Assembly (NCBI GenBank): GCA_009837395.1
Contig: VXTP01000006.1
Span: 349,165 to 413,164, forward strand
Reading direction: 5' to 3'
DNA: 64,000 nucleotides
Origin: Gemmatimonadota bacterium
GTDB lineage: Bacteria; JAAXHH01
This document shows, piece after piece, positions 1-64,000 of the stretch (positions within the stretch are counted from its first letter, which is position 1; the number at the start of each line of letters is the position of its first letter). Below the pieces are notes generated by a model. The model did not search any database. It worked only from the letters and a program-made list of their open reading frames with translations, and had not been told where the DNA came from. The position numbers and the translations under genes are program-made.

Positions 1-65
1 GGTGTGAAGTCAGCCCCACTGGACGGAAGGAGTACGGGCCGTCACGAGGAAGGCAGGAAATACCG

Positions 66-1349
66 ATGAGTGAACTGATCCCGGCCGGCGTGGCCGAAAT
101 CGACATAACCCCCGACTACCCCGTGCGCCTGAGCGGTTACGGCGCGCGCCGGGAAGAAACGGCGAAGATCAAGTCGTCCCTGTATGCCCGTGCCCTGGCC
201 ATCGGCGCGGAGCGGCCGGTCCTGATGCTGGCCCTGGACAACTGCGGCGTGACCGATTCCATGATGGCGTCCGTCGCGCGGGAACTGGGCCAGCGGGCGG
301 GGCTGAAACGGGAACGTATCGTCCTCTGTTATACCCACACCCACAATGCGCCCATGCTCTCCGGTGCGGCGCCCATGCTGTTCAGCACGGATATCCCGGC
401 AGCGCACCAGCGGCATATCGACCGCTATACCGGGGAAGTGACGGGACGGCTCGTGGAGGTGGGACTGCGTGCGTTGTCTGACCGGAAACCGTCCCGCTTG
501 AGTTACAGCGAGGGCCATGCCGGCTTTGCGGTGAACCGGCGCGCGCAGATCGGGCCCGTGGATCACGTGATGCCCATGATACGGGTCGATGACCCGGAAG
601 GAAACCTGAGGGCGGTATGGGTCAGCTACGCCTGTCACTGCACGACCTTCGGCCCGGCCGACAACTTCATGTGCGGCGACTGGGCGGGATTCGCGGCCGA
701 GTGCATCATGCGGAACCACCCGGGGACTGTTGCCCTGGTCACCATTGGGTGCGCCGCCAACGCGAATCCCTTTCCCCGCACAGGCCTTTCCTTCTCCCGG
801 CGGCACGGTGGCGACATCGCCTGGGAAGTGGACCGCCTGCTCGGGATCCCCGGACGCCCCCTGACGGGACGGATCCGGTGCCGCCTGGTCCACGCCTCGC
901 TGCCTTACGACACCATCCCGTCGCGCGAGGCCTGGACGGCCGCGGCGGAGGAAGCAGGCGCCACGGGCTACCACGCACGGAAGTGGATCGCCCGCATGGA
1001 CCACGGCGAAACCGTCCCGGATGCACTCGGCTATCCGGTCCAGGGATGGTCGTTCGGAGACGAACTCGCCATCGTCTTTCTGGCCGGGGAAGTCGTCGCG
1101 GACTACGCCTTCAGGCTGAGGCGCTTGTACGATCCCGCCAGGATATGGATAGGCGCGTACGCCAACGACTTTCCCGGCTACATCCCCTCCCGGCGTATCT
1201 GGAAGGAGGGCGGGTACGAAGGCGGAGACGCCAACGTGTATTTCGGATTGCCCAATCGCTTCACCGGCGACGTGGAAGAACGGGTCGTCGAAGCGGCGCA
1301 GCGGGTGATTCCGGAAACGTTCAGGCGGTCCGGAAAGAAAGGCGCCTGA
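66..1349 (+). CDS. Neutral/alkaline ceramidase-like hydrolase
   Basis: A 427-residue protein resembling the N-terminal domain of neutral/alkaline non-lysosomal ceramidases, which are zinc amidases. The start MSELIPAGVAEIDITP and the motif HTHNAP (residues 91-96) match the zinc-binding HTHSGP region of that family. ACH (189-191) and GCAANANP (228-235) fall where the family has a second zinc ligand and the conserved G..N.P loop. I see no signal peptide, so it is probably cytoplasmic, unlike secreted ceramidases. It lacks the C-terminal domain of full-length enzymes, so the true substrate may not be ceramide. The ATG is preceded by a purine-rich ribosome site (AGGAAGGCAGGAA). It converges with the enolase-superfamily gene downstream. 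Confidence 0.8.
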   Translation: MSELIPAGVAEIDITPDYPVRLSGYGARREETAKIKSSLYARALAIGAERPVLMLALDNCGVTDSMMASVARELGQRAGLKRERIVLCYTHTHNAPMLSGAAPMLFSTDIPAAHQRHIDRYTGEVTGRLVEVGLRALSDRKPSRLSYSEGHAGFAVNRRAQIGPVDHVMPMIRVDDPEGNLRAVWVSYACHCTTFGPADNFMCGDWAGFAAECIMRNHPGTVALVTIGCAANANPFPRTGLSFSRRHGGDIAWEVDRLLGIPGRPLTGRIRCRLVHASLPYDTIPSREAWTAAAEEAGATGYHARKWIARMDHGETVPDALGYPVQGWSFGDELAIVFLAGEVVADYAFRLRRLYDPARIWIGAYANDFPGYIPSRRIWKEGGYEGGDANVYFGLPNRFTGDVEERVVEAAQRVIPETFRRSGKKGA

Positions 1350-1373
1350 GGCCGCACGCTTCCCGGCCCGGAT

Positions 1374-2633
1374 CTAGATCCCCTTGGGCGCCCGGGCCAC
1401 AGCAGCCTCCCGCCGCGCCAGTTCCGCGTGCCGCTGTTCGAAGGCGGAACTGTGGTCGTCTTCGATCACCTCGAGGTGCACCCCCGTTTCGAACCCCGGC
1501 AAATTGCCCTTGTAGAACTCGGGCTGGTAGATGCTCTCATCGGTGAACTCCCAGACGCGCTGCCCGCCGGCATGGCCCGGCCAGACCACGCGCAGGATCC
1601 GCTTCTTGCTCCGATAGCGCTGCACCGCCGTGGGTTCATCGTCGTCGACGGCATAGGTTTCGATGGCCTTCTCGTCGACCTCCACGCCGAGACCGGGCTT
1701 GTCCGGCACCTCCATGTACCCGTCCACCACCTTGATCCGTTCGGTGAGCAGGTCGGTCTGCCAGAGTTCGTGGCAAGTGATGTAGGGCAGCTGGGCATGG
1801 GACAGCACCGAGCCGATGTGGGCGGCGAAAGTCGTGGTCAGTCCGGCACCCACCATTTGTAGCCAGAAGGGCTTGTTCAACGCGGCCGCCATGATGCCCT
1901 GACGCATCGTCCCCGAGGCACCGCCGCCGACCACGAACCCGTCGCTGACCTCCGAGTGCCACACGTCGTCGCCGAAGTGTTCCACGATGGGCTTCTGGAT
2001 GCGTTCCCGGAGCATCTGCGCACCCTTGAGGTCTTTCCGCAGGTAGAAGGGACTCTCGTACATGCCTACGTTCACCCGCTGGTCCAGCTGGGACAGGATC
2101 TGCTCCGCTTTCGCCTGGGTGAGGAGAAAACCGTTGAAGTCGACGTCGAACCGGTAATCGGCCGGGACGACCTCGCTCACCGCGTCGATCTGGGCGATGA
2201 TGTCGCGCCAGGGCCGCGCTTTCATCTTGAAGGACGTGTAGCCGCGCCGCAGTGACTCCTCCGCCTCCTTGACCCAGTCTTCGGGTGCCATGTCGATATC
2301 CCACCAGGATAGGGGGCAGCGGTCCCGCAGCTTGTTGCCCAGCAGGGCGTGCACGGGCACCCCGGCGTCCTTCCCGCACAGGTCGAATACGGCGATCTGC
2401 GGTCCGAAACCGATATCGTCGTCCCACATGATGGTCCAGGGATCCTTGCCAACCAGGCCGGCGGTATCCGAAGCGCCGTGGCCGTCGGTGATACTGACCA
2501 GGCCGTTGTCGGTCTCCAGCCGGTACACCCAGACGCGCTCGTTATGGGTATTCGCCCGGGCCATGGCGTGATCGACGTGCGGGGCGTAGAACGGCACGTT
2601 CAGGGCCGTTCGTTCGGCATTCGTGATCTTCAT
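1374..2633 (-). CDS. Mandelate racemase/muconate lactonizing enzyme family protein
   Basis: A 419-residue enolase-superfamily enzyme. These enzymes abstract a proton next to a carboxylate, usually for sugar-acid dehydration or racemisation. The KxK catalytic motif is visible as FKMKAR (K136, K138), followed by the metal-ligand region DVDFNGF and a second acidic segment IVEHFGDD, as expected for the TIM-barrel domain. The N-terminal capping domain occupies about residues 1-115. The C-terminal 60-70 residues extend beyond the usual barrel end. Substrate cannot be assigned. It is transcribed away from the SDR gene, with a 181-bp divergent spacer, so the two may form a small sugar-acid or polyol catabolic pair. 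Confidence 0.85.
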   Translation of the reverse strand: MKITNAERTALNVPFYAPHVDHAMARANTHNERVWVYRLETDNGLVSITDGHGASDTAGLVGKDPWTIMWDDDIGFGPQIAVFDLCGKDAGVPVHALLGNKLRDRCPLSWWDIDMAPEDWVKEAEESLRRGYTSFKMKARPWRDIIAQIDAVSEVVPADYRFDVDFNGFLLTQAKAEQILSQLDQRVNVGMYESPFYLRKDLKGAQMLRERIQKPIVEHFGDDVWHSEVSDGFVVGGGASGTMRQGIMAAALNKPFWLQMVGAGLTTTFAAHIGSVLSHAQLPYITCHELWQTDLLTERIKVVDGYMEVPDKPGLGVEVDEKAIETYAVDDDEPTAVQRYRSKKRILRVVWPGHAGGQRVWEFTDESIYQPEFYKGNLPGFETGVHLEVIEDDHSSAFEQRHAELARREAAVARAPKGI

Positions 2634-2737
2634 GGATTCCTCCTGCGGTGGTAAGGGATGGTAGGGTCGAGACGGGCGTGAAGTCTATATAACTAAGGCG
2701 GGTTTCGAAAAACGCAATCCATTTATAAACACTTGCC

Positions 2738-2766
2738 TTGCCTCGGTTTTTCGATCTGGTTACATT
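2738..2766 (+). promoter_or_regulatory. Putative sigma70-type promoter for the SDR gene
   Basis: TTGCCT (2738-2743) and TACATT (2761-2766) are separated by exactly 17 bp in the divergent spacer and point at the SDR gene. This is a visual match to the -35/-10 consensus only. The spacer is noticeably more AT-rich than the flanking genes. Confidence 0.4.
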
Positions 2767-2814
2767 CCATTCAGGAAGGCTCCAGATCGCTTACCAGGTA
2801 AAACAGAGGACCAT

Positions 2815-3591
2815 TTGAAACTCGAAGGTCGGGTCGCTATCGTCACGGGCGGCAGTTCCGGTATTGGCCGGGGTATATCCATCGAGCTGGCCAGGGAAGG
2901 GGCCCACGTCGTGGTGTGCGACCTCGTCGAACGGCCGCGGCCGGGCAAGTACCACGACCAGGACGTGACGACGCCCACCGTAGAGGCCTTGACCGAGATA
3001 GGTGCCGACGGCCTCTTCGTGCAGGCGGACGTATCGGACGAATCAGCCGTAAACCGACTGGTCGACCGGACGCTGGAAGCCTATGGCGGCCTGGACATCC
3101 TGGTCAACAACGCGGGCATTTTTACCCTGGGCGACAGCCAGACGACCCCGGTCGAGACGTGGGACCGCGTCATGGGCGTGAACTTGCGGGCCCTGTTCCT
3201 GACTACGCGTGCCGCCGTGCCGCACCTGAAGGAATCCCGCGCGGGCCGGATCATCAACATCGCTTCCGTGCACGCCTTTCACGGCGGCGGCGGTCCGGCG
3301 TACGCGCCGGCCAAGGCCGGTGTCGTCAACCTCACGCGGGACACGGCGGTCGAACTGGCGTCGCACGGCATAACCGCCAATACGATCTGTCCGGGCTATA
3401 TCGAGACGCCCATCCAGGACTACCTGACCGAGGAGCAGGTCGCCGAGGCGCTGGAAAAGACTCCCCTGCCCCGGCTGGGGCTGCCGAAGGACATCGGCCG
3501 GGCCTGCGTGTTCTTCGCGTCGGACGACGCCGAGTGGATCACCGGAACGGCCCTGCCCGTGGACGGCGGCTGGCTGGCCCCGATCTGGTAG
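2815..3591 (+). CDS. Short-chain dehydrogenase/reductase (SDR) family oxidoreductase
   Basis: A 258-residue classical SDR, an NAD(P)-dependent oxidoreductase of the Rossmann fold. Visible motifs are the cofactor loop TGGSSGIG (11-18), NNAG (98-101), catalytic Ser151, and Tyr163/Lys167 in the YxxxK motif. The C-terminal signature ITGTALPVDGGW is typical. The start is TTG, supported by an AGAGGA ribosome site about 5 nt upstream; no in-frame ATG fits. The extreme 3' end including the stop codon is copied twice more downstream as a 35-bp tandem repeat (see repeat entry). Substrate unknown; sugar or polyol dehydrogenase is plausible from the enolase-superfamily neighbour. Confidence 0.9.
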   Translation: MKLEGRVAIVTGGSSGIGRGISIELAREGAHVVVCDLVERPRPGKYHDQDVTTPTVEALTEIGADGLFVQADVSDESAVNRLVDRTLEAYGGLDILVNNAGIFTLGDSQTTPVETWDRVMGVNLRALFLTTRAAVPHLKESRAGRIINIASVHAFHGGGGPAYAPAKAGVVNLTRDTAVELASHGITANTICPGYIETPIQDYLTEEQVAEALEKTPLPRLGLPKDIGRACVFFASDDAEWITGTALPVDGGWLAPIW

Positions 3592-3662
3592 GCTGGCGGG
3601 TCGCCTGGCTGGTCCCGATCTGGTAGAAAGGTGGGTCAGCTGGCTTGCCCCGATCTGGTAGG
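3569..3662 (+). repeat. Three-copy 35-bp tandem repeat at the SDR 3' end
   Basis: The segment CTGGCTGGCCCCGATCTGG followed by TAG, which encodes the last residues and stop of the SDR, recurs with small changes. Its TAG triplets end at 3591, 3626 and 3661, an exact 35-bp period. Because 35 is not a multiple of three, the extra copies do not extend the protein. This looks like a recent slipped-strand duplication. Confidence 0.85.
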
Positions 3663-3686
3663 CGGGCCCGACAGGTCTTAGTTCAA

Positions 3687-4055
3687 ATGGAAAAACTTTT
3701 TGCCATAACCGGCGGAATCTCGGCGCTCCTGGGCGTGGTCGCCGGAGCCTTCGGCGCCCATGGACTGAAGGACCGGATCTCGCCGGAGATGCTGGAGATC
3801 TTCGAGACCGCCGTCCGGTACCAGATGTATCACGCCTTCGGCCTGTTCTTCGTGGCCTGGGCGGTCTCGCGCTGGCCGGATGCGGTCCCGTCGGCAGCGG
3901 GATGGTCGTTCATCGCGGGCACGGTGCTGTTCTCCGGCAGCTTGTACGTATTGAGTCTCGCGGGTATCCGGTGGCTGGGCGCCGTGACCCCGCTGGGCGG
4001 CGTGGCGTTCATCGTCGGCTGGATTCTCCTGGTCTACGGCATATATCGGGCTTGA
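3687..4055 (+). CDS. DUF423 family small membrane protein
   Basis: A 122-residue integral membrane protein of the DUF423 (YgdD/YwdK-like) family, function unknown. The sequence from MEKLFAITGG shows the family's hallmark GAFGAHGLK near residue 25 and about four hydrophobic helices. The reading frame is open 14 codons upstream (to 3645), but those codons lie in the SDR tandem repeat and do not resemble the family, so the ATG at 3687 is chosen. It ends 16 nt before the M81 metallopeptidase, which suggests cotranscription. Confidence 0.88.
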   Translation: MEKLFAITGGISALLGVVAGAFGAHGLKDRISPEMLEIFETAVRYQMYHAFGLFFVAWAVSRWPDAVPSAAGWSFIAGTVLFSGSLYVLSLAGIRWLGAVTPLGGVAFIVGWILLVYGIYRA

Positions 4056-4071
4056 ATCGACAGGATATCGA

Positions 4072-5535
4072 ATGCGTGTCGTAACCGGGATCATCGCCCA
4101 CGAAACAAGCACATTCACGACCGTTGAAACCACCCGGAGGAATTACCAGGAACGGTACGGCGGCCTGCGGGGCGCCGACATCCTCAAGGCGTTCAGGGGC
4201 GCGAACAAGCCCACGGGCGGCTTCATCGAAGGCGCGGAAGCCCACGGTTTCGAATTGATCCCCACGATCGTGGCCGAACCCCATCCGAGCGGCCCCACGC
4301 CACGGGCGCTTTTCGACGAGATCGTCGACGAGATGCTGGAGGGTTTTCGCGGCGCGGGTCCCATTGACGGCGTGCTGCTCGAACTGCACGGCGCCATGGT
4401 GGCCGAAGGCATCGACGATGGCGAAGGGTACATCCTCTCCGCCGTCCGGGATCTCGTCGGGGACGTGCCCATCGTGGGGCAGCTCGATATCCACTCCAAC
4501 ATGACTCCGCTGATGATCGAGCAGGCCGACGTGCTGATCGGCCGGGAGTCCTACCCGGAGGTGGACATGGCCCCCCGGGGACGGGAATGCGCCGATGTGC
4601 TCGTCAGGATCCTGAAGGAGGGCTTGCGGCCTACCATGGCACTGCACCAGATCCCCATGGTCTGGGGCATGAACCAGGTGACGGTCCATTCGCCCATGAA
4701 AGAGGCGATCGACTACCTCCATGAAATCGAATCGAGGCCCGGGGTCGTCTGCGGATCGATCGCCACCTGTTTCCCGCTGGCGGACATACCCCACATGGGC
4801 GCGTCCGTGTACATCGTGACGGACGACGATCAGGATATGGCCCAGCGTTACGCCGACGAACTGGGCGCCTGGCTGTACGACCGGCGGGCCGACTGGCATT
4901 ACCACATGCCGTCGACGAAGGAGACGCTGGAACGGGTCCACGAGGAGGACCTTTTCCCCGTCGTGCTGGCGGACCGCAATGACAACACGGGCGGCGGCTC
5001 GCCCGGTGACAGCACCTCCATGCTGCGCACGTTCATCGAGGCCGGACTCGAAGACGCCTGCGTCCTGTACATCGTCGATCCCGAAGCGGTCAGCCGGTGC
5101 ATGGACGCCGGTGTGGGCGCCACGGTTACGCTGGACGTCGGGGGGAAATCCACGCCGTTGCAGGGCGAACCGGTGACCATGACGGCGGAAGTGCTGGCCC
5201 TGTCGGACGGCGGGTTCAGGTACCACGGCCCCATGCTCGCCGGCCTGGAGGGTACGATGGGTCCATCGGCCCATATCCGGCAGGAAGGTGTACACGTCAT
5301 CCTCGTGAACGAGCGCGAACAGCCCTTCGATACGGCGTTTTCGGAATCTCTCGGCCTGGATCCCAGGGCAATGCGTTACATCGGCGTCAAGTCGTCGGCC
5401 CACTTCCGGGCCGGATTCGAACCGTGGGCGGGCGCGATCCACGTGGTCACGGAACCGGGCGTCCATGACGCCGGCGTGGTCACCTATCACCGCCTCGGCA
5501 GGAAACTCTATCCGCTGGACGGCACGCAGGGATAA
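4072..5535 (+). CDS. M81 family metallopeptidase (MlrC-like)
   Basis: A 487-residue protein of the M81/MlrC family, named for the microcystin-degradation enzyme MlrC, a zinc-dependent hydrolase. The N-terminus has the family motif HET (10-12). ELHGAM (104-109) and GQLDIHSN (136-143) carry the conserved His/Asp residues expected to bind zinc, and a later segment DNTGGGSPGDST matches the conserved C-terminal-domain loop. Most members act on unknown cyclic or amide substrates, so microcystin should not be assumed. A second M81 gene lies at 32110-33594. No signal peptide is seen. Confidence 0.88.
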   Translation: MRVVTGIIAHETSTFTTVETTRRNYQERYGGLRGADILKAFRGANKPTGGFIEGAEAHGFELIPTIVAEPHPSGPTPRALFDEIVDEMLEGFRGAGPIDGVLLELHGAMVAEGIDDGEGYILSAVRDLVGDVPIVGQLDIHSNMTPLMIEQADVLIGRESYPEVDMAPRGRECADVLVRILKEGLRPTMALHQIPMVWGMNQVTVHSPMKEAIDYLHEIESRPGVVCGSIATCFPLADIPHMGASVYIVTDDDQDMAQRYADELGAWLYDRRADWHYHMPSTKETLERVHEEDLFPVVLADRNDNTGGGSPGDSTSMLRTFIEAGLEDACVLYIVDPEAVSRCMDAGVGATVTLDVGGKSTPLQGEPVTMTAEVLALSDGGFRYHGPMLAGLEGTMGPSAHIRQEGVHVILVNEREQPFDTAFSESLGLDPRAMRYIGVKSSAHFRAGFEPWAGAIHVVTEPGVHDAGVVTYHRLGRKLYPLDGTQG

Positions 5536-5595
5536 CGCAGAGAAACCGGCGGCCCGGCAGCGCGCATTGCGGGCTGGACTATTACGGAAACCGAC

Positions 5596-7635
5596 ATGAA
5601 CACCTCGACCCAGAAAATCGATGCCGCTGCGATCTGGTTCGATCACCAGACGCTGATCAGGAACGTGGACGTCCTGCTCACGGTCTACGACCAGGCCGCG
5701 CAGGGCGTGCTGGACCTGGCGAACAGCGAGGGGTATTTCGAAGGCGTCGATCCGGATCTGCTGAAATGGCCGCCGTCTCGGACGCCCGATGGAACGATCG
5801 GGCTGGAGGGACTGGGCTACCGCGCGAAGCTGATCGGCGCGATTTACGAAGGGGTTCCCCTCCTTCGCGACCAGCGGATGGGCGAGGCCTACGACCAGTT
5901 CCGGCGGGTCGCCCCCGATTATTACCAGTCGGTCCAGTTGTACGCCCGCGTGAGAGAGCAGTTCCTGCAGCAGGACCCGGACGCCACCGCCCAGTTCCTC
6001 GAACTGTACCAGACGGTCTACGTCGAAGCGCTCCGGGCGAGCAACGTGTTTACACCGGACGAAGGCGAGGCCGCCCTCGCCGGGGCCAGGCTGTCCCGCG
6101 TGCCCCTGTCCCACGCCCAGCCTGTCGCGGAGAAGCTCAAGGACATCGTGCCGGAGGACGACCCCATCTGGCAGGCTACCTATCCATGCACGCTCGACGG
6201 CAAGGAAACCCGCTCCACGCTGCGGGACATATTTAACAACACCGCGCAGAAAACGCTCGAATACCTGGCCGCCGGCGAACTGCTCGCCGTCCGCTACAAT
6301 ACCTATACCAACTTCGCGTGGTTCGGCTGCGCGGTATGGAAGATCATCAGCGACGCCGAACTGCTGGCCGAGTTCTGCCGCCGGAACGTCCCGAGCAAGT
6401 ACATCCAGCGCAAGATCGACGGCATTCAGGAGGACATCCTGCTCGGCCAGGCCATGATGGTGGAGTTCTTCCAGGCGCACCAGGAGAACCCCGCGCAGCT
6501 CAAGCCTACCGGATATTGGTACGGCCATCACTATACCAGCCTGACCCGGGACATGATCGACCTGACCCATGCCCTGATGGACAAGTGCAACCTGGTCGTC
6601 TACCGGATCAACCAGCACCTGAAGGACAACGAGGAGGAGAGGGCAAGAATCCCCGACGAACTCGCCTCCATGCTGGAACCCATGGTGGTGCCGCCCCTGC
6701 TGGACCGGACCGCCGCGGGCCATTTCCTGGAGTATCCGCACGTGGGGCGCAACGCCCGGTATTCCCCCGTCAAGCGCGCCACCAGGCTCACCCGGTGGAT
6801 CGGCGCCTCATGGCGGTACGTCAGGAACAAACTCGCCATAGAGGCGGAAAACCTGGGGGAGCGGGAGCAGCTCGAGGCGGCCTGGCACAACAGTCTCACC
6901 TGGGCCGAAAGGACCCTGAAGATCTTCGGCATAACGGTCAAGGTCCACGTCGATCCGATGGTCGGCGAACTGGCCCGCGTGCTCAAGCTGCACGAGGGGC
7001 GCTACAAGGTCCTCTTCTTCCCGACCCACCAGAGCGTCTTCGACCATCCCGTCATGTACAAGGTGCTACAGTCCCGCGTGCTGCTGGACGCCCTGGGCTG
7101 GGAAGACTCCCGTCCCTGCACCATCCTGTCCCGGTCGGGACTTACGGAGTACGTAACATTGCGCCTGGGATCCTGGAGCACGACCCTGTTCGGCGTCAAC
7201 GCCGCGGAATTCGACCGGCTGCTCGAGGAAGTCGACGGTTACGTGGTCCTGCCCCGTGCGGGAGACACCAACAACGCGACCCAGCGATTCGCCGGACTGC
7301 TGGAGAAACGGCCGGGCATCATTTACGCCGCGGGGACCACGGCGGCCTTCGACATCCAGTCCATTCCCCTGCAGCACGGCCTGTTCAGCAAGATTCCGCC
7401 CGACGTGGTCATCATTCCCATGGCCTTCAGGGGCATTCATTCCATCTGGCCAAAGTGTCCGAGGCGGAACATCCGCATCAACCCGGGCCAGGTCGAAGTC
7501 GTGGTGGCGCCGCCCATGATGGGAGAGACCACGCTGTTCCCGCGGCGCCGGTCCTTGAGGCCCCAGATCGAACCGGCAGCGCTGTTCCAGGCTGTGCAAC
7601 TCGTTCACCTGCTCAATCCGAATCACCGGCCCTAG
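5596..7635 (+). CDS. Acyltransferase-like protein with large uncharacterised N-terminal region
   Basis: A 679-residue protein. The C-terminal third (about 460-640) resembles PlsC/glycerolipid acyltransferases. H478 and D483 form an HX4D motif in the context PTHQSVFD. Further on, a block around 576-582 (IYAAGTT) sits where PlsC enzymes have the substrate-binding FPEGTRS, and is followed by a typical VVIIPMAFRG strand. The Glu and Arg of EGTR are missing, so substrate or activity may differ. Residues 1-450 are helical-looking and contain no domain I recognise. No signal peptide or clear membrane helix is evident. It lies 42 bp upstream of the NfeD-slipin pair, which hints at membrane-lipid work. 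Confidence 0.55.
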   Translation: MNTSTQKIDAAAIWFDHQTLIRNVDVLLTVYDQAAQGVLDLANSEGYFEGVDPDLLKWPPSRTPDGTIGLEGLGYRAKLIGAIYEGVPLLRDQRMGEAYDQFRRVAPDYYQSVQLYARVREQFLQQDPDATAQFLELYQTVYVEALRASNVFTPDEGEAALAGARLSRVPLSHAQPVAEKLKDIVPEDDPIWQATYPCTLDGKETRSTLRDIFNNTAQKTLEYLAAGELLAVRYNTYTNFAWFGCAVWKIISDAELLAEFCRRNVPSKYIQRKIDGIQEDILLGQAMMVEFFQAHQENPAQLKPTGYWYGHHYTSLTRDMIDLTHALMDKCNLVVYRINQHLKDNEEERARIPDELASMLEPMVVPPLLDRTAAGHFLEYPHVGRNARYSPVKRATRLTRWIGASWRYVRNKLAIEAENLGEREQLEAAWHNSLTWAERTLKIFGITVKVHVDPMVGELARVLKLHEGRYKVLFFPTHQSVFDHPVMYKVLQSRVLLDALGWEDSRPCTILSRSGLTEYVTLRLGSWSTTLFGVNAAEFDRLLEEVDGYVVLPRAGDTNNATQRFAGLLEKRPGIIYAAGTTAAFDIQSIPLQHGLFSKIPPDVVIIPMAFRGIHSIWPKCPRRNIRINPGQVEVVVAPPMMGETTLFPRRRSLRPQIEPAALFQAVQLVHLLNPNHRP

Positions 7636-7677
7636 CCGCCACTGAATCCTTTCACGAACCAACCGGGCAAACCCATC

Positions 7678-8988
7678 ATGAACCCGATACGAACCCTCCA
7701 ATGTCTCCTGCTGGCCTGCGGGCTGGCTTGGCCGGGCGCGGACGCCACGGCATCCCGGGTCGACGTCATCTCGCTGACCGGCCCGATCGGTCCGGTGAGC
7801 GTCCAGCACGTTTCCGCCGCGATCGCAAGGGCGGAAGACGACCGGTCGGAATGCCTGGTGATCATGCTCGATACGCCAGGCGGGCTCCTCGAGTCCACCC
7901 AGTTGATCATCAAGGACATGCTCGCGTCCAACGTGCCGGTCGTGGTCTACGTGGCGCCCAGCGGCGCGGGCGCCGGGTCTGCGGGCGTGTTCATTACCAT
8001 GAGCGCCCACGTCGCCGCCATGGCGCCGGGCACCAGTATCGGCGCGGCCAGCCCGGTGGGCATCGGCGGCGCGGTCGCGGACTCGACCATGCAGGAGAAG
8101 ATAGAGAACTTCTCCGTGAGCTATATCCGGTCCATCGCCGACAAGCACGGCCGTAACGCGGACTGGGCGGAACAGGCGGTGCGGAAGGCCGAGGCCCTGA
8201 CCGACCGGGAAGCCGTGGAGCAGAACGTCGTGGACCTGAACGTCGCCACGCTGGACTCCCTGCTGGTCAGGATCGACGGCACAGTGGTCGAAGTCCGCGA
8301 AGGCAGCCGGGTATTGCGCACGAAGGACGCCGAGGTGAGCATACGTGAAATGAGCTGGCATCACCGGGTACTGAACGTGCTCTCCAATCCCAATATAGCC
8401 TATCTCCTGATGATGCTCGGGTTTTACGGGCTCATCTACGAGTTCATCAACCCCGGGGCTATTTTCCCCGGCGTCGTGGGCGGCATGTGCATTGTCATCG
8501 GGCTTTTCGCCCTGCAGACGCTGCCCATCAACTACGCGGGGCTTCTGCTGCTCCTGCTCGGATTGGGATTGTTCGTCACGGAACTGTTCGTGGCCAGCGG
8601 GGGCCTGCTGACCCTCGGCGGCGCCGTTTCCTTCACGATCGGTTCGATGATGCTCATCGATTCGCCCGATCCCTATCTCCGCATTTCCCTGTATGCCATC
8701 ATTCCGGCCGTGATTTCGACCGCGGCATTCACGCTCTTCGCCGTGGGCTACGCGCTGAAGGCCCAGAAGCGGCGCACGACCACGGGCAGCCAGGGACTGA
8801 TCGGCGAGACGGGCCGCGCGCACACGGCCGTGGACAGCCGGAGCGGCAAAGTATTCGTCCACGGCGAATACTGGTTCGCCACGAGCGAAACGCCTGTCAA
8901 GCCCGAAACGCCGGTTCGGGTGGTGGAGATCAATGGTCTGCGACTCAAGGTGGAAAGCCTGGACTCAGGTAAGGATGCAACGCAATAA
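7678..8988 (+). CDS. NfeD family membrane-bound serine protease
   Basis: A 436-residue long-form NfeD (STOPP) protein. It has an N-terminal signal peptide (about 1-26), a ClpP-class serine protease domain (about 27-230), several transmembrane helices (about 235-365) and a C-terminal OB-fold NfeD domain (about 370-436). The catalytic pair fits the archaeal PH1510 enzyme: Ser101 in [10 protein letters not shown] and Lys141 in the following helix. Such proteases cleave the C-terminal hydrophobic region of partner stomatins, and a slipin gene follows at once (13 nt). This supports a membrane-microdomain quality-control role. Confidence 0.92.
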
Positions 8989-9001
8989 GGGGAGGACGCC
9001 C

Positions 9002-9904
9002 ATGTTCTTTGACGGATTTTCGCTATCGACGATCGTTATCGTCCTGTTCATCATTATTCTCTTCACCAACGCGGTCAAGATACTCCGCGAATACGAGCGG
9101 GGTGTTATTTTCCGGCTGGGTCGCCTTTCGAAGGCCCTCATCGGGAAGAACGGACCGGGTATCATTATCCTGATCCCCGGCATCGACAAAATGGAAAAGG
9201 TCAGCCTGCGTACCGTGACCAAGGACGTGCCGGCCCAGGACGTGATCACCCGGGACAACGTGTCCATCAAGGTCAACGCGGTGATCTACTTCCGGGTCCT
9301 CGACCCCGAACGGGCGATCACCGAGGTGGAGGACTTCCTGCAGGCGACCCACCAGCTGGCCCAGACCTCGTTGCGGAGCGTACTCGGGCAGGTGGAACTG
9401 GACGATCTGCTATCCAACCGCGACAAGATCAACGAGGACCTTCAGATCCTGCTGGACCAGCAGACCGAACCCTGGGGCATCAAGGTATCCATGGTCGTCA
9501 TCAAGAACGTCGACCTGCCCATCGAGATGCAGCGGGCCATGGCCAAGCAGGCGGAAGCGGAGCGGGAACGCCGGGCCAAGGTCATCAACGCCCTGGGAGA
9601 GCAGCAGGCCGCGGAGAAACTATCCGAGGCCGCCCACGTCATGGGCACCCATCCCGTCGCTATACAGTTGCGATACCTCCAGACCCTTTCGGTCGTGGCG
9701 GCGGAGAACAACTCCACCACGCTGTTCCCGGTCCCCATCGACCTTTTCAAACCTTTCGTGGACGCGATGAAACCGGTGGTCACGGGCGGCCCGCCAGCGA
9801 CGGGCGGCCCCCCAGCGACGGGTTCCGGCGCGGCGGAGAAGAATTCAGACGCGGTGGAGACGAAGCCAGACGCGGCGGAGCGTCCGGGCGAGGAGGCTTC
9901 ATAG
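9002..9904 (+). CDS. Slipin (stomatin/SPFH family) membrane protein
   Basis: A 300-residue slipin with one N-terminal hydrophobic hairpin (about 7-25), the stomatin signature [14 protein letters not shown] and a band-7/SPFH domain to about residue 200, followed by a coiled-coil [11 protein letters not shown] region. The start at 9002 (MFFDGFS) is preferred because an AGGGGAGG-like site lies just upstream; the frame is open back to 8933 inside nfeD. The C-terminal tail (about 255-300) is low-complexity, with duplicated GGPPAT and alternating charged residues. It is the expected partner and substrate of the NfeD protease just upstream. Confidence 0.92.
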
Positions 9905-9984
9905 CTTACGAGATCGCCTGATCGGATTCCGACTAAATCGGTCAACACGCAATGTTTCCAATGACCCGCAGAAAGGACGATGCG

Positions 9985-10683
9985 ATGACCGATTTACAGG
10001 GAGTAACACCGATCAGGGACTGGCCGGAGGACGAGAAGCCCAGGGAGCGTCTGCTCAAGTACGGCATACACACGCTGTCGGATACGGAATTGATCGCGCT
10101 GCTGCTGCGCACGGGAAACGGCGCGGGCGGCAGGGACGTCATTGAAATCTCGCGGGCACTCCTGCAGCACTTCGGCGGCCTGCGCCACCTCGCCACCCGG
10201 GAACTGAGCGAATTGTGCCAGGTGTCGGGCGTCGGACCCGTCAAGGCCGCCCAGATCGCCTCCGCCATCGAAATCGGCCGTCGCCTCGAAGCGCAGGACA
10301 TGGAACAGAAGTCCTTCGTTTCGAGCACGGACGTGGCGCGCTACTTCATGCCGAGGCTTCGGGACCTGCGCAAGGAGATCTTCATGGTCCTGATGCTCGA
10401 CGCGCGCAACTGCCTGATCCGCGGCGTGACCGTGTCGGTGGGCAGTCTTACGGCCAGCATCGTCCATCCCCGCGAGGTGTTCAAACCTGCCATCCTCGAT
10501 TCGGCCGCCTCGGTGATCTTCGTTCACAACCATCCCAGCGGCGATCCCACGCCGAGCCAGGACGACCTCAAGATCACGGCCCAGCTCGTCGACGCGGGCC
10601 AGATGATCGATATCAAGGTGCTGGATCACATCATCATCGGCCGAAAGTCCTTTACCAGCCTGGCCGGCAAGGGTTTAATATAG
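9985..10683 (+). CDS. radC: RadC family protein (JAMM/MPN+ domain)
   Basis: A 232-residue RadC-family protein. An N-terminal helix-hairpin-helix-like region (about 20-90, with LCQVSGVGPVKAAQI) precedes a JAMM metalloprotease-like domain with the zinc motif HNHPSGDPTPSQDD. The family was named for DNA repair, but that role is disputed and the molecular function is unsettled. In-frame ATGs exist at 9952, 9961 and 9985; the last is chosen because AAAGGA sits 7 nt upstream and the family usually starts near here. It is followed by a 9-bp-unit repeat tract. Confidence 0.9.
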   Translation: MTDLQGVTPIRDWPEDEKPRERLLKYGIHTLSDTELIALLLRTGNGAGGRDVIEISRALLQHFGGLRHLATRELSELCQVSGVGPVKAAQIASAIEIGRRLEAQDMEQKSFVSSTDVARYFMPRLRDLRKEIFMVLMLDARNCLIRGVTVSVGSLTASIVHPREVFKPAILDSAASVIFVHNHPSGDPTPSQDDLKITAQLVDAGQMIDIKVLDHIIIGRKSFTSLAGKGLI

Positions 10684-10731
10684 CGGTCCGCCTGGCCAGC
10701 CTGGTCCGCCTGGCCAGCCTGGTCAATCTGG
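10684..10731 (+). repeat. 9-bp-unit degenerate tandem repeat after radC
   Basis: Directly after the radC stop, the tract alternates TGGTCCGCC and TGGCCAGCC about five times. On the other strand the unit reads GGCGGACCA. Related 9-bp units occur in the lpxC-fabZ 3' end (26511-26556) and upstream of the PhyH gene at 57661-57740. Confidence 0.75.
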
Positions 10732-10755
10732 CATGCAGGACAGCGGGAGGATGGT

Positions 10756-11799
10756 GTGGGATCTTCGGACAGCGACCGCATCAGGATCGGCTTTGTCGGT
10801 GCGGGATTCATGGGACAATTGGTCCACCTCCCCAATTTCACGGAGATGGCCGGTTGCGAGGTGGTCGCCCTGGCCGAACGCAGGCCCCGGCTCGCGCGTT
10901 TGGTGGCCGACCGTTTCGGCATCGCGAAGACCTGCGATTCCCACGAGGAGCTTTGCGCCGACCCCGCGATCGACGCCATCGTGCAGATCACTTACGACGA
11001 CGCCCACGCGCCGGTTTCCATCGATGCGCTGAACGCGGGCAAGCACGTCTATCTCGAGAAGCCCATGGCGACCAACCTGTCCGATGCCCGCCGCATGGTC
11101 GAGGCCGCCGAGCGCAACGAGCGCCAACTGATGGTCGGGTACATGAAACGGTTCGATACCGGCGTTGAACTGGCCCGTTCGATCATCGAAGAACTGACCA
11201 CATCCGGCGAAATCGGAGCGATCACCCACGCCAGGGGCCATTGCTTTGCCGGAGACTGGATCTGCAACGCCGGGACGCCGATCCGAACGGACGAGACGTA
11301 TCCGGATATCGAGCCCCGGCCGCCGGCGTGGCTGGAGCAGGAACGCGTCCGTGAGATCTACAGTTTAAACAACCTGTATTGCCACAACATCAATCTGATG
11401 CGCCACCTGCTGGGCGAGGTCCGGGCACTGGAATTCGCGGCCCTCGACAGTCCGACCAAACTGATGGTCTTCGCCATGGACGGTTTCGACGCGGTGCTGG
11501 AACTGGGCCGGCTGTCGGCGAACTTCTGGGACGAGGGCGTCAAGGTGTATTTCGAAGACGGATGGGTGGAGGTCCTCACGCCGCCCCCGCTACTCAGGAA
11601 CGTGCCGGCCACGGTCTCGGTCTACCGGGCCGGCGACGCACAGGAGCATTCCCAGCCGCAGGCGCCGAGGGACTGGGCGTTCCGCCGGGCGAACGCCCAC
11701 TTCCTGGCCTGCTTACGGTCAGGTGGCCCGGTCCGTTCCTCCGGGGCGGACTCCATCCGCGACCAGGAACTGCTGGAAGAAGCGTTCAGGCGGTTTTAG
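10756..11799 (+). CDS. Gfo/Idh/MocA family oxidoreductase
   Basis: A 347-residue NAD(P)-dependent dehydrogenase. The N-terminal Rossmann domain has GFVGAGFMG (12-20), and the catalytic-site motif EKP is at 101-103 in the context YLEKPM. The C-terminal alpha/beta domain follows. Members act on sugars, inositols or other polyols; the substrate here is unknown. The start is GTG at 10756 with GGGAGG 5 nt upstream. The stop lies only 10 nt before the prfB start, so prfB may be translated from a shared transcript. Confidence 0.9.
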   Translation: MGSSDSDRIRIGFVGAGFMGQLVHLPNFTEMAGCEVVALAERRPRLARLVADRFGIAKTCDSHEELCADPAIDAIVQITYDDAHAPVSIDALNAGKHVYLEKPMATNLSDARRMVEAAERNERQLMVGYMKRFDTGVELARSIIEELTTSGEIGAITHARGHCFAGDWICNAGTPIRTDETYPDIEPRPPAWLEQERVREIYSLNNLYCHNINLMRHLLGEVRALEFAALDSPTKLMVFAMDGFDAVLELGRLSANFWDEGVKVYFEDGWVEVLTPPPLLRNVPATVSVYRAGDAQEHSQPQAPRDWAFRRANAHFLACLRSGGPVRSSGADSIRDQELLEEAFRRF

Positions 11800-11809
11800 A
11801 AAGGAGCAC

Positions 11810-12935
11810 ATGCCCAAGATGATGGAACCCTCCGAAATCAAGAACGCGCTGGAAGCGTGCCGCGATCAATTGTCCTGGCTCTGGAGGGGCCTTTGACATA
11901 GAGAACCGGCAGGCGGAGACGACCCGGCTCGAAGGCGTCACGGGCGAACCGGACTTCTGGAACAACCAGGTCCGGGCCCAGGCGATCAGCCGTCAGATCA
12001 GCGATCACAAGAAAATCATCGATGGCTGGAACGAGATGGGCAGCCAGGCCGAAGACCTGGAGACCCTGTTTGAAATGGCCGTAGAGGAGGACGACCGGGA
12101 CGCTTTCGACGAGATAGAAGAAGGGGTCCGGTCGTTGCAGGGCCTCCTGGAGGCGGCGACGCTGCAGAGCATGCTGTCGGCCCCCGACGACACGAAGAAC
12201 GCCATCGTTTCCATTCATCCCGGGGCGGGCGGTACCGAGTCCCAGGACTGGGCGGAAATGCTCATGCGCATGTACCTGCGCTGGATGGAATCCCGGGACT
12301 ATAGCTTCGACACCCTGGACCTGCAGCCGGGCGAGGAAGCCGGCATCAAGAGCGTATCTATCGAAGTCTCGGGCGAATACGCCTACGGTTACCTCAAGGC
12401 AGAAGCCGGGGTCCACCGCCTCGTGCGCATCTCCCCCTTCGATTCGAACCACCGGCGGCACACCTCCTTCGCCTCGGTTTCCGTGCTGCCTGAGATCGAC
12501 GATCCGGGCGATATCGATTTAAATGAGACAGACCTGGAAATCGACGTCTACCGGGCGAGCGGCGCCGGCGGCCAGCACGTGAACAAGACCTCCTCGGCCG
12601 TGCGCATTACCCACCGGCCATCCGGCATCGTGGTACAGTGCCAGTCCGAGCGGTCCCAGCACCGCAACCGGGAAAGCGCCATGAAGGTGCTCATGTCCCG
12701 CCTTTACCAGCAACGGCAGGATGAAATCCGGGAGAAAAGGGAACGTCTCGAAGGCGACAAGAAGGACATCGCCTGGGGCAGCCAGATCCGTTCCTACGTC
12801 TTCCATCCCTACACCATGGTAAAGGACCACCGGACCGGTACGGAAATCGGCAATATCCAGTCCGTGATGAACGGCGGTATCGATGCCTTCATCGAGGCCT
12901 ATCTCCGCAGTGGAGACTCCGCGAATAGCGACTGA
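11810..12935 (+). CDS. prfB: Peptide chain release factor 2 (programmed +1 frameshift)
   Basis: RF2 recognises UGA and UAA stop codons and releases the finished peptide. The gene is in two frames: 11810-11893 encodes 28 residues ending ...WRGL, followed by an in-frame TGA at 11894-11896; reading resumes at 11895 (GAC) to 12935, giving 374 residues. The shift site CTTTGAC is preceded by an internal Shine-Dalgarno-like GGAGGGG, as in the classical prfB autoregulatory signal: scarce RF2 lets ribosomes shift +1 at CTT. Full-length numbering puts SPF at 208-210 (stop recognition) and GGQ at 253-255 (peptide release), as in E. coli RF2. AAAGGAG precedes the ATG. The gene itself ends in TGA. Confidence 0.96.
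11882..11897 (+). promoter_or_regulatory. prfB programmed +1 frameshift signal
   Basis: TGGAGGGGCCTTTGAC combines an SD-like GGAGGGG, a short spacer, the slippery CTT codon and the TGA stop followed by C. This is the known arrangement for RF2 autoregulation. The expected P-site tRNA(Leu) slip is from CTT to TTT. Confidence 0.93.
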
Positions 12936-13056
12936 AACCGCCGCCGTGTCCCACGCTCGCACTGCCGCCGCGTGTCCCCCGCACGGACGCCGCACGGCCC
13001 CATCCCGAGGCCCGTCTCGAGCCCGTCCCGCACGAACTACCGGAAGTCCTTTTTCG

Positions 13057-13085
13057 TTGACATAACGGCCCGTCGCGCCTATATT
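13057..13085 (+). promoter_or_regulatory. Near-consensus sigma70 promoter upstream of lysS
   Basis: A perfect -35 TTGACA (13057-13062), a 17-bp spacer and -10 TATATT (13080-13085) lie about 100 nt before the lysS start. It is one of the closest consensus matches I found here and probably drives lysS and the following lolC/lolD genes. The rest of the 248-bp prfB-lysS spacer is GC-rich and shows nothing else I can name. Confidence 0.75.
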
Positions 13086-13183
13086 CCGGTGCCCGTCCGG
13101 CAGGCCGGTCGGCGCATCGATCAATCCGCAGCGCGCCTCTACCGGGGTCCGCCACCAACCATGAAGTCCTTCGGAGCAAACGG

Positions 13184-14686
13184 GTGAGCAGCCCGATCGA
13201 ATTCAACCGTCAACGTTACAGCAAACTCGAAGAGATCCGCGCACGCGGCATCGATCCGTATCCCGTCCGCTACGACGTAACCCATCCCGCCCAGTCCATT
13301 CTCGATCAGGCGGAAGCGCTGATCGAATCCGCCGAGCCCGTCGCGGTAGCGGGCCGGATTACGTCCAAGCGGGGCCATGGCAAGTCCGGATTCGCCCACC
13401 TGCTCGACCGTACAGGCCGGATCCAGATCTACGTCCGGCTCGACCGCGTGGGACCGGAAGCCTACGAGGTCTACGACCAGTTGATCGAGGTCGGGGACTA
13501 CCTGGGCGTGAAAGGCGCCGTCTTCACCACCCGGACCGGTGAAACCACCGTCATGGCGGATGAACTGACGCTGCTGTCCAAGTCCCTGCGCGCGTTGCCC
13601 GAGAAGTGGCACGGCCTCCGGGATGTCGAGACCCGGTACCGGCAGCGCTACGTCGACCTGATCATCAATCCCGGGGTCAAAGAAGTCTTCCTCAAGCGCT
13701 CGCGGCTCATCCGGTCCATCCAGCGGTTCATGGACGGCGAGGGCTTCATCGAAGTCGAAACGCCGATCCTCCAGCCCCTCTACGGCGGCGCGCTGGCCCG
13801 TCCCTTCAAGACCCACCACCAGGCCCTCGACATGCCGCTGTTCATGCGCATCGCCGATGAGCTCTACCTCAAGCGTTTGATCGTCGGCGGCATGGAGCGC
13901 GTGTACGAGATCGGGCACGACTTCCGGAACGAAGGGATCGACCGCACGCACAATCCCGAATTCACCATGCTGGAGTTCTATATCGCCTACGTCGATTACC
14001 ACTACATCATGGACCTGGTGGAGCGCCTCTTCGTCGCGGTCTTCGAGGAGGTGAACGGCACGCTGGAGCACACGTATCAGGACCAGGCCATCGATCTGAG
14101 CCCCCCCTGGCCGAGGATTCCCATGCTGCAGGCCATCCGCGAATATAGCGGCATCGACGTCGCCGGCCTTTCGACCGGGGATCTCGCCGCGGTCTGCGGC
14201 GAACGGGGACTGGATGTGGACGCCGGCCTGGGCCGTGGCCGGATGATCGACGGACTCTTCGAACACTTCGTGCAGGACCGCCTTGTTAATCCGACCTTCA
14301 TCACGGATTATCCCGTGGAGATCTCCCCCCTGGCCAAGCGCCGCCAGGACGATCCCAACCTGACCGAACGGTTCGAACTCTTCATCTGCGGAAGCGAGTT
14401 CGCCAACGCCTTCACCGAATTAAACGACCCGGTGGACCAGCGCCGCCGGTTCGAGGAGCAGGTGGAAATGCAGCGGAAGGGCGACGGGGAAGCCCACGCC
14501 ATGGACGAAGACTACCTGCGCGCCATGGAATACGGCATGCCGCCCACCGGGGGATGCGGCATCGGCATCGACCGGCTGGCGATGCTGGTGACCGACTCGG
14601 CCAACATCAAGGATGTGCTCCTCTTTCCCCACCTGCGCAGGGAAGTCTTCGAAGAGGACGGCCCCGCCGCACAGGATGCCGAATAG
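13184..14686 (+). CDS. lysS: Lysine--tRNA ligase (class II)
   Basis: A 500-residue class II lysyl-tRNA synthetase that charges tRNA(Lys). An N-terminal OB-fold anticodon-binding domain (about 55-155) is followed by the class II catalytic core. Motif 2 is visible as DFRNEGIDRTHNPEFTMLE and motif 3 near the C-terminus as GCGIGIDRLAM. The length matches bacterial LysRS. The start is GTG at 13184, giving SSPIEFNRQRYSKLEEIR, a family-typical beginning. The TAG stop overlaps the GTG start of lolC, implying translational coupling. Confidence 0.96.
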   Translation: MSSPIEFNRQRYSKLEEIRARGIDPYPVRYDVTHPAQSILDQAEALIESAEPVAVAGRITSKRGHGKSGFAHLLDRTGRIQIYVRLDRVGPEAYEVYDQLIEVGDYLGVKGAVFTTRTGETTVMADELTLLSKSLRALPEKWHGLRDVETRYRQRYVDLIINPGVKEVFLKRSRLIRSIQRFMDGEGFIEVETPILQPLYGGALARPFKTHHQALDMPLFMRIADELYLKRLIVGGMERVYEIGHDFRNEGIDRTHNPEFTMLEFYIAYVDYHYIMDLVERLFVAVFEEVNGTLEHTYQDQAIDLSPPWPRIPMLQAIREYSGIDVAGLSTGDLAAVCGERGLDVDAGLGRGRMIDGLFEHFVQDRLVNPTFITDYPVEISPLAKRRQDDPNLTERFELFICGSEFANAFTELNDPVDQRRRFEEQVEMQRKGDGEAHAMDEDYLRAMEYGMPPTGGCGIGIDRLAMLVTDSANIKDVLLFPHLRREVFEEDGPAAQDAE

Positions 14687-16011
14687 TGCCGCGCAAACGA
14701 TGGTCATACGAGTGGTTCATCGCCCTGAGATACCTTCGCTCTAAGCGGCAGAACCGTTTCGTTTCCCTCATCACCTACATTTCCGTGGGCGGCGTGCTGG
14801 TGGGCGTCGCCGCCCTCGTTATCGTCCTCTCGCTGTTCAACGGCTTTGAAAGCGAAGTCCGGGAACGGATCATCGGAGAGCGCGCGCATATCAACGTGTA
14901 TTCGTTACTCGGCGATGGTTCGATTTCCGAATACGATCCGTTGATCGACGTCATCCTGTCGGTGGACGAGGTGGTCTCGGCCGCGCCCTATGTGCTGGAG
15001 AAAGCCGTCTGCGCACCGGTGCCTACGACGCGTAATGCGGCAGCGGGCGTCATCGTGCACGGGCTGGACATCATGTCGGGCCGCCTGGCCACCAACCTCG
15101 AGGAAAACATCGCCTTCGGCGACCTGGACCTGACGACTGCGCCCGATCCGGCCAATCCGGACGGTAGACCGCTGCCCGGGATCGTTCTGGGTCGAGGCCT
15201 GGCGGACCAGCTGGGAATCGTCGTCGGCGAGAGGGTGGCCCTGGGCAACATCCAGGGCTTCTCCCTGACCTCGGCGCTCACGCCATACATCCGGCCCTAC
15301 AGGGTCACGGGCATTTCGGAAACCGGGTTCTACGAGTACGATGCCTCCACCGCCTATGTCTCCCTGGAAGAGTCCCAGAAGCTGTTCAAGCTCGGTAGCG
15401 ATATAAACGGCATCGCCGTCCGGGTTGACGACCGGGACCAGGCGGGTCATATCTCCGAAGAGATCGAGGTCGCACTGAACCGCCACGCCGAGGAGATCGC
15501 TGAATCATCGGTTGCGTCGAGCCCGCCCGTGGCGTATTTTACGGTAGACTGGATGCAGAGGAACAAGAGCCTGTTCCGGTGGATGACGCTTGAGAAATGG
15601 GGCTCCTTCGCCATACTCAACCTGATCATCCTGGTGGCCGCGTTCAACATCGCCAGCACCCTGATCATGGTCGTGCTGGAGAAGACCCGGGACATCGGCA
15701 TTCTGAAGTCCATGGGGGCCACCGCCGCCAGCATCACCAGGGTGTTCATCATCCAGGGTTCCGTGGTCGGCATCCTGGGTACCCTGCTCGGTTGCGTGAT
15801 CGGTTACGTGCTTTGCTGGACGCAGCGGACTTTCGAGTTCATCGCGCTGCCGCCGGACATCTATCTGATCGACGCGTTGCCCGTGCGGGTCGACCCGCTG
15901 GATTTCGCCAGCGTCGCCCTGGGATCCATGCTGATCTGCGTACTGGCCGCCGTCTATCCGGCCCGGAAGGCCGCCGGCCTGGTGCCGGTCGAGGCGATCA
16001 GGCACGAATAG
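14686..16011 (+). CDS. lolC: Lipoprotein-releasing ABC transporter permease (LolC/LolE family)
   Basis: A 441-residue inner-membrane permease of the LolC/E (FtsX-like) family, which extracts mature lipoproteins for delivery to the outer membrane. The N-terminal segment SYEWFIALRYLRSKRQNRFVS is characteristic (first 20 residues only are diagnostic), followed by one membrane helix, a large periplasmic domain (about 50-275) and three C-terminal helices containing the FtsX signature KTRDIGILKSMGA. The GTG start overlaps the lysS stop. Only one LolC/E-type permease is present here, so the complex may be a homodimer, as in organisms with a single LolF-like subunit. Confidence 0.92.
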   Translation: MPRKRWSYEWFIALRYLRSKRQNRFVSLITYISVGGVLVGVAALVIVLSLFNGFESEVRERIIGERAHINVYSLLGDGSISEYDPLIDVILSVDEVVSAAPYVLEKAVCAPVPTTRNAAAGVIVHGLDIMSGRLATNLEENIAFGDLDLTTAPDPANPDGRPLPGIVLGRGLADQLGIVVGERVALGNIQGFSLTSALTPYIRPYRVTGISETGFYEYDASTAYVSLEESQKLFKLGSDINGIAVRVDDRDQAGHISEEIEVALNRHAEEIAESSVASSPPVAYFTVDWMQRNKSLFRWMTLEKWGSFAILNLIILVAAFNIASTLIMVVLEKTRDIGILKSMGATAASITRVFIIQGSVVGILGTLLGCVIGYVLCWTQRTFEFIALPPDIYLIDALPVRVDPLDFASVALGSMLICVLAAVYPARKAAGLVPVEAIRHE

Positions 16012-16054
16012 CGAACGCGCCGCGGGACGCGGGAGGAGGACTGGAAGCCAGGGT

Positions 16055-16774
16055 ATGGCCAACGAACCGCCCACAGCGGACGACAGCAGGACCGATGAAG
16101 TACTGAGCGCGAGGAGCCTGACCAGGGACTTCCTCTCAGGCAACGGCCGGCTTGAGATCCTGAAGGGCATCGACATCGATATCCGCCGCGGGCAGATCGT
16201 GGCGATCCACGGCGCGTCGGGCGCGGGGAAAAGCACCCTGCTGCATATCCTGGGCACGCTGGACCGGCCCACTTCCGGCCAGGTCTTCATCGGCGAAACG
16301 AACGCGTTCGACCTGCCGGACGACCGGCTGGCCGAGTTCCGCAATCGTACCGTGGGCTTCGTCTTTCAGGCCCATCACCTGCTCCCCGAATTCTCGGCGC
16401 TGGAAAACGTGATGATGCCGTTGCTGGTGGGAAGATGGGACTGGGACACGGCCCGCGACCGTGCCGGAAGCCTGCTCGCGGAGGTCGGACTGGCGGCGCG
16501 GCTCGACCACAAGCCGGTCGCGCTGTCCGGCGGAGAACAGCAGCGGGTCGCCGTAGCCCGGGCCCTGGTGGGGCGGCCCCATATCGTGCTGGCGGACGAG
16601 CCGTCCGGCAACCTGGACCGCGGGAACGGGGAAGCGCTTCTGGACCTGATGTGGGATATGTCCCGCAGGCACGGACAGGCCTTCGTCGTCGTTACCCATG
16701 ACGAAGACCTGGGCCGCCGCGCGGACCGTGCATTCAGGCTGGAAGACGGACAATTGAACGCCGTTGCGGCCTAG
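16055..16774 (+). CDS. lolD: Lipoprotein-releasing ABC transporter ATP-binding protein
   Basis: A 239-residue ABC ATPase that powers the adjacent LolC-type permease. Walker A is GASGAGKST (53-61), the signature LSGGEQQ is at 157-163 and Walker B is HIVLADEP (176-183). The first 15 residues are an acidic extension rich in Asp/Glu. It follows lolC by 43 nt. A 13-bp direct repeat lies between it and mcsA. Confidence 0.93.
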   Translation: MANEPPTADDSRTDEVLSARSLTRDFLSGNGRLEILKGIDIDIRRGQIVAIHGASGAGKSTLLHILGTLDRPTSGQVFIGETNAFDLPDDRLAEFRNRTVGFVFQAHHLLPEFSALENVMMPLLVGRWDWDTARDRAGSLLAEVGLAARLDHKPVALSGGEQQRVAVARALVGRPHIVLADEPSGNLDRGNGEALLDLMWDMSRRHGQAFVVVTHDEDLGRRADRAFRLEDGQLNAVAA

Positions 16775-16787
16775 GGTGGCGACCTGG

Positions 16788-16813
16788 GCCCACGATGGCG
16801 GCCCACGATGGCG
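16788..16813 (+). repeat. 13-bp perfect direct repeat (two copies)
   Basis: GCCCACGATGGCG is repeated head-to-tail at 16788-16800 and 16801-16813, between the lolD stop and the mcsA start. It lies just upstream of the likely mcsA ribosome site. Confidence 0.85.
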
Positions 16814-16829
16814 GTCTGGGATAGGATCG

Positions 16830-17156
16830 ATGATGAAAACGACATCCTGTTCACAATGCGGCCTGTCCGCGTCGGAGTTCGGCGAATCGGGCCAGTTGGG
16901 ATGCGCCGCATGCTATCGCGCCTTCAAGGAGACGCTGGTCCCGCTCTTCAAGCAGATACACGGCAATGAGTTCCACCGGGGCAAGGTCCCCGTGTCCGAT
17001 CCGTCCCGTCAGAAGATGCAGCGCGAACTGATCGATCTCAGGCGGGCCCTGAAGAAGGCCGTCGGCCGAGAAGCCTACGAACAGGCGGCGGATCTGCGGG
17101 ACCGCATCAACGAACTCGAGCGCGGCTCGGACCTGCACGAGGTAGCCCATGGATAG
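16830..17156 (+). CDS. mcsA: McsA-like activator of protein arginine kinase (short form)
   Basis: A 108-residue protein with one zinc-finger pair, Cys7/Cys10 and Cys25/Cys28, and a C-terminal UVR motif (about 65-100, with LRRALKKAVGREAYEQAADL). In Bacillus McsA activates the arginine kinase McsB, which marks proteins for ClpCP degradation. That protein has two zinc fingers; this one keeps only a single finger, matching the second. ATGs occur at 16830 and 16833, and the frame is open to 16764 through the 13-bp repeat. The stop overlaps the mcsB start by 8 nt. Confidence 0.85.
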   Translation: MMKTTSCSQCGLSASEFGESGQLGCAACYRAFKETLVPLFKQIHGNEFHRGKVPVSDPSRQKMQRELIDLRRALKKAVGREAYEQAADLRDRINELERGSDLHEVAHG

Positions 17157-18228
17157 GCCCATGGACAGCGGAATGGAAAACCTGTACACGGAACTGCTGG
17201 TCGACGTGCCGCAATGGTGCGTGCCCGAAGGCGATACGGCGGACCTGGTGATCAGCAGCCGGGCCCGTCTTGCACGGAACCTGACCACCCTGCCCTTCGT
17301 GCACCGTTCGATCAAGAACGAGCGGTTCCGCGTGATCGAACAGGTGGAAAACGCCGTCCAGCGTAGCGAAAACGTGGCGCGGTCGGTGTACCTGTCGCTG
17401 CTGGACACGTCGGAACTGGACCGCGGAGTACTGGTGGAAAGACGGTTGATCAGCCCGTCGCTGGCGGAGGGAACGCGGCCTGCGGGCGTGTTCATCGGTC
17501 CCGGTGAAACCTTCAGCCTCATGGTGAACGAGGAAGACCACCTGCGCCTGCAGACCATCAAAGGCGGCCTGCAGGTGCGCGCCGCCTGGCAGGAAGCGGA
17601 CAAAATCGATACCGAACTGAGCAAAACACTTGATTTTGCCTTCTCGGATGAGTTTGGTTATTTAACGTCCTGTCCCAGCAACACGGGCACCGGAATGCGG
17701 CTGTCGGTGTTGATGCACCTGCCGGGTTTGACCCTGGCGGACCAGATGGCCTCCCTGGGATGCGCCATGGAGGAGATCGGGTTCACGGTGCGGGGACTGC
17801 ACGGCGAAGGCACCGGGCGATCGGGCAACATGTACCAGGTGTCCAACCAGTGCACCCTGGGACACGCCGAGGAGGAGATCGTCGACCGGCTCGACCGCGT
17901 AACGCGCCGGCTGGCCGCCTTCGAGGAACGGGCCTGCGACGCCCTGGCAAGCAGGGCGAAACGCCGGACGGAAGACAGGGTGGCCCGGGCATACGGCCTG
18001 CTGAAGCATGCCCGGCTGCTCGGCGAGATGGAAGCGATGGATGCCCTGTCCATGCTCAGGATGGGCGCGTTTATGCGGATCTGCAAGGGCATGGAGACCA
18101 GTGCATTCAACCAGCTGATGATCGCGATACAGCCCGCGCACATCCGGATGACCTCGGGCCGGCAAATGTCGGAGGAGGAACTGGATGAGCGTCGCGCGGA
18201 GCTGGTCAGGGAACACCTTAGGTTCTGA
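17149..18228 (+). CDS. mcsB: Protein arginine kinase McsB
   Basis: A 359-residue ATP:guanido phosphotransferase that phosphorylates protein arginines to tag them for ClpC. Visible motifs are SSRAR (36-40), the catalytic NEEDHLR (127-133) and the nucleotide-site TSCPSNTGTGMR (173-184). The short length and lack of an N-terminal creatine-kinase domain are typical of McsB and unlike true arginine kinases. It is translationally coupled to mcsA and precedes clpC by 66 nt. No ctsR gene is present in the cluster, so control must differ from that in Firmicutes. Confidence 0.95.
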   Translation: MDRPMDSGMENLYTELLVDVPQWCVPEGDTADLVISSRARLARNLTTLPFVHRSIKNERFRVIEQVENAVQRSENVARSVYLSLLDTSELDRGVLVERRLISPSLAEGTRPAGVFIGPGETFSLMVNEEDHLRLQTIKGGLQVRAAWQEADKIDTELSKTLDFAFSDEFGYLTSCPSNTGTGMRLSVLMHLPGLTLADQMASLGCAMEEIGFTVRGLHGEGTGRSGNMYQVSNQCTLGHAEEEIVDRLDRVTRRLAAFEERACDALASRAKRRTEDRVARAYGLLKHARLLGEMEAMDALSMLRMGAFMRICKGMETSAFNQLMIAIQPAHIRMTSGRQMSEEELDERRAELVREHLRF

Positions 18229-18251
18229 GAAAGACGTCGAACACACTCCGG

Positions 18252-18270
18252 CCGGGGGTTCCGACCCCGG
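18252..18270 (+). promoter_or_regulatory. GC-rich hairpin just before clpC
   Basis: CCGGGG (18252-18257) can pair with CCCCGG (18265-18270) across a 7-nt loop, in the mcsB-clpC spacer and just upstream of the clpC ribosome site (GGGAGG, 18279-18284). It has no T-run, so it is not a simple terminator. It may shape mRNA processing or clpC translation. Confidence 0.4.
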
Positions 18271-18294
18271 ACCATGAAGGGAGGGATGCTCAAG

Positions 18295-20766
18295 ATGCCC
18301 CAGGGAAACAACAACAAGTTTACGGAACGGTTCAAACGGGTGATGCACATCGCCCGGGAAGAAGCCGCCCGACTGCAGCATGACTACATCGCCACGGAGC
18401 ACCTGCTGCTGGCCTTCATCCGGGATGGGGAAGGGACCGCGGCCGCCATGCTGCGTAATATGGGCATCGATCTCGAAGACCTCCGGCAGTCCATCGAGGA
18501 GGCCACAGTATCCCAGTCGAGCGCGCTCACGATCGGCCAGGTTCCCTTTACGCCGAGAGCGAAACAGGCCCTGGAGATCGCCGCGCACGAAGCCAACAAC
18601 ATGAAATCGAAATACGTGGGGACTGAGCACCTGCTGCTCGCGCTGGTCCGGGACAAGCAGGGAATCGCCTCCCAGATCCTCTCGACCTACGACGTGACGT
18701 TCGAGAAGATCAAGGAAGAGATCCAGAACATCCAGAGCGACCGTTCGGTGACCAAGAAGGACGCCCAGCGCAGCCGGACGCCCTTCCTGGATCATTTCGG
18801 CCGGGACCTCACCGAAATGGCGCGCGGCGGAAAACTCGATCCGGTCATCGGCCGCGACAAGGAGATCGAACGGGTGACCCAGGTCCTCAGCCGGCGGAAG
18901 AAGAACAACCCGGCGCTGATCGGCGAGCCCGGCGTGGGCAAGACCGCCATCGCCGAGGGGCTTGCGCAGCGCATCGTGCAGCGCAGCGTCCCCCAGATCC
19001 TGGAGAACAAGCGCGTCGTGACGCTGGACATGGCCTCGATCGTGGCCGGGACCAAGTACCGCGGACAGTTCGAGGACCGGCTGAAATCCATCATGGCCGA
19101 AATCACCAAGTCGGACGAGGTGATCATCTTCATCGACGAACTCCATTCGATCGTCGGGGCTGGGGGCGCCGAGGGCAGTCTCGACGCGTCCAACATCTTC
19201 AAGCCGGCCCTCGCCCGGGGCGAACTGCAGTGCATCGGCGCCACGACGCTGGACGAGTACCGCAAGCACATTGAAAAGGACGGCGCGCTCGAACGCCGGT
19301 TCCAGAAGGTGATCGTCGACCAGCCGAGCATCGAGGAAACCATCGACATGCTCAAAGGGCTGCGTAGCCGGTTCGAGGAATACCATCACGTCAAGTATAC
19401 GGACGACGCCCTCGAGTTCGCCGTAAAGCAGTCCGACAGGTACATCAAGGACCGCTTCCTCCCGGACAAGGCCATCGACATCATCGACGAGGCCGGGTCC
19501 AAGGCCCAGCTGTCCAAGATGACGGTCCCTGCGGAGATCCGGGAGATCGAGGAACAGCTCCAGGCCATTCAGGAAAAGAAGGTGGAGGCCGCCCAGCAGC
19601 AGGAGTTCGAACGCGCGGCCGCGCTGCGGGACCGCCAGGAAGAGTTGCAGCGCGAGTACGACGAGGCGTTCATGGCCTGGCGCGAGCGGGTTTCCGACCA
19701 GGTGGTGACCGTCTCCGAAAACGACATGGCGCAGATCATCTCCAGCATGACGGGCATTCCCATGTTCCGGCTCGAGGAACAGGAATCGAGGAGCCTGCTG
19801 CGCATGGAGGACGAGCTGAAGAAACGGATCATCGGCCAGGACATGGCCATCCAGGTACTGAGCAAGGCCATCCGGCGTTCGCGCTCCGGGCTGAAGAACC
19901 CCAACCGGCCCATCGGATCGTTTCTCTTCCTCGGCCCGACCGGCGTGGGCAAGACGGAACTGGCCAAGATCCTGGCCTCCTTCCTCTTCCAGGACAGCGA
20001 CGCCCTGGTCTTCATCGACATGTCCGAGTACATGGAGAAGTTCAACGTGTCCCGTCTGATCGGCGCGCCGCCGGGTTACGTGGGATTCAACGAAGGCGGG
20101 CACCTGTCGGAGAAGGTACGGCGCAAGCCTTATTCCGTCATTCTGCTGGACGAGGTGGAAAAGGCCCATCCGGACGTATTCAATATCCTCCTGCAGATAC
20201 TGGACGAGGGCACGTTGACCGACAGCAACGGCCGCCGGGTGGATTTCCGCAACACGATCATCATCATGACGTCCAATCTCGGCACCCGGGATATCAACAA
20301 GGCCGGCGGCCTGGGCTTCCAGCAGGACGCCGGGGTCGACTACGAAAAGATGGAAGCCACCGTCAAGGAAGAGGTGAAGAAACTGTTCAATCCGGAGTTT
20401 CTGAACCGGCTCGACGAATCGGTGGTCTTCCGCCAGTTGAACCCGTCCGATATCTCCCGGATCATCGATCTGCAGCTCAAGGAAATCAACGAAAGGATGA
20501 GCGAAAGGGGCATCCGCATTTCATTGACGCAGAGCGCGCGGGAACTGTTGGCCGACAAGGGATATGACCCGGTCTACAACGCCCGGTTCATGAACCAGAC
20601 CATCCAGCGCATGCTCGAGGATCCGCTTGCGGAAGAGCTGCTCAAGGGCAAGTTCGGCGACGGCGATGAAATCAGGGTCGGCAAGAAGGGCGAAAACCTG
20701 ACGTTCTATAAGGCCGAGACCGCTGATTCCGGCAAAGCGCCCGTCCTCACCGAGTCGGAAGCCTGA
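18295..20766 (+). CDS. clpC: ATP-dependent Clp protease ATP-binding subunit ClpC
   Basis: An AAA+ unfoldase of about 823 residues that feeds substrates to ClpP. It has two N-terminal Clp repeats (about 5-145), a first AAA domain with Walker A GEPGVGKT and Walker B IIFIDELH, a central UVR motif (around [20 protein letters not shown]), a second AAA domain with Walker A GPTGVGKT, and the C-terminal D2-small domain. The UVR motif separates ClpC from ClpB/ClpA. The start at 18295 has GGGAGG 10 nt upstream; ATGs at 18274 and 18286 are in frame but lack a usable site. The tail after about residue 800 is not conserved. With mcsA/mcsB it forms an arginine-phosphorylation degradation module. Confidence 0.95.
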
Positions 20767-20863
20767 AAGCACGGGTCCGCGGGCCGAGTCCGCCCAGCCA
20801 TGAAAGTTTGGCGCGCTTGGACGGGAACTCCCGATGTGGGATGGGCGTAGAATCGACAGCCGG

Positions 20864-20896
20864 TTCGCTTGCGCCGTGTTCGCTTGCGCCGTGTTC
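20864..20896 (+). repeat. 15-bp direct repeat upstream of bamA
   Basis: TTCGCTTGCGCCGTG occurs twice in tandem (20864-20878, 20879-20893), followed by a partial third copy. It lies in the 205-bp clpC-bamA spacer, or within the 5' part of bamA if a more upstream start is used, where it would encode a repeated FACAV. Confidence 0.8.
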
Positions 20897-20971
20897 ATGT
20901 CGATAGCCGGATTCTGCCGATCGATTACCCGCATGGACGGGGAAGTTGTCGCTGTGTCTTCAAAGTCATTC

Positions 20972-23374
20972 ATGTACTTCAAACCCTTCCTTGTACTGAT
21001 CCTGACGGGCGGGATTCTTGCCTTCGCGTCCGTGAGTCCCCAGAAAGTCTTCGGACAACAGCAGCAGTCTTTGATCGCCGAGGTGCGTATCGAGGGGCAC
21101 GCCAACGTGGATGAACCCCTCATCCGGTCGATGACCGCGCTGAAAGCGGGTAACCCGTACAATCCCAGGGACGGCGCCACCACGATCAAGCAACTGTACC
21201 GGCTGGGGCTGTTCGAGGACATACGCATCTACGTCAGCGGAGGCGCGACGGGTCTGATCGTGACCGTAAACGTCAGGGAATACCCGTTGCTGGACCGCCT
21301 GGAGTTCGAGGGAAACGATAAGATCAAGGACGACGAACTCGAACGCATCTCGGGTATTTTCCAGGGCCAGGCCCTGTCTCCCTTCCGCAGAAAGAGTGTC
21401 GTGGACAATATCACCGGCGCCTATTACGAAAAGGGGTACCTGCTCGCCACGCTGAATGAACGCGTCCTCGTGGAAAGAAACAACGCGATCATGCGGATCG
21501 AAATCGATGAAGGCGAGAAGGTGGGGCTGGGCGAGATCTTTATCGAAAACAACGTGTCCGTGCCGGAAAAGCAGTTGCAGAAGGCCTTTCGAGAGAAAGC
21601 GGACACGGAAGAAGAACATTTCTGGAAAGAGGGCGACCTGCGCCGGGAACGCCTGCTGGACCAGTTCGAGAAAATCGTCCAGGAATACCGCAAGTACGGT
21701 TTCCGGGACGCGGAAGTCGTGAGCGACACGCTCTGGTTCAGCGAGGACCGGAAGCGGATGTACATCAAGGTCGATGTCAACGAGGGAAGGCGGTATTACC
21801 TCGGGGACGTCGCCTTCGAAGGGAACACGAAGTTCACCGGCGACCAATTGTCCAGTCTCATCAAGATCGACGCGGGCGAGCCCTTTAACGAAGAAGAATA
21901 CCAGGAAAGCGTATCGACCATCTACGAAGCGTATGGCGAATTGGGTTATCTGTACGCCACGCCCATCGCCCGGGAATCGGCGGCCAACGACTCCACGATC
22001 AATCTGCACTTCGCGGTAAACGAGGGGGAACCGGCAAAGGTACACCGGATCAACATCGTCGGCAATACCAAGACGAAGGACAAGGTGATACGGCGCGAAC
22101 TGCTGATCAAGCCGGGACAGTTCTTTCGCCGCTCGGTGCTGATGAGAAGCCAGCGGGACGTTTTCCAGCTGAATTACTTCCAGGACGTGCAGCCCGGCCT
22201 GCAACCCCGTCCCAACGGAGACGTGGACATCACTTTCACCGTCCTGGAGAAACCGACGGGCACGGCGAATGCCGGCGCCGGATACAGCGGGCTCGACGGG
22301 CTCGTGGGCACCATATCCATGATCATCCCGAATTTCCTGGGCAACGGACAGAACGTGAATTTCAATTGGGAATTTGGCGCCAGGCGCAATTCCATCTCGA
22401 CGAGTTTCGTCGAGCCCTGGCTCTTCGATACGCCCACCAGCGCCGGCATCGACATCTACCGTACGAACCGGCGATGGTACCGGGAATTCAATGTCATTCA
22501 GAAGGGCTTCGGGCTGTCCCTGGGCCGGCGTTTCCGCGGCACGTACTGGCGCATCAACGGGGCCTACCGGTTTTACGACCAGCGTTATTCCGGTTTCGGC
22601 GAGCGATACTACGCGGCTGCGCTGGAAGACACTACACTGACGAATGTGCAGATCTCGGCCATTAACGAGAATATTCGCCGAAGAGAATCCTACGAATCCA
22701 ACAGCGGCCTGACGAGCCAGGTCTCCTTCTCCGTTACGCGCGACAGCCGCGATTTCCCCCAGTTCGCCACGCGCGGCATGCGCCATACGTCCCGGAGCTC
22801 CGTAGCCGGCGTCGGCGGTGACGTGAAGTTCCTCAAGCAGACCCTGGAATCCGATTTCTATGTGCCCCTGTTCAAGGGCACGTCCCTTTCCCTCAGGGGA
22901 AGGTATTCCCTGGCCGCTAACCCCTTCAACGACCGGGAGGTCCCGTTTTTCGAACGGTTCTTTCCGGGAGGAGTCAGTTTCGACGGCCTGATCCGGGGGT
23001 ACGGCAACAACTCCATCGGCCCCTACACCGATCTGGGTGACGGGACCAGCAGCCGTGACGGAGGACGGGCGATGAGCATCATCACCCTGGAGTACCAGGT
23101 CCCGATCATCGACCAGCTCAGCTCTCAGCAGCCGGTCTACGCCGTGGCGTTTGTCGAGGCCGGCAACGCCTGGGCGAAGCTCGGGGACGCCACGCCGCTG
23201 CCGGGAAACATGAAAAAATCCGTGGGCGCGGGCATCCGGGTGATCATGCCCCTGGTGGGGCTGTTGGGCTTCGACGTGGGATACGGATTCGACCAGCCAT
23301 CGGATCCGATCCAGGCCCTCCAGAAAAATCGAAGCGGCTGGCATACGCACTTTCAGCTCGGACAGATGTTCTGA
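20972..23374 (+). CDS. bamA: Outer membrane protein assembly factor BamA
   Basis: An 800-residue Omp85 protein, the core of the machine that inserts beta-barrel proteins into the outer membrane. From MYFKPFLVLILTGG there is a Sec signal peptide (cleavage near VFGQ-QQ), then five POTRA domains (about 30-370) and a 16-strand barrel (about 400-800) ending in the aromatic beta-signal ...LGQMF. The frame is open to 20834; 20972 is chosen because it gives a standard signal peptide, though no strong ribosome site marks any candidate. It is followed by skp and lpxD, the usual order in diderm bacteria. Confidence 0.93.
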   Translation: MYFKPFLVLILTGGILAFASVSPQKVFGQQQQSLIAEVRIEGHANVDEPLIRSMTALKAGNPYNPRDGATTIKQLYRLGLFEDIRIYVSGGATGLIVTVNVREYPLLDRLEFEGNDKIKDDELERISGIFQGQALSPFRRKSVVDNITGAYYEKGYLLATLNERVLVERNNAIMRIEIDEGEKVGLGEIFIENNVSVPEKQLQKAFREKADTEEEHFWKEGDLRRERLLDQFEKIVQEYRKYGFRDAEVVSDTLWFSEDRKRMYIKVDVNEGRRYYLGDVAFEGNTKFTGDQLSSLIKIDAGEPFNEEEYQESVSTIYEAYGELGYLYATPIARESAANDSTINLHFAVNEGEPAKVHRINIVGNTKTKDKVIRRELLIKPGQFFRRSVLMRSQRDVFQLNYFQDVQPGLQPRPNGDVDITFTVLEKPTGTANAGAGYSGLDGLVGTISMIIPNFLGNGQNVNFNWEFGARRNSISTSFVEPWLFDTPTSAGIDIYRTNRRWYREFNVIQKGFGLSLGRRFRGTYWRINGAYRFYDQRYSGFGERYYAAALEDTTLTNVQISAINENIRRRESYESNSGLTSQVSFSVTRDSRDFPQFATRGMRHTSRSSVAGVGGDVKFLKQTLESDFYVPLFKGTSLSLRGRYSLAANPFNDREVPFFERFFPGGVSFDGLIRGYGNNSIGPYTDLGDGTSSRDGGRAMSIITLEYQVPIIDQLSSQQPVYAVAFVEAGNAWAKLGDATPLPGNMKKSVGAGIRVIMPLVGLLGFDVGYGFDQPSDPIQALQKNRSGWHTHFQLGQMF

Positions 23375-23423
23375 CAAACTGATCCAGGTTACCGGAGCGA
23401 TCCGGCATTCGAGGAGGATATCA

Positions 23424-23963
23424 ATGTTTTCAGGGAAAGGGATGATTCGCATTGCGGCCGTGCTCGCCGTGCTGGCCGCCGCCATGCAGCTGCCCGCTGC
23501 TGTCGAGGGACAGGAACTCAAAATCGGCTATCTCGACATGGAGCGCCTGCGCCAGTCGTACCAGGGGTTCAAAGATGCCGAGGAGGCCTACCGGAAGCAG
23601 GTGACGGCCATGCAGGAACAGGTCCAGAGCAGGCAGCAGGAAGTCGAGATGCTGAGGCAGCAGTACGAGGCCCGCAAGACCATGTTGACCGCGGCCAGGC
23701 GGCAGCAGGACGAGCAGAACATCATGCAGAAGGAACAGGAGCTCATGCAGTTCGCCCAGTCACAGCAAATGGAGCTGGCGCAACAGGAAGTGGAATTGAC
23801 CAGGCCGTTGCAGGAATCCATTTTCAACGTGGTGCAGACCCTGGCCAAGGCAGAGAACTATACCTATGTCTTCGATGCCGGGTCGCTCATATACGTGGAT
23901 CCCTTGAGAGCGCAGGATCTCACCGGGCAGGTCCTGGAGGAACTGCAGAAGGAAGCCAACTAG
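23424..23963 (+). CDS. skp: Periplasmic chaperone Skp/OmpH family
   Basis: A 179-residue OmpH/Skp-like protein that carries unfolded outer-membrane proteins across the periplasm. An N-terminal signal peptide (about 1-29, ending VEG-Q) is followed by KIGYLDMERLRQSY, the typical strand, and a long Gln/Glu-rich coiled coil (about 50-140) that forms the trimer's tentacles. GAGGAGG precedes the ATG. It sits 49 nt after bamA and 6 nt before lpxD. Confidence 0.92.
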   Translation: MFSGKGMIRIAAVLAVLAAAMQLPAAVEGQELKIGYLDMERLRQSYQGFKDAEEAYRKQVTAMQEQVQSRQQEVEMLRQQYEARKTMLTAARRQQDEQNIMQKEQELMQFAQSQQMELAQQEVELTRPLQESIFNVVQTLAKAENYTYVFDAGSLIYVDPLRAQDLTGQVLEELQKEAN

Positions 23964-23969
23964 ACACCC

Positions 23970-25028
23970 ATGCGACAGAAGCTGGCAGATATCGCGACGC
24001 AGGTACAGGGCGAACTCGTCGGTGACGGTTCGTGCATCATCGAGAGCGTGGCGCCGCTGGACGAGGCCGGCAAGGGTTCGATCTCCGTCCTGATCAACGC
24101 CCGGCAGAGCCGGCGCCTGGAGTCGACGGAGGCCGCGGCGGTCATCGTCTCCCGGGAAATCGATCACGCTCCGGTCCCCATCATCCGCGTGGCTTCACCC
24201 GAGCTCGCTTTAGTCACCCTGCTGACGACCTATTTCTCCGGACACCGTCCCGCGGAAGGCGGAATCCATCCGACGGCCAGGATAGATCCTGCCGCGGAAG
24301 TGGATGAAGAGGCGGCCATCGGTCCCCATGTGTCGATCGGCCCGCACACCACCGTGGGGCGGCGTGCCTGCATCGGCGCGAACGTGGCGATCGGCGCCCA
24401 TTGCCGGGTCGGCGCCGGCACGTGGATCTTCGCCAACGCGACGCTCTACGACCGGGTTGCCCTTGGAGAGGGCGTGATCGTGCACGGCGGCGTCGTGATC
24501 GGCAGCGATGGCTTCGGGTATTTCCAGGGCAGCGGCGGGGCCAGGAAGATACCGCAGGTCGGCGGCGTGGAGATCGGCGACGACGTGGAGATCGGCGCGA
24601 ATTCGACAATCGATCGCGCAACCATGGGCATGACCCGTATCGGCCGCGGCACGAAGATCGACAACCTGGTACAGATCGGCCATAACGTCGTAATCGGCGA
24701 TCACGTCACCATATGTGCCCAGGTGGGCATCGCGGGGAGCACGGTGGTTGAATCGGGGACCCTCATCGGCGGGCAGGCCGGACTCTCCGATCACATCCAT
24801 GTCGGCGCCGGTTCCAGGATCGGCGGGCAGGCGGGCGTGACCAAGTCCATTCCCGCCGGATCGACCGTTTCGGGATACCCCGCCCGTCCGCACAACCAGG
24901 CCAGGAGAATCGAGGCGGCCATCAAGCGCCTGCCGGACCTGCTGCACCAGGTCCAGACCCTGGAGGAGCGGATCAAGTCGTTCGAAAGCGGCGAACAGGA
25001 TGGGCCATCCAACGAAGGAAGAGAGTAG
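23970..25028 (+). CDS. lpxD: UDP-3-O-acylglucosamine N-acyltransferase
   Basis: A 352-residue lipid A enzyme adding the second acyl chain to UDP-3-O-acyl-glucosamine from acyl-ACP. An N-terminal uridine-binding domain (about 1-100) is followed by a left-handed beta-helix of hexapeptide repeats (about 105-300, for example [15 protein letters not shown]) and a C-terminal helix (about 310-350). The IGSDGFGYF motif is characteristic. Only 6 nt separate it from skp and 6 nt from lpxC-fabZ, so the genes are cotranscribed. Confidence 0.96.
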
Positions 25029-25034
25029 CGGCAC

Positions 25035-26570
25035 ATGTTCAAACGCCAGCGTACCGTCAAATCTCCGGCGTCCATCAAGGGCATCGGCCTGCATACCGGA
25101 GGACGGGCGACGATTACGTTCAAGCCCGGTACCGTGAACGACGGGATCCGGTTCGTGCGCGTCGACCATCCCGACAGGCTGGAAATCCCGGCGGACATAG
25201 ACTACGTGATCGATACGACCCGGGGGACGAACCTGGCGCGGGATGGCGTCCGGATCCACACCGTGGAGCACGTCCTGGCCGCCGTCGCGGGCCTGGGCCT
25301 GGACAATATCCGGATCGAACTGGACGGGGACGAGCCGCCGATCTGCGACGGCAGCGCCATTCCCTTCGTGAACGCGTTGATTGAAGCGGGCATCGTCGAA
25401 CAGGACGCCCCCAGGGAATACCTGGAACTGGACAACCCCGTGCTGTATTCGGAGCGGGAGAACGGCCTGCTTAAGGAACTCGTCGTCATGCCCTCCGACG
25501 ATTTCCATCTCACCTACATGGTCGACTACCAGAAATCCAACCTGGCCAGCCAGCACACCGTGCTCTATTCCCTGGAGGACGAGTTCGTCACCGAGTTCGC
25601 CCCGGCGCGGACGTGGACCTTCCTGAGCGATGTGAAGGCCCTGCGCGAAAGGGGACTGATCAAGGGCGGCAGCCTGGAAAGCGCGGTGGTCATCGCGGAC
25701 ATGGACCTGTCCGACGAGGAACTGGACGAGTTGAAGGATCTGTTCGGCGTGGAGGACAGGGTGGTGATCGGTGAGAACGGGATCGTGGGCACCCAGCCGC
25801 TGCGGTTCGACAACGAACCCTGCCGGCACAAGGCCCTCGACCTGATCGGCGACCTTGCCCTGCTCGGAGCGCCGCTCAGGGCGCAGGTGTTCGGCGCGCG
25901 GTCCTCCCATGCCGCCAACGTAGAACTCGTGCGAAGGATCCGCGGCGCGTGCGTGAAGAAGAAGCCGGAAACGGGGGATGTCGATCCGTCTGCGTCTGCC
26001 CCGCCAGCGTCTGGTTCGCCTGTTGCGTCTGCTACACCCGCAGCACCTGCACCTGTGGCACCCGCGCCTGAACCCGAAGCGGTCCTCGACATCGAGGATA
26101 TCCTGCGCATCCTCCCCCACCGGTATCCCTTATTGCTCATCGACCGGGTGATCCACATGGAACCGGGGAAGCGGGTCACCGCGTTGAAGAACGTGACCAT
26201 CAACGAGCCTTTCTTCGCGGGTCATTTCCCCGGCCATCCCGTCATGCCGGGCGTCTTGATCGTCGAGGCCATGGCGCAGGCGGGCGGCCTGCTGCTGCTC
26301 AACACGATCGATGAACCGAAGAGCAAGATGGCGTATTTCATGGGCATCGACCATGCCCGCTTCCGGCGACTGGTAAAACCTGGCGACCAGCTCCGCTTCG
26401 AGTTGGAGACGGTCCGGATGCGCATGCACGCCTGCAAGATGGAAGGCAAGGCTTACGTGAACGATGAACTGGTCGCCGAAGCCACCCTCATGGCCATGAT
26501 CACGGATCGCGCGGGCCAGGCCGACCAGGCGGACAGGGCGGACCAGGCTGACCGGGAGGCCTCACAGTGA
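25035..26570 (+). CDS. lpxC: LpxC-FabZ fusion: UDP-3-O-acyl-GlcNAc deacetylase / 3-hydroxyacyl-ACP dehydratase
   Basis: A 511-residue bifunctional protein. Residues 1-310 are LpxC, the zinc deacetylase committing to lipid A synthesis: His79, and His265/Asp269 in RHKALDL, fit the metal site. Residues 348-490 are FabZ, with [21 protein letters not shown] (397-406) and catalytic Glu411. A Pro/Ala/Ser linker (about 312-347) joins them. The last about 24 residues are a repetitive Gln/Ala/Asp tail ([15 protein letters not shown]), encoded by a 9-bp repeat. This fusion is known in Bacteroidetes and other FCB bacteria and couples lipid A with fatty-acid synthesis. It overlaps lpxA by 4 nt. Confidence 0.95.
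26511..26556 (+). repeat. 9-bp tandem repeat within the lpxC-fabZ 3' end
   Basis: Five degenerate copies of GCGGACCAG (for example GCGGACAGG, GCGGACCAG, GCTGACCGG) encode the (Q)AD(Q/R) tail. The period of 9 keeps the frame open. The unit matches the reverse complement of the tract after radC. Confidence 0.8.
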
Positions 26571-27379
26571 CGGACATTACCGCCGAAGTCCAGATACATC
26601 CCACGGCCATCGTGCATCCCGACGCGGAGCTGGGCGCCGGATGCAGCATCGGTCCGTACACGATCGTGGAACCCAACGTGACCATCGGGGCCGGTACCCA
26701 GATTGCATCCAGCGCGATGATCGGCGCCCATACCCGTATCGGCGCCGAATGCAGGGTCTATCACGGAGCCGTCGTGGGATCGATCCCCCAGGATCAGAAA
26801 TTCATCGGCGAGCAGTCCATCCTGGAGATCGGAGACCGGACGTCCATCCGGGAGTTCACCACGCTGAATCGCGGGACGAGCGCGCTGGGGAAAACGGTGA
26901 TCGGAAGCGATACCCTGGTCATGGCCTATGTGCACGTCGCCCACGACTGCGTGATCGGCAACCGGGTGATCCTCGCCAACGGCACCCAACTGGGCGGCCA
27001 CGTGGAAATCGAGGATTTCGCCATCACCGGCGGGCTCGTCGCCGTCCACCAGTTCGTCCGGATCGGCCGCAACGCCTTCATCAGCGGGGGCGGCATGGTG
27101 ACCAAGGACATCTGTCCGTACTTCAAGTATGGCCACGATCCGCTCAAGCCCGTTTCACTCAACACCATCGGCCTTAAGCGCTGCGGGTACTCCGACGAAT
27201 CCATCCGTACGCTGAAGCAGGCCTATCGACTGCTCCACCGGTCCTCGCTCAATACCTCCCAGGCGGTGAAAGCGGTGACGGCGGAAGTGGAACATACCGA
27301 CGAAGTCAAGTACCTGCTCGCGTTTATAGAGGAAAGCGCCCGGCGGAGCAAGCGATACGGCCGCGGCCTGACTTCCTGA
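26567..27379 (+). CDS. lpxA: Acyl-ACP--UDP-N-acetylglucosamine O-acyltransferase
   Basis: A 270-residue LpxA, catalysing the first lipid A step. The hexapeptide-repeat beta-helix (about 8-190, for example [16 protein letters not shown]) is followed by a C-terminal helical domain. The conserved LNRGTS segment and HVAHDC (catalytic-His region) are present. The start is GTG, overlapping the lpxC-fabZ stop by 4 nt (GTGA). It ends the long envelope operon; I see no clear intrinsic terminator in the 78 nt after it. Confidence 0.96.
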
Positions 27380-27457
27380 TCACGTTAAGAACCAGCAGCA
27401 CTACCGCGGACTCCTCACCGCTCACCCTTCCCGTCATCAAAAGAAAGGACCTGTACC

Positions 27458-29239
27458 ATGTCGGCCGTCTCAACAGAGGGACGCTCCATGCCGGCCGGGC
27501 GTACCGTGCGGATCGTCACGCCCATGCCGCCCCCATCGTGGGCCTTGCTGGAACTGAACCTGATTAAACAGCAGGAAGAAGCCGTGGAAGCGTTTTACAA
27601 TCAATACTTCGATGAACGCGGGTATCTGCTGTGCGTGCCACGCTGGGGCGGCGACGACGGTCCGGACGACGCGGCGGAGAATTTCGCGAACTGGCCGGAA
27701 CTCTACGCGATCGGCGCTTCGGAGCGGGTATATGACCTGTACAAGAAGGCGTGGGACGGCCACCTGCTGCAGTACTCGGAAGCGAAGACCACCGAGGTCG
27801 AATTCGCCCGGGACGGCATGTACTTCAAGGAATTCCCCACGATGTTCGACTGGATGCACAACGGGGAGGGATTCACGGCCTTCTTCCTCGAGGGCCTGTG
27901 TGACCCCCGCGACAAGAAGTTCGTGGACCGCACCCGGCGTTTCTGCGGTTTCTACATGGGTGATGATCCTATCGCCGACAACTGGATCCCCGAACACCGC
28001 GTTATCAAGAGCATGTTCAACGGCAGCCGCGGGCCTATGTTGCGCAAGGCCACGGGGCTCGACTGGGCCGGCGACTCCATCGAGGTCGAGGGCCGTTTCA
28101 GACTGGGGCACGGGGAACGCAACTACGAGGAAATGGTCGCCCATTTCAAGGATTACAACGATGTGGCCGGCGATCACCCGCTGAACATGGGCGTGACCAC
28201 GATGACCCTGAACGCATACATGATCGACGGCAATGAAAGGTACTATGACTGGACGAAGGACTACATTGATGCCTGGGTGGAGCGTACCGAACGGAACAAT
28301 GGCATCATCCCCTCCAATATCGGCCTGGACGGGACCATCGGCGGGGAGTGCGGCGGCAGATGGTACGGCGGCGCCTACGGATGGGGATTCTCGACTATCG
28401 TGCCCCAGACCGGCGAGATCGCCCATCGCCCGTACTTTCTGATCCGGGCACACTGGAGCTTCGGAAACGGGCTGCTGCTGACCGGCGACCAGAAATACGT
28501 CGACACCTGGCGCGGCGTCATCGACGGGGTCAACGCGAACAGCAAGGTGGAGGACGGCCGGACGCTCTATCCCCGCATGCACGGGGACGAGGGCTGGTAC
28601 GACTTCCGACCCGAGCCTTTCGATGTCGGTGCGGAGCAGGTCTACTACTGGTCCATGGACCGCAGCGACTTGGATCGGCTGCCCATGGAGGGCTGGATCG
28701 CCTTTCTGGAAGGGCAAAACCCAGACTATCCGGAGGAGGCGCTACAGGAGGACGTCTCGACCGTTCGCTCGAAGATGGAAAGGATGCGGAACGACCTGTC
28801 CTCACCGGATACGCGTCTATCGGACGACATGAACGGCACGAATCCCGCGGCGGTGGACGCCCTGATCCAGCTCATGCTCGGCGGAATGCCCACCGGGCAC
28901 CTGGGCCACCCCCTGCACTGCCGTTTCAGGTACTTCGATCCCGCGCGCCAGCGCCCCGGGATGCCGGAAGACGTGGGCGCCCTCGTGGAAGAGCTTCACG
29001 ACGACAGCGCGGTGGTCACGCTGGTCAATACCAACCAGGTCTCCTCCCGTACGGTGACCGTCCAGGGCGGCGCATACGGGGAACATCAGATCCTGGAAGT
29101 GGATGGCGGAAGCGGGACAACCACGGTCGGCGGCGCCAGCTTTACGGTGACGCTCGAGCCGGGATGCGGCAGCCGGTTGCGCGTGGCCATGGACCGTTAC
29201 GCCAACCGGCCGTCCTTCGACTTCCCCTGGGAGAGGTAG
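27458..29239 (+). CDS. Uncharacterised 593-residue protein
   Basis: I do not recognise this family with certainty. Residues about 30-430 are rich in Trp, Tyr, Gly and acidic residues, and contain repeated helix-like segments with phrases such as YDWTKDYIDAWVERT and RPYFLIRAHWSFGNG. These suggest an alpha/alpha-barrel of the glycosidase-like kind, but I see no diagnostic catalytic motif. Residues about 500-580 look like a beta-sandwich domain. There is no signal peptide. AAAGGA lies upstream of the ATG at 27458; a second ATG (27488) is possible. It sits 10 nt upstream of a secreted M20 amidohydrolase and may be cotranscribed with it. Confidence 0.6.
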   Translation: MSAVSTEGRSMPAGRTVRIVTPMPPPSWALLELNLIKQQEEAVEAFYNQYFDERGYLLCVPRWGGDDGPDDAAENFANWPELYAIGASERVYDLYKKAWDGHLLQYSEAKTTEVEFARDGMYFKEFPTMFDWMHNGEGFTAFFLEGLCDPRDKKFVDRTRRFCGFYMGDDPIADNWIPEHRVIKSMFNGSRGPMLRKATGLDWAGDSIEVEGRFRLGHGERNYEEMVAHFKDYNDVAGDHPLNMGVTTMTLNAYMIDGNERYYDWTKDYIDAWVERTERNNGIIPSNIGLDGTIGGECGGRWYGGAYGWGFSTIVPQTGEIAHRPYFLIRAHWSFGNGLLLTGDQKYVDTWRGVIDGVNANSKVEDGRTLYPRMHGDEGWYDFRPEPFDVGAEQVYYWSMDRSDLDRLPMEGWIAFLEGQNPDYPEEALQEDVSTVRSKMERMRNDLSSPDTRLSDDMNGTNPAAVDALIQLMLGGMPTGHLGHPLHCRFRYFDPARQRPGMPEDVGALVEELHDDSAVVTLVNTNQVSSRTVTVQGGAYGEHQILEVDGGSGTTTVGGASFTVTLEPGCGSRLRVAMDRYANRPSFDFPWER

Positions 29240-29249
29240 GAAAGACTTT

Positions 29250-30563
29250 ATGCAGAGAAGACTGACGCGGGCGCTGCTCATCCTGGGCATGTTGTTTATC
29301 ACGAACATGCCGCGGGAAGCGGGTGCCCAGCAGGATAACGTGGCCGCCCTGGTGGCAAAGCACCGGACGGAAGCCATCCGCATGCGAGAGCATATCCACC
29401 GGAACCCGGAACTAAGCAACCGGGAGTTCAAGACGGCGGCGCTGGTGGCGGATCATCTTACCGCGCTCGGTATCGAGATCCGGACAGGCGTCGCCCATAC
29501 CGGCGTGGTGGGCGTGCTCAAAGGCGGCCGACCGGGTCCGGTGGTGGCCATCCGGGCCGACATGGACGCGTTGCCCGTAACGGAGGAAACGGTATTGCCT
29601 TTCCGGTCAACCGTACGGACGACCTACCTCGGCCAGGAAGTGGGCGTCATGCACGCCTGCGGCCACGATGTGCACACCGCCATTCAAATGGGCGTCGCTT
29701 CCGTGCTGGCCGAGATGAAGGACGACCTGCCCGGCACCGTCAAGTTCATCTTCCAGCCGGCGGAAGAGGGAGCGCCGCCCGGTGAAGAGGGCGGCGCGGA
29801 CCTGATGGTGCGCGAAAATGTCCTAGAAGACCCCGCGCCCGAGGCGATTTTCGGTCTCCACGCCCTGCCCTCTCTCGACGTGGGCACCGTTGGATACACC
29901 ATCGGGCCGGCCTTCGCCGCCGTGGACCATTTCACCATTAAAGTCCAGGGCAAACAGGCCCACGGCGCCCGTCCCGAAGAGGGGATCGACCCGGTCGTCA
30001 TGGCTTCCGAGATCGTAATGGCCCTGCAGACGATCCGGTCCCGCACCCTGTCGCCCCTGGAGCCGAGTGTGGTCACGGTGGGTATCTTCCGCGGCGGCGA
30101 GCGCTTCAACATCATCCCCCGGGGAGTCCATCTCGAAGGCACGGTGCGCACCTACAACCCCGAGGTCAGGGACACGGTGGAACGCCGGATGACCACCATA
30201 CTGGAAGGCATAACCGGAGCCTATGGCGGTTCCTTCGTACTGGACTACGACCGCGGCACCCCTTCCGTGATCAATGACCCCGCGCTGTCCCGCGAAATGT
30301 CCGGTTACCTGACGGGTGCGCCCGGCGTCGAGCAGGTGCTCGAACTGCCCCCGACCATGGGCGGCGAGGACTTCGCCTATTTCGCCAACGAGATTCCCGG
30401 ATTCTTCTACCGGCTCGGTACCACCAGACCCGGCCAGCCCTCGGGCGGCCTGCACACCCCGACCATGACGGCGGACAGCGAATCCGTGGGCGTGGGCATG
30501 AGGGTGATGGCCCATTTGGTGCTGGAATTTCTGAACGCCCGGGCGCAGCGGTCCGATCAGTAG
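29250..30563 (+). CDS. M20 family amidohydrolase (secreted)
   Basis: A 437-residue M20D-type metallo-amidohydrolase, the family of N-acyl-amino-acid and IAA-amino-acid hydrolases. A signal peptide (about 1-26, ending EAGA-Q) indicates export. The metal-binding Cys137, His139 and His142 occur in HACGHDVH, and the Glu172-Glu173 pair (PAEEG) provides the catalytic base and a metal ligand. The dimerisation domain lies about 215-330, and MGGEDF near residue 370 completes the site. Substrate unknown. It converges with the minus-strand gene 23 nt away. Confidence 0.92.
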   Translation: MQRRLTRALLILGMLFITNMPREAGAQQDNVAALVAKHRTEAIRMREHIHRNPELSNREFKTAALVADHLTALGIEIRTGVAHTGVVGVLKGGRPGPVVAIRADMDALPVTEETVLPFRSTVRTTYLGQEVGVMHACGHDVHTAIQMGVASVLAEMKDDLPGTVKFIFQPAEEGAPPGEEGGADLMVRENVLEDPAPEAIFGLHALPSLDVGTVGYTIGPAFAAVDHFTIKVQGKQAHGARPEEGIDPVVMASEIVMALQTIRSRTLSPLEPSVVTVGIFRGGERFNIIPRGVHLEGTVRTYNPEVRDTVERRMTTILEGITGAYGGSFVLDYDRGTPSVINDPALSREMSGYLTGAPGVEQVLELPPTMGGEDFAYFANEIPGFFYRLGTTRPGQPSGGLHTPTMTADSESVGVGMRVMAHLVLEFLNARAQRSDQ

Positions 30564-30586
30564 CCGCGCACCGGAGAACGCGAGTC

Positions 30587-31102
30587 TTAACGACTCATAC
30601 GGTCCCGCGGATCCTGGACGGCCTGGCGGTATGCCCGTGTCTGGTTCAGGGCCGTGATGCGCGTCGCTCCTTCGATGCGTACGCCCGCGTCGCCGGTAAC
30701 GAAATACTTGTCCACTTCCCCGAAGGCGGACGAACCGGCGAGGTTGCGTACCAGCACCTCGCCTATATCGACCACCGTGTGCAGCGCGAGCCCCCGCGCT
30801 TCGTATTCCCGCCGCCATCCCTCCCAGTTCGCCGCGTCCTTTCGATCCAGCGGATCCGATGAGATCAGGTGCTCCGTCGGAAACAGGCGGGACCAACCCA
30901 GGTGACCGATCACCCGCTCGATGCGCGGAATGCTGTGGCTGGACAGGATCCCCAGGGCGAACTCCCGGGCGATGACCTCGAGGTGTTCCACCGGGAATCG
31001 TCCCGACGCCTGGATCTCGTCCCGGTCGATCTGTTCGTACATGGTTTCTTTCGCGTCCAGGTGCGCCAGGGTCCGTAAACCCATGACCACGAGAGGCTTC
31101 AT
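30587..31102 (-). CDS. HAD-like hypothetical protein lacking the catalytic aspartate
   Basis: A 171-residue protein that resembles the second half of haloacid-dehalogenase (HAD) proteins: ALGILSSHSIPRI fits motif II, a Lys follows ISSDPLDRK as in motif III, and YFVTGD is motif IV-like. The N-terminal DxD nucleophile motif is absent, since the start is MKPLVVMGLRTL. It may be a non-catalytic relative or a false resemblance. The ATG at 31102 has AAAGGAG at good spacing; a TTG further upstream (31126) is less likely. It ends the cluster with the EamA transporter. Confidence 0.5.
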   Translation of the reverse strand: MKPLVVMGLRTLAHLDAKETMYEQIDRDEIQASGRFPVEHLEVIAREFALGILSSHSIPRIERVIGHLGWSRLFPTEHLISSDPLDRKDAANWEGWRREYEARGLALHTVVDIGEVLVRNLAGSSAFGEVDKYFVTGDAGVRIEGATRITALNQTRAYRQAVQDPRDRMSR

Positions 31103-31130
31103 GGTATTGGCTCCTTTCTGCGACAACCGG

Positions 31131-32063
31131 TTACCCGGACTTCACAGACCGCCGCAGGTTGCCGAGTATGGACCCGATGACGACGAGTACGGCGCCCGAT
31201 ATGCTGAGCAGATTCAGGTGCTCCGGCTGCAACAGGCCGGGTAGGAGCGGCGCCAGGATCATCATGTCCACGACGGTGACCAGGGGCACGGCCGCCAGGA
31301 CCATGCTGACCCGGAAAACTTCGAGGTGTTTCAGGGATTCCACCAGCGTAACGAAGGCAACGAGCGAGATCACCGCCGAAGCGTTGAGCAGGATCATCTG
31401 TTGGGTGTCCTGCACCAGCAACGATTCGAATCGAACGAAGGGAAGGATCAGTATCGAACCGAACAGGTAAATCAGGAACAGGATGACGGAGGTGGGCAGG
31501 ATCTGCAGCAATTGCTTCTGGGTGAGGGTATAGGTCGACAGCGCCAGCGCAGCCACAGTCACCCACAGGATACCCGGAATCATGGCGCTGTCCCCCGACA
31601 GGAGTTCCGCCAGTTCGTCGTTGAAGAACAGGACGATTCCGCCCGTGAGCAGCAGGAGCCCCAGGACCTGGATCAGGGTCATCCGCTCGTGAAAGAGCAG
31701 CATGGCACCCAGCAGCAGAAACAGCAGCGAGATCTGGTTGACCACCTGGGCGGCGCTGGGCGAGATGTACTGCAGGCTCTGGGGGTAGAACACGTACGCG
31801 CAGCTGAACCCGAGCACCGCCGCGAGGAAGACCAGTGCGTAACCGCCCTTGAGTCGACGGACCAGACCGAAGTGCCCCTGCCGGTACACGATCGGCGCCA
31901 TCAACAGGGCCGCGACGACGAACCGGTACCACGTCATCGTGAAGGCGTCCAGGCTGATCAGCATGATTTTCAGGACGATAGGCAGCCCGCCCCATACGAA
32001 GATCGTGAACAGGCTCAGGACCAGCCCCAGGCCCCAGCGGCCGCTGGTGACGTGCCGGTTCAT
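31131..32063 (-). CDS. EamA/DMT family transporter
   Basis: A 310-residue drug/metabolite-transporter superfamily protein with ten predicted membrane helices in two EamA repeats (about 12-145 and 160-300). Such carriers export amino acids, metabolites or drugs. It lies 46 nt downstream of the M81 gene on the same strand and 28 nt upstream of the HAD-like gene, so it could export or import the cluster's substrate. No specific substrate can be read from the sequence. Confidence 0.88.
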   Translation of the reverse strand: MNRHVTSGRWGLGLVLSLFTIFVWGGLPIVLKIMLISLDAFTMTWYRFVVAALLMAPIVYRQGHFGLVRRLKGGYALVFLAAVLGFSCAYVFYPQSLQYISPSAAQVVNQISLLFLLLGAMLLFHERMTLIQVLGLLLLTGGIVLFFNDELAELLSGDSAMIPGILWVTVAALALSTYTLTQKQLLQILPTSVILFLIYLFGSILILPFVRFESLLVQDTQQMILLNASAVISLVAFVTLVESLKHLEVFRVSMVLAAVPLVTVVDMMILAPLLPGLLQPEHLNLLSISGAVLVVIGSILGNLRRSVKSG

Positions 32064-32109
32064 GCCTTCCCCGCGGGCGGTAAGGTTACGAGAGGACAGG
32101 CGTGCGGCT

Positions 32110-33594
32110 TTATTCGAACACCTCCACTTCCGGCGTGAAGGTCATGTCGGGGTCGAGGGGGTAGATGGGCCGGGTGACATGCCGATGGCCAAGTGTAGGG
32201 ATGTTGGGACTCGCCGCCCCCGGCGCATCGATGGTGAGGGTTCGTTCCGCCCAGTCGTCGTACCAATCGTCCGGCGTATGGGGCAGCTTCTTGACTACGA
32301 CGTCGAAGCGTTTCGGGTCCTGGCCGAAGGCGGGATACATCCACCGGTCGCACAGCAGGGGGCCGGAAGCCGCCAGGAAGATCGTAATGTTCCGGCACTT
32401 CAGCACCGCGATGGGAACGTCGTCCCGCCGGCCCAGCACTTCGACCGTTGCGGTGACTTCCACCGGGGTAAAGCGCGGGTCCCGCGTTCCGCCCAGGGGG
32501 ACGGTGATGGACTGCCCGACGCCCGCCTTCATGGCGCGCGCGACCGCGGGATCGTCGCGGATGGGGAACAGCACGCTGCCCCGATAGTCGCTCTCGAGGA
32601 ACCCCTTCAGGATGGTGTTGCTCGTGCCCGGCGCGCCTGAACTGGTGGCGTCGGCGGCGTCGGCGAAAACGACCGTTCCTTTCGCCTCCGCGGCGATCCG
32701 GATGCCCGCCTCCACGCTGTGCAGCACGCACTGCATGTGGGAACGCATGTTCCAGAAGCTCCGGCCGATATGCAGAGCTTCCCGCGCCGCCAGGTCCGGG
32801 TCGCTGTCCGTGATCACGACGACGCGGGAGCCCTGTTCCGGGCAGTCCGTGGGGGGATGGCCCAGCATGATCCCCCCGGCGAGCACGTCGTCCCGCTCCT
32901 CCAGGCGCTCCAGGTACCGGATGAACGTGCCGTGCACGCCGGTGGCGGTCTTGAGTTCGTCGCCCCGGACCATGGTGGGCGTGTATACGCTGGCGATCAC
33001 GGGCCGGGCCCCGTCGAGGATGCGCAGCAGCACCCCGGCGGCTCGTGCGCCCGTTTCGTACCAGTCGATGTGGGGATAGGTGTGCAGGATGGCGCAACCG
33101 TCCATATGGGACAGCATGTGCCGGGTGATCGTGCCGTGCATATCGAAGGATGCGACCACGGGCACGTGGGGGCCGACGATCCGGCGCACCTCCCGCAGGA
33201 CGTATCCTTCCGGATCCTTTTCGGTTTCCGCGGCCATGGCGCCGTGCAGGTTCAGGTACACGCCGTCGGCGCCGGCCTTTTCCCGTTCGATCGCCTCGAG
33301 CAACTCCGACGCGGTCCGTTCGAAGCAGGCCTGCGTGATCGTGCCGCCCGCCCCCATGGCGGCGCTGTAGGTGGGCACGATCTCCACGTCATCCCGGGCG
33401 GAAAGAGTATGGACGGCACCCCCGACCACGCCACCCAGGCTGTCGGCGCCGCCCTGGTCATCCGGGTCCTCGAGGCCGACCGGACCCTCCAGCATCTCGC
33501 GTCCACGAAGGATACCGAAATCTTCGTACACCGTATCGTTGGGATGGAAATCGTTGGTTTCCTGGAAGAAGGTGCCGATCAGGATCCTGGGCAT
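32110..33594 (-). CDS. M81 family metallopeptidase (second copy)
   Basis: A 494-residue MlrC/M81 protein, paralogous to the one at 4072-5535. It begins MPRILIGTFFQETNDFHP, where QET replaces the HET of the first copy. NLHGAMAAET and ASFDMHGTIT match the HGAM and D-x-H segments of that copy, and DATSSGAPGTSNT aligns with the conserved C-terminal-domain loop. It is the third gene of a likely operon reading PhyH-PhyH-ThDP enzyme-M81-EamA, with 21 nt to the upstream gene. The paralogues have diverged strongly, which suggests different substrates. Confidence 0.88.
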   Translation of the reverse strand: MPRILIGTFFQETNDFHPNDTVYEDFGILRGREMLEGPVGLEDPDDQGGADSLGGVVGGAVHTLSARDDVEIVPTYSAAMGAGGTITQACFERTASELLEAIEREKAGADGVYLNLHGAMAAETEKDPEGYVLREVRRIVGPHVPVVASFDMHGTITRHMLSHMDGCAILHTYPHIDWYETGARAAGVLLRILDGARPVIASVYTPTMVRGDELKTATGVHGTFIRYLERLEERDDVLAGGIMLGHPPTDCPEQGSRVVVITDSDPDLAAREALHIGRSFWNMRSHMQCVLHSVEAGIRIAAEAKGTVVFADAADATSSGAPGTSNTILKGFLESDYRGSVLFPIRDDPAVARAMKAGVGQSITVPLGGTRDPRFTPVEVTATVEVLGRRDDVPIAVLKCRNITIFLAASGPLLCDRWMYPAFGQDPKRFDVVVKKLPHTPDDWYDDWAERTLTIDAPGAASPNIPTLGHRHVTRPIYPLDPDMTFTPEVEVFE

Positions 33595-33615
33595 GGCGCT
33601 CCGGTGGTTTTCCTT

Positions 33616-35250
33616 TCAATACCTCGACGTGTGCTCTTCCACCTTGGTGATCGTCTCGATGACCGCCGGCCGGCCCTCGCGATTGGCATCCACCGCCCGA
33701 CGCATCGCCGGGGCGATCTGGTCTGGCGTCGTCACCTTCTCCGCGTAAGCGCCCAGCCCGTCACCGATGGCGGCGTAATCCCCGCCCAGCCGGTTGCTCC
33801 CCCAGCGTTCCGATGCGTAGGCCATGTGATGGTCGTAGTGGGTCATGACCCCGTTGTTCAGGATCACGGTGATGATGGGGATCTCCGATCGCACGGCGGT
33901 CTCCACGTCCAGGCCGGCCATGCCGAAGGCGGCGTCGCCCATAACGTTGACGACCTGCTTCTCCGGGTCGGCGATCTTGGCGCCGATGGCCAGTCCCAGC
34001 CCGTAACCCAGCTGCGTGGAAGCGCCCCAGCCGATGTAGCCCCGCGGCGTATTGGTTTCCCAGAAAGGCGCGAGCTGCTCCCGCGGATAGCCGGAATCGT
34101 GGGTGATGATCGTGCGCGCCGCATCCACCACCGCCGCGATCTCGCGAAACACGCGGTACGGGCTCAGGGGCACCTCGTCGGAGCGGAACCGGGGTTCCCA
34201 TTCGGCGAGCCACGCCGCCTTGAGCCGGGCGATCTCCTCGATGTCGCCCCGTTTGTCGTCCCTGGGCCGCCCGTCGAGCTGGCGTTTCGCTTCCTCGACC
34301 ATCTGCCGCAGCACCACCCCCGCGTCGCCCACCGCGCCATAGTCGACGCGGTGTTCCTTGTTCAGGTCCCCGTGGCTGACGACGCACTGGGCAAGCGCCG
34401 CGCCGGCCGGCACATCCGATTTGAACCCTGAAGTCATGCTCGTGCCGATGCCGAAGAAGAAATCGGTCTTCTTCAGGTATTCCGCCACCATGAGGGAATG
34501 GGAAGCCGCTCCCGTGCCCAGCGAGAGGGGATGGGTTTCGGGGAAGGCACTCTTGCCGGCCAGCGTGGTCATGACCGGGGTCTTCGTCCATTCGGCGAAC
34601 TCGATCAGCGCATCGGTGGCCTCGGCGTACAGCACGCCCTGGCCGGCACTGATGATGGGACATTCAGACTTCAGCAGGGCCGCGACCAGGTCCCGTACGT
34701 CCTCGGGCGATGCGCCGCTTTTGAACGGTTTTACAGGCGTGTAGTCAAAAGCGCCGTCAGGGATCTCCTCCTCGCCCACGTCCCCGGGGATCTCCAGCAT
34801 GACCGGCCCCGGCTTGCCTTGCTTCAGCAGGCTGTACGCCCGCCCCATCATCTCCGGAATCCGGGCCGCCGAGTTGATGTTCGAGACCCACTTGGTGATG
34901 CCCCGGTAGTTTTCCACCGATTCGAAGGCCAGATCGGCGCCCGCGCGGGACCGCGGCGGCCCGCCGGGCAGCAGCAGGACAGGCACCGAATCCGCGTAGG
35001 CCTGGGCCACCCCGCCGAAGGCGTTCTCAGCACCCGGCCCCATCTGCATCATGAAGACGCCGATGGTATGCCCGTTGCGTACCCGGCTGAATCCATCGGC
35101 GATGTTGACGCCGGCCCGTTCCTGCCGGCAGAGAATGGGACGCAGGCCCTCGATCGCGCAGGCGTCGATGAGTGGATGGTGGGGAAAACAGCTGAACCAG
35201 TCCAGCCCCTCCGCCTTCAGGATCTTCGCAATCGCTTCGTTTCCGGTCAT
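33616..35250 (-). CDS. Thiamine diphosphate-dependent enzyme (acetolactate synthase-like)
   Basis: A 544-residue ThDP enzyme of the acetolactate synthase/benzoylformate decarboxylase superfamily, catalysing C-C bond making or breaking at a 2-keto acid or related carbonyl. Glu44 in CRQERAG is the conserved cofactor-activating glutamate. The cofactor-binding motif GDAAFGM...ILNN (roughly residues 437-466) has Ala in place of the common Gly of GDG. The three domains (PYR, central, PP) are all present. Substrate unknown. It is 10 nt downstream of a PhyH dioxygenase gene, so it may process the product of that hydroxylation. Confidence 0.88.
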   Translation of the reverse strand: MTGNEAIAKILKAEGLDWFSCFPHHPLIDACAIEGLRPILCRQERAGVNIADGFSRVRNGHTIGVFMMQMGPGAENAFGGVAQAYADSVPVLLLPGGPPRSRAGADLAFESVENYRGITKWVSNINSAARIPEMMGRAYSLLKQGKPGPVMLEIPGDVGEEEIPDGAFDYTPVKPFKSGASPEDVRDLVAALLKSECPIISAGQGVLYAEATDALIEFAEWTKTPVMTTLAGKSAFPETHPLSLGTGAASHSLMVAEYLKKTDFFFGIGTSMTSGFKSDVPAGAALAQCVVSHGDLNKEHRVDYGAVGDAGVVLRQMVEEAKRQLDGRPRDDKRGDIEEIARLKAAWLAEWEPRFRSDEVPLSPYRVFREIAAVVDAARTIITHDSGYPREQLAPFWETNTPRGYIGWGASTQLGYGLGLAIGAKIADPEKQVVNVMGDAAFGMAGLDVETAVRSEIPIITVILNNGVMTHYDHHMAYASERWGSNRLGGDYAAIGDGLGAYAEKVTTPDQIAPAMRRAVDANREGRPAVIETITKVEEHTSRY

Positions 35251-35260
35251 GAGTTTCCCT

Positions 35261-36127
35261 TTACTCTCCCTCGCGCCGAGGGGTCGAAAGTGTCCTTCCG
35301 TCGTCGTCGATCAAGGGACGGTGATACACATAGGGCGGTTCGATCACGGCTCGCTGGGCTTCGTTGAGTTCTTTCGTCCACTCCGGCAGGCCGGTTTCGT
35401 ACACGCCGCCGGTATAATGCATGTACTTCGGGGTGTACCGGTAGAACAGCGAGCGGCGCTCTCCCTGCCCCTTCCAGGGCAGCGTGCCGTGGGTAGTGGC
35501 CTCGTTGAAGATGACCAGGTCGCCGGCCTTCATGGGCACGTGGTACACGATATCCTGATCGGCCTCGTAGCGGGAGATTTCGTCCGGAAGGGTGAAGTTC
35601 GCCTTGTGGCTGCCCGGGATGACGCACAGGCCGCCGTCGCCCGGGTTCACGTCGCTCAGCTGGTACTGGCAGTTGATCAGCCCGCAACGCATAGCGCCGT
35701 TCTGGTAGTGGTAGGACCGGGATCCGTTGTATTCGGCCTGTCCGTACCCGTGAAGGCGCAGTCCCTCGGTCCCCGCCGCGGACGTGAAGATGAAGGGACT
35801 GTGGTCCATCTTCCACCCCCGGCCCAGCAGGGTGTTCAGATAAGGGATGATCCTCGGATTGGCCAGCACCTCGCGGAATGGCCGGCACCAGGGTTGCTCC
35901 CAGGTCAGCATGCCCTCGTAGAGGCCGCGAAGCTGCTTGCCCTTCAGCGCTTCGCTCGTGCTGCTCGCCGTATCGTCCTTCCGCTTGTCGCGATTGGCGT
36001 CCAGGGCCTCGTTTAGTGCCGCAACCTGCTGGGGCGCAAGGGCGTTGCGCACCACGATGAACCCCTGCAGGTCGAAGAGGTACTGTTCATGGGGCTCCAT
36101 GGTGAGGTATGGTGTGGACGGGTTCAT
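35261..36127 (-). CDS. Phytanoyl-CoA dioxygenase (PhyH) family protein, HxD motif altered
   Basis: A 288-residue Fe(II)/2-oxoglutarate oxygenase-like protein. The PhyH core is clear: LSDVNPGDGGLCVIPGSHK, the distal His in ATTHG and an Arg in GERRSL for 2-oxoglutarate. At the position of the proximal HxD the sequence reads LHGYG, so Asp is replaced by Tyr when aligned with the canonical LHTDG of the PhyH at 52536. The start MNPSTPYL (36127) is preferred over the upstream-open frame (36262), which overlaps the neighbour; the ribosome site is weak. It is a tandem paralogue of the next gene, separated by 14 nt. Confidence 0.85.
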   Translation of the reverse strand: MNPSTPYLTMEPHEQYLFDLQGFIVVRNALAPQQVAALNEALDANRDKRKDDTASSTSEALKGKQLRGLYEGMLTWEQPWCRPFREVLANPRIIPYLNTLLGRGWKMDHSPFIFTSAAGTEGLRLHGYGQAEYNGSRSYHYQNGAMRCGLINCQYQLSDVNPGDGGLCVIPGSHKANFTLPDEISRYEADQDIVYHVPMKAGDLVIFNEATTHGTLPWKGQGERRSLFYRYTPKYMHYTGGVYETGLPEWTKELNEAQRAVIEPPYVYHRPLIDDDGRTLSTPRREGE

Positions 36128-36141
36128 GTAGACTGAATCAT

Positions 36142-37026
36142 TCAGATCCCCTCTCTGCGGGGACGCACGATCGATACGCCGTCGTCCTCGATCAGGGGGC
36201 GGTTGTAGATGTACGGGGGTTCCAGGACCGCGCGCTGTGCAACGGTGAGGTCTTTCGTCCATTCGGGCAGGCGCGTTTCGTAGACGCCGCCTTCGTAGTG
36301 CATGTATTTCGGGATGTACCGGTGAAGCACGCAGCGTCGCTCACCCTTTCCCCTCCACGGCAGCGCGCCGTGGGTCGTGGCCTCGTTGAAGATTACAAGG
36401 TCGCCGGCTTTCACGGTGACATGATGGAAGATCTCCTGGTGGTCCTCAAAGTGTCGGACGTATCCCGGCATGGGGAAATGAGCCTTGTGGCTGCCCGGAA
36501 TCACGGTCAGCCCGCCATCGTCCGGGTTCACGTCGGTCAGGTAGAACTGGCAGACGATCAGTCCGCTCCGCATGCGGCCATCGTCGTACATGTAGTAGGT
36601 CGATCCGGCGAACATCCCTGTGCTGTTGCCGTGGAAGGGCGTGCCATGGGCGCCCGGCTTCGAGGTGAGCACGTCGATGTTGTGATCCAGTTTCCAGCCC
36701 CGGCCCATCATGGTATTCAGATAGGGAATCAGCTTCGGGTGGGCGAGCAGGTCTCGGAAAGGTTGGCACCAGGGTTGGTCCCAGGTCAGCATTCCTTCGT
36801 AGTGGACGTACTGCGTATCGGGCCCCGCCAGCGGGGTCCCGTCCAGCGCGCCGCCCGGTCCGTGGTCGCCGGTCCGGTCGGGATGGGCGTCCAGGGCGTC
36901 GTTAAGCGCCCGCACCTCATCGGCGGACAGCAGGCTGCGCACCACGAGAAACCCCTGGAGGTCGTAGAGGTACTTCTCGCGCTCGCTCATCACGACAAAG
37001 TCTTCCGGGTCGCCGAACATGGCCAT
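36142..37026 (-). CDS. Phytanoyl-CoA dioxygenase (PhyH) family protein, tandem paralogue
   Basis: A 294-residue PhyH-family protein closely related to the neighbour at 35261: both share EKYLYDLQGF/EQYLFDLQGF, LTDVNPDDGG or LSDVNPGDGG, PGSHKA and NEATTHG. The proximal motif reads FHGNS, with Asn at the usual Asp position of HxD; the distal His and GERR arginine remain. The pair therefore duplicated locally and both copies depart from the canonical facial triad. AGGAGG lies 7 nt before the ATG. It is probably the first gene of the minus-strand cluster running to the EamA transporter. Confidence 0.87.
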   Translation of the reverse strand: MAMFGDPEDFVVMSEREKYLYDLQGFLVVRSLLSADEVRALNDALDAHPDRTGDHGPGGALDGTPLAGPDTQYVHYEGMLTWDQPWCQPFRDLLAHPKLIPYLNTMMGRGWKLDHNIDVLTSKPGAHGTPFHGNSTGMFAGSTYYMYDDGRMRSGLIVCQFYLTDVNPDDGGLTVIPGSHKAHFPMPGYVRHFEDHQEIFHHVTVKAGDLVIFNEATTHGALPWRGKGERRCVLHRYIPKYMHYEGGVYETRLPEWTKDLTVAQRAVLEPPYIYNRPLIEDDGVSIVRPRREGI

Positions 37027-37166
37027 TTCGGCCTCCTGGCGGCTTGCGCTGCATCATCGGGTATCCAGTCGCCACGAACGGAAACGACCCGTTCCGGCGT
37101 CGGTGGAAACAAAATCGCTTGTTCAGGAATATAGAAAACGGGGGAGCGTAGTCAAAGGTAACTCTA

Positions 37167-37208
37167 AAAATGCCGTTGTCGCCATACGTGCGGCAACAAC
37201 GGCATTTT
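37167..37208 (-). terminator. Hairpin terminator after hicBA
   Basis: A perfect 13-bp inverted repeat: AAAATGCCGTTGT (37167-37179) pairs with ACAACGGCATTTT (37196-37208) across a 16-nt loop. Read on the minus strand it follows hicA by 65 nt and ends in a T-run, fitting an intrinsic terminator. It insulates the PhyH operon from the hic locus. Confidence 0.75.
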
Positions 37209-37273
37209 CGTTTGTACGGCTTCTACCTTACGATGGCACGACCCGCTGTAATGCTAGGCAATCTGGACGAAGC

Positions 37274-37459
37274 CTATGAGTCGTTTAGTTGTAACTGCTG
37301 CCTAATTAGTTTACACAAGCTCTCGCTGATTTCCCGATGTCTCGGTACGGGCGCCCATTAATTGTTCTTGGGGTTGAAGTAGAGATCATGCCTTCTGCCG
37401 TGTCTTTTCAAGAAACAACCATCGTCCGTCAGTTTCTTAATAAACGCTCTTCGTTTCAA
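37274..37459 (-). pseudogene. hicA: hicA toxin gene with premature stop codon
   Basis: On the minus strand, directly after hicB, the frame encodes LKRRAFIKKLTDDGCFLKRH... with the HicA double-stranded-RNA-binding-like fold, the catalytic-type His in GRRHDLY, then NPKNN, an in-frame TAA (37358-37360), then WAPVPRHREISESLCKLI, the standard HicA C-terminus. Apart from the stop, all 61 positions fit the family, where a Lys or Thr commonly occupies this place; a single AAA-to-TAA change would explain it. The start would be TTG. The toxin mRNA interferase is thus probably dead, or the base is a sequencing error. Confidence 0.82.
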
Positions 37460-37486
37460 GGTACTTCCAGGCTCAGTTCCGTTGAC

Positions 37487-37666
37487 TCAAATTCTTTTTA
37501 CAGGAGTCGGTACAGTCTCCTGCATCACCAAATCGTAAGCATCCTTGATGTTTGTTTTCAGTTCTTCAAGATTCTTGCCTTGACTGAATACACCTGGTAC
37601 TTCGCGGAGTTTTCCAACGTACCAGCCTTCTTCTTTCCAGAAGTCCAAAGTGAAATTACAAGTCAT
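37487..37666 (-). CDS. hicB: HicB-like antitoxin
   Basis: A 59-residue HicB-family antitoxin of the short type: MTCNFTLDFWKEEGWYVG, then REVPGVFSQGKNLEELKTNIKDAYDLV, the typical HicB partial RNase H fold that inhibits HicA. The ATG at 37666 has GGAG 5 nt upstream; the frame is open to 37771, but the extra 35 residues are unlike the family. There is no C-terminal DNA-binding domain. It precedes the broken hicA by 27 nt in the same frame. Local base composition is AT-richer than the surroundings, consistent with horizontal gain. Confidence 0.85.
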   Translation of the reverse strand: MTCNFTLDFWKEEGWYVGKLREVPGVFSQGKNLEELKTNIKDAYDLVMQETVPTPVKRI

Positions 37667-37776
37667 AATGGCTCCGCAGATGCCGTCATGGCAATCATGT
37701 GGCTTCAGATATAAACGGTCCGGGGGAGCGCCGACAACCCGTAAAGCGGCGTGACCTCCCCCTGACTTCAATCCCG

Positions 37777-38403
37777 CTAGTACTTCACCGTACAGCCGTA
37801 GGCCCGGGTCATCTCGACGGGCACTTCATTGCCGGCGAAAGCCGCGTCCAGGGCCATGACGACGTAATTGTCGGCCTTGGGAATGTCGGCGATGTTGGCC
37901 GAGTTGATGCTGTCGATGGCGCCCATGTAGATCAGGGTGCCTTCCGGGTTGATGATATACATGTGGGGCGTGTGGGTGGCGCCGTACGCCCTGCCGACGT
38001 CGCCGTTGCCATCGAGCAGGTAGGCGTCCACGGTCGACGCGTGCTTCTTAAGGCGCGAGTGGATTTCCTCATTGGAGAACTGGCCCTGCTTGCCTTCGGC
38101 CGACGAGTTGACGGCCAGCCAGACCACGCCCTGCTCGCGGTACTTGTCCTGCAGGCCCTGCATGTTCTTGGCGTCGTAATGCTTGGCCACGAAGGGACAG
38201 TCGTAGTTGATCCACTCCAGGACCACGTACTTGCCGCTGTAGTCCGAAAGCGTCACGCTGTTGCCATTCGTATCCGTCAGCGTGAAATCCGGGGCCGCGC
38301 TCCCCACCTTGGCATCCCCTGCGGCCATCGGCGTGGAAAAGTTAACCAGCACGAACGCGGCGGCGACGGCCACCACGGCTGCCGGAATCAGAATCCTCTT
38401 CAT
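37777..38403 (-). CDS. Exported redoxin (thioredoxin/AhpC-like) with CPFVxKHY motif
   Basis: A 208-residue thioredoxin-fold protein with an N-terminal signal peptide or anchor (about 1-27). The active site is DCPFVAKHY with a single cysteine, Cys69; a second Cys lies near the C-terminus (204). The class is AhpC/TSA-like redoxins found in many uncultured bacteria. It likely works in the periplasm with DsbD, encoded 43 nt upstream in the same orientation. The start at 38403 is fixed by AAGGAGG 6 nt upstream. The partner substrate is unknown. Confidence 0.85.
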   Translation of the reverse strand: MKRILIPAAVVAVAAAFVLVNFSTPMAAGDAKVGSAAPDFTLTDTNGNSVTLSDYSGKYVVLEWINYDCPFVAKHYDAKNMQGLQDKYREQGVVWLAVNSSAEGKQGQFSNEEIHSRLKKHASTVDAYLLDGNGDVGRAYGATHTPHMYIINPEGTLIYMGAIDSINSANIADIPKADNYVVMALDAAFAGNEVPVEMTRAYGCTVKY

Positions 38404-38446
38404 GAACATCCTCCTTGTGAATAGTAACGTCAAACTACTTCAAATA

Positions 38447-40717
38447 CTACCTGCTGGCCGCGCTCCCGCTTTCCACCTTCTTCAACGCGTCCAGCACCAG
38501 GCCGGGCGTGAGCAATTCCGGAAGGATCTCCGGTACGGAATCCGGACCGCCCGTATACAGCACGTAAAGCGGGACACTGTTGCGACCGAACTCGGCCAGT
38601 GCCCGCGTGATCTCGGGGTCCCTCGACGTCCAGTCGGCCTGGACCGGGACGACGCCCAGGGTCTCGAACTGTTCGACCACGCGGCTGTCGCTCAGCGCCA
38701 CGCGCTTGTTGACCTGGCAGCTCAGGCACCAGGCCGCGGTGAAGTCCACGAAAACCGACTTTCCCGAAGTGCGCAGGTCCTGCACCAGCTGCCGGGAGAA
38801 GGGTTCCCACTCCAGCCCCGCGCTGTATGTCGAAGCCGCGGCGGTTCGATCGGCCTTGGCCGGGGCCGGCACCTGGCTCAGTACGGTTACCATACTCGCG
38901 ATGATGATCACCGCGGCGGCAGCACGGGCAGATATCCTGGAACGGCTCCCGGAAGCGATGCCTCCCCAGCGGCCGAGAATCCAGCTTCCAAGGGCCACCA
39001 GCACCAGCAGGACCATCACCAGGGCGACCAGGTTGGGGTCTGTCTGGAGGTTCAGCACCCAGAGCAGCCAGACCACGGTGGCCATCATGAGGAAGCCCAT
39101 GAACTGCTTGAAGGATTCCATCCACGCGCCGGGTTTCGGCACGTACCGCAGCAGGGCGGGAACGGATGACAGGGTCAGGTAGGGCAGGGCCATGCCCAGG
39201 CCGAGGAACCCAAAGATCGCCAGGGACTGCGCCGCCGACTGCGTCAGGGCGTATCCCAGGGCCACGCCCATGAACGGCGCGGTGCACGGCGTGGCCACGA
39301 CCGTGGCCAGGACGCCGCTCAGGAAGGATCCGCCGAGTCCGCTGCCCGAATCCATTCGCCCGCCGAGACCGACCAGTGACGTGCCGATCTCGAAGACGCC
39401 AAAGAGGCTCAGGCCGAACATGAAGATGATGACTGACAGGATGACGATGAAGACCGGCGACTGGAGCTGGAATCCCCAGCCCAATTGCTCTCCCCCGGCC
39501 CGCAGGGCGATCAGGACGGCCGCCAGCGCGAGAAAGGAGACCAGGACGCCCGCGGTGAAGACCAGGCCGTGCCGGCGGGCCTTTGCCGGGTCGTCGCCCG
39601 CCTGGTGGATGAACCCGAGTACCTTGATGGACAGCACGGGGAGGACGCAGGGCATCAGGTTGAGGATCAGGCCGCCGATGAGGGCGAAGAGCAGGGCCTG
39701 CCACAGACCGGACACGAGATCGCCGGAAATCGCCGTGGCAGCAAGACCGGAAACCGCCGAAACGTTGCCGGAACCAGGCGAACCAGGCGAACCGATCGCA
39801 GCGACCGCGGCCGGCAGCACATCCGCATAGACGGCGCTCACGGCCAGGGCGCGCTCCGATCCGGGGCCGCGCCATCCATCCGCGGACACCAGCACGCCCG
39901 CGATCTGTTCCGGCCTGCTCGTGTAAAAGCCCGACCGGCGCATCGTCAAAAGGTACCCGGTCTCCGTCTTCTCCAGTTTCTGGGGAGATATGTAGTCGAT
40001 CAGGTCAGCGTTGTAGGGGTAGAACTCCGCGCCGGTGAGGTTTCCAGGGAACCATTCTGGCGGTGCGGCGTGCAGCGCCACAGTGGAATCGGAAATAGCG
40101 GCCTCGACGTGCCATCCGGGGACCGGGACCGGAAGTTGCTCCCGGGTGCGGGCAAAGAGATCGGTCCATCGCTCATCGGCCTGGGGCGCCTCCGTGGAAA
40201 CGGGCAGCGTCACCTGGTATCCGGATTCTCCCGGGAGACAGATTTCCGCGCAGACCAGCCAGGAGGCAAAGGCCCCGACGTCGACCGTCCCGCCGGTCTC
40301 CAGGTCGGCCGGAGGCGTGATTTCCACGAGCAGGAGCGTCTCGCCTTCGTACCCGTAGCTGGCCAGGATGTCGAGTTCGATCTTCTGGGGATAGGGCCAG
40401 TTGATCTCACCGGCCTGGAACCCATCGGGCAGCGCCCAGTGTATCTGCGTGGGGAGACCCGAATCGGCCGGGTTGCGCCAGTAGGTGTGCCAGTGCTCGT
40501 CCATCTTCATCCGCAGGCCGGCCCAGAAAGGCTGCCCGGGCTTGACGGACGTCGTCTCCACGACCAGTTCGGTCTCCATATAATCGGTGCGGACCGCCTG
40601 ACCGTGTACGGACCAGGCGCCGGTGCCGAAGGCGAACAGGATCGCGAGCGACAGTAATATGGCGCGCATTGGTTTCATAGTGCGCATTGATCTCATGGCG
40701 TGATGAGTTGATTTCAT
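38447..40717 (-). CDS. dsbD: Thiol:disulfide interchange protein DsbD
   Basis: A 756-residue DsbD-family protein that passes electrons from cytoplasmic thioredoxin across the inner membrane. A signal peptide (about 14-40) and N-terminal DsbD-alpha-like domain (to about 310) are followed by eight or so membrane helices (about 330-600) and a C-terminal thioredoxin domain with CLSC at 664-667. Several ATGs lie in the first 20 codons (MKSTHHAMRSMRTMKPMRA), none with a clear ribosome site; 40678 is an alternative start. It is cotranscribed with the redoxin gene. A Gly/Ser/Pro stretch encoded by a 9-bp repeat (39767-39793) lies before the membrane domain. Confidence 0.9.
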   Translation of the reverse strand: MKSTHHAMRSMRTMKPMRAILLSLAILFAFGTGAWSVHGQAVRTDYMETELVVETTSVKPGQPFWAGLRMKMDEHWHTYWRNPADSGLPTQIHWALPDGFQAGEINWPYPQKIELDILASYGYEGETLLLVEITPPADLETGGTVDVGAFASWLVCAEICLPGESGYQVTLPVSTEAPQADERWTDLFARTREQLPVPVPGWHVEAAISDSTVALHAAPPEWFPGNLTGAEFYPYNADLIDYISPQKLEKTETGYLLTMRRSGFYTSRPEQIAGVLVSADGWRGPGSERALAVSAVYADVLPAAVAAIGSPGSPGSGNVSAVSGLAATAISGDLVSGLWQALLFALIGGLILNLMPCVLPVLSIKVLGFIHQAGDDPAKARRHGLVFTAGVLVSFLALAAVLIALRAGGEQLGWGFQLQSPVFIVILSVIIFMFGLSLFGVFEIGTSLVGLGGRMDSGSGLGGSFLSGVLATVVATPCTAPFMGVALGYALTQSAAQSLAIFGFLGLGMALPYLTLSSVPALLRYVPKPGAWMESFKQFMGFLMMATVVWLLWVLNLQTDPNLVALVMVLLVLVALGSWILGRWGGIASGSRSRISARAAAAVIIIASMVTVLSQVPAPAKADRTAAASTYSAGLEWEPFSRQLVQDLRTSGKSVFVDFTAAWCLSCQVNKRVALSDSRVVEQFETLGVVPVQADWTSRDPEITRALAEFGRNSVPLYVLYTGGPDSVPEILPELLTPGLVLDALKKVESGSAASR

Positions 40718-40786
40718 GGTGTGTTTCGGTCTGCGTGGGTGGATGCCGCCCGGATATTCATGCGGCGTAATCAGTTACACAAGCAC

Positions 40787-40816
40787 AATATGGCCACAAA
40801 AACGTCCCCGTGTCAA
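40787..40816 (-). promoter_or_regulatory. Sigma70-like promoter for dsbD
   Basis: On the minus strand TTGACA (40816-40811) and CATATT (40792-40787) are separated by 18 bp, 70 bp upstream of dsbD. The rest of this 136-bp spacer holds nothing else I can name. Confidence 0.6.
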
Positions 40817-40853
40817 GCCGCTTCGGGGTGTGGATCCGCCTGTCCGTCTGCAT

Positions 40854-43553
40854 TCACACGCCGAACCAGTAGTTGAACTTGACGATGAATATGTTCTCTG
40901 ATTCACCGCCGAAGAGGTTGCCGAAGTCCCTGCCGATGTCCAGTGCCCCGTTTTCGTCTCGCTCGCTGCGGGTCTGTTGCCAGACGAGAAAGACCCTGGA
41001 ACCGGGACGGTACTCCCAGCGCAGCACCACGTTCATGCGCAGGGACTGGATGTTGAAATCCCGGTCCGAGAAATTGATATCCGGCATCCCGTCCCCGTCG
41101 AAGTCGAGGTAACGGTAGCCGTCCGTTGGATCGATAAAGGAACGCGTACCCTCGTCCAGCACGTCGAAATCGAAGCTGCTCGCTTGGAGTAATTGCTTGT
41201 AGTTGAGGTAGTCGCCCGAAGAAAGAAGGGGTTGTGCGTACAGCTGCAGGGTCAGGTCGGGCGAAAAGGCCACGTTCAACCGGGTTTCGAGGGAAAAGGA
41301 CCGCCGCTCCAGGTCCGAGAACACGTAACGGCTGCCGTAAGTGGGTGCGAAGGGCAGGGCATCTGTCCGGGTAACATACTGGGCCGCGTTCCGCTCCCAG
41401 TTGAAATTTGGCGAAACTTCCAGTTCCCAGTTCGGGGTTGGGCGAATCGTGGCCTCGACTTCCGCGCCCCACTCATGGCCGCCCCGCTGGTAGTTCTCGT
41501 AATCAAGTTCCGTCTCCAGGGAGATCCGTTTCCGGCGGTCCGTGCCGACTCCGATATCGAAGGAATAGGACCCGGGATCCTCCATCACCGGACCGCCCCG
41601 GGTCCGGGTGTCACTAAATTGGGTGGGGGCGTAGCTGGAGCCCAGGAAAACGTCCCAGTTGTTGTTCAGTTCGAAATCCGCCCCAGCCCAGAACCGGCCG
41701 TTCTTGTAGTTATTCCGCCACGACGACCAGGACCAGGGATCGTCGAGGGCCTCGTGCCGGAAGTTGTAGAAGGTAAAGAAATTGAACCGGTAGTTGCGGA
41801 GGTAGCGCCCCGGCGTGATGTGCTGGTATTCGATGCGTGCGCCGCCGTCGAGACGTTCGCTAGAACGGGAGAATCCCAGGTCGTTAATCTCGAATCCAGG
41901 CGATATCTGGGCGAACCAAAGCGCTCCGGTCCAGTGTTCGGCGTCCCGGCGGGCGAACTGCAGACGCCAGTTGTACCCGTTCATGGAGGTGGCGGTCGAA
42001 TCCACGGCCAACCGCGTGGCGTCGGGACGCTGGAAGTAATGGTTGCTGGACCGTTGTATCCGGATCATCGCATCCGTGCTTCCCTGGACGCGGCTGCCCG
42101 CCAGGTAGCCGTAGACGGCCCAGTCTCGCGAACGTGCTCCCCCCCAGTTGTGCTCGAAGTCCACCCCGCCGGAAAACGCCTCGGACGTGAGGTAGTCGAA
42201 GGCGCCGTCGTCCGGAAGGGCCCGGTGCACCAACGAACCGACGGCGCCGACCTGGCTGGCGCCGTTTCGGTAGTCCTTGCGAATCCGGAAAACGCCAAAT
42301 TCCGCCCGGGGTTCGACGGTGAACTCCCGGATTCTGCCGTCCGAAATCGAGTGGGCTTTTCCCGATTCCCGACCCGTGACCGCGGCCAGGGCGCCGATGG
42401 ACACGCCACCCGGTGAACGCCCGGTGATCTTGGCCGCGCCGAGAATGCTGGTCTCCGTGGGGATATCGGCGAAATCCGCATCGTCCGGCGTGCCGCCCCG
42501 GGGCTGCCGGCCGATCCGCCGGCTGTAGTACAGTTCATCCCGGCCCGAAAGGCCGAACTCAAACTCCTGGGCGTCTAACACGAAAAAGGGCCGCTGTTCC
42601 CGGAAAAAAGTCTCGAAGGCCGAGAGGTTTATGACGGCGGGATCCACTTCCACCTGCCCGAAGTCCGGGTTGACGGTAAGGATCAGGTGGTAGGATGGAC
42701 TAAGTCCGTAACGCAAACCGAACCCTCCCCGCCCACTGAAGTCCGATCCGTCGAAGAAGGGGTTCCCCTGCTCGGCCTGTGCGGTCCGGGCGCTGCCGAG
42801 GACGTAGGGACGGATTTCCAGGCGGCTGGCCCCCGAAGGAAGGACCAGGCCGTTCAGGCGACCGAGGACGCTGACCCTTCCGTGCCGTAGCCGGGACTGG
42901 AGGGCGAAGTCGATCGACTCGTTCGCGGCCAGGCGCCTTCGCATGAAGTTTATACCCCAGGTCTGGGGCTCGTTCCTCGGTTCATACCGAATCTGGGACA
43001 GGGGAATCCGCATCTCGGCGACCCAGCCCTGATCGTCGATCGACACACCGGACTCCCATACGGCGTCCCACGCGTCGTCCTGGCGCACGTCATCATAAAG
43101 GTAGGCGTCCCGCTGCGCCCCGGCGGCGCTCACACGGAACTGGTAGCCGGTCAGCCGGTCATTGTTCGGATCGACGGAAACGGAGAAAAGGTCGAAAGCA
43201 CCCCGTTCGTCCCGCCGGACGAGTTGCCGGCCGATCTGGTCCGGGTGATCGTCGTACATCCGGGCGCCGATGTAGATGGCGCCGTCGTCGTAGAGTACAC
43301 GGACCTCGGTGTCCTCACCGGGCTCGGCCCCCTCTACCGGCTCCCGCTGGACGAACCGCGTCGCCGGCACGGCCGCTTCCCAGGCTGTTTCATCCAACCG
43401 GCCGTCGATCGAAATCTGGCCGGTTCGTTGCGCCGCTTCCATGGCGGGGACGGATGATTCGCCAGCGTCCGACTGGGCGATAACAGTACCGGTGGACAGG
43501 GTGCAAGAAACAACCAGGGCGAAGACCGGCCGAACAGTGGATTTCAAAGGCAT
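40854..43553 (-). CDS. DUF5916/CBM9-like outer-membrane protein
   Basis: An 899-residue secreted protein. A signal peptide (about 1-26, ending VIA-Q) is followed by a CBM9-like sugar-binding-type domain (about 40-230, ISIDGRLDETAWEAA) and a DUF5916 region with alternating hydrophobic strands, probably a beta-barrel (about 240-899), ending KFNYWFGV. The family is found in Bacteroidetes and other FCB bacteria and its function is unknown; the layout suggests an outer-membrane protein with a periplasmic ligand-binding head. Its upstream spacer (43554-43764) contains a 7-bp inverted repeat (TTGCGCC, 43647-43653) but no firm promoter. Confidence 0.8.
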   Translation of the reverse strand: MPLKSTVRPVFALVVSCTLSTGTVIAQSDAGESSVPAMEAAQRTGQISIDGRLDETAWEAAVPATRFVQREPVEGAEPGEDTEVRVLYDDGAIYIGARMYDDHPDQIGRQLVRRDERGAFDLFSVSVDPNNDRLTGYQFRVSAAGAQRDAYLYDDVRQDDAWDAVWESGVSIDDQGWVAEMRIPLSQIRYEPRNEPQTWGINFMRRRLAANESIDFALQSRLRHGRVSVLGRLNGLVLPSGASRLEIRPYVLGSARTAQAEQGNPFFDGSDFSGRGGFGLRYGLSPSYHLILTVNPDFGQVEVDPAVINLSAFETFFREQRPFFVLDAQEFEFGLSGRDELYYSRRIGRQPRGGTPDDADFADIPTETSILGAAKITGRSPGGVSIGALAAVTGRESGKAHSISDGRIREFTVEPRAEFGVFRIRKDYRNGASQVGAVGSLVHRALPDDGAFDYLTSEAFSGGVDFEHNWGGARSRDWAVYGYLAGSRVQGSTDAMIRIQRSSNHYFQRPDATRLAVDSTATSMNGYNWRLQFARRDAEHWTGALWFAQISPGFEINDLGFSRSSERLDGGARIEYQHITPGRYLRNYRFNFFTFYNFRHEALDDPWSWSSWRNNYKNGRFWAGADFELNNNWDVFLGSSYAPTQFSDTRTRGGPVMEDPGSYSFDIGVGTDRRKRISLETELDYENYQRGGHEWGAEVEATIRPTPNWELEVSPNFNWERNAAQYVTRTDALPFAPTYGSRYVFSDLERRSFSLETRLNVAFSPDLTLQLYAQPLLSSGDYLNYKQLLQASSFDFDVLDEGTRSFIDPTDGYRYLDFDGDGMPDINFSDRDFNIQSLRMNVVLRWEYRPGSRVFLVWQQTRSERDENGALDIGRDFGNLFGGESENIFIVKFNYWFGV

Positions 43554-43646
43554 ACGTGCAACGTTTCCTTCCTGCGTGTGGTGCTGATTGTATCAAGAAG
43601 CTTCGACGTTTACATTTTCCGCCCGACCTGGACCTCGCCGGCGGTT

Positions 43647-43665
43647 TTGCGCCATGACGGCGCAA
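43647..43665 (-). promoter_or_regulatory. Inverted repeat upstream of the DUF5916 gene
   Basis: TTGCGCC (43647-43653) and GGCGCAA (43659-43665) form a perfect 7-bp inverted repeat with a 5-nt centre, about 95 bp before the gene start. It could be an operator or an RNA hairpin. The 211-bp spacer is otherwise unremarkable. Confidence 0.35.
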
Positions 43666-43764
43666 CAAAGCTACCCCGCCCGCCAGGGCCACGACGGGAA
43701 GTCACCTTATATTACAAATGCGGATGGTAAAACTTTAAAATATCGGACGGCGTACCGCCGGGAG

Positions 43765-44358
43765 CTAGCGGGTCCAGGTCAGTACGAAAGCCGGGGGCAG
43801 GTTCCGCACGACGAGCGATTCGCAGCGGTAGTCGGAGAACAACGGGGCCATGCGGCGGCGAAACCGTATTGCCGAGGGCAGGCAGTAGGCGTGGACGTAC
43901 TGAAACATGCGGAATACGGAACCGGGCCCCAGCAACTGGTCCAGGTTGGCGATGAGCTCGTCGATAACCGGGACCGGCATGGTGGATATGGACAGCCCGC
44001 AGATGACGGCCTTGACCGGCGGTACGTCCGTATCCGCGTGCACCTGGAACGCCCGGGTGACGGTATCTTGTTCGAAGCGGAGATTGGGAAACCGGTCCCG
44101 CAGCAGATGAACGAACCGTTGTTCGAGTTCTATGCCGATATATCCGTCGTCATCGGGGAGGATGTGACGGATCTGGTCCGTGAGCGCACCCGTACCCGGG
44201 CCCAGTTCCATGACGGATTCGTTGGGCTTGATTTCCAGTCCCCTGGCCATGGCCTGGGCGAGCATCCTCGAACTGGGCGTCAGGGCGCACACGCTCAGCG
44301 GGTTCTTCAGCATGACCCGGAGAAACAGCAAAAACGGATGTTGTGCGGATCGAGACAT
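43765..44358 (-). CDS. SAM-dependent methyltransferase, PmtA/KsgA-like
   Basis: A 197-residue class I methyltransferase. The SAM-binding motif ELGPGTGALT lies at 51-60. It resembles bacterial phospholipid N-methyltransferases (PmtA) and rRNA adenine dimethylases; the preceding NPLSVCALTPSSRMLAQAM and the later NLPPAFV point to the lipid-type subgroup. If so it would methylate phosphatidylethanolamine at the inner membrane. The start at 44358 (MSRSAQHP) fits the family; the frame extends upstream to a TTG at 44415. Neither start has a convincing ribosome site. It follows the ABC-CPBP gene on the same strand. Confidence 0.7.
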   Translation of the reverse strand: MSRSAQHPFLLFLRVMLKNPLSVCALTPSSRMLAQAMARGLEIKPNESVMELGPGTGALTDQIRHILPDDDGYIGIELEQRFVHLLRDRFPNLRFEQDTVTRAFQVHADTDVPPVKAVICGLSISTMPVPVIDELIANLDQLLGPGSVFRMFQYVHAYCLPSAIRFRRRMAPLFSDYRCESLVVRNLPPAFVLTWTR

Positions 44359-44465
44359 GTACTGGAAGGATTGCAGCCGGAGCCCGAGACAGGGCAGGAA
44401 AACGGATATCGCCAAAAGACCGGAGCCAATATATGGTCACGGGCCGCGGGAGGCAATACCTATCG

Positions 44466-46723
44466 CTACGGCTGCATACGCTCGTCCGCAGGACCTTCAC
44501 GTACCTCTTTCCTGAAGGGCAAAAGGCCCGGATAGGGCGTACGGTACCGGTACAGCAGGTAGAGTGCGAAGAAAAACACGGGCAGGTTCAGCAGGAGCAG
44601 CTCCGGAGGCCAGGTCTCGATCTCGACGCCATAGCGGTAGAGGAGGAAGGCGAAGGCGTTGTTGCCCGCGTGAAGCAGCATGCACGGGAATATCGAGCCG
44701 GAGAGGACCGCTACGGTGGTGATAACCACGCCCAGGTAGGTCGTCGGAATGATGCGGAACAGGGCCTGGTGGAACAATCCGAAGATCACGCCGACCACCA
44801 GGATGAGCACGACCGGTCTCAGCCGGCGGTGCAGCCCGTGAAGCAGCAGGCCTCGAAAGGCCATTTCTTCCACGATCCCGGGCGTAATGGCCATCATGAG
44901 CATGATCTGCCACAGGGGAAAGTCCTCCGGTAACAGCTCGCTGGCGAACTGCTCCAGCATTTCCTCCGGGAAGGGCAGGAATACGCTGGACAGTTCCACG
45001 ACGAACATCCCGGTCAACAGGGTCGATGGCACCAGGAGCAGCACCGCCAGCCATACCTGGGGCCGCACCGGGCGGATCGCCAGGGCCTGGCGCCAGTCGA
45101 GCCGGTGTACCCGGATCATGAGCAGCGAGCCCAGGAAGAAGATCCCGAACATGTTGAAGGCCCACTGCCCCTCGAGCCGGGTCAGCGCATCTACATTCGA
45201 AGGGGCGATGATGACGATGGCCCACATCCCGAGGAACCACAGGAGCACCCGCCGGGGAAACAGCGCGGCGCCGCCCGCCAGGTCCGCCTCGTCCATGTCC
45301 TGCGCGGTGACGAGCCTTTCCTTGTCCAGCATGCGGGACGACCATCTGAGCATCAGGAAGGCGGCAAGCAACATGGATGCGCAGGCTACAAGGAGCATCG
45401 GGATGTCGTAATGGCCGACCATGATTTCCCGTACGGCCACGCTGACGTTCGCGACCGGCACGACGGCGATCAGTGAGCGCAGGGATACCGCCGGGAGCAA
45501 CCCCGCCGCCGTCAGGACCATGAGTCCGAGAAAAACCGGCAGGAGGTAGAGCTGCGTCTCCTTGTAGGTCTTCGCATAGGCCGAGATCAGCAGCAGGAGG
45601 GACGACACCACGATGGCCACGGGGATGTACATGACGAAAAGCACCAGCACGGCGACGGGCGATACCTCGATATCCAGTTCCGCGGGAAGCTCGATCAGCC
45701 CGAGTCCGAGGTACACGAAGAGGTTCCCCGCCTGCGCCAGGGTGATGAAGAGCGCGACGGACAGGATCGTCATTTGCTTGGCGGCGATGATCTCGATCCG
45801 GCGGACCGACGTGGTCAGGAGGGTTTCGAGGGAACCCCGCTCCTTCTCGCCCGCGACACTGTCCATGGCCGCAACCGACGCGCCGGTGAGCGTGAGAAAA
45901 ACAAGCAGCAGCGGAAGCAGTCGTCCGAAGTAGAACCCCGCCGCCTGTTCCGGCGTGGCCACGTCCACCCTTGAAAGCCGGATGACTTCTTCGGGGTCCG
46001 ACTCGAGCCCGATTACGCGCAGCGCTTCGGCGCGGTCCTGTTTCCTCGCGTCCACCAACCGATCCACCAGCAGGGCGCTGCCCCTTCTGGAATCGTCCCG
46101 GTTGGCGCGATAGTAGACCCTGACCACGGGGACCCCCGGATACCGCTCGTCCGCTACGGTCACCACCACGCCGGCCTCATCCTCGGGTTCCGTAGTACCG
46201 GCCTCATCACCGGGTTCCGTGGTGTCGGCCGCGGCGCGGGCCAGGTCGAGCGAGTCGGCTTCGGATCCGGTCAGGGCTTCCAGGTAGAAATCCAGGTCGC
46301 CGGATGCCAGGCTCGAATCGGGCACTGCGGCCTCCACCTCCAGAAATGAGGCAGGCTGCCGGTCGTCATCCCCGGTATCGGCGGGCTCCGCGTTTCCGGC
46401 CGGACCGCCGTCCTCGGCCGGATCCCCGGTTTCGGCCGGATCCCCATTCTCGACCAGATCCACGTTCTCGGCCGGACCGTCCGCCGCGCGCAATTCGCCT
46501 CTTGCGATGAGCGTCCGGACGGAGTCTGCGTAGGCGCCCACCACGGCGTAGCGATACGTCGTCGTATCCTGCTGTTCCTGGCGCCATTCGTTCATGAACT
46601 TGAAACCGAAGAGGATCGCCGGCAGAACGAGGAGCGGCAGGAGAATGCTCAGTACCACCGTCCGGCGGTCCCGCAGCAGCATCCGCATTTCGTTCCTGTA
46701 CAGCAGTCCGATCGTTGCGCGGT

Positions 46724-46727
<4 letters not shown>
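44466..46727 (-). CDS. ABC-2 type permease fused to CPBP intramembrane protease
   Basis: A 753-residue membrane protein. Residues 1-460 are a NatB-like ABC-2 permease: one N-terminal helix, a large extracytoplasmic domain and five or so helices. Residues about 490-740 form a CPBP (CAAX/Abi) protease-like domain with Glu620-Glu621 and Arg625 (EEMAFR), a following FxxxH (FGLFHQ) and HAGNN, the full set of family motifs. The extracytoplasmic region (about 80-190) holds acidic Gly/Pro/Ala repeats such as ENGDPAETGDPAEDGG, encoded by 18-bp repeats. It overlaps the ATPase gene by 4 nt and probably pairs with the permease at 47476. It may couple export with peptide cleavage. Confidence 0.88.
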
Positions 46728-47475
<748 letters not shown>

Positions 47476-47479
<4 letters not shown>

Positions 47480-48765
47480 CCTCTTGAAGGGTTGCGGCGC
47501 AAGAGCCGGTGTTTCAGGAAACCGCCCAGCCCGCCTTCATAGCTGCCGGTCATGATGTCTTCGTAGCGGGTGATCGCCGCGGCGATCCGCAGAATGATCC
47601 AGATGTACAGGACTTCCATCAGCAGGGTGAGGCCGATCAGGGGCCACTGATAGACGCCGCCGATGGCTTCCCGGAACACCAGGCAGACGTTTATGATGGG
47701 CACGCAGGCCAGCCAGGTCGTGAGTTCCAGGCCAGGGAACTGCATGAAGACCGCCGGCACCAGGATCATGACGGTTACGAAGGGACCCGCCAGGGACTGG
47801 GCGTCCTTGAACGTCCGGGCGAAGCTGGCCACGACCATGAGGAAGGCGGAGACGAACAGGGCGAGGAGCATGATGACCACGAAGATCAGCGGAACGGCGG
47901 ACCACGGGATCGTGAAGCTCAGGTCCTGGATCCGGTCGCCCAGGAGTGGCGCCATGAGGGTGCGCATGGAGAGGCTCATGGCCAGGAAGTTCAGCATGCC
48001 GGCCGTGGTCGAAAGCGTGGCCACGTACAGGTACTTGCCCGCGAGGATATTCACGCGGTCCGTCGCCGCCGTCAACGTGGTCTCCCAGGTGGAACGCTCG
48101 CGCTCTCCGGCCGTCGCGTCCAGGGCGGGGTACATGCCGCCCACGATCAGCATGATGATGACGAGGATGGGGACCGCCATCCCCAGGATGAAGCGTCCCA
48201 TGTCCCGGCTGGAGGAAACGTTCTCACGTTCAATCCAGATCATCTGGTAGGCCGGGCCGGCCAGCCCGCGTTCCCTGCCCGCCCTTTCCAGGTAAGCCGT
48301 CCGGTGGCGGGTGACGACGTCCTCGACCCGGCTCATGGCGATCCGGCTCCGGTCCTTCGAAGAGTCGCTGGTTATCCGGACCTCGATGTCGTCCGCGTCA
48401 CCCCCCTCGCGGGGAGCGAGTTCGACCAGGAGATCCAGCCGGCCGTCGCGAATCGCTTCCTCGGCGGCTTCCAGGTCAGCGGCCGACACGAGTTCCACGC
48501 GGTCCGTGTCCTGGATTTCGCGGACGAGGGCGGCGTCTTCACCCACGTCGCCCACGATCATCACGCGGGCCGTGAAGTTCTCCGTCTGGCCGATGACGAA
48601 GGACAGCCCCGTGTAGGCCAGCCAGAGGAGGACCGGGTACATGAACAGGGGCACCAGGACGACGTTGATGACGATGGAGCGTTCACGGAGGGCGCCGCGG
48701 AGTTCGCGGAGGAATACGAGACCGGTATCGGTGAGATTGAGCAATACGGTATCCTGTTGCGGCAC
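47476..48765 (-). CDS. ABC-2 type transporter permease (NatB-like)
   Basis: A 429-residue membrane protein of the NatB/ABC-2 family: an N-terminal helix (about 30-55), a large extracytoplasmic domain (about 60-195), then five or six membrane helices. GERERSTWETTLTAATDR matches the loop between helices typical of NatB. It is the first permease of the ABC operon and begins 9 nt after the PhyH gene stop. With the CPBP-fused permease it likely forms a heterodimer driven by the ATPase at 46724. Confidence 0.88.
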
Positions 48766-48774
48766 GTGAACCGG

Positions 48775-49641
48775 CTACTGAAACGACCGGCGGACCCAGT
48801 CCCCGGCGTCGCGTACGATCTGATCGGGATGCAGGCGGCTGCGGGCGAGATGCCCCGTCGTGCTCCGCAGCGTCGGCTGACGCGCATCCTGGTAACGCCA
48901 GTCCATGCTCCACCTGACCTGATCTGAGCGGTTGGGCAGACCCTGGTGGTAGAGCATGTTATGGAAGAGGACGATGTCTCCCGGGTCCATTTCGATGGAC
49001 ACGGCCTGGTTTACGTAGGGCGCCAGGTCCTCCTGCGTGATTTCGAGGTAGTGTTCGCGGTTTTCGTGCCGGGCCATGCCGATCCGGTGCGTGCCTGGGA
49101 TGAACTGCATGCACCCGTTGTCCTCGCGGGCGGGGACCAGGGGCGACCATACGTTGATCATGCGCAGGGCATCCACCGTCTCCGCACTGTGATCGCCGTC
49201 GCGGTGGACCTTGTAAGTATATCCGCCGTCCTGGTGCCATAAGACGAGCGTCGGGGCGTGGTCGGGCAGCTTGGGGCGGATGGAGTAGTTGGGATAAAGC
49301 CGAAGTTCCTCTCCCAGAAGGGTTTCCACGATGTCCAGCAGCGGCGGGTGGAAGAAAACCTCGTACATGCCCGCCAGGTGGAGCTCTTTGCGGAAGATGC
49401 TGGGCGCCTCGTCCGGTGCGTCCGTGCAGATCCGGGCCAGGCGCGTCTCGAATGGCGCATCGGCGTGGCCGCTCGTGATCTTGCCCGCCTCCATCAGCCG
49501 GTTCGCGAACCGGTCCACGAGTTCGCCGGCGTCGCGCCGGGCCGCCTCCACCACCCCGTCGGGGTAGAATCCCTTCAGGATCACGAAACCCGTTGTTTCG
49601 AACCGGTCCAGGTCTGAATTCGTCTCTACCGCCAAGCCCAT
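48775..49641 (-). CDS. Phytanoyl-CoA dioxygenase (PhyH) family protein, canonical motif
   Basis: A 288-residue Fe(II)/2-oxoglutarate oxygenase with the expected facial triad: WHQDGG supplies HxD, and LYHQGLPNRS supplies the distal His with a nearby Arg for 2-oxoglutarate binding. The segment NGCMQFIPGTHR is typical. Substrate unknown. It is the first gene of a tight unit with the three ABC exporter genes (9-nt gap), which suggests it modifies what the exporter moves. No strong promoter is visible in the 116-bp spacer before it. Confidence 0.9.
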   Translation of the reverse strand: MGLAVETNSDLDRFETTGFVILKGFYPDGVVEAARRDAGELVDRFANRLMEAGKITSGHADAPFETRLARICTDAPDEAPSIFRKELHLAGMYEVFFHPPLLDIVETLLGEELRLYPNYSIRPKLPDHAPTLVLWHQDGGYTYKVHRDGDHSAETVDALRMINVWSPLVPAREDNGCMQFIPGTHRIGMARHENREHYLEITQEDLAPYVNQAVSIEMDPGDIVLFHNMLYHQGLPNRSDQVRWSMDWRYQDARQPTLRSTTGHLARSRLHPDQIVRDAGDWVRRSFQ

Positions 49642-49757
49642 GGTCTCCAGGTCAACTGCGCGGCTCCTGATTCGCCGGCCAGGACAGTTCTCTCAGGCCA
49701 GGCCGCGCGCTACCGATATTCACCTGCACATGTTTACCTGCACAAGTTTCGATTCCT

Positions 49758-49925
49758 TCAATCTTCCTCGCGCCGCCGCCGTTTCTTCCGTTTGTGCGCT
49801 TCCGCCCGCAGAATATACTCTATCTGCGCGTTCACGCTACGCAATTCATCCTTCGCCCAGGCGTTGAGGTCATTCCAGAGCTCGGTGTTGATGCGCAGCA
49901 GCAGGGATTTCTTCTTGTCCGGCAC
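49758..49925 (-). CDS. Small ribbon-helix-helix (Arc-like) protein
   Basis: A 55-residue protein. Starting at GTG it reads [17 protein letters not shown]..., a beta-strand (SLLLRIN) followed by two helices and a basic tail ([12 protein letters not shown]). This is the Arc/MetJ ribbon-helix-helix fold of small DNA-binding regulators. It begins 27 nt after the stop of the SPFH gene, in the same frame and orientation, so it is cotranscribed. From memory, similar small proteins occur beside SPFH genes in other bacteria. It may repress its own operon, possibly through the palindrome at 50905. No other function is evident. Confidence 0.72.
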
Positions 49926-49952
49926 GATCGCACGTTTCCCTGTAGTTCCGCG

Positions 49953-50855
49953 TCAGTACAGCGAACCGGTGTTGACGATGGGCTGCGTGGACGATTCGCT
50001 GCAAAGCACGGTGAGGAGATTGCTCACCATGGCGGCCTTTCGTTCTTCGTCCAGGTCGACCACATGCTGGTCCTTCAGCCTTTCAAGGGCCATCTCCACC
50101 ATGCCCACCGCGCCGTCCACGATCTTCTGACGGGCGGCGATGATGGCATCGGCCTGCTGCCGCTGCAGCATCACCTGCGCGATTTCCGGTGCGTAGGCCA
50201 GGTGGTTGATCCGCGCTTCCGATACCGAAACCCCGGCCGCGGCGACCCGCTCCCGTATTTCATTGCCGAGCGCATCGGACACTTCCTCTATGGACGACCT
50301 CAGGCTGGCGGTCTCCCCCTCGGTCAGATCATAGGGGTAGCTGGTGGCCAGATGGCGAATGGCCGATTCGGACTGTACCTGGATGTATTCGACAAAATCG
50401 TCCACATCGAAACTCGCCTGGGCAGTATCTTCCACGCGCCAGACCACGACGGCTGAGATCTCGATCGGATTGCCGTTTTTGTCGTTCACTTTCAGCCGTT
50501 CGCTGTCAAAATTCCTGGCACGCAGGGAGATCTTCGCCTTGCTATTGAGGGGATTCACCCACCAGAATCCCTGCTCCCTCACTGTTCCCGTGTACTTGCC
50601 GAACAACGTAAGCACACTTGCTTCGTTCGGTTCAAGCGTGAAGAATCCCTTGAAGCAGAACCCCAGCACGGCGAGGGCCGGCAGGAAGACGAACACCAGC
50701 AAAAGCACGTCTCTGACGCTCATTTCCTGCTCCAGAACGGGCGGATTGAACGTGATGACCCAGTCCATGGCCAACATCGTCAAAGGAATCAGGGCGATCA
50801 GCCAGACCAACGCCCTCCAGCCGCTGAATTTTAACGGGCTACGTTCCGTAATCAT
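49953..50855 (-). CDS. SPFH/band-7 domain membrane protein
   Basis: A 300-residue protein with two N-terminal membrane helices (about 13-30 and 45-68) and an SPFH domain (about 75-230), then a helical tail. The segment [29 protein letters not shown] is typical of the prohibitin/stomatin-like group that organises membrane microdomains or protease access. It differs from the slipin at 9002 in lacking an adjacent NfeD. GAGGAGG precedes the ATG. It is followed by the 55-residue RHH gene and preceded by an AT-rich region with a palindrome. Confidence 0.88.
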
Positions 50856-50904
50856 TGCTTCCCTCCTCGAAATACCGGTCTTATGGATAACAAATTGATA
50901 TTAT

Positions 50905-50916
50905 TATGATATCATA
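50905..50916 (-). promoter_or_regulatory. AT-rich palindrome in the SPFH promoter region
   Basis: TATGATATCATA is a perfect 12-bp palindrome inside an unusually AT-rich stretch (about 50885-50935), 50 bp upstream of the SPFH gene. It is a natural candidate operator for a dimeric regulator such as the ribbon-helix-helix protein encoded in the same unit. Confidence 0.5.
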
Positions 50917-50959
50917 TTAAGAAATAAAGGAACGCCTGTCAAGCACATATTTTCAAATA

Positions 50960-50989
50960 AAAAAGGCACCCCTGTCGAGGTGCCTTTTT
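50960..50989 (-). terminator. Intrinsic terminator after the peroxiredoxin gene
   Basis: A perfect 11-bp stem, AAAAAGGCACC (50960-50970) with GGTGCCTTTTT (50979-50989), and an 8-nt loop. On the minus strand the stem ends in T residues (GGGGTGCCTTTTTTATTTG), the classical pattern. Since both flanks carry A/T runs it could act in both directions. Confidence 0.9.
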
Positions 50990-51064
50990 CTTCCTTTTTT
51001 CTAGCTGTAACGGCCGGCCGCACTGCAACGACCATCCGCATAAAACGGCCGTCCGCGGCCGCAA

Positions 51065-51697
51065 TCAGCCCTGGGGCTGCTTCACGTAGCGCAGGTAGGG
51101 CTTCACGCGGCGGATGTCGGAGTAGGTCTGGTCTGCTTCCTCGTCCGTGACCGCCGGCACGATGATGCAATCTTCGCCACTGGTCCAGTTCACCGGCGTG
51201 GCGAGCTTGTGATGAGCCGTCAGCTGGAGGGAATCCACGACGCGCAGGATCTCGTCGAAATTCCGGCCCGTGGACGCGGGGTAGGTCAGCATCAGCTTGA
51301 TCTTCTTGTCCGGGCCGATGACGAACACCGAACGCACGGTCATTTTGTCGTCGGCGTTCGGATGGATCATGTCGTAAAGCTGGGCGACTTTCTGGTCGGG
51401 ATCCGCGATCAGCGGGTAGCTCACGTTCGCGTTCTGCGTCTCGTTTATGTCGCTGATCCAGCCGCGGTGCGAATCGAGGGGATCCACGCTGATGGCCAGG
51501 ATCTTGACATTCCGCCGGGCGAACTCGTGGGCGATGTTGGCCATGTAACCCAGTTCCGTGGTGCAGACCGGCGTGTAATCCGCGGGATGGGAAAAGAGTA
51601 TACCCCAGCCGTCCCCGAGCCATTCGTGAAAACGAATCGTTCCCTCGGTGGTTTCAGCGGTGAAATCCGGGGCTTCGTCCATTAAACGTAACGCCAT
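51065..51697 (-). CDS. Peroxiredoxin (1-Cys Prx6 type)
   Basis: A 210-residue peroxiredoxin that reduces hydrogen peroxide and alkyl hydroperoxides in the cytoplasm. The peroxidatic Cys45 lies in PADYTPVCTTELG. The length, the C-terminal extension (about 170-210) and VNWTSGEDCIIVP mark the Prx6 subgroup, whose C-terminal Cys is not a normal resolving residue. GGAGG precedes the ATG. It has its own promoter-like site and a strong terminator, so it is probably a single-gene unit. Confidence 0.95.
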   Translation of the reverse strand: MALRLMDEAPDFTAETTEGTIRFHEWLGDGWGILFSHPADYTPVCTTELGYMANIAHEFARRNVKILAISVDPLDSHRGWISDINETQNANVSYPLIADPDQKVAQLYDMIHPNADDKMTVRSVFVIGPDKKIKLMLTYPASTGRNFDEILRVVDSLQLTAHHKLATPVNWTSGEDCIIVPAVTDEEADQTYSDIRRVKPYLRYVKQPQG

Positions 51698-51775
51698 GAC
51701 AATCCTCCTGCAAAGAGCCTGCTACAGATGATAAGGTGGTGTGATCAGTGGCCTGATCCGTCTATTGGCCTCGAT

Positions 51776-51804
51776 AATATACCTATCTAGGTCAACAAAG
51801 TAAA
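51776..51804 (-). promoter_or_regulatory. Sigma70-like promoter for the peroxiredoxin gene
   Basis: On the minus strand TTTACT (51804-51799) and TATATT (51781-51776) are 17 bp apart, in the AT-rich spacer between the ThuA-like and peroxiredoxin genes. Confidence 0.55.
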
Positions 51805-51812
51805 GAATAAAA

Positions 51813-52457
51813 TCAGCGCGTGCACCAGATCAGGCCGCGACGGACGATTTCACGCGCCTCGGGCACGTCGAAATCGCTGGCGACGTGTCCCAGCGAACAA
51901 TGGAATACCTTCCCCTTTCCCCACGGCCTCTTCCACGCCACGGGCATCACCGTGCCGTCGATCCAGACGTCGTGATCCCCGCTGAAGGTCGTGGTCGCGA
52001 GCACGTGGTTGGCCGGATCGACGTGCATGTAGTACTGTTCCGAGTGCATGGCGAAATCGTTGAGGCCCGCCGTGACGGGATCTTCGTGATCGATGATGTT
52101 GACTTCGTAGTCGATGATCCCGCCAGGATGGGAAACCCACTGTCCGCCCACCATGTACTGGTAGTTCGTGTTGTTGCGGAAGGCGTCCGCCTGTCCGCCG
52201 TGCCAGCCTCCGAACCCGGCCCCGGCGGAGACGGTATCCAGGAGCGCCTTCTCCTGCGCGCCGTTGATCGTGCTCATGGTCACGGTCTGCACGATGAGAT
52301 CGTACGTGGGCATGGCTTCCGCGTCCAGGTAGGCGTCAAGCGTGTCGTGCTGCGTGATATCGTATCCTTCCGATTCAAGCAGCGGGATGAAGATGTCCTG
52401 GGACTGCCTGGGTTCGTGTCCTTCCCATCCTCCCCAGACGAAGAGGGCCTTAGGCAT
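51813..52457 (-). CDS. ThuA-like domain protein
   Basis: A 214-residue ThuA-like protein, a fold related to class I glutamine amidotransferases. The family is linked to trehalose and other sugar use, though the reaction is unclear. Visible are the N-terminal strand [16 protein letters not shown], the central [13 protein letters not shown] and the C-terminal [12 protein letters not shown], all typical. No catalytic cysteine is present in the usual nucleophile elbow. It follows a PhyH gene on the same strand (78-nt gap). Such genes often sit near Gfo/Idh/MocA enzymes in sugar-catabolic clusters. Confidence 0.88.
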
Positions 52458-52535
52458 TTGGTTGCTCCTATGGTTGCAAAACGTTCACTGTCCTGTGCGG
52501 ACCGGGACACCGCGGATTAGTGGCCGTCCCGCCCG

Positions 52536-53396
52536 CTATGCCCGCCGTTCCCAGCGGCTCGGGTTCATGCCGGGCGCGCTGGCCGACATGCCCTCCGGCT
52601 TGTTGCCGACGCCGAACTCGTAGGTCCGCATGCTGGGATCGCCCAGGAAGGGCCGGACGGAATCGGGCATCCGTTCCAGGTCCGACGGATTTCGCGGCTC
52701 CACGTCGACGATCGGTCCGGCCCAGGCCGGTCGGTAGGCCACCGCGAGCATGGCCCGCGACCGGTTGCCCCTGTTGGGCAGCGTGCCGTGGAACGTCCGG
52801 TGATTCAGGAACAACGCCGATCCCGCCGTGCAGGGCACGACCACCTCCTCGGGATGGCGCTCATACCGCTTGTACGGATGGGCGTCCGCGTGCATGCAGA
52901 GATGAGACCTGGGCACGACCCGGAAGGGCGAGACGTCCATCGTCAGGTCGTCGAGATAGTAGAGTACCCGGACGGTTATGGGACAGCTCCCCTCGTACCC
53001 GAATATCTTCGAGCCGTAGGGCTGGCCGTCCGTATGGAGACTGATCCCCGGCGTGCCGGGTTCGGACCGGTCGTAGGTATAGTGAATGAAAACCAGGCGG
53101 TCGCCGAACAACTCCTCCAGGAAACGCACCGTGGGTTCGTAGGCGATGAGTTCGGCCAGCTTCGAACTGGCAAGATGCGGATCCCTGCAGCCCCGCTGCT
53201 TTTCGCTGTAATCCCGTCCGACGGTTTCGAGTCTTTCGCTTTCCGCTTTCAACTCGGCCAGGTAGTCCGGTGAGATCCAGTCCGGGATGATCAGGTAGCC
53301 CTCCTCCTCGATCATCCGGATCCGCTCGCCCCGGGTGAGGGCGCGCCAGTCCCGGTCGTCCACATTGGTCTGCTGTTCCGCTTGACTGTGCATCAT
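52536..53396 (-). CDS. Phytanoyl-CoA dioxygenase (PhyH) family protein, canonical motif
   Basis: A 286-residue Fe(II)/2-oxoglutarate oxygenase. HxD is clear as LHTDGQPYG, the distal His is in TFHGTLPNRGNRSR, and the 2-oxoglutarate Arg follows. The iron His residues are 82 positions apart, normal for the family. This copy is a useful reference for aligning the altered PhyH proteins in this window. The N-terminal 20 residues are charged and variable. It lies upstream of the ThuA-like gene. Substrate unknown. Confidence 0.9.
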   Translation of the reverse strand: MMHSQAEQQTNVDDRDWRALTRGERIRMIEEEGYLIIPDWISPDYLAELKAESERLETVGRDYSEKQRGCRDPHLASSKLAELIAYEPTVRFLEELFGDRLVFIHYTYDRSEPGTPGISLHTDGQPYGSKIFGYEGSCPITVRVLYYLDDLTMDVSPFRVVPRSHLCMHADAHPYKRYERHPEEVVVPCTAGSALFLNHRTFHGTLPNRGNRSRAMLAVAYRPAWAGPIVDVEPRNPSDLERMPDSVRPFLGDPSMRTYEFGVGNKPEGMSASAPGMNPSRWERRA

Positions 53397-53436
53397 CCCT
53401 CCTTTCTCCAGTGATGCGGGCGGTGCCGTCGGAGCG

Positions 53437-54639
53437 CTACAGTTCGACGCGAACCGCTTCCATGGCCCGGGCCGCTTTTGCGCGGGCCGCGTCGATGTCC
53501 GCCCCCCGGGCGACGGTTACGCCGAGGCGCCGGTGACCGGAGACCTCGGGCTTGCCGAAGAGATACAGGCCGGTGTCCGGTTCGGCAAGGGCGGAACCCA
53601 GGTTGCCGAACTTCATCCGGTCGGACTCGCCTTCCACCACGAGGGCCGCCGAAGCGGAAGGACCGTGCTGGCGGATCTCCGGGATCGGGAGACCCAGCAC
53701 GGCCCGCGCGTGCAGGGCGAATTCGGACAGGTCCTGCGAGATGAGCGTGACCATGCCCGTATCGTGGGGGCGGGGCGAGACCTCGCTGAAGACCACTTCA
53801 TCGCCCCTGACGAACAGCTCGACGCCGAAGACGCCGCGGCCGCCGAGTGCGGTGGTGACCTTTTCCGCCGTCCGCCTGGCTTCCGCCCACGCCTTTTCGC
53901 TCATCGGCTGGGGTTGCCAGGAGTACCGGTAGTCTCCGTCGACCTGTTCGTGGCCGATGGGCGGGCAGAAACCCGTTCCGTCCGCGTGGCGTACCGTCAG
54001 GAGCGTGATTTCATAATCGAATTCGACAAATCCCTCGACGATCACCTTGCCCGCGCCGCCGCGGGTCTCGTCGTGTGCGCGCTGCCAGGCGCCGGCCGCC
54101 TCCGATGCATGGCGCACCGTGCTCTGTCCCTTGCCGGAAGAGCTCATGACGGGCTTGATGACGCAGGGCAGGCCGATCTCGCGCACCGCGCGTTCGTAGG
54201 CTACCCGGGTCTCGGCGAAGCGATAGGGCGACGTGGGAAGTCCGAGCTCCTCCGCGGCCAGCCGCCGTATCCCCTCCCGGTTCATGGTCAGGTGGACCGC
54301 CCGCGCGGTGGGAACGACGTGATACCCTTCCGATTCCAGGTCCACCAGGGCGCCGGTGGCGATGGCTTCGATCTCGGGTACGATGAAATTGGGGTTTTCC
54401 CGCTCGATCACCGCGCGCAGGGCAGAAGGGTCCAGCATGTCCACCACGTGGGAGCGGTGGGCAACCTGCATGGCCGGCGCGTTGGCGTAGCGGTCCACCG
54501 CGACCACTTCCACGCCCAGGCGCTGGAACTCGATGACCACTTCCTTGCCCAGTTCGCCCGAACCGCACATCAGCACCCGGGTCGCCGAAGGGGACAGCGG
54601 CGTGCCCAGCGCGGCCATCGGCGTGCCTAGCGCGGCCAT
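53437..54639 (-). CDS. purT: Formate-dependent phosphoribosylglycinamide formyltransferase
   Basis: A 400-residue ATP-grasp enzyme of the PurT family, making formyl-GAR from formate, ATP and GAR in purine synthesis. The N-terminal domain contains [13 protein letters not shown], the ATP-grasp loop SSSGKGQS follows, and [14 protein letters not shown] is a strongly conserved PurT segment. The first 14 residues are a duplicated [14 protein letters not shown], due to a 21-bp direct repeat that provides two start codons; GGAAGG precedes the first. Its presence suggests formate is available as a one-carbon donor. Confidence 0.94.
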
Positions 54640-54640
54640 C
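54599..54640 (-). repeat. 21-bp direct repeat duplicating the purT start
   Basis: GGCGTGCC(C/T)AGCGCGGCCATC occurs twice in tandem (54599-54619 and 54620-54640), differing at one base. Both copies contain an in-frame ATG, so purT may start seven codons further in. Confidence 0.88.
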
Positions 54641-54693
54641 GGGTCGTCCTTCCGGTATGTGTTGCTGAATCCATCATTCCCGATGCACCGCGG

Positions 54694-56094
<1,401 letters not shown>

Positions 56095-56098
56095 CCGC

Positions 56099-56380
56099 CT
56101 ACTCCTTTCTCTTGAACATGTCCAGCATGCGGTTGGTCACGAGGTAGCCGCCGACCACGTTGATGGTGGCAAAAACCACGGCGGCGGTTCCGAGGACCGT
56201 GGTCAGCGTAGAGTACTGGGTCCCGGCCGAAAGGATGGCGCCGATGATTGTGATCCCCGATATGGCGTTCGAGCCGGACATCAGCGGCGTGTGCAGAATG
56301 GGCGGGACCTTGGTGATGACTTCGAATCCGACGAACACCGCCAGGACGAAAATGGTCAGTATGGCAATGGTTTCACCCAT
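56099..56380 (-). CDS. NAD(P) transhydrogenase subunit alpha, membrane part
   Basis: A 93-residue protein with about three membrane helices, equal to the C-terminal domain II of E. coli PntA. The split of PntA into soluble and membrane subunits is common in bacteria. The start MGETIAILTIFVLAVF (56380) is fixed by GGAG 6 nt upstream; the frame is open to 56452 but those residues overlap the upstream gene. The conserved KVPPILHTPLMSGSNAISG segment is present. Confidence 0.93.
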   Translation of the reverse strand: MGETIAILTIFVLAVFVGFEVITKVPPILHTPLMSGSNAISGITIIGAILSAGTQYSTLTTVLGTAAVVFATINVVGGYLVTNRMLDMFKRKE

Positions 56381-56435
56381 GTCGCACTCCTCGATTCGCT
56401 CGCCGGCGCAAGGCCGTTCGCCGGTACAAGCCCGC

Positions 56436-57593
56436 TCAGCCGGTACCGTCAAGTACGGAACGGACCAGTTCGTTGACGATCTCGCCGTCGCGGGTAACGG
56501 TCGCGCCCTGCACGATATCGTCGTCCACGGTCGCGTCCAGCGCGCCGTCGTTGATCATCAGTTTCAGGAAGTTCACGATGTTGTTGGAGTACATCTGGCT
56601 CGCATGAAAAGGCACGGTCGAAGGCAGGTTCAGTTCACCTACGAGGGTCACGCCGTGCTTGACGACGGTCTTGCCCGGTTCCGTGATCTCACAGTTTCCT
56701 CCCCGTTCCGCCGCCAGGTCGATCACGACCGATCCGGGGTTCATGCTCTTGACCATGTCTTCCGTCACCAGCACAGGCGCCGGTTTTCCGGGCACGGCGG
56801 CCGTGGTGATCACCACGTCGTTCTCGGATACGACACGGGCCATCATCTCCCGCTGTTTCGCGTAGAACTGTTCGTCCATGGCCTGGGCGTAACCCCCCGA
56901 ACCTTCGGATTCCGCGGTGTCGAGTTCCAGTTCCACGAATCGCGCCCCGACGCTCTGGACCTGCTCCTTGACGGCCGGCCGCACGTCGTAGGCCTGGATC
57001 ACGGCGCCCAGCCGCTTGCAGGTCGAAATGGCCTGCAGGCCCGCCACGCCGACACCGACCACGAAGACATGGGCGGGCGTGATGGTCCCGGCCGCCGTCA
57101 TCATCATGGGGAACAGCTTCGGGAGGTATTCTGCCGCCATCAGCGCGGCCCTGTACCCGCCGATATTGGCCTGGGAGGAAAGGGCGTCCATGCTTTGCGC
57201 CCGGGAGGTCCTCGGGATCAACTCCATGGCACAGGCGGTTGCGCGACGGTCTGCAAGGGCCTGGATCTCGGCGGAAGCGGACAGCGGTTCCAGAAACCCG
57301 ATCAATACCTGTCCCTCGCGCAGCAGCTCTACGTCCGCCATACCCGAGTCGGGATTCGCTCCGCCTCCTCGTACCTGCACGATCGCGTCTGCTTCGGAAA
57401 ACACCGATCCGCGATCCGGCACGACCAGGGCACCGGCTTCTTCATAGTCTGCGTCCGCGATGCCCGCCTCACGGCCCGCTCCCGCGGAGACCCGGACGGC
57501 GCAACCAGCCCGCACCAGGGCGCCAACCCCGGCCGGAACGATGGATACGCGCCGCTCGCCCGGACTGGTTTCGGTAGGGACGCCGATGGTCAT
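56436..57593 (-). CDS. NAD(P) transhydrogenase subunit alpha, soluble NAD-binding part
   Basis: A 385-residue soluble subunit (PntAA type) with the alanine dehydrogenase/PNT fold. It binds NAD(H) and forms domain I. The segments IGVPTETSPGERRVS (start) and VGVGVAGLQAISTCKRLGA (Rossmann loop) are typical, as is VIDLAAERGGN. It is the first gene of the operon; the promoter must lie in the 366-bp divergent spacer to the PhyH gene, but none is clear on this strand. Confidence 0.95.
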   Translation of the reverse strand: MTIGVPTETSPGERRVSIVPAGVGALVRAGCAVRVSAGAGREAGIADADYEEAGALVVPDRGSVFSEADAIVQVRGGGANPDSGMADVELLREGQVLIGFLEPLSASAEIQALADRRATACAMELIPRTSRAQSMDALSSQANIGGYRAALMAAEYLPKLFPMMMTAAGTITPAHVFVVGVGVAGLQAISTCKRLGAVIQAYDVRPAVKEQVQSVGARFVELELDTAESEGSGGYAQAMDEQFYAKQREMMARVVSENDVVITTAAVPGKPAPVLVTEDMVKSMNPGSVVIDLAAERGGNCEITEPGKTVVKHGVTLVGELNLPSTVPFHASQMYSNNIVNFLKLMINDGALDATVDDDIVQGATVTRDGEIVNELVRSVLDGTG

Positions 57594-57660
57594 GTACTGC
57601 TCCGACTGCGTTGACTGAATGGGATATTCCGGCTGTTTTAAAAATGCTGGCTGATCCGAT

Positions 57661-57740
57661 GATGCGGACGAAGCGGACTATGCGGACCATGCTGACCGCA
57701 TGCTTGCGCCGCGTCGCGGACCGAGGTCTACGCGGACCAA
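57661..57740 (+). repeat. 9-bp-unit degenerate repeat tract
   Basis: Consecutive units read ATGCGGACG, AAGCGGACT, ATGCGGACC, ATGCTGACC, then further GCGGACC copies with looser spacing. The core GCGGACC is the same as in the lpxC-fabZ tail and, inverted, after radC. Confidence 0.7.
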
Positions 57741-57832
57741 GTTCTATATATAAGGACTCCTGCCGGACACGTCAACTACCAGATTGGCGTCTTCGCTACC
57801 GCGGCAAAAAACCTGTGCGAGCCACGCGCATA

Positions 57833-57861
57833 TTGTCAGGGTCCGGGTCGGACGTTATTTT
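57833..57861 (+). promoter_or_regulatory. Putative promoter for the PhyH/aminotransferase pair
   Basis: TTGTCA (57833-57838) and TATTTT (57856-57861) with a 17-bp spacer, about 100 bp before the PhyH start. A visual match only. Confidence 0.45.
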
Positions 57862-57959
57862 GTATGGCGTGGGCTACAAGGATGAAATCGCGAACGGTGG
57901 CATCGGTGGAACGTGTGGGCTACGTGCCGTTCTGGAAGACCGGGAGCCAAGGAGTCATC

Positions 57960-58808
57960 ATGAACGAAACCGAACGCTATGAATTCGACCGCCAGGGCTA
58001 CATCGTGATCGAGGATCTGCTGGATCCGGGTACCGTCTCTTCGCTGTCGGCCGCGGTGGACGAACTGGAAGCACACGCGCTGGAGAATCTGGAAAAGCCG
58101 CCGCGCAAGGTCAGCCCCTGGGGACCGGATTACCACCGGAATCCGGAACGGGGATACCACGCGGATGGATCGAACGCGGAGGGCAAAACCGTCATCATCG
58201 AGGACTTCTGGAACGCCGACGAGCGCTTCGACGTGCTGGTGAACGACGGGCGCACCATGGCATATATCGGCGGGATCGTCCAGGGCAGGTCCACGATCAA
58301 TAACTCCGAGATCCGGATCCGCTACCGCGGGAACCTGTCGGGACTGCACGGCGGCATGCGTCCCGAGAACCAGAAGTACCGGTACGGGTTCAACGCCAAC
58401 GGAATCGACTGCATGATGGTGCGCATGGTCTACTTCATCCATGACGTGTCCCGGGAACACGGGGCGTTCTGCGTCGTACCCGGATCCCACAAGACGAACC
58501 TGCCCTGTCCCTACGACGGCAACCCGGACGAGGAGCCCGGCGTGGTCGCGCTGGAAGTCAAGGCCGGTGACGCCATTCTGTTCACGGAAAACCTCCGCCA
58601 CGGTGGGGTTACCAACCGGTCCGACCAGGTCCGCAAGACCATCCACGTGGGCTATGGGCCCTACTGGATGCTTTCGCAGAACCAGGCGACCATGGACGAA
58701 CTGCCTTACGTGACAGAAGCCACTTTCGCCCGTTGGGACGACGACCAGCGCGCGCTTTTCAAGCCCTGGCACAGGCCGCGGGGCTGGACCCGAAGCAGCA
58801 AGGCATAA
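57960..58808 (+). CDS. Phytanoyl-CoA dioxygenase (PhyH) family protein with HxG motif
   Basis: A 282-residue PhyH-family protein. The core VSREHGAFCVVPGSHK and the distal His in NLRHGGVTNRSDQVR are present. At the proximal site it reads LHGGM, so Gly replaces the Asp of HxD. In known non-heme iron halogenases (SyrB2 HxA, WelO5 HxG) that change opens a halide site, but sequence alone cannot show such chemistry here. The ATG at 57960 has AAGGAG 5 nt upstream. It is followed 22 nt later by a class III aminotransferase, so the two likely act on one substrate. Confidence 0.87.
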   Translation: MNETERYEFDRQGYIVIEDLLDPGTVSSLSAAVDELEAHALENLEKPPRKVSPWGPDYHRNPERGYHADGSNAEGKTVIIEDFWNADERFDVLVNDGRTMAYIGGIVQGRSTINNSEIRIRYRGNLSGLHGGMRPENQKYRYGFNANGIDCMMVRMVYFIHDVSREHGAFCVVPGSHKTNLPCPYDGNPDEEPGVVALEVKAGDAILFTENLRHGGVTNRSDQVRKTIHVGYGPYWMLSQNQATMDELPYVTEATFARWDDDQRALFKPWHRPRGWTRSSKA

Positions 58809-58830
58809 CCACCAGGAAAGGATGGTCAAA

Positions 58831-60180
58831 ATGTCCGTCGCCCGTTCCGCAGAACGTTCCGTAGAACAGTCCATGAGCATGTACCGGCGGGCCGAGGAAC
58901 TGATCCCCGGCTGGACGCAACTCATCAGCCGGCGGGCGAGCCAGTTCGCCAACGGCGTCAGCCCCGTCTATGCCGAAAGCGCCAAGGGCGCCCGTTTCGT
59001 GGACGTGGATGGCAACGAGTACCTGGACATGATGAACGCGGTCAGCGCCATCATCCTGGGTCACGCCGATGACGTGGTGGACGGCGCGGTGAAGGAACAG
59101 ATCGATCGGGGCAGTATCTACACGCTGAACGGTCCGCTGGAAATCGAACTGGCCGAGGAACTCGTCGATACCATCCCGAGCGCGGAGATGGTGCGGTACG
59201 CCAAGGCCGGGGGAGAGACCTGCGCGCTGGCCGCGCGAATCGTGCGGGGGACCACCGGCAGGGACATCATCCTATTCTGCGGCTACCACGGTTGGCACGA
59301 CTGGTACCAGTCCGCCAACTACCTCGTCGATCCGGAGAGCGGCGAGTATCCCTTCGCCGGCATCGAGCCGATCGGCGTGCCGCGCGTCCTCGCGGGCACG
59401 GCCATTCCCTTTACCTACGGGGACCTGGACATGCTCTCGGACCTGCTCAAGCGGTATGACGGACAGGTCGCGGCGGTCATGATGGAGCCCGCACGGTCCG
59501 AACTCCCGCCACCGGGCTACCTGGAAGCCGTGAAATCGATGGCCCACGAACACGGCGCACTGCTCGTATTCGACGAGGTATCCTGCGGCTGGCGCTTCCG
59601 CATCGGGGGGTTCCAGGAGTACACCGGGGTGACGCCCGACGTGACCACCCTGGCCAAGGCCATGTCGAACGGATACGCCATGGGCGCCGTCGTGGGTTCC
59701 CGCGAGGCCATGGCGCCCGCCGCGTCGATGTTCGTATCCAGTTCCTACTGGAGCGACAACGTGGGCCTGGCCGCCGCGCTGACCACCATTCGCGAGTTGA
59801 AGCGACGCGATTCCGTGCCCTTCTTCGATACCATGGGCGAACGGGTCAAGAAGACGATGAACGAAGCCCTCGCGAGCGCGGGACTGCCCGGCGCCTGCGT
59901 GGGCCTTTCCTACAACCCCGGACTCGCCTTCGATCTGCCCGATCCGGAACTCACCCCCGTCGTTTCCACGCTCTTCGTCCAGGAGATGTCGCGCCGTGGC
60001 GTCTTTACCCCGACCTCGTTCCGGGTCACCATGGCCCACACGGAGGAGGACATCCGTCAACTGGGCGAGGCGGCCGCGGAGGTCTTCGGGCTCATCAAGT
60101 CGGGCTTGGACCGCGGCAACCTGTCGGATCTGCTGGTATGCGACCTGAAGAAGGAACCCTTCAGGAGGCTGGTTCGGTGA
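58831..60180 (+). CDS. Class III aminotransferase (glutamate-1-semialdehyde aminomutase-like)
   Basis: A 449-residue PLP-dependent aminotransferase. The PLP lysine lies in [17 protein letters not shown], and FDEVSCGWR carries the cofactor-pairing Asp. The N-terminal half resembles HemL ([18 protein letters not shown]), but the usual NSGTEA loop reads AKAGGETCA. HemL itself is possible given the neighbouring hem genes, yet those are on the other strand, and pairing with a PhyH gene favours another amine substrate. The start at 58831 has AGGAAAGG 9 nt upstream; the ATG at 58822 abuts that site. It overlaps hemG tail-to-tail by 20 nt. Confidence 0.85.
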
Positions 60181-61654
60181 GTCGGGCTGCATCTGTTCCG
60201 CCCAGGACACGCTCCGCCGCCTGTTCTCCCGAGCGCACGCAGTCCGGCAGGCCCACGCCCCCGTAGGCATTGCCCGCCAGTGCAAGCCCGGGATGCCGCC
60301 CGAGCAGTGATTCGATCCGCTCGACACGCCGGCCATGGCCGACCAGGTACTGGGGCATAGCGTCCGGATAGCGCGCCAGTTCGGTATGCAGCGGTTCGCT
60401 TTCAATGCCCATCAGGTCCCGCAACTCCCCGCGTACGATCCGCAACAGGACTTCGTCGTCAGACCGGAGCAGTTCCTGCTGGAGCATGCCGCCTAGAAAC
60501 ACGCGCAGCAGGACCAGGCCTTCCGGCGCCCGGTTCGGGAACTTCACGCTGCTGAAAGTGCAGGCGATGATTTCGCGACCCTCTACCGCGGGCACGACGA
60601 AACCGAAGCAGTCCAGCGGGTGGGGCACGTCCGAACGCCGGTACGCGAGGTTCATGACGGCCGACGACGCGTGGGGGATGGCCGCCAGTTCCTCGAACAG
60701 ACCGGAGTCGGTACCGTGCAGCAGTTCCGCGGCATGTCGGGAGGGCACGGCGAGAATGACGCCGTCCACATGGTAATCGCGCCCGTCGCCGCAGGCCAGG
60801 TTCCAGCCGCTCCCGTCACGGGTCAGGCGCGTCACCTCGGCCTGGGTATGCATGGCGTCCGAAGGTAGTTGCTGCAGCAACGCCTGCACGATGATTTCCA
60901 TGCCCCGGTCGAAGGAAGCGAGTTCGCCGTAACGGGCGCCGCTGCCGGCGGGGCCACCGCTGTCGGCAGACGCCTGGCCTCGATGCTTCGCGGCTGTGCT
61001 GCCGGCGGATGCCCCGCGCTGTTGCTTCGCGGCCGCGCGCCGCTGCGCGACCATGGCTTTGATGACGCTGCGGTGACGCTGTTCCATCTCGAAGAACCTC
61101 GGGATGGTGGCCTTCAGGCTGAGAGTGTCCGGGTCTCCCGCGTAGATGCCCCCGATGAGCGGCTGGACGACCCGCTTGAGCACTTCGCCGCCGAACCGCC
61201 TGCGGACGAAGGCGCCGAGGCTCTCGTCGCCGGTTGCGGATCCCCTGGGCAGTACCAGGTCCAGGGCGCACCGGGCCTTGCCCTTCCACGAAAAGAGGGA
61301 GGTGCCCACCATGGGCCAAAGCCGGGTGGGCGCCATCATCAGAAAACCGTCGGGCAGCGGATGCAGCTTCCCGCGATGGACCACGTGGGACCGGCGATGG
61401 GTACGTGCGGTGGGGATGATCCGGTCCGCCACACCCAGGCGGCCCGCGAGATCCGACAGCCAGGGCTTGGATGTGAGAAAGGAATCCGGCCCCAGTTCGA
61501 CCAGGCAGCCTTCGCGCTCGACCGTACGAATCGTCCCGCCGAAACGGTCCGACCGCTCGAGCAGCGTCACTTCCAGTCCGGAATGCCCGGATTCCGTCAG
61601 CCGGTGGGCCGCGCTCAGTCCCGCGATGCCCCCGCCGACCACGACGACCTTCAT
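60161..61654 (-). CDS. hemG: Protoporphyrinogen oxidase (FAD-dependent)
   Basis: A 497-residue FAD enzyme of the oxygen-dependent PPOX family (HemY/HemG type) that oxidises protoporphyrinogen or, in the coproporphyrin-dependent route, coproporphyrinogen. The FAD motif [16 protein letters not shown] is at the N-terminus, and the C-terminal [13 protein letters not shown] is diagnostic. An insertion at about 205-240 ([13 protein letters not shown], then [12 protein letters not shown]) is a repetitive Ala/Gly/Gln stretch not typical of the family. It overlaps the HemE fusion gene by 4 nt. Which heme route it serves cannot be settled here. Confidence 0.92.
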
Positions 61655-63156
61655 CGACCGCTTCCCATCTCATGTACGGCGTCTACCAGGGCGATCACGT
61701 GGTCTTCCGGCGTGCCGGGGAGTATGCCGTGGCCGAGATTGAATATGTGGCCGGGACGTCCGGCGGCCTTGTGCAGGATGGCCGCGGCCTGTTTGCGGAT
61801 TTCATCGGGGGAGGCGAACAGGATCACGGGATCAAGGTTCCCCTGTACCGCCGTATCGTATTCGAGCCGGCGCCACGCCTCGGCCAGGTCCACCCGCCAG
61901 TCCAGCCCGATGACGTCTCCTCCCGCCTCCCGCATCAGTTCGAGCAGGGACCCCGTCCCCACGCCGAAGTGAAGCCTGGGCACGCCCTGGCGAAGGTGGG
62001 AAAAGACGTACCCCGTGTGGGGAAGGACAAACGCCCGGTAATCGTCGGGTGAAAGGCTGCCGGCCCAGCTGTCAAAGAGCTGCACGGCGTGGACGCCGGC
62101 CTCGATCTGTTCGTTGAGGTACGCCGTGACGGCTCGGGCCAGCTTCGACATGAAGGCGTGCCACGCGCCCGGATCGGTATACATGAAGGTCTTGAGGTGC
62201 CTGAAGTCCCGGGTACTCTGGCCCTCGATGGCATAGGCCGCCAGGGTGAAGGGGGCGCCGGAAAAACCGATGAGCGGGATATGGGGCGGCAGCGCGGGCA
62301 GCACCATGCGGATGGCCTCGTAGACGAAGTGCTGGGACGCCGGTTCCCCGTCTTCGAGCTGGTCCACGGCTTCGGCCGACCGTAACGGGTTGTGAATGAC
62401 CGGTCCCTGGCCCGTGACGTATTCCAGGCGGAACCCCATCGGCTGCAGCAGGGGCAGGATGTCCGCGAAGAGGATGGCGGCGTCCACCCCGAGGCGTTCC
62501 GCGGCCATCAACGTGATTTCCGCCGTGAGCTCCGGGGTCTTGCACATGTCCAGGAAGTCCAGATCGGATTTGAGTTCCCGGTAGGCCCGCTGGTATCGGC
62601 CGGCCTGGCGAAGCAGCCATATGGGCGTATACTCCGTCGATTCGCGGCGGCACGCCCTGAGGAAGGCCGATTCTCCCCGGGTACCGTACGGATCGCTCTC
62701 GAAATGCCACCGCATGTCGGTGCGATGCCAGTAGGAGGTGTCCACGCCTCCGTCCACGGCGGTGCGCTTCTTGTTGACCAGGTAGCCTGCAAGGCGCGCC
62801 ATGCTTGATGCGAGTGCCTCGCCTCCCGTTCCGTCGGGCTCGAAGTCGACCGAGAGACGGTGGTTTCTCCAGATGTCCGTGCAGGCCGGTCCGGCCGAGC
62901 CCACGGCAATCTGCCTGACGGCATCCAGCAGGACCTCGATCCGTCCCGTAGCGGCCGCCCGGCCGAGTAACGCGCGGATATGCTCAGGCTCCGTCAGCAA
63001 CAGTACCGCGATGTCGTCCCTGGCCAGGCCGTCGATAAAGGCGTCCACGCGCTCCGGATCATCGGCGTTGGCTACCACGGGTCTGCCGCCGCGTGCGGCA
63101 ATAGCGTCCCGCAGCGACCCGTCCAATGTCGCGACCTGAAGGCCGTTGTAGTCCAT
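61651..63156 (-). CDS. hemE: HemD-like domain fused to uroporphyrinogen decarboxylase HemE
   Basis: A 501-residue protein. Residues about 160-501 are HemE, converting uroporphyrinogen III to coproporphyrinogen III; RQAGRYQ near the start of this part carries the substrate-binding Arg residues, and [13 protein letters not shown] and GNLDP follow. Residues 1-150 resemble one half of uroporphyrinogen III synthase (HemD): a glycine-rich start YNGLQVATL, then [17 protein letters not shown] and [14 protein letters not shown]. HemD is normally about 250 residues in two domains, so this is half length and may be inactive or regulatory. The ATG at 63156 has GGAGG 6 nt upstream. Confidence 0.9.
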
Positions 63157-63350
63157 TCCTTTCCTCCCGCAGTTGTACTGTGCTAACCTACAGCCGACGG
63201 TAGAGGGGAGCAATATATTAGTAGGGTGCGGCGATTGATCCGCCGGCCCTGCACGGGCGAACCTGGGTGTGCCTGGACCTGCCGGTGCTTAACGGCCCGT
63301 GCTGGGCCTACCGGCCTCTCCAGGGCGTGCAAAGCCCTGCCAAACAGTGG

Positions 63351-63379
63351 TTGCGGGTTCAATCGGCAAGAGGTACATT
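63351..63379 (+). promoter_or_regulatory. Weak promoter-like site before the Gfo/Idh/MocA gene
   Basis: TTGCGG (63351-63356) and TACATT (63374-63379) lie 17 bp apart. The match is weak. The rest of the 278-bp spacer between hemE and this gene is GC-rich with nothing I can name. Confidence 0.25.
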
Positions 63380-63434
63380 GCGCGAAACGACAGGCCGCGG
63401 GGAGCGGAAATGCACACGCAATCAAGGAGTTCAC

Positions 63435-64000
63435 ATGTCCGGGTCATATCGGGTGGGCATCATAGGCTGCGGAGGAATGGGCGGTTCGCACGCGCGGCAC
63501 TGGACGCAGAAACCGCAGACCGACGTGGTGGCGGTCGCCGACGTCAGTGAGCGAAGCGCCCGCAAGCTGGCCGACGAATTCGACGCGAAACCCTACACGG
63601 ATTACGCGGATATGCTGGAGCAGGAAGCCTGTGACATCGTCAGCATCACCACCTGGCAGAACGTCCGCTCCGAAATCACCGTGAAAGCCGCGGAATCGGG
63701 CGCAAAGGGCATTCTGGGAGAGAAGCCGATGGCGTCCAGCCTCCGCGAAGCCGACCTCATGCTGGCATCCTGCGCGCAGCACGGCGTCAAGCTCGCCATT
63801 GGCCACCAGCGCAGGTTCACCCCGCAGAACGTGGAAGCGCGCCGACTGGTGATGGACGGCGCGATCGGAGCGCCCACGGCCATGCTGCGCCGGGACGCCC
63901 ACGGCCTGCTCAACCGGGGCACTCACGAACTGGACGAAATGATGTACGTGCTGGGCGACCCCGCTCCGGTCTGGGTGATCGGCCAGGTGACCCGCAAGAC
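63435..64000 (+). CDS. Gfo/Idh/MocA family oxidoreductase (partial, runs off window)
   Basis: The first 188 residues of an NAD(P)-dependent dehydrogenase. The Rossmann motif VGIIGCGGMGGSH lies near residues 7-19, and the catalytic-site motif EKP appears as GEKPMASS near residue 97. The start ATG has AAGGAG 5 nt upstream. The gene continues past the window end. Substrate unknown; its relation to the copy at 10756 is only at family level. Confidence 0.9.
   Translation, partial: MSGSYRVGIIGCGGMGGSHARHWTQKPQTDVVAVADVSERSARKLADEFDAKPYTDYADMLEQEACDIVSITTWQNVRSEITVKAAESGAKGILGEKPMASSLREADLMLASCAQHGVKLAIGHQRRFTPQNVEARRLVMDGAIGAPTAMLRRDAHGLLNRGTHELDEMMYVLGDPAPVWVIGQVTRK

Follow-up and report, generated by a model that had tools for sequence, protein, structure and literature searches.

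The window analyzed here, a stretch of 64,000 nucleotides that forms part of contig C36 in an assembly of 3.80 Mb and 47 contigs (genome G000), harbors short tandem arrays of a 9-bp unit with the consensus GCGGACCAG, which is variable mainly at positions 3, 5, and 8. A five-unit intergenic array of GCGGACCAG/GCTGGCCAG units lies on the minus strand at 10687..10731, where the forward strand reads TCCGCCTGG CCAGCCTGG TCCGCCTGG CCAGCCTGG TCAATCTGG; the orientation in which this array is given is CTGGTCCGC/CTGGCCAGC. These are the inverted units that an earlier note on this DNA had placed after radC. The radC gene itself is an ORF on the plus strand (9952..10683; PF04002 RadC, E 5.4e-45) whose TAG stop codon at 10681-10683 is followed by CGG and then by the array, leaving a gap of 3 bp, and a further 24 bp separate the array from the GTG of the following gene, which encodes a Gfo/Idh-type oxidoreductase. 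At this site, TRF reported a repeat at 10685-10724 with a period of 18 and a value of 100%. A second array of five units, likewise anticipated in the earlier note, is present on the plus strand at 26511..26555, where it encodes the C-terminal tail of an LpxC-FabZ fusion protein in the frame Ala-Asp-Gln/Arg. The fusion gene (25035..26570, plus strand) carries the array outside the FabA-like domain (residues 360-483), and its stop codon overlaps the GTG of the following gene, which we take to be lpxA-like.

A shorter array, GAACCAGGC repeated 2.6 times, was detected by TRF at 39771..39793 (plus strand) within the DsbD gene. Translated from the minus strand, it reads Gly-Ser-Pro and forms a linker between DsbD_N and DsbD_TM. 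The array and the linker had both been proposed and are borne out, but the 3'-proximal position proposed with them is not, as the array corresponds to about residues 296-303 of 743. The weakest member comprises four loose units (57664..57699, plus strand) between divergent genes upstream of a PhyH gene, together with a second loose pair at 57715..57746; the units claimed for this site are present, but they are loose and poorly conserved in relatives. A further match at 8158-8184 was rejected as a family member; this look-alike is conserved coding sequence whose length does not vary among the aligned relatives. Tandem repeats with other units also occur in the window, at 3570-3667 (35 bp × 2.8) and at 46368-46476 (18 bp × 6.1).

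Within the window, only tandem counts separated from chance. Doublets with up to three mismatches numbered 8 against 0.24 expected and were reached by 0/100 shuffles, and the single 9-mer, with 4 occurrences against 1.35 expected (reached by 4/100 shuffles), constitutes weak evidence. The comparison was extended to 1,128,856 bp of the genome and 40 copies in which codons were shuffled within genes. Single 9-mers numbered 75 versus 36.5 in the shuffled copies (maximum 50), two units with up to two mismatches 20 versus 1.35 (maximum 5), three units with up to six mismatches 33 versus 1.5 (maximum 4), and three units with up to four mismatches 17 versus 0. The motif is thus more frequent than codon use and G+C content predict, and the suggestion of a genome-wide dispersed family holds. 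Since codon shuffling destroys any tandem repeat, controls with permuted units are important. Among 60 permuted units of equal composition examined on C36 and C24, one matched the 12 occurrences of the real unit at up to six mismatches (median 2), and none reached its 5 occurrences at up to four mismatches (best 2). Doublets of the best permuted unit with up to one mismatch occurred 0-3 times per genome in 16 genomes, compared with 7-59 for the real unit per genome of the genus. A looser version of the test, with 12 permuted units and two units at up to three mismatches, gave no separation (real unit 21, controls 0-28). A control with the mirror image has no value here, since GCGGACCAG reversed is a rotation of itself and an array read backwards is its own array in another phase.

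In order to detect repeats without a preset motif, TRF was applied to a sample of G000 covering about 1.15 Mb of the 3.80 Mb. Of 114 period-9 arrays, 42 had a consensus that differed from the unit at no more than two positions, where 8.3 would be expected from the 9-mers of the genome (p 3e-19); the corresponding figures were 16/36 in G006 and 11/38 in G001. On C36 and C24 alone, TRF (score 60) together with a lag scan did not single out the family, and periods 9 and 18 were only mildly prominent because the arrays have diverged. Lag-18 self-matches were the commonest among lags 4-30 in this two-contig sample. Contigs C12, C19, C21, C22, and C31 were picked for having matches, so their densities are not genome averages. 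The counts of placement, frame, variability, gene ends, flanks, and codon shuffling leave out 15 collagen-like matches on C19 beyond 50 kb, and the tripeptide and proline-codon counts leave out the genes of that region. The look-alike at 8158-8184 and its copy in G006 were left out of the variability, gene-end, and flank tests and were kept in the placement, frame, codon-shuffle, and length-comparison counts. A chance origin from high G+C content and codon use has a negligible probability and is refuted by the permuted-unit, permuted-doublet, and codon-shuffle tests: the single 9-mer is enriched merely twofold, but arrays exceed all 40 codon-shuffled copies as well as the permuted doublet, and none were found in the four other genomes of the phylum that were examined.

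The phylum search covered 16 genomes. Doublets with up to one mismatch were present in all 12 genomes of the genus, at the per-genome counts given above with overlapping matches included, and in none of the other four (two of the same family and two of the same order). Outside the order, 2 of 80 genomes showed a match (two in G040 and one in G066). Among the genomes examined, the family is limited to the genus. Across four compared genes, the two sister genera reach only 65-67% identity to G000, and their G+C content differs from it at the loci examined. Base composition may account for part of the absence from the other phylum genomes, as loci from three of these four have a G+C content of 0.39-0.65. 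The radC protein is 92-99% identical to those of seven MAGs, five labeled Candidatus Latescibacterota and two Gemmatimonadetes, and isolate names suggest sponge sources for some of these relatives. No 9-bp repeat family of Latescibacterota was described among the literature matches listed. The available part of a paper on sponge-associated Latescibacterota mentions eukaryotic-like repeat domains and CRISPR and contains neither the word "tandem" nor the word "intergenic" (PMC12993501).

Across about 2.0 Mb of three genomes, 45 of 53 arrays are located inside predicted genes and 8 between them. With a coding fraction of 0.88, the genic share about equals the coding share, and genes are not avoided. 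Genes were predicted by a simple codon-usage caller that recovers radC, LpxC-FabZ, the gene following it, and DsbD, with some starts differing from the longest ORF; the 53 arrays were picked by similarity to the unit, a choice that the class counts carry, and two of them are the coding look-alike. The enrichment at gene ends that the earlier note had suggested testing was not supported, as 11 of 33 arrays lie within 100 bp of a gene end compared with 7.5 expected (p 0.11), and 3' ends alone gave 6 versus 5.0 expected for the same 33 arrays. Between co-directional genes, arrays seemed mostly antisense, but such sites are too few for a claim. Array density per kb is higher on the short, match-selected contigs C12, C21, C22, and C31 than on the long C24 and C36, a difference that may reflect assembly breaks, variable regions, or the choice of contigs itself.

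The arrays occur in frame in unrelated conserved genes and form tails and linkers of the products, as had been suggested from the window. Host proteins were named by their best Pfam or PDB match, and finer names are those we presume. In a Pfam scan of 24 array-bearing proteins, we read the coordinates as placing 17 arrays beyond a domain or at its boundary and 6 inside one, with 1 unclear; the scan of G000 array genes omitted the look-alike and C22:56310-56642 and included DsbD. In DnaA, the array lies between the N-terminal and ATPase domains, in topoisomerase I (TopA) it forms the C-terminal tail, and in a Mur ligase, presumably MurE, it lies at the N-terminus. It precedes the domain of a uracil-DNA glycosylase and forms the tail of a nucleoside phosphorylase. 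In an aminotransferase nearest to alanine aminotransferase, it occupies a segment that the alignment to 3tcm leaves out. Further hosts are a CLC-type channel, an ExbB-type protein, a HupE-type membrane protein, aminopeptidase P, two sulfatases, and an HrpA-like helicase.

Orthologous sites were compared in G000, G006, and G001 over about 413-424 kb. Among 54 comparisons at 27 array sites, with sites counted from more than one side, 46 differ in length and 8 do not. The differences are multiples of nine in 38 cases, multiples of three only in 2, and neither in 6. The eight that are not multiples of nine come from the region upstream of PhyH, radC seen from G006, the HupE-type tail, and one G006 site, and flank alignment error may lie behind part of them. 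In the order G000, G006, and G001, the array measures 54, 72, and 36 bp in the FabZ tail, 36, 72, and 99 bp in the aminotransferase, and 27, 63, and 36 bp at an intergenic site. As this last array changes in 9-bp steps between species, the period is a property of the DNA rather than a result of coding. The earlier idea that a length of nine keeps frames open is correct but incomplete for the same reason. Units differ by 2.39 mismatches within arrays and 2.92 between arrays, a greater likeness within arrays that would be expected from local slippage. In G001, the aminotransferase array on C9 (183346 in the joined stretch) is now an 18-bp higher-order repeat coding GGPGAH, which indicates that dimers can take over.

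Site occupancy also varies among the 12 genomes of the genus. The site 3' of radC is filled in seven and empty in five, with the array starting at the same base in six of the seven filled genomes and its start degraded in G006. Its presence is patchy on a four-gene tree with some weak branches (one at 0.26), a pattern that calls for multiple losses or else for G008 to have gained the array independently. The FabZ-tail array is present in all 10 genomes whose contig reaches it, the contigs of G005 and G009 breaking earlier, and TopA tails are repeat-like by eye in 12/12, with only about two units in G003. This conservation of the FabZ and TopA tails exceeds what pure neutrality needs. An in-frame TAG in one unit of the G004 FabZ-tail array (G004:C1:138967-139473) hints that part of the tail is dispensable. 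By eye, repeats in the DnaA linker are clear in seven species, are decayed or doubtful in G001, G008, and G011, and are absent from G005 and G009. An array-coded tail terminates the HupE-type protein of G006 and G001, and that of G000 lacks it.

A DNA-level role, in which the unit would be a putative protein-binding or hairpin-forming site for regulation or chromosome organization, can be given very little credence. Cores of GGNCC and CCNGG return at 9-bp intervals, and the GCGGACCGG form folds better on its strand than shuffled sequences (z −2.15; 4/200 as good), but its complement folds no better than shuffles (z 0.06) and the consensus unit does not on either strand (z −0.74 and 1.01). Moreover, most arrays are genic, at no fixed place, and their orientation varies. 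Very improbable as well is an element of the REP/RAYT, MITE, or RPE type, transposed or mobilized by a transposase, of which the arrays would be the visible part. The patchy filling of the radC site with its largely shared start base, and the dispersed, genus-limited character of the family, would fit such an element. Against this, the 150-bp flanks of 33 arrays, 66 in all, gave only two pairs of cross matches, both joining arrays on C12 that lie about 1 kb from each other, and flanks of the 33 arrays share nothing between distant loci that would mark a longer element around the 9-bp units. The Y1 transposase PF01797, the sole transposase family searched for, was absent in 5/5 genomes of the genus (it is present in G012 and G015), and radC shows no clear duplication of the target. 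Unit order shared between loci amounted to 2 versus 1.76 and was reached by 583/1000 shuffles. Shared heterogeneous doublets, taken as a sign of block copying between loci, were not in excess. Together, the flank, transposase, unit-order, and folding results weaken both the mobile-element and the structural readings.

An active, sequence-specific process that writes the 9-bp unit at new sites, by templated addition or by copying between loci, also appears quite unlikely; under it, essential proteins such as DnaA and topoisomerase I would keep gaining linkers and tails of a set composition.

The remaining alternative is convergence at the protein level, in which the genus favors low-complexity Ala-Asp-Gln and Gly-Pro-Gly linkers and the DNA repeat merely reflects the favored codons. 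Of 45 genic arrays, 35 are in sense orientation, comprising 24 in the ADQ frame, 10 in the GPG frame, and 1 in the third sense frame, and 10 are antisense in three phases (6, 3, and 1). The dominance of the sense orientation and of ADQ as the commonest reading indicates that protein-level selection also shapes the set of arrays. ADQ, ADR, AGQ, AGR, and GGP are additionally among the ten commonest exact tandem tripeptides, and the FabZ and TopA tails are kept across the genus. Yet all six readings occur, two of them only once, and the unit is also found outside genes, at radC and at the second intergenic site with its 9-bp steps. Variability likewise fails to track the wobble positions of the ADQ frame: positions 5 and 8 rank within the top three for variability in each of the four classes (ADQ, GPG, antisense, and intergenic), and in the ADQ frame both are second codon positions. 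For intergenic units, variability peaks at positions 3, 5, and 8, and the same three lead in the ADQ and antisense classes; the GPG class alone has a quiet position 3, which there opens a glycine codon.

Proline codon usage also argues against convergence. In Gly-Pro repeats picked at the protein level, the rare codon CCA serves 16 of 34 prolines compared with 1,349 of 31,194 overall (p 2e-13), a result based on 11 stretches that include orthologs and are therefore not all independent, with collagen-like genes left out. The fraction is 7/17 in G000 alone and 16/60 (p 4e-9) when three collagen-like genes are included. The genome-wide share of CCA depends on the gene set, at 4.3% in called genes and 9.6% in the training ORFs of the caller. 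Considering these results, convergence as the origin of the repeat is unlikely, and the frame spread, the position variability, and the use of CCA point to a repeat that is in the first place a unit of DNA and in the second place filtered by the protein. None of the six frames of the unit contains a stop codon, a property shared by about 61% of random 9-mers of like composition.

The family is therefore probably a genus-specific dispersed minisatellite in which slippage changes array length and the tolerance of the proteins acts as a filter. Its short tandem arrays sit at many unrelated sites, genic and intergenic, that are kept between species while their length differs, and the step size suggests that they lengthen and shorten by replication slippage. 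Arrays in genes would survive since the unit is a multiple of three and lacks stop codons in any frame; they seem to fall mostly in linkers, loops, or tails, where Ala-Asp-Gln/Arg is likely the best tolerated reading. The arrays probably have no single encoded function, the protein inserts being tolerated and some perhaps co-opted as flexible linkers. The motif may have come to its many sites by spread in the ancestor of the genus followed by local homogenization, or by repeated local birth favored by this sequence. The 9-bp repeat reported in the earlier note is confirmed as real, and the interpretation given there is partly supported. With twelve related genomes that show filled, empty, and length-differing sites, the family allows one to ask directly how units originate at new sites, at what rate essential proteins alter their linkers and tails, and where in a protein new sequence is accepted.

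Dispersed short tandem repeat families are known from other bacteria, including the heptamer STRR sequences of cyanobacteria. The published bacterial families compared here are described as mainly intergenic, whereas the 9-bp family lies mostly in the coding sequence of conserved genes. GGGNATC repeats of Xanthomonas and Nostoc are reported to be over-represented in non-coding regions and under-represented in genes, with G-rich repeats of this type forming quadruplexes (PMC4692102). The 9-bp family resembles the GGGNATC and STRR families in having one unit in dispersed short tandem arrays of variable number next to genes of general metabolism, and it differs in unit length (9 versus 7 bp) and in its predominantly genic placement, with only the 8 of 53 arrays intergenic. 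TAACTGA direct repeats occur in Beggiatoaceae, cyanobacteria, and Bacteroidetes; in a Beggiatoaceae genome they lie mostly just upstream of start codons, with a stop in every forward frame, they fall within or overlap 25 proteins, mainly at the protein ends, and a regulatory role was proposed (PMC4679880). Both families disperse one short unit as direct repeats, and the TAACTGA repeats have a genic minority, mostly at protein peripheries; unlike the heptamer, the 9-bp unit is stop-free, mostly intragenic, and often found in internal linkers.

Rickettsia palindromic elements are about 150 bp long, lie in frame in genes, and encode a conserved peptide (PMC10969869). They share with the 9-bp family the presence of repetitive DNA in frame within unrelated metabolic genes, and they differ from it in that nothing was found beyond the 9-bp units and several reading frames are used. 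Unlike palindromic elements of this kind, the consensus unit lacks better-than-shuffle folding, the GCGGACCGG form folding on one strand, and unlike the REP/RAYT system, the family lacks the Y1-type transposase in the five genomes tested. The 9-bp family has the anatomy of the GGGNATC and TAACTGA families and the placement of the Rickettsia elements. Its 9-bp period and its GPG/GPP readings also resemble collagen-like Gly-X-Y repeats, but the family occurs in several frames and at intergenic sites. Collagen-like Gly-X-Y repeats are protein repeats with a 9-bp period and a single open frame. Such repeats are themselves present in the genus. The region G000:C19:55132-67189 (loci L076 and L077) contains collagen-like Gly-Pro-Ala 9-bp repeats that match the unit loosely and were excluded from the counts. 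Finally, a collagen-like Gly-X-Y protein is encoded from G000:C36:216401 onward (L041), with orthologs in G006 and G001, and its repeat number varies between species.
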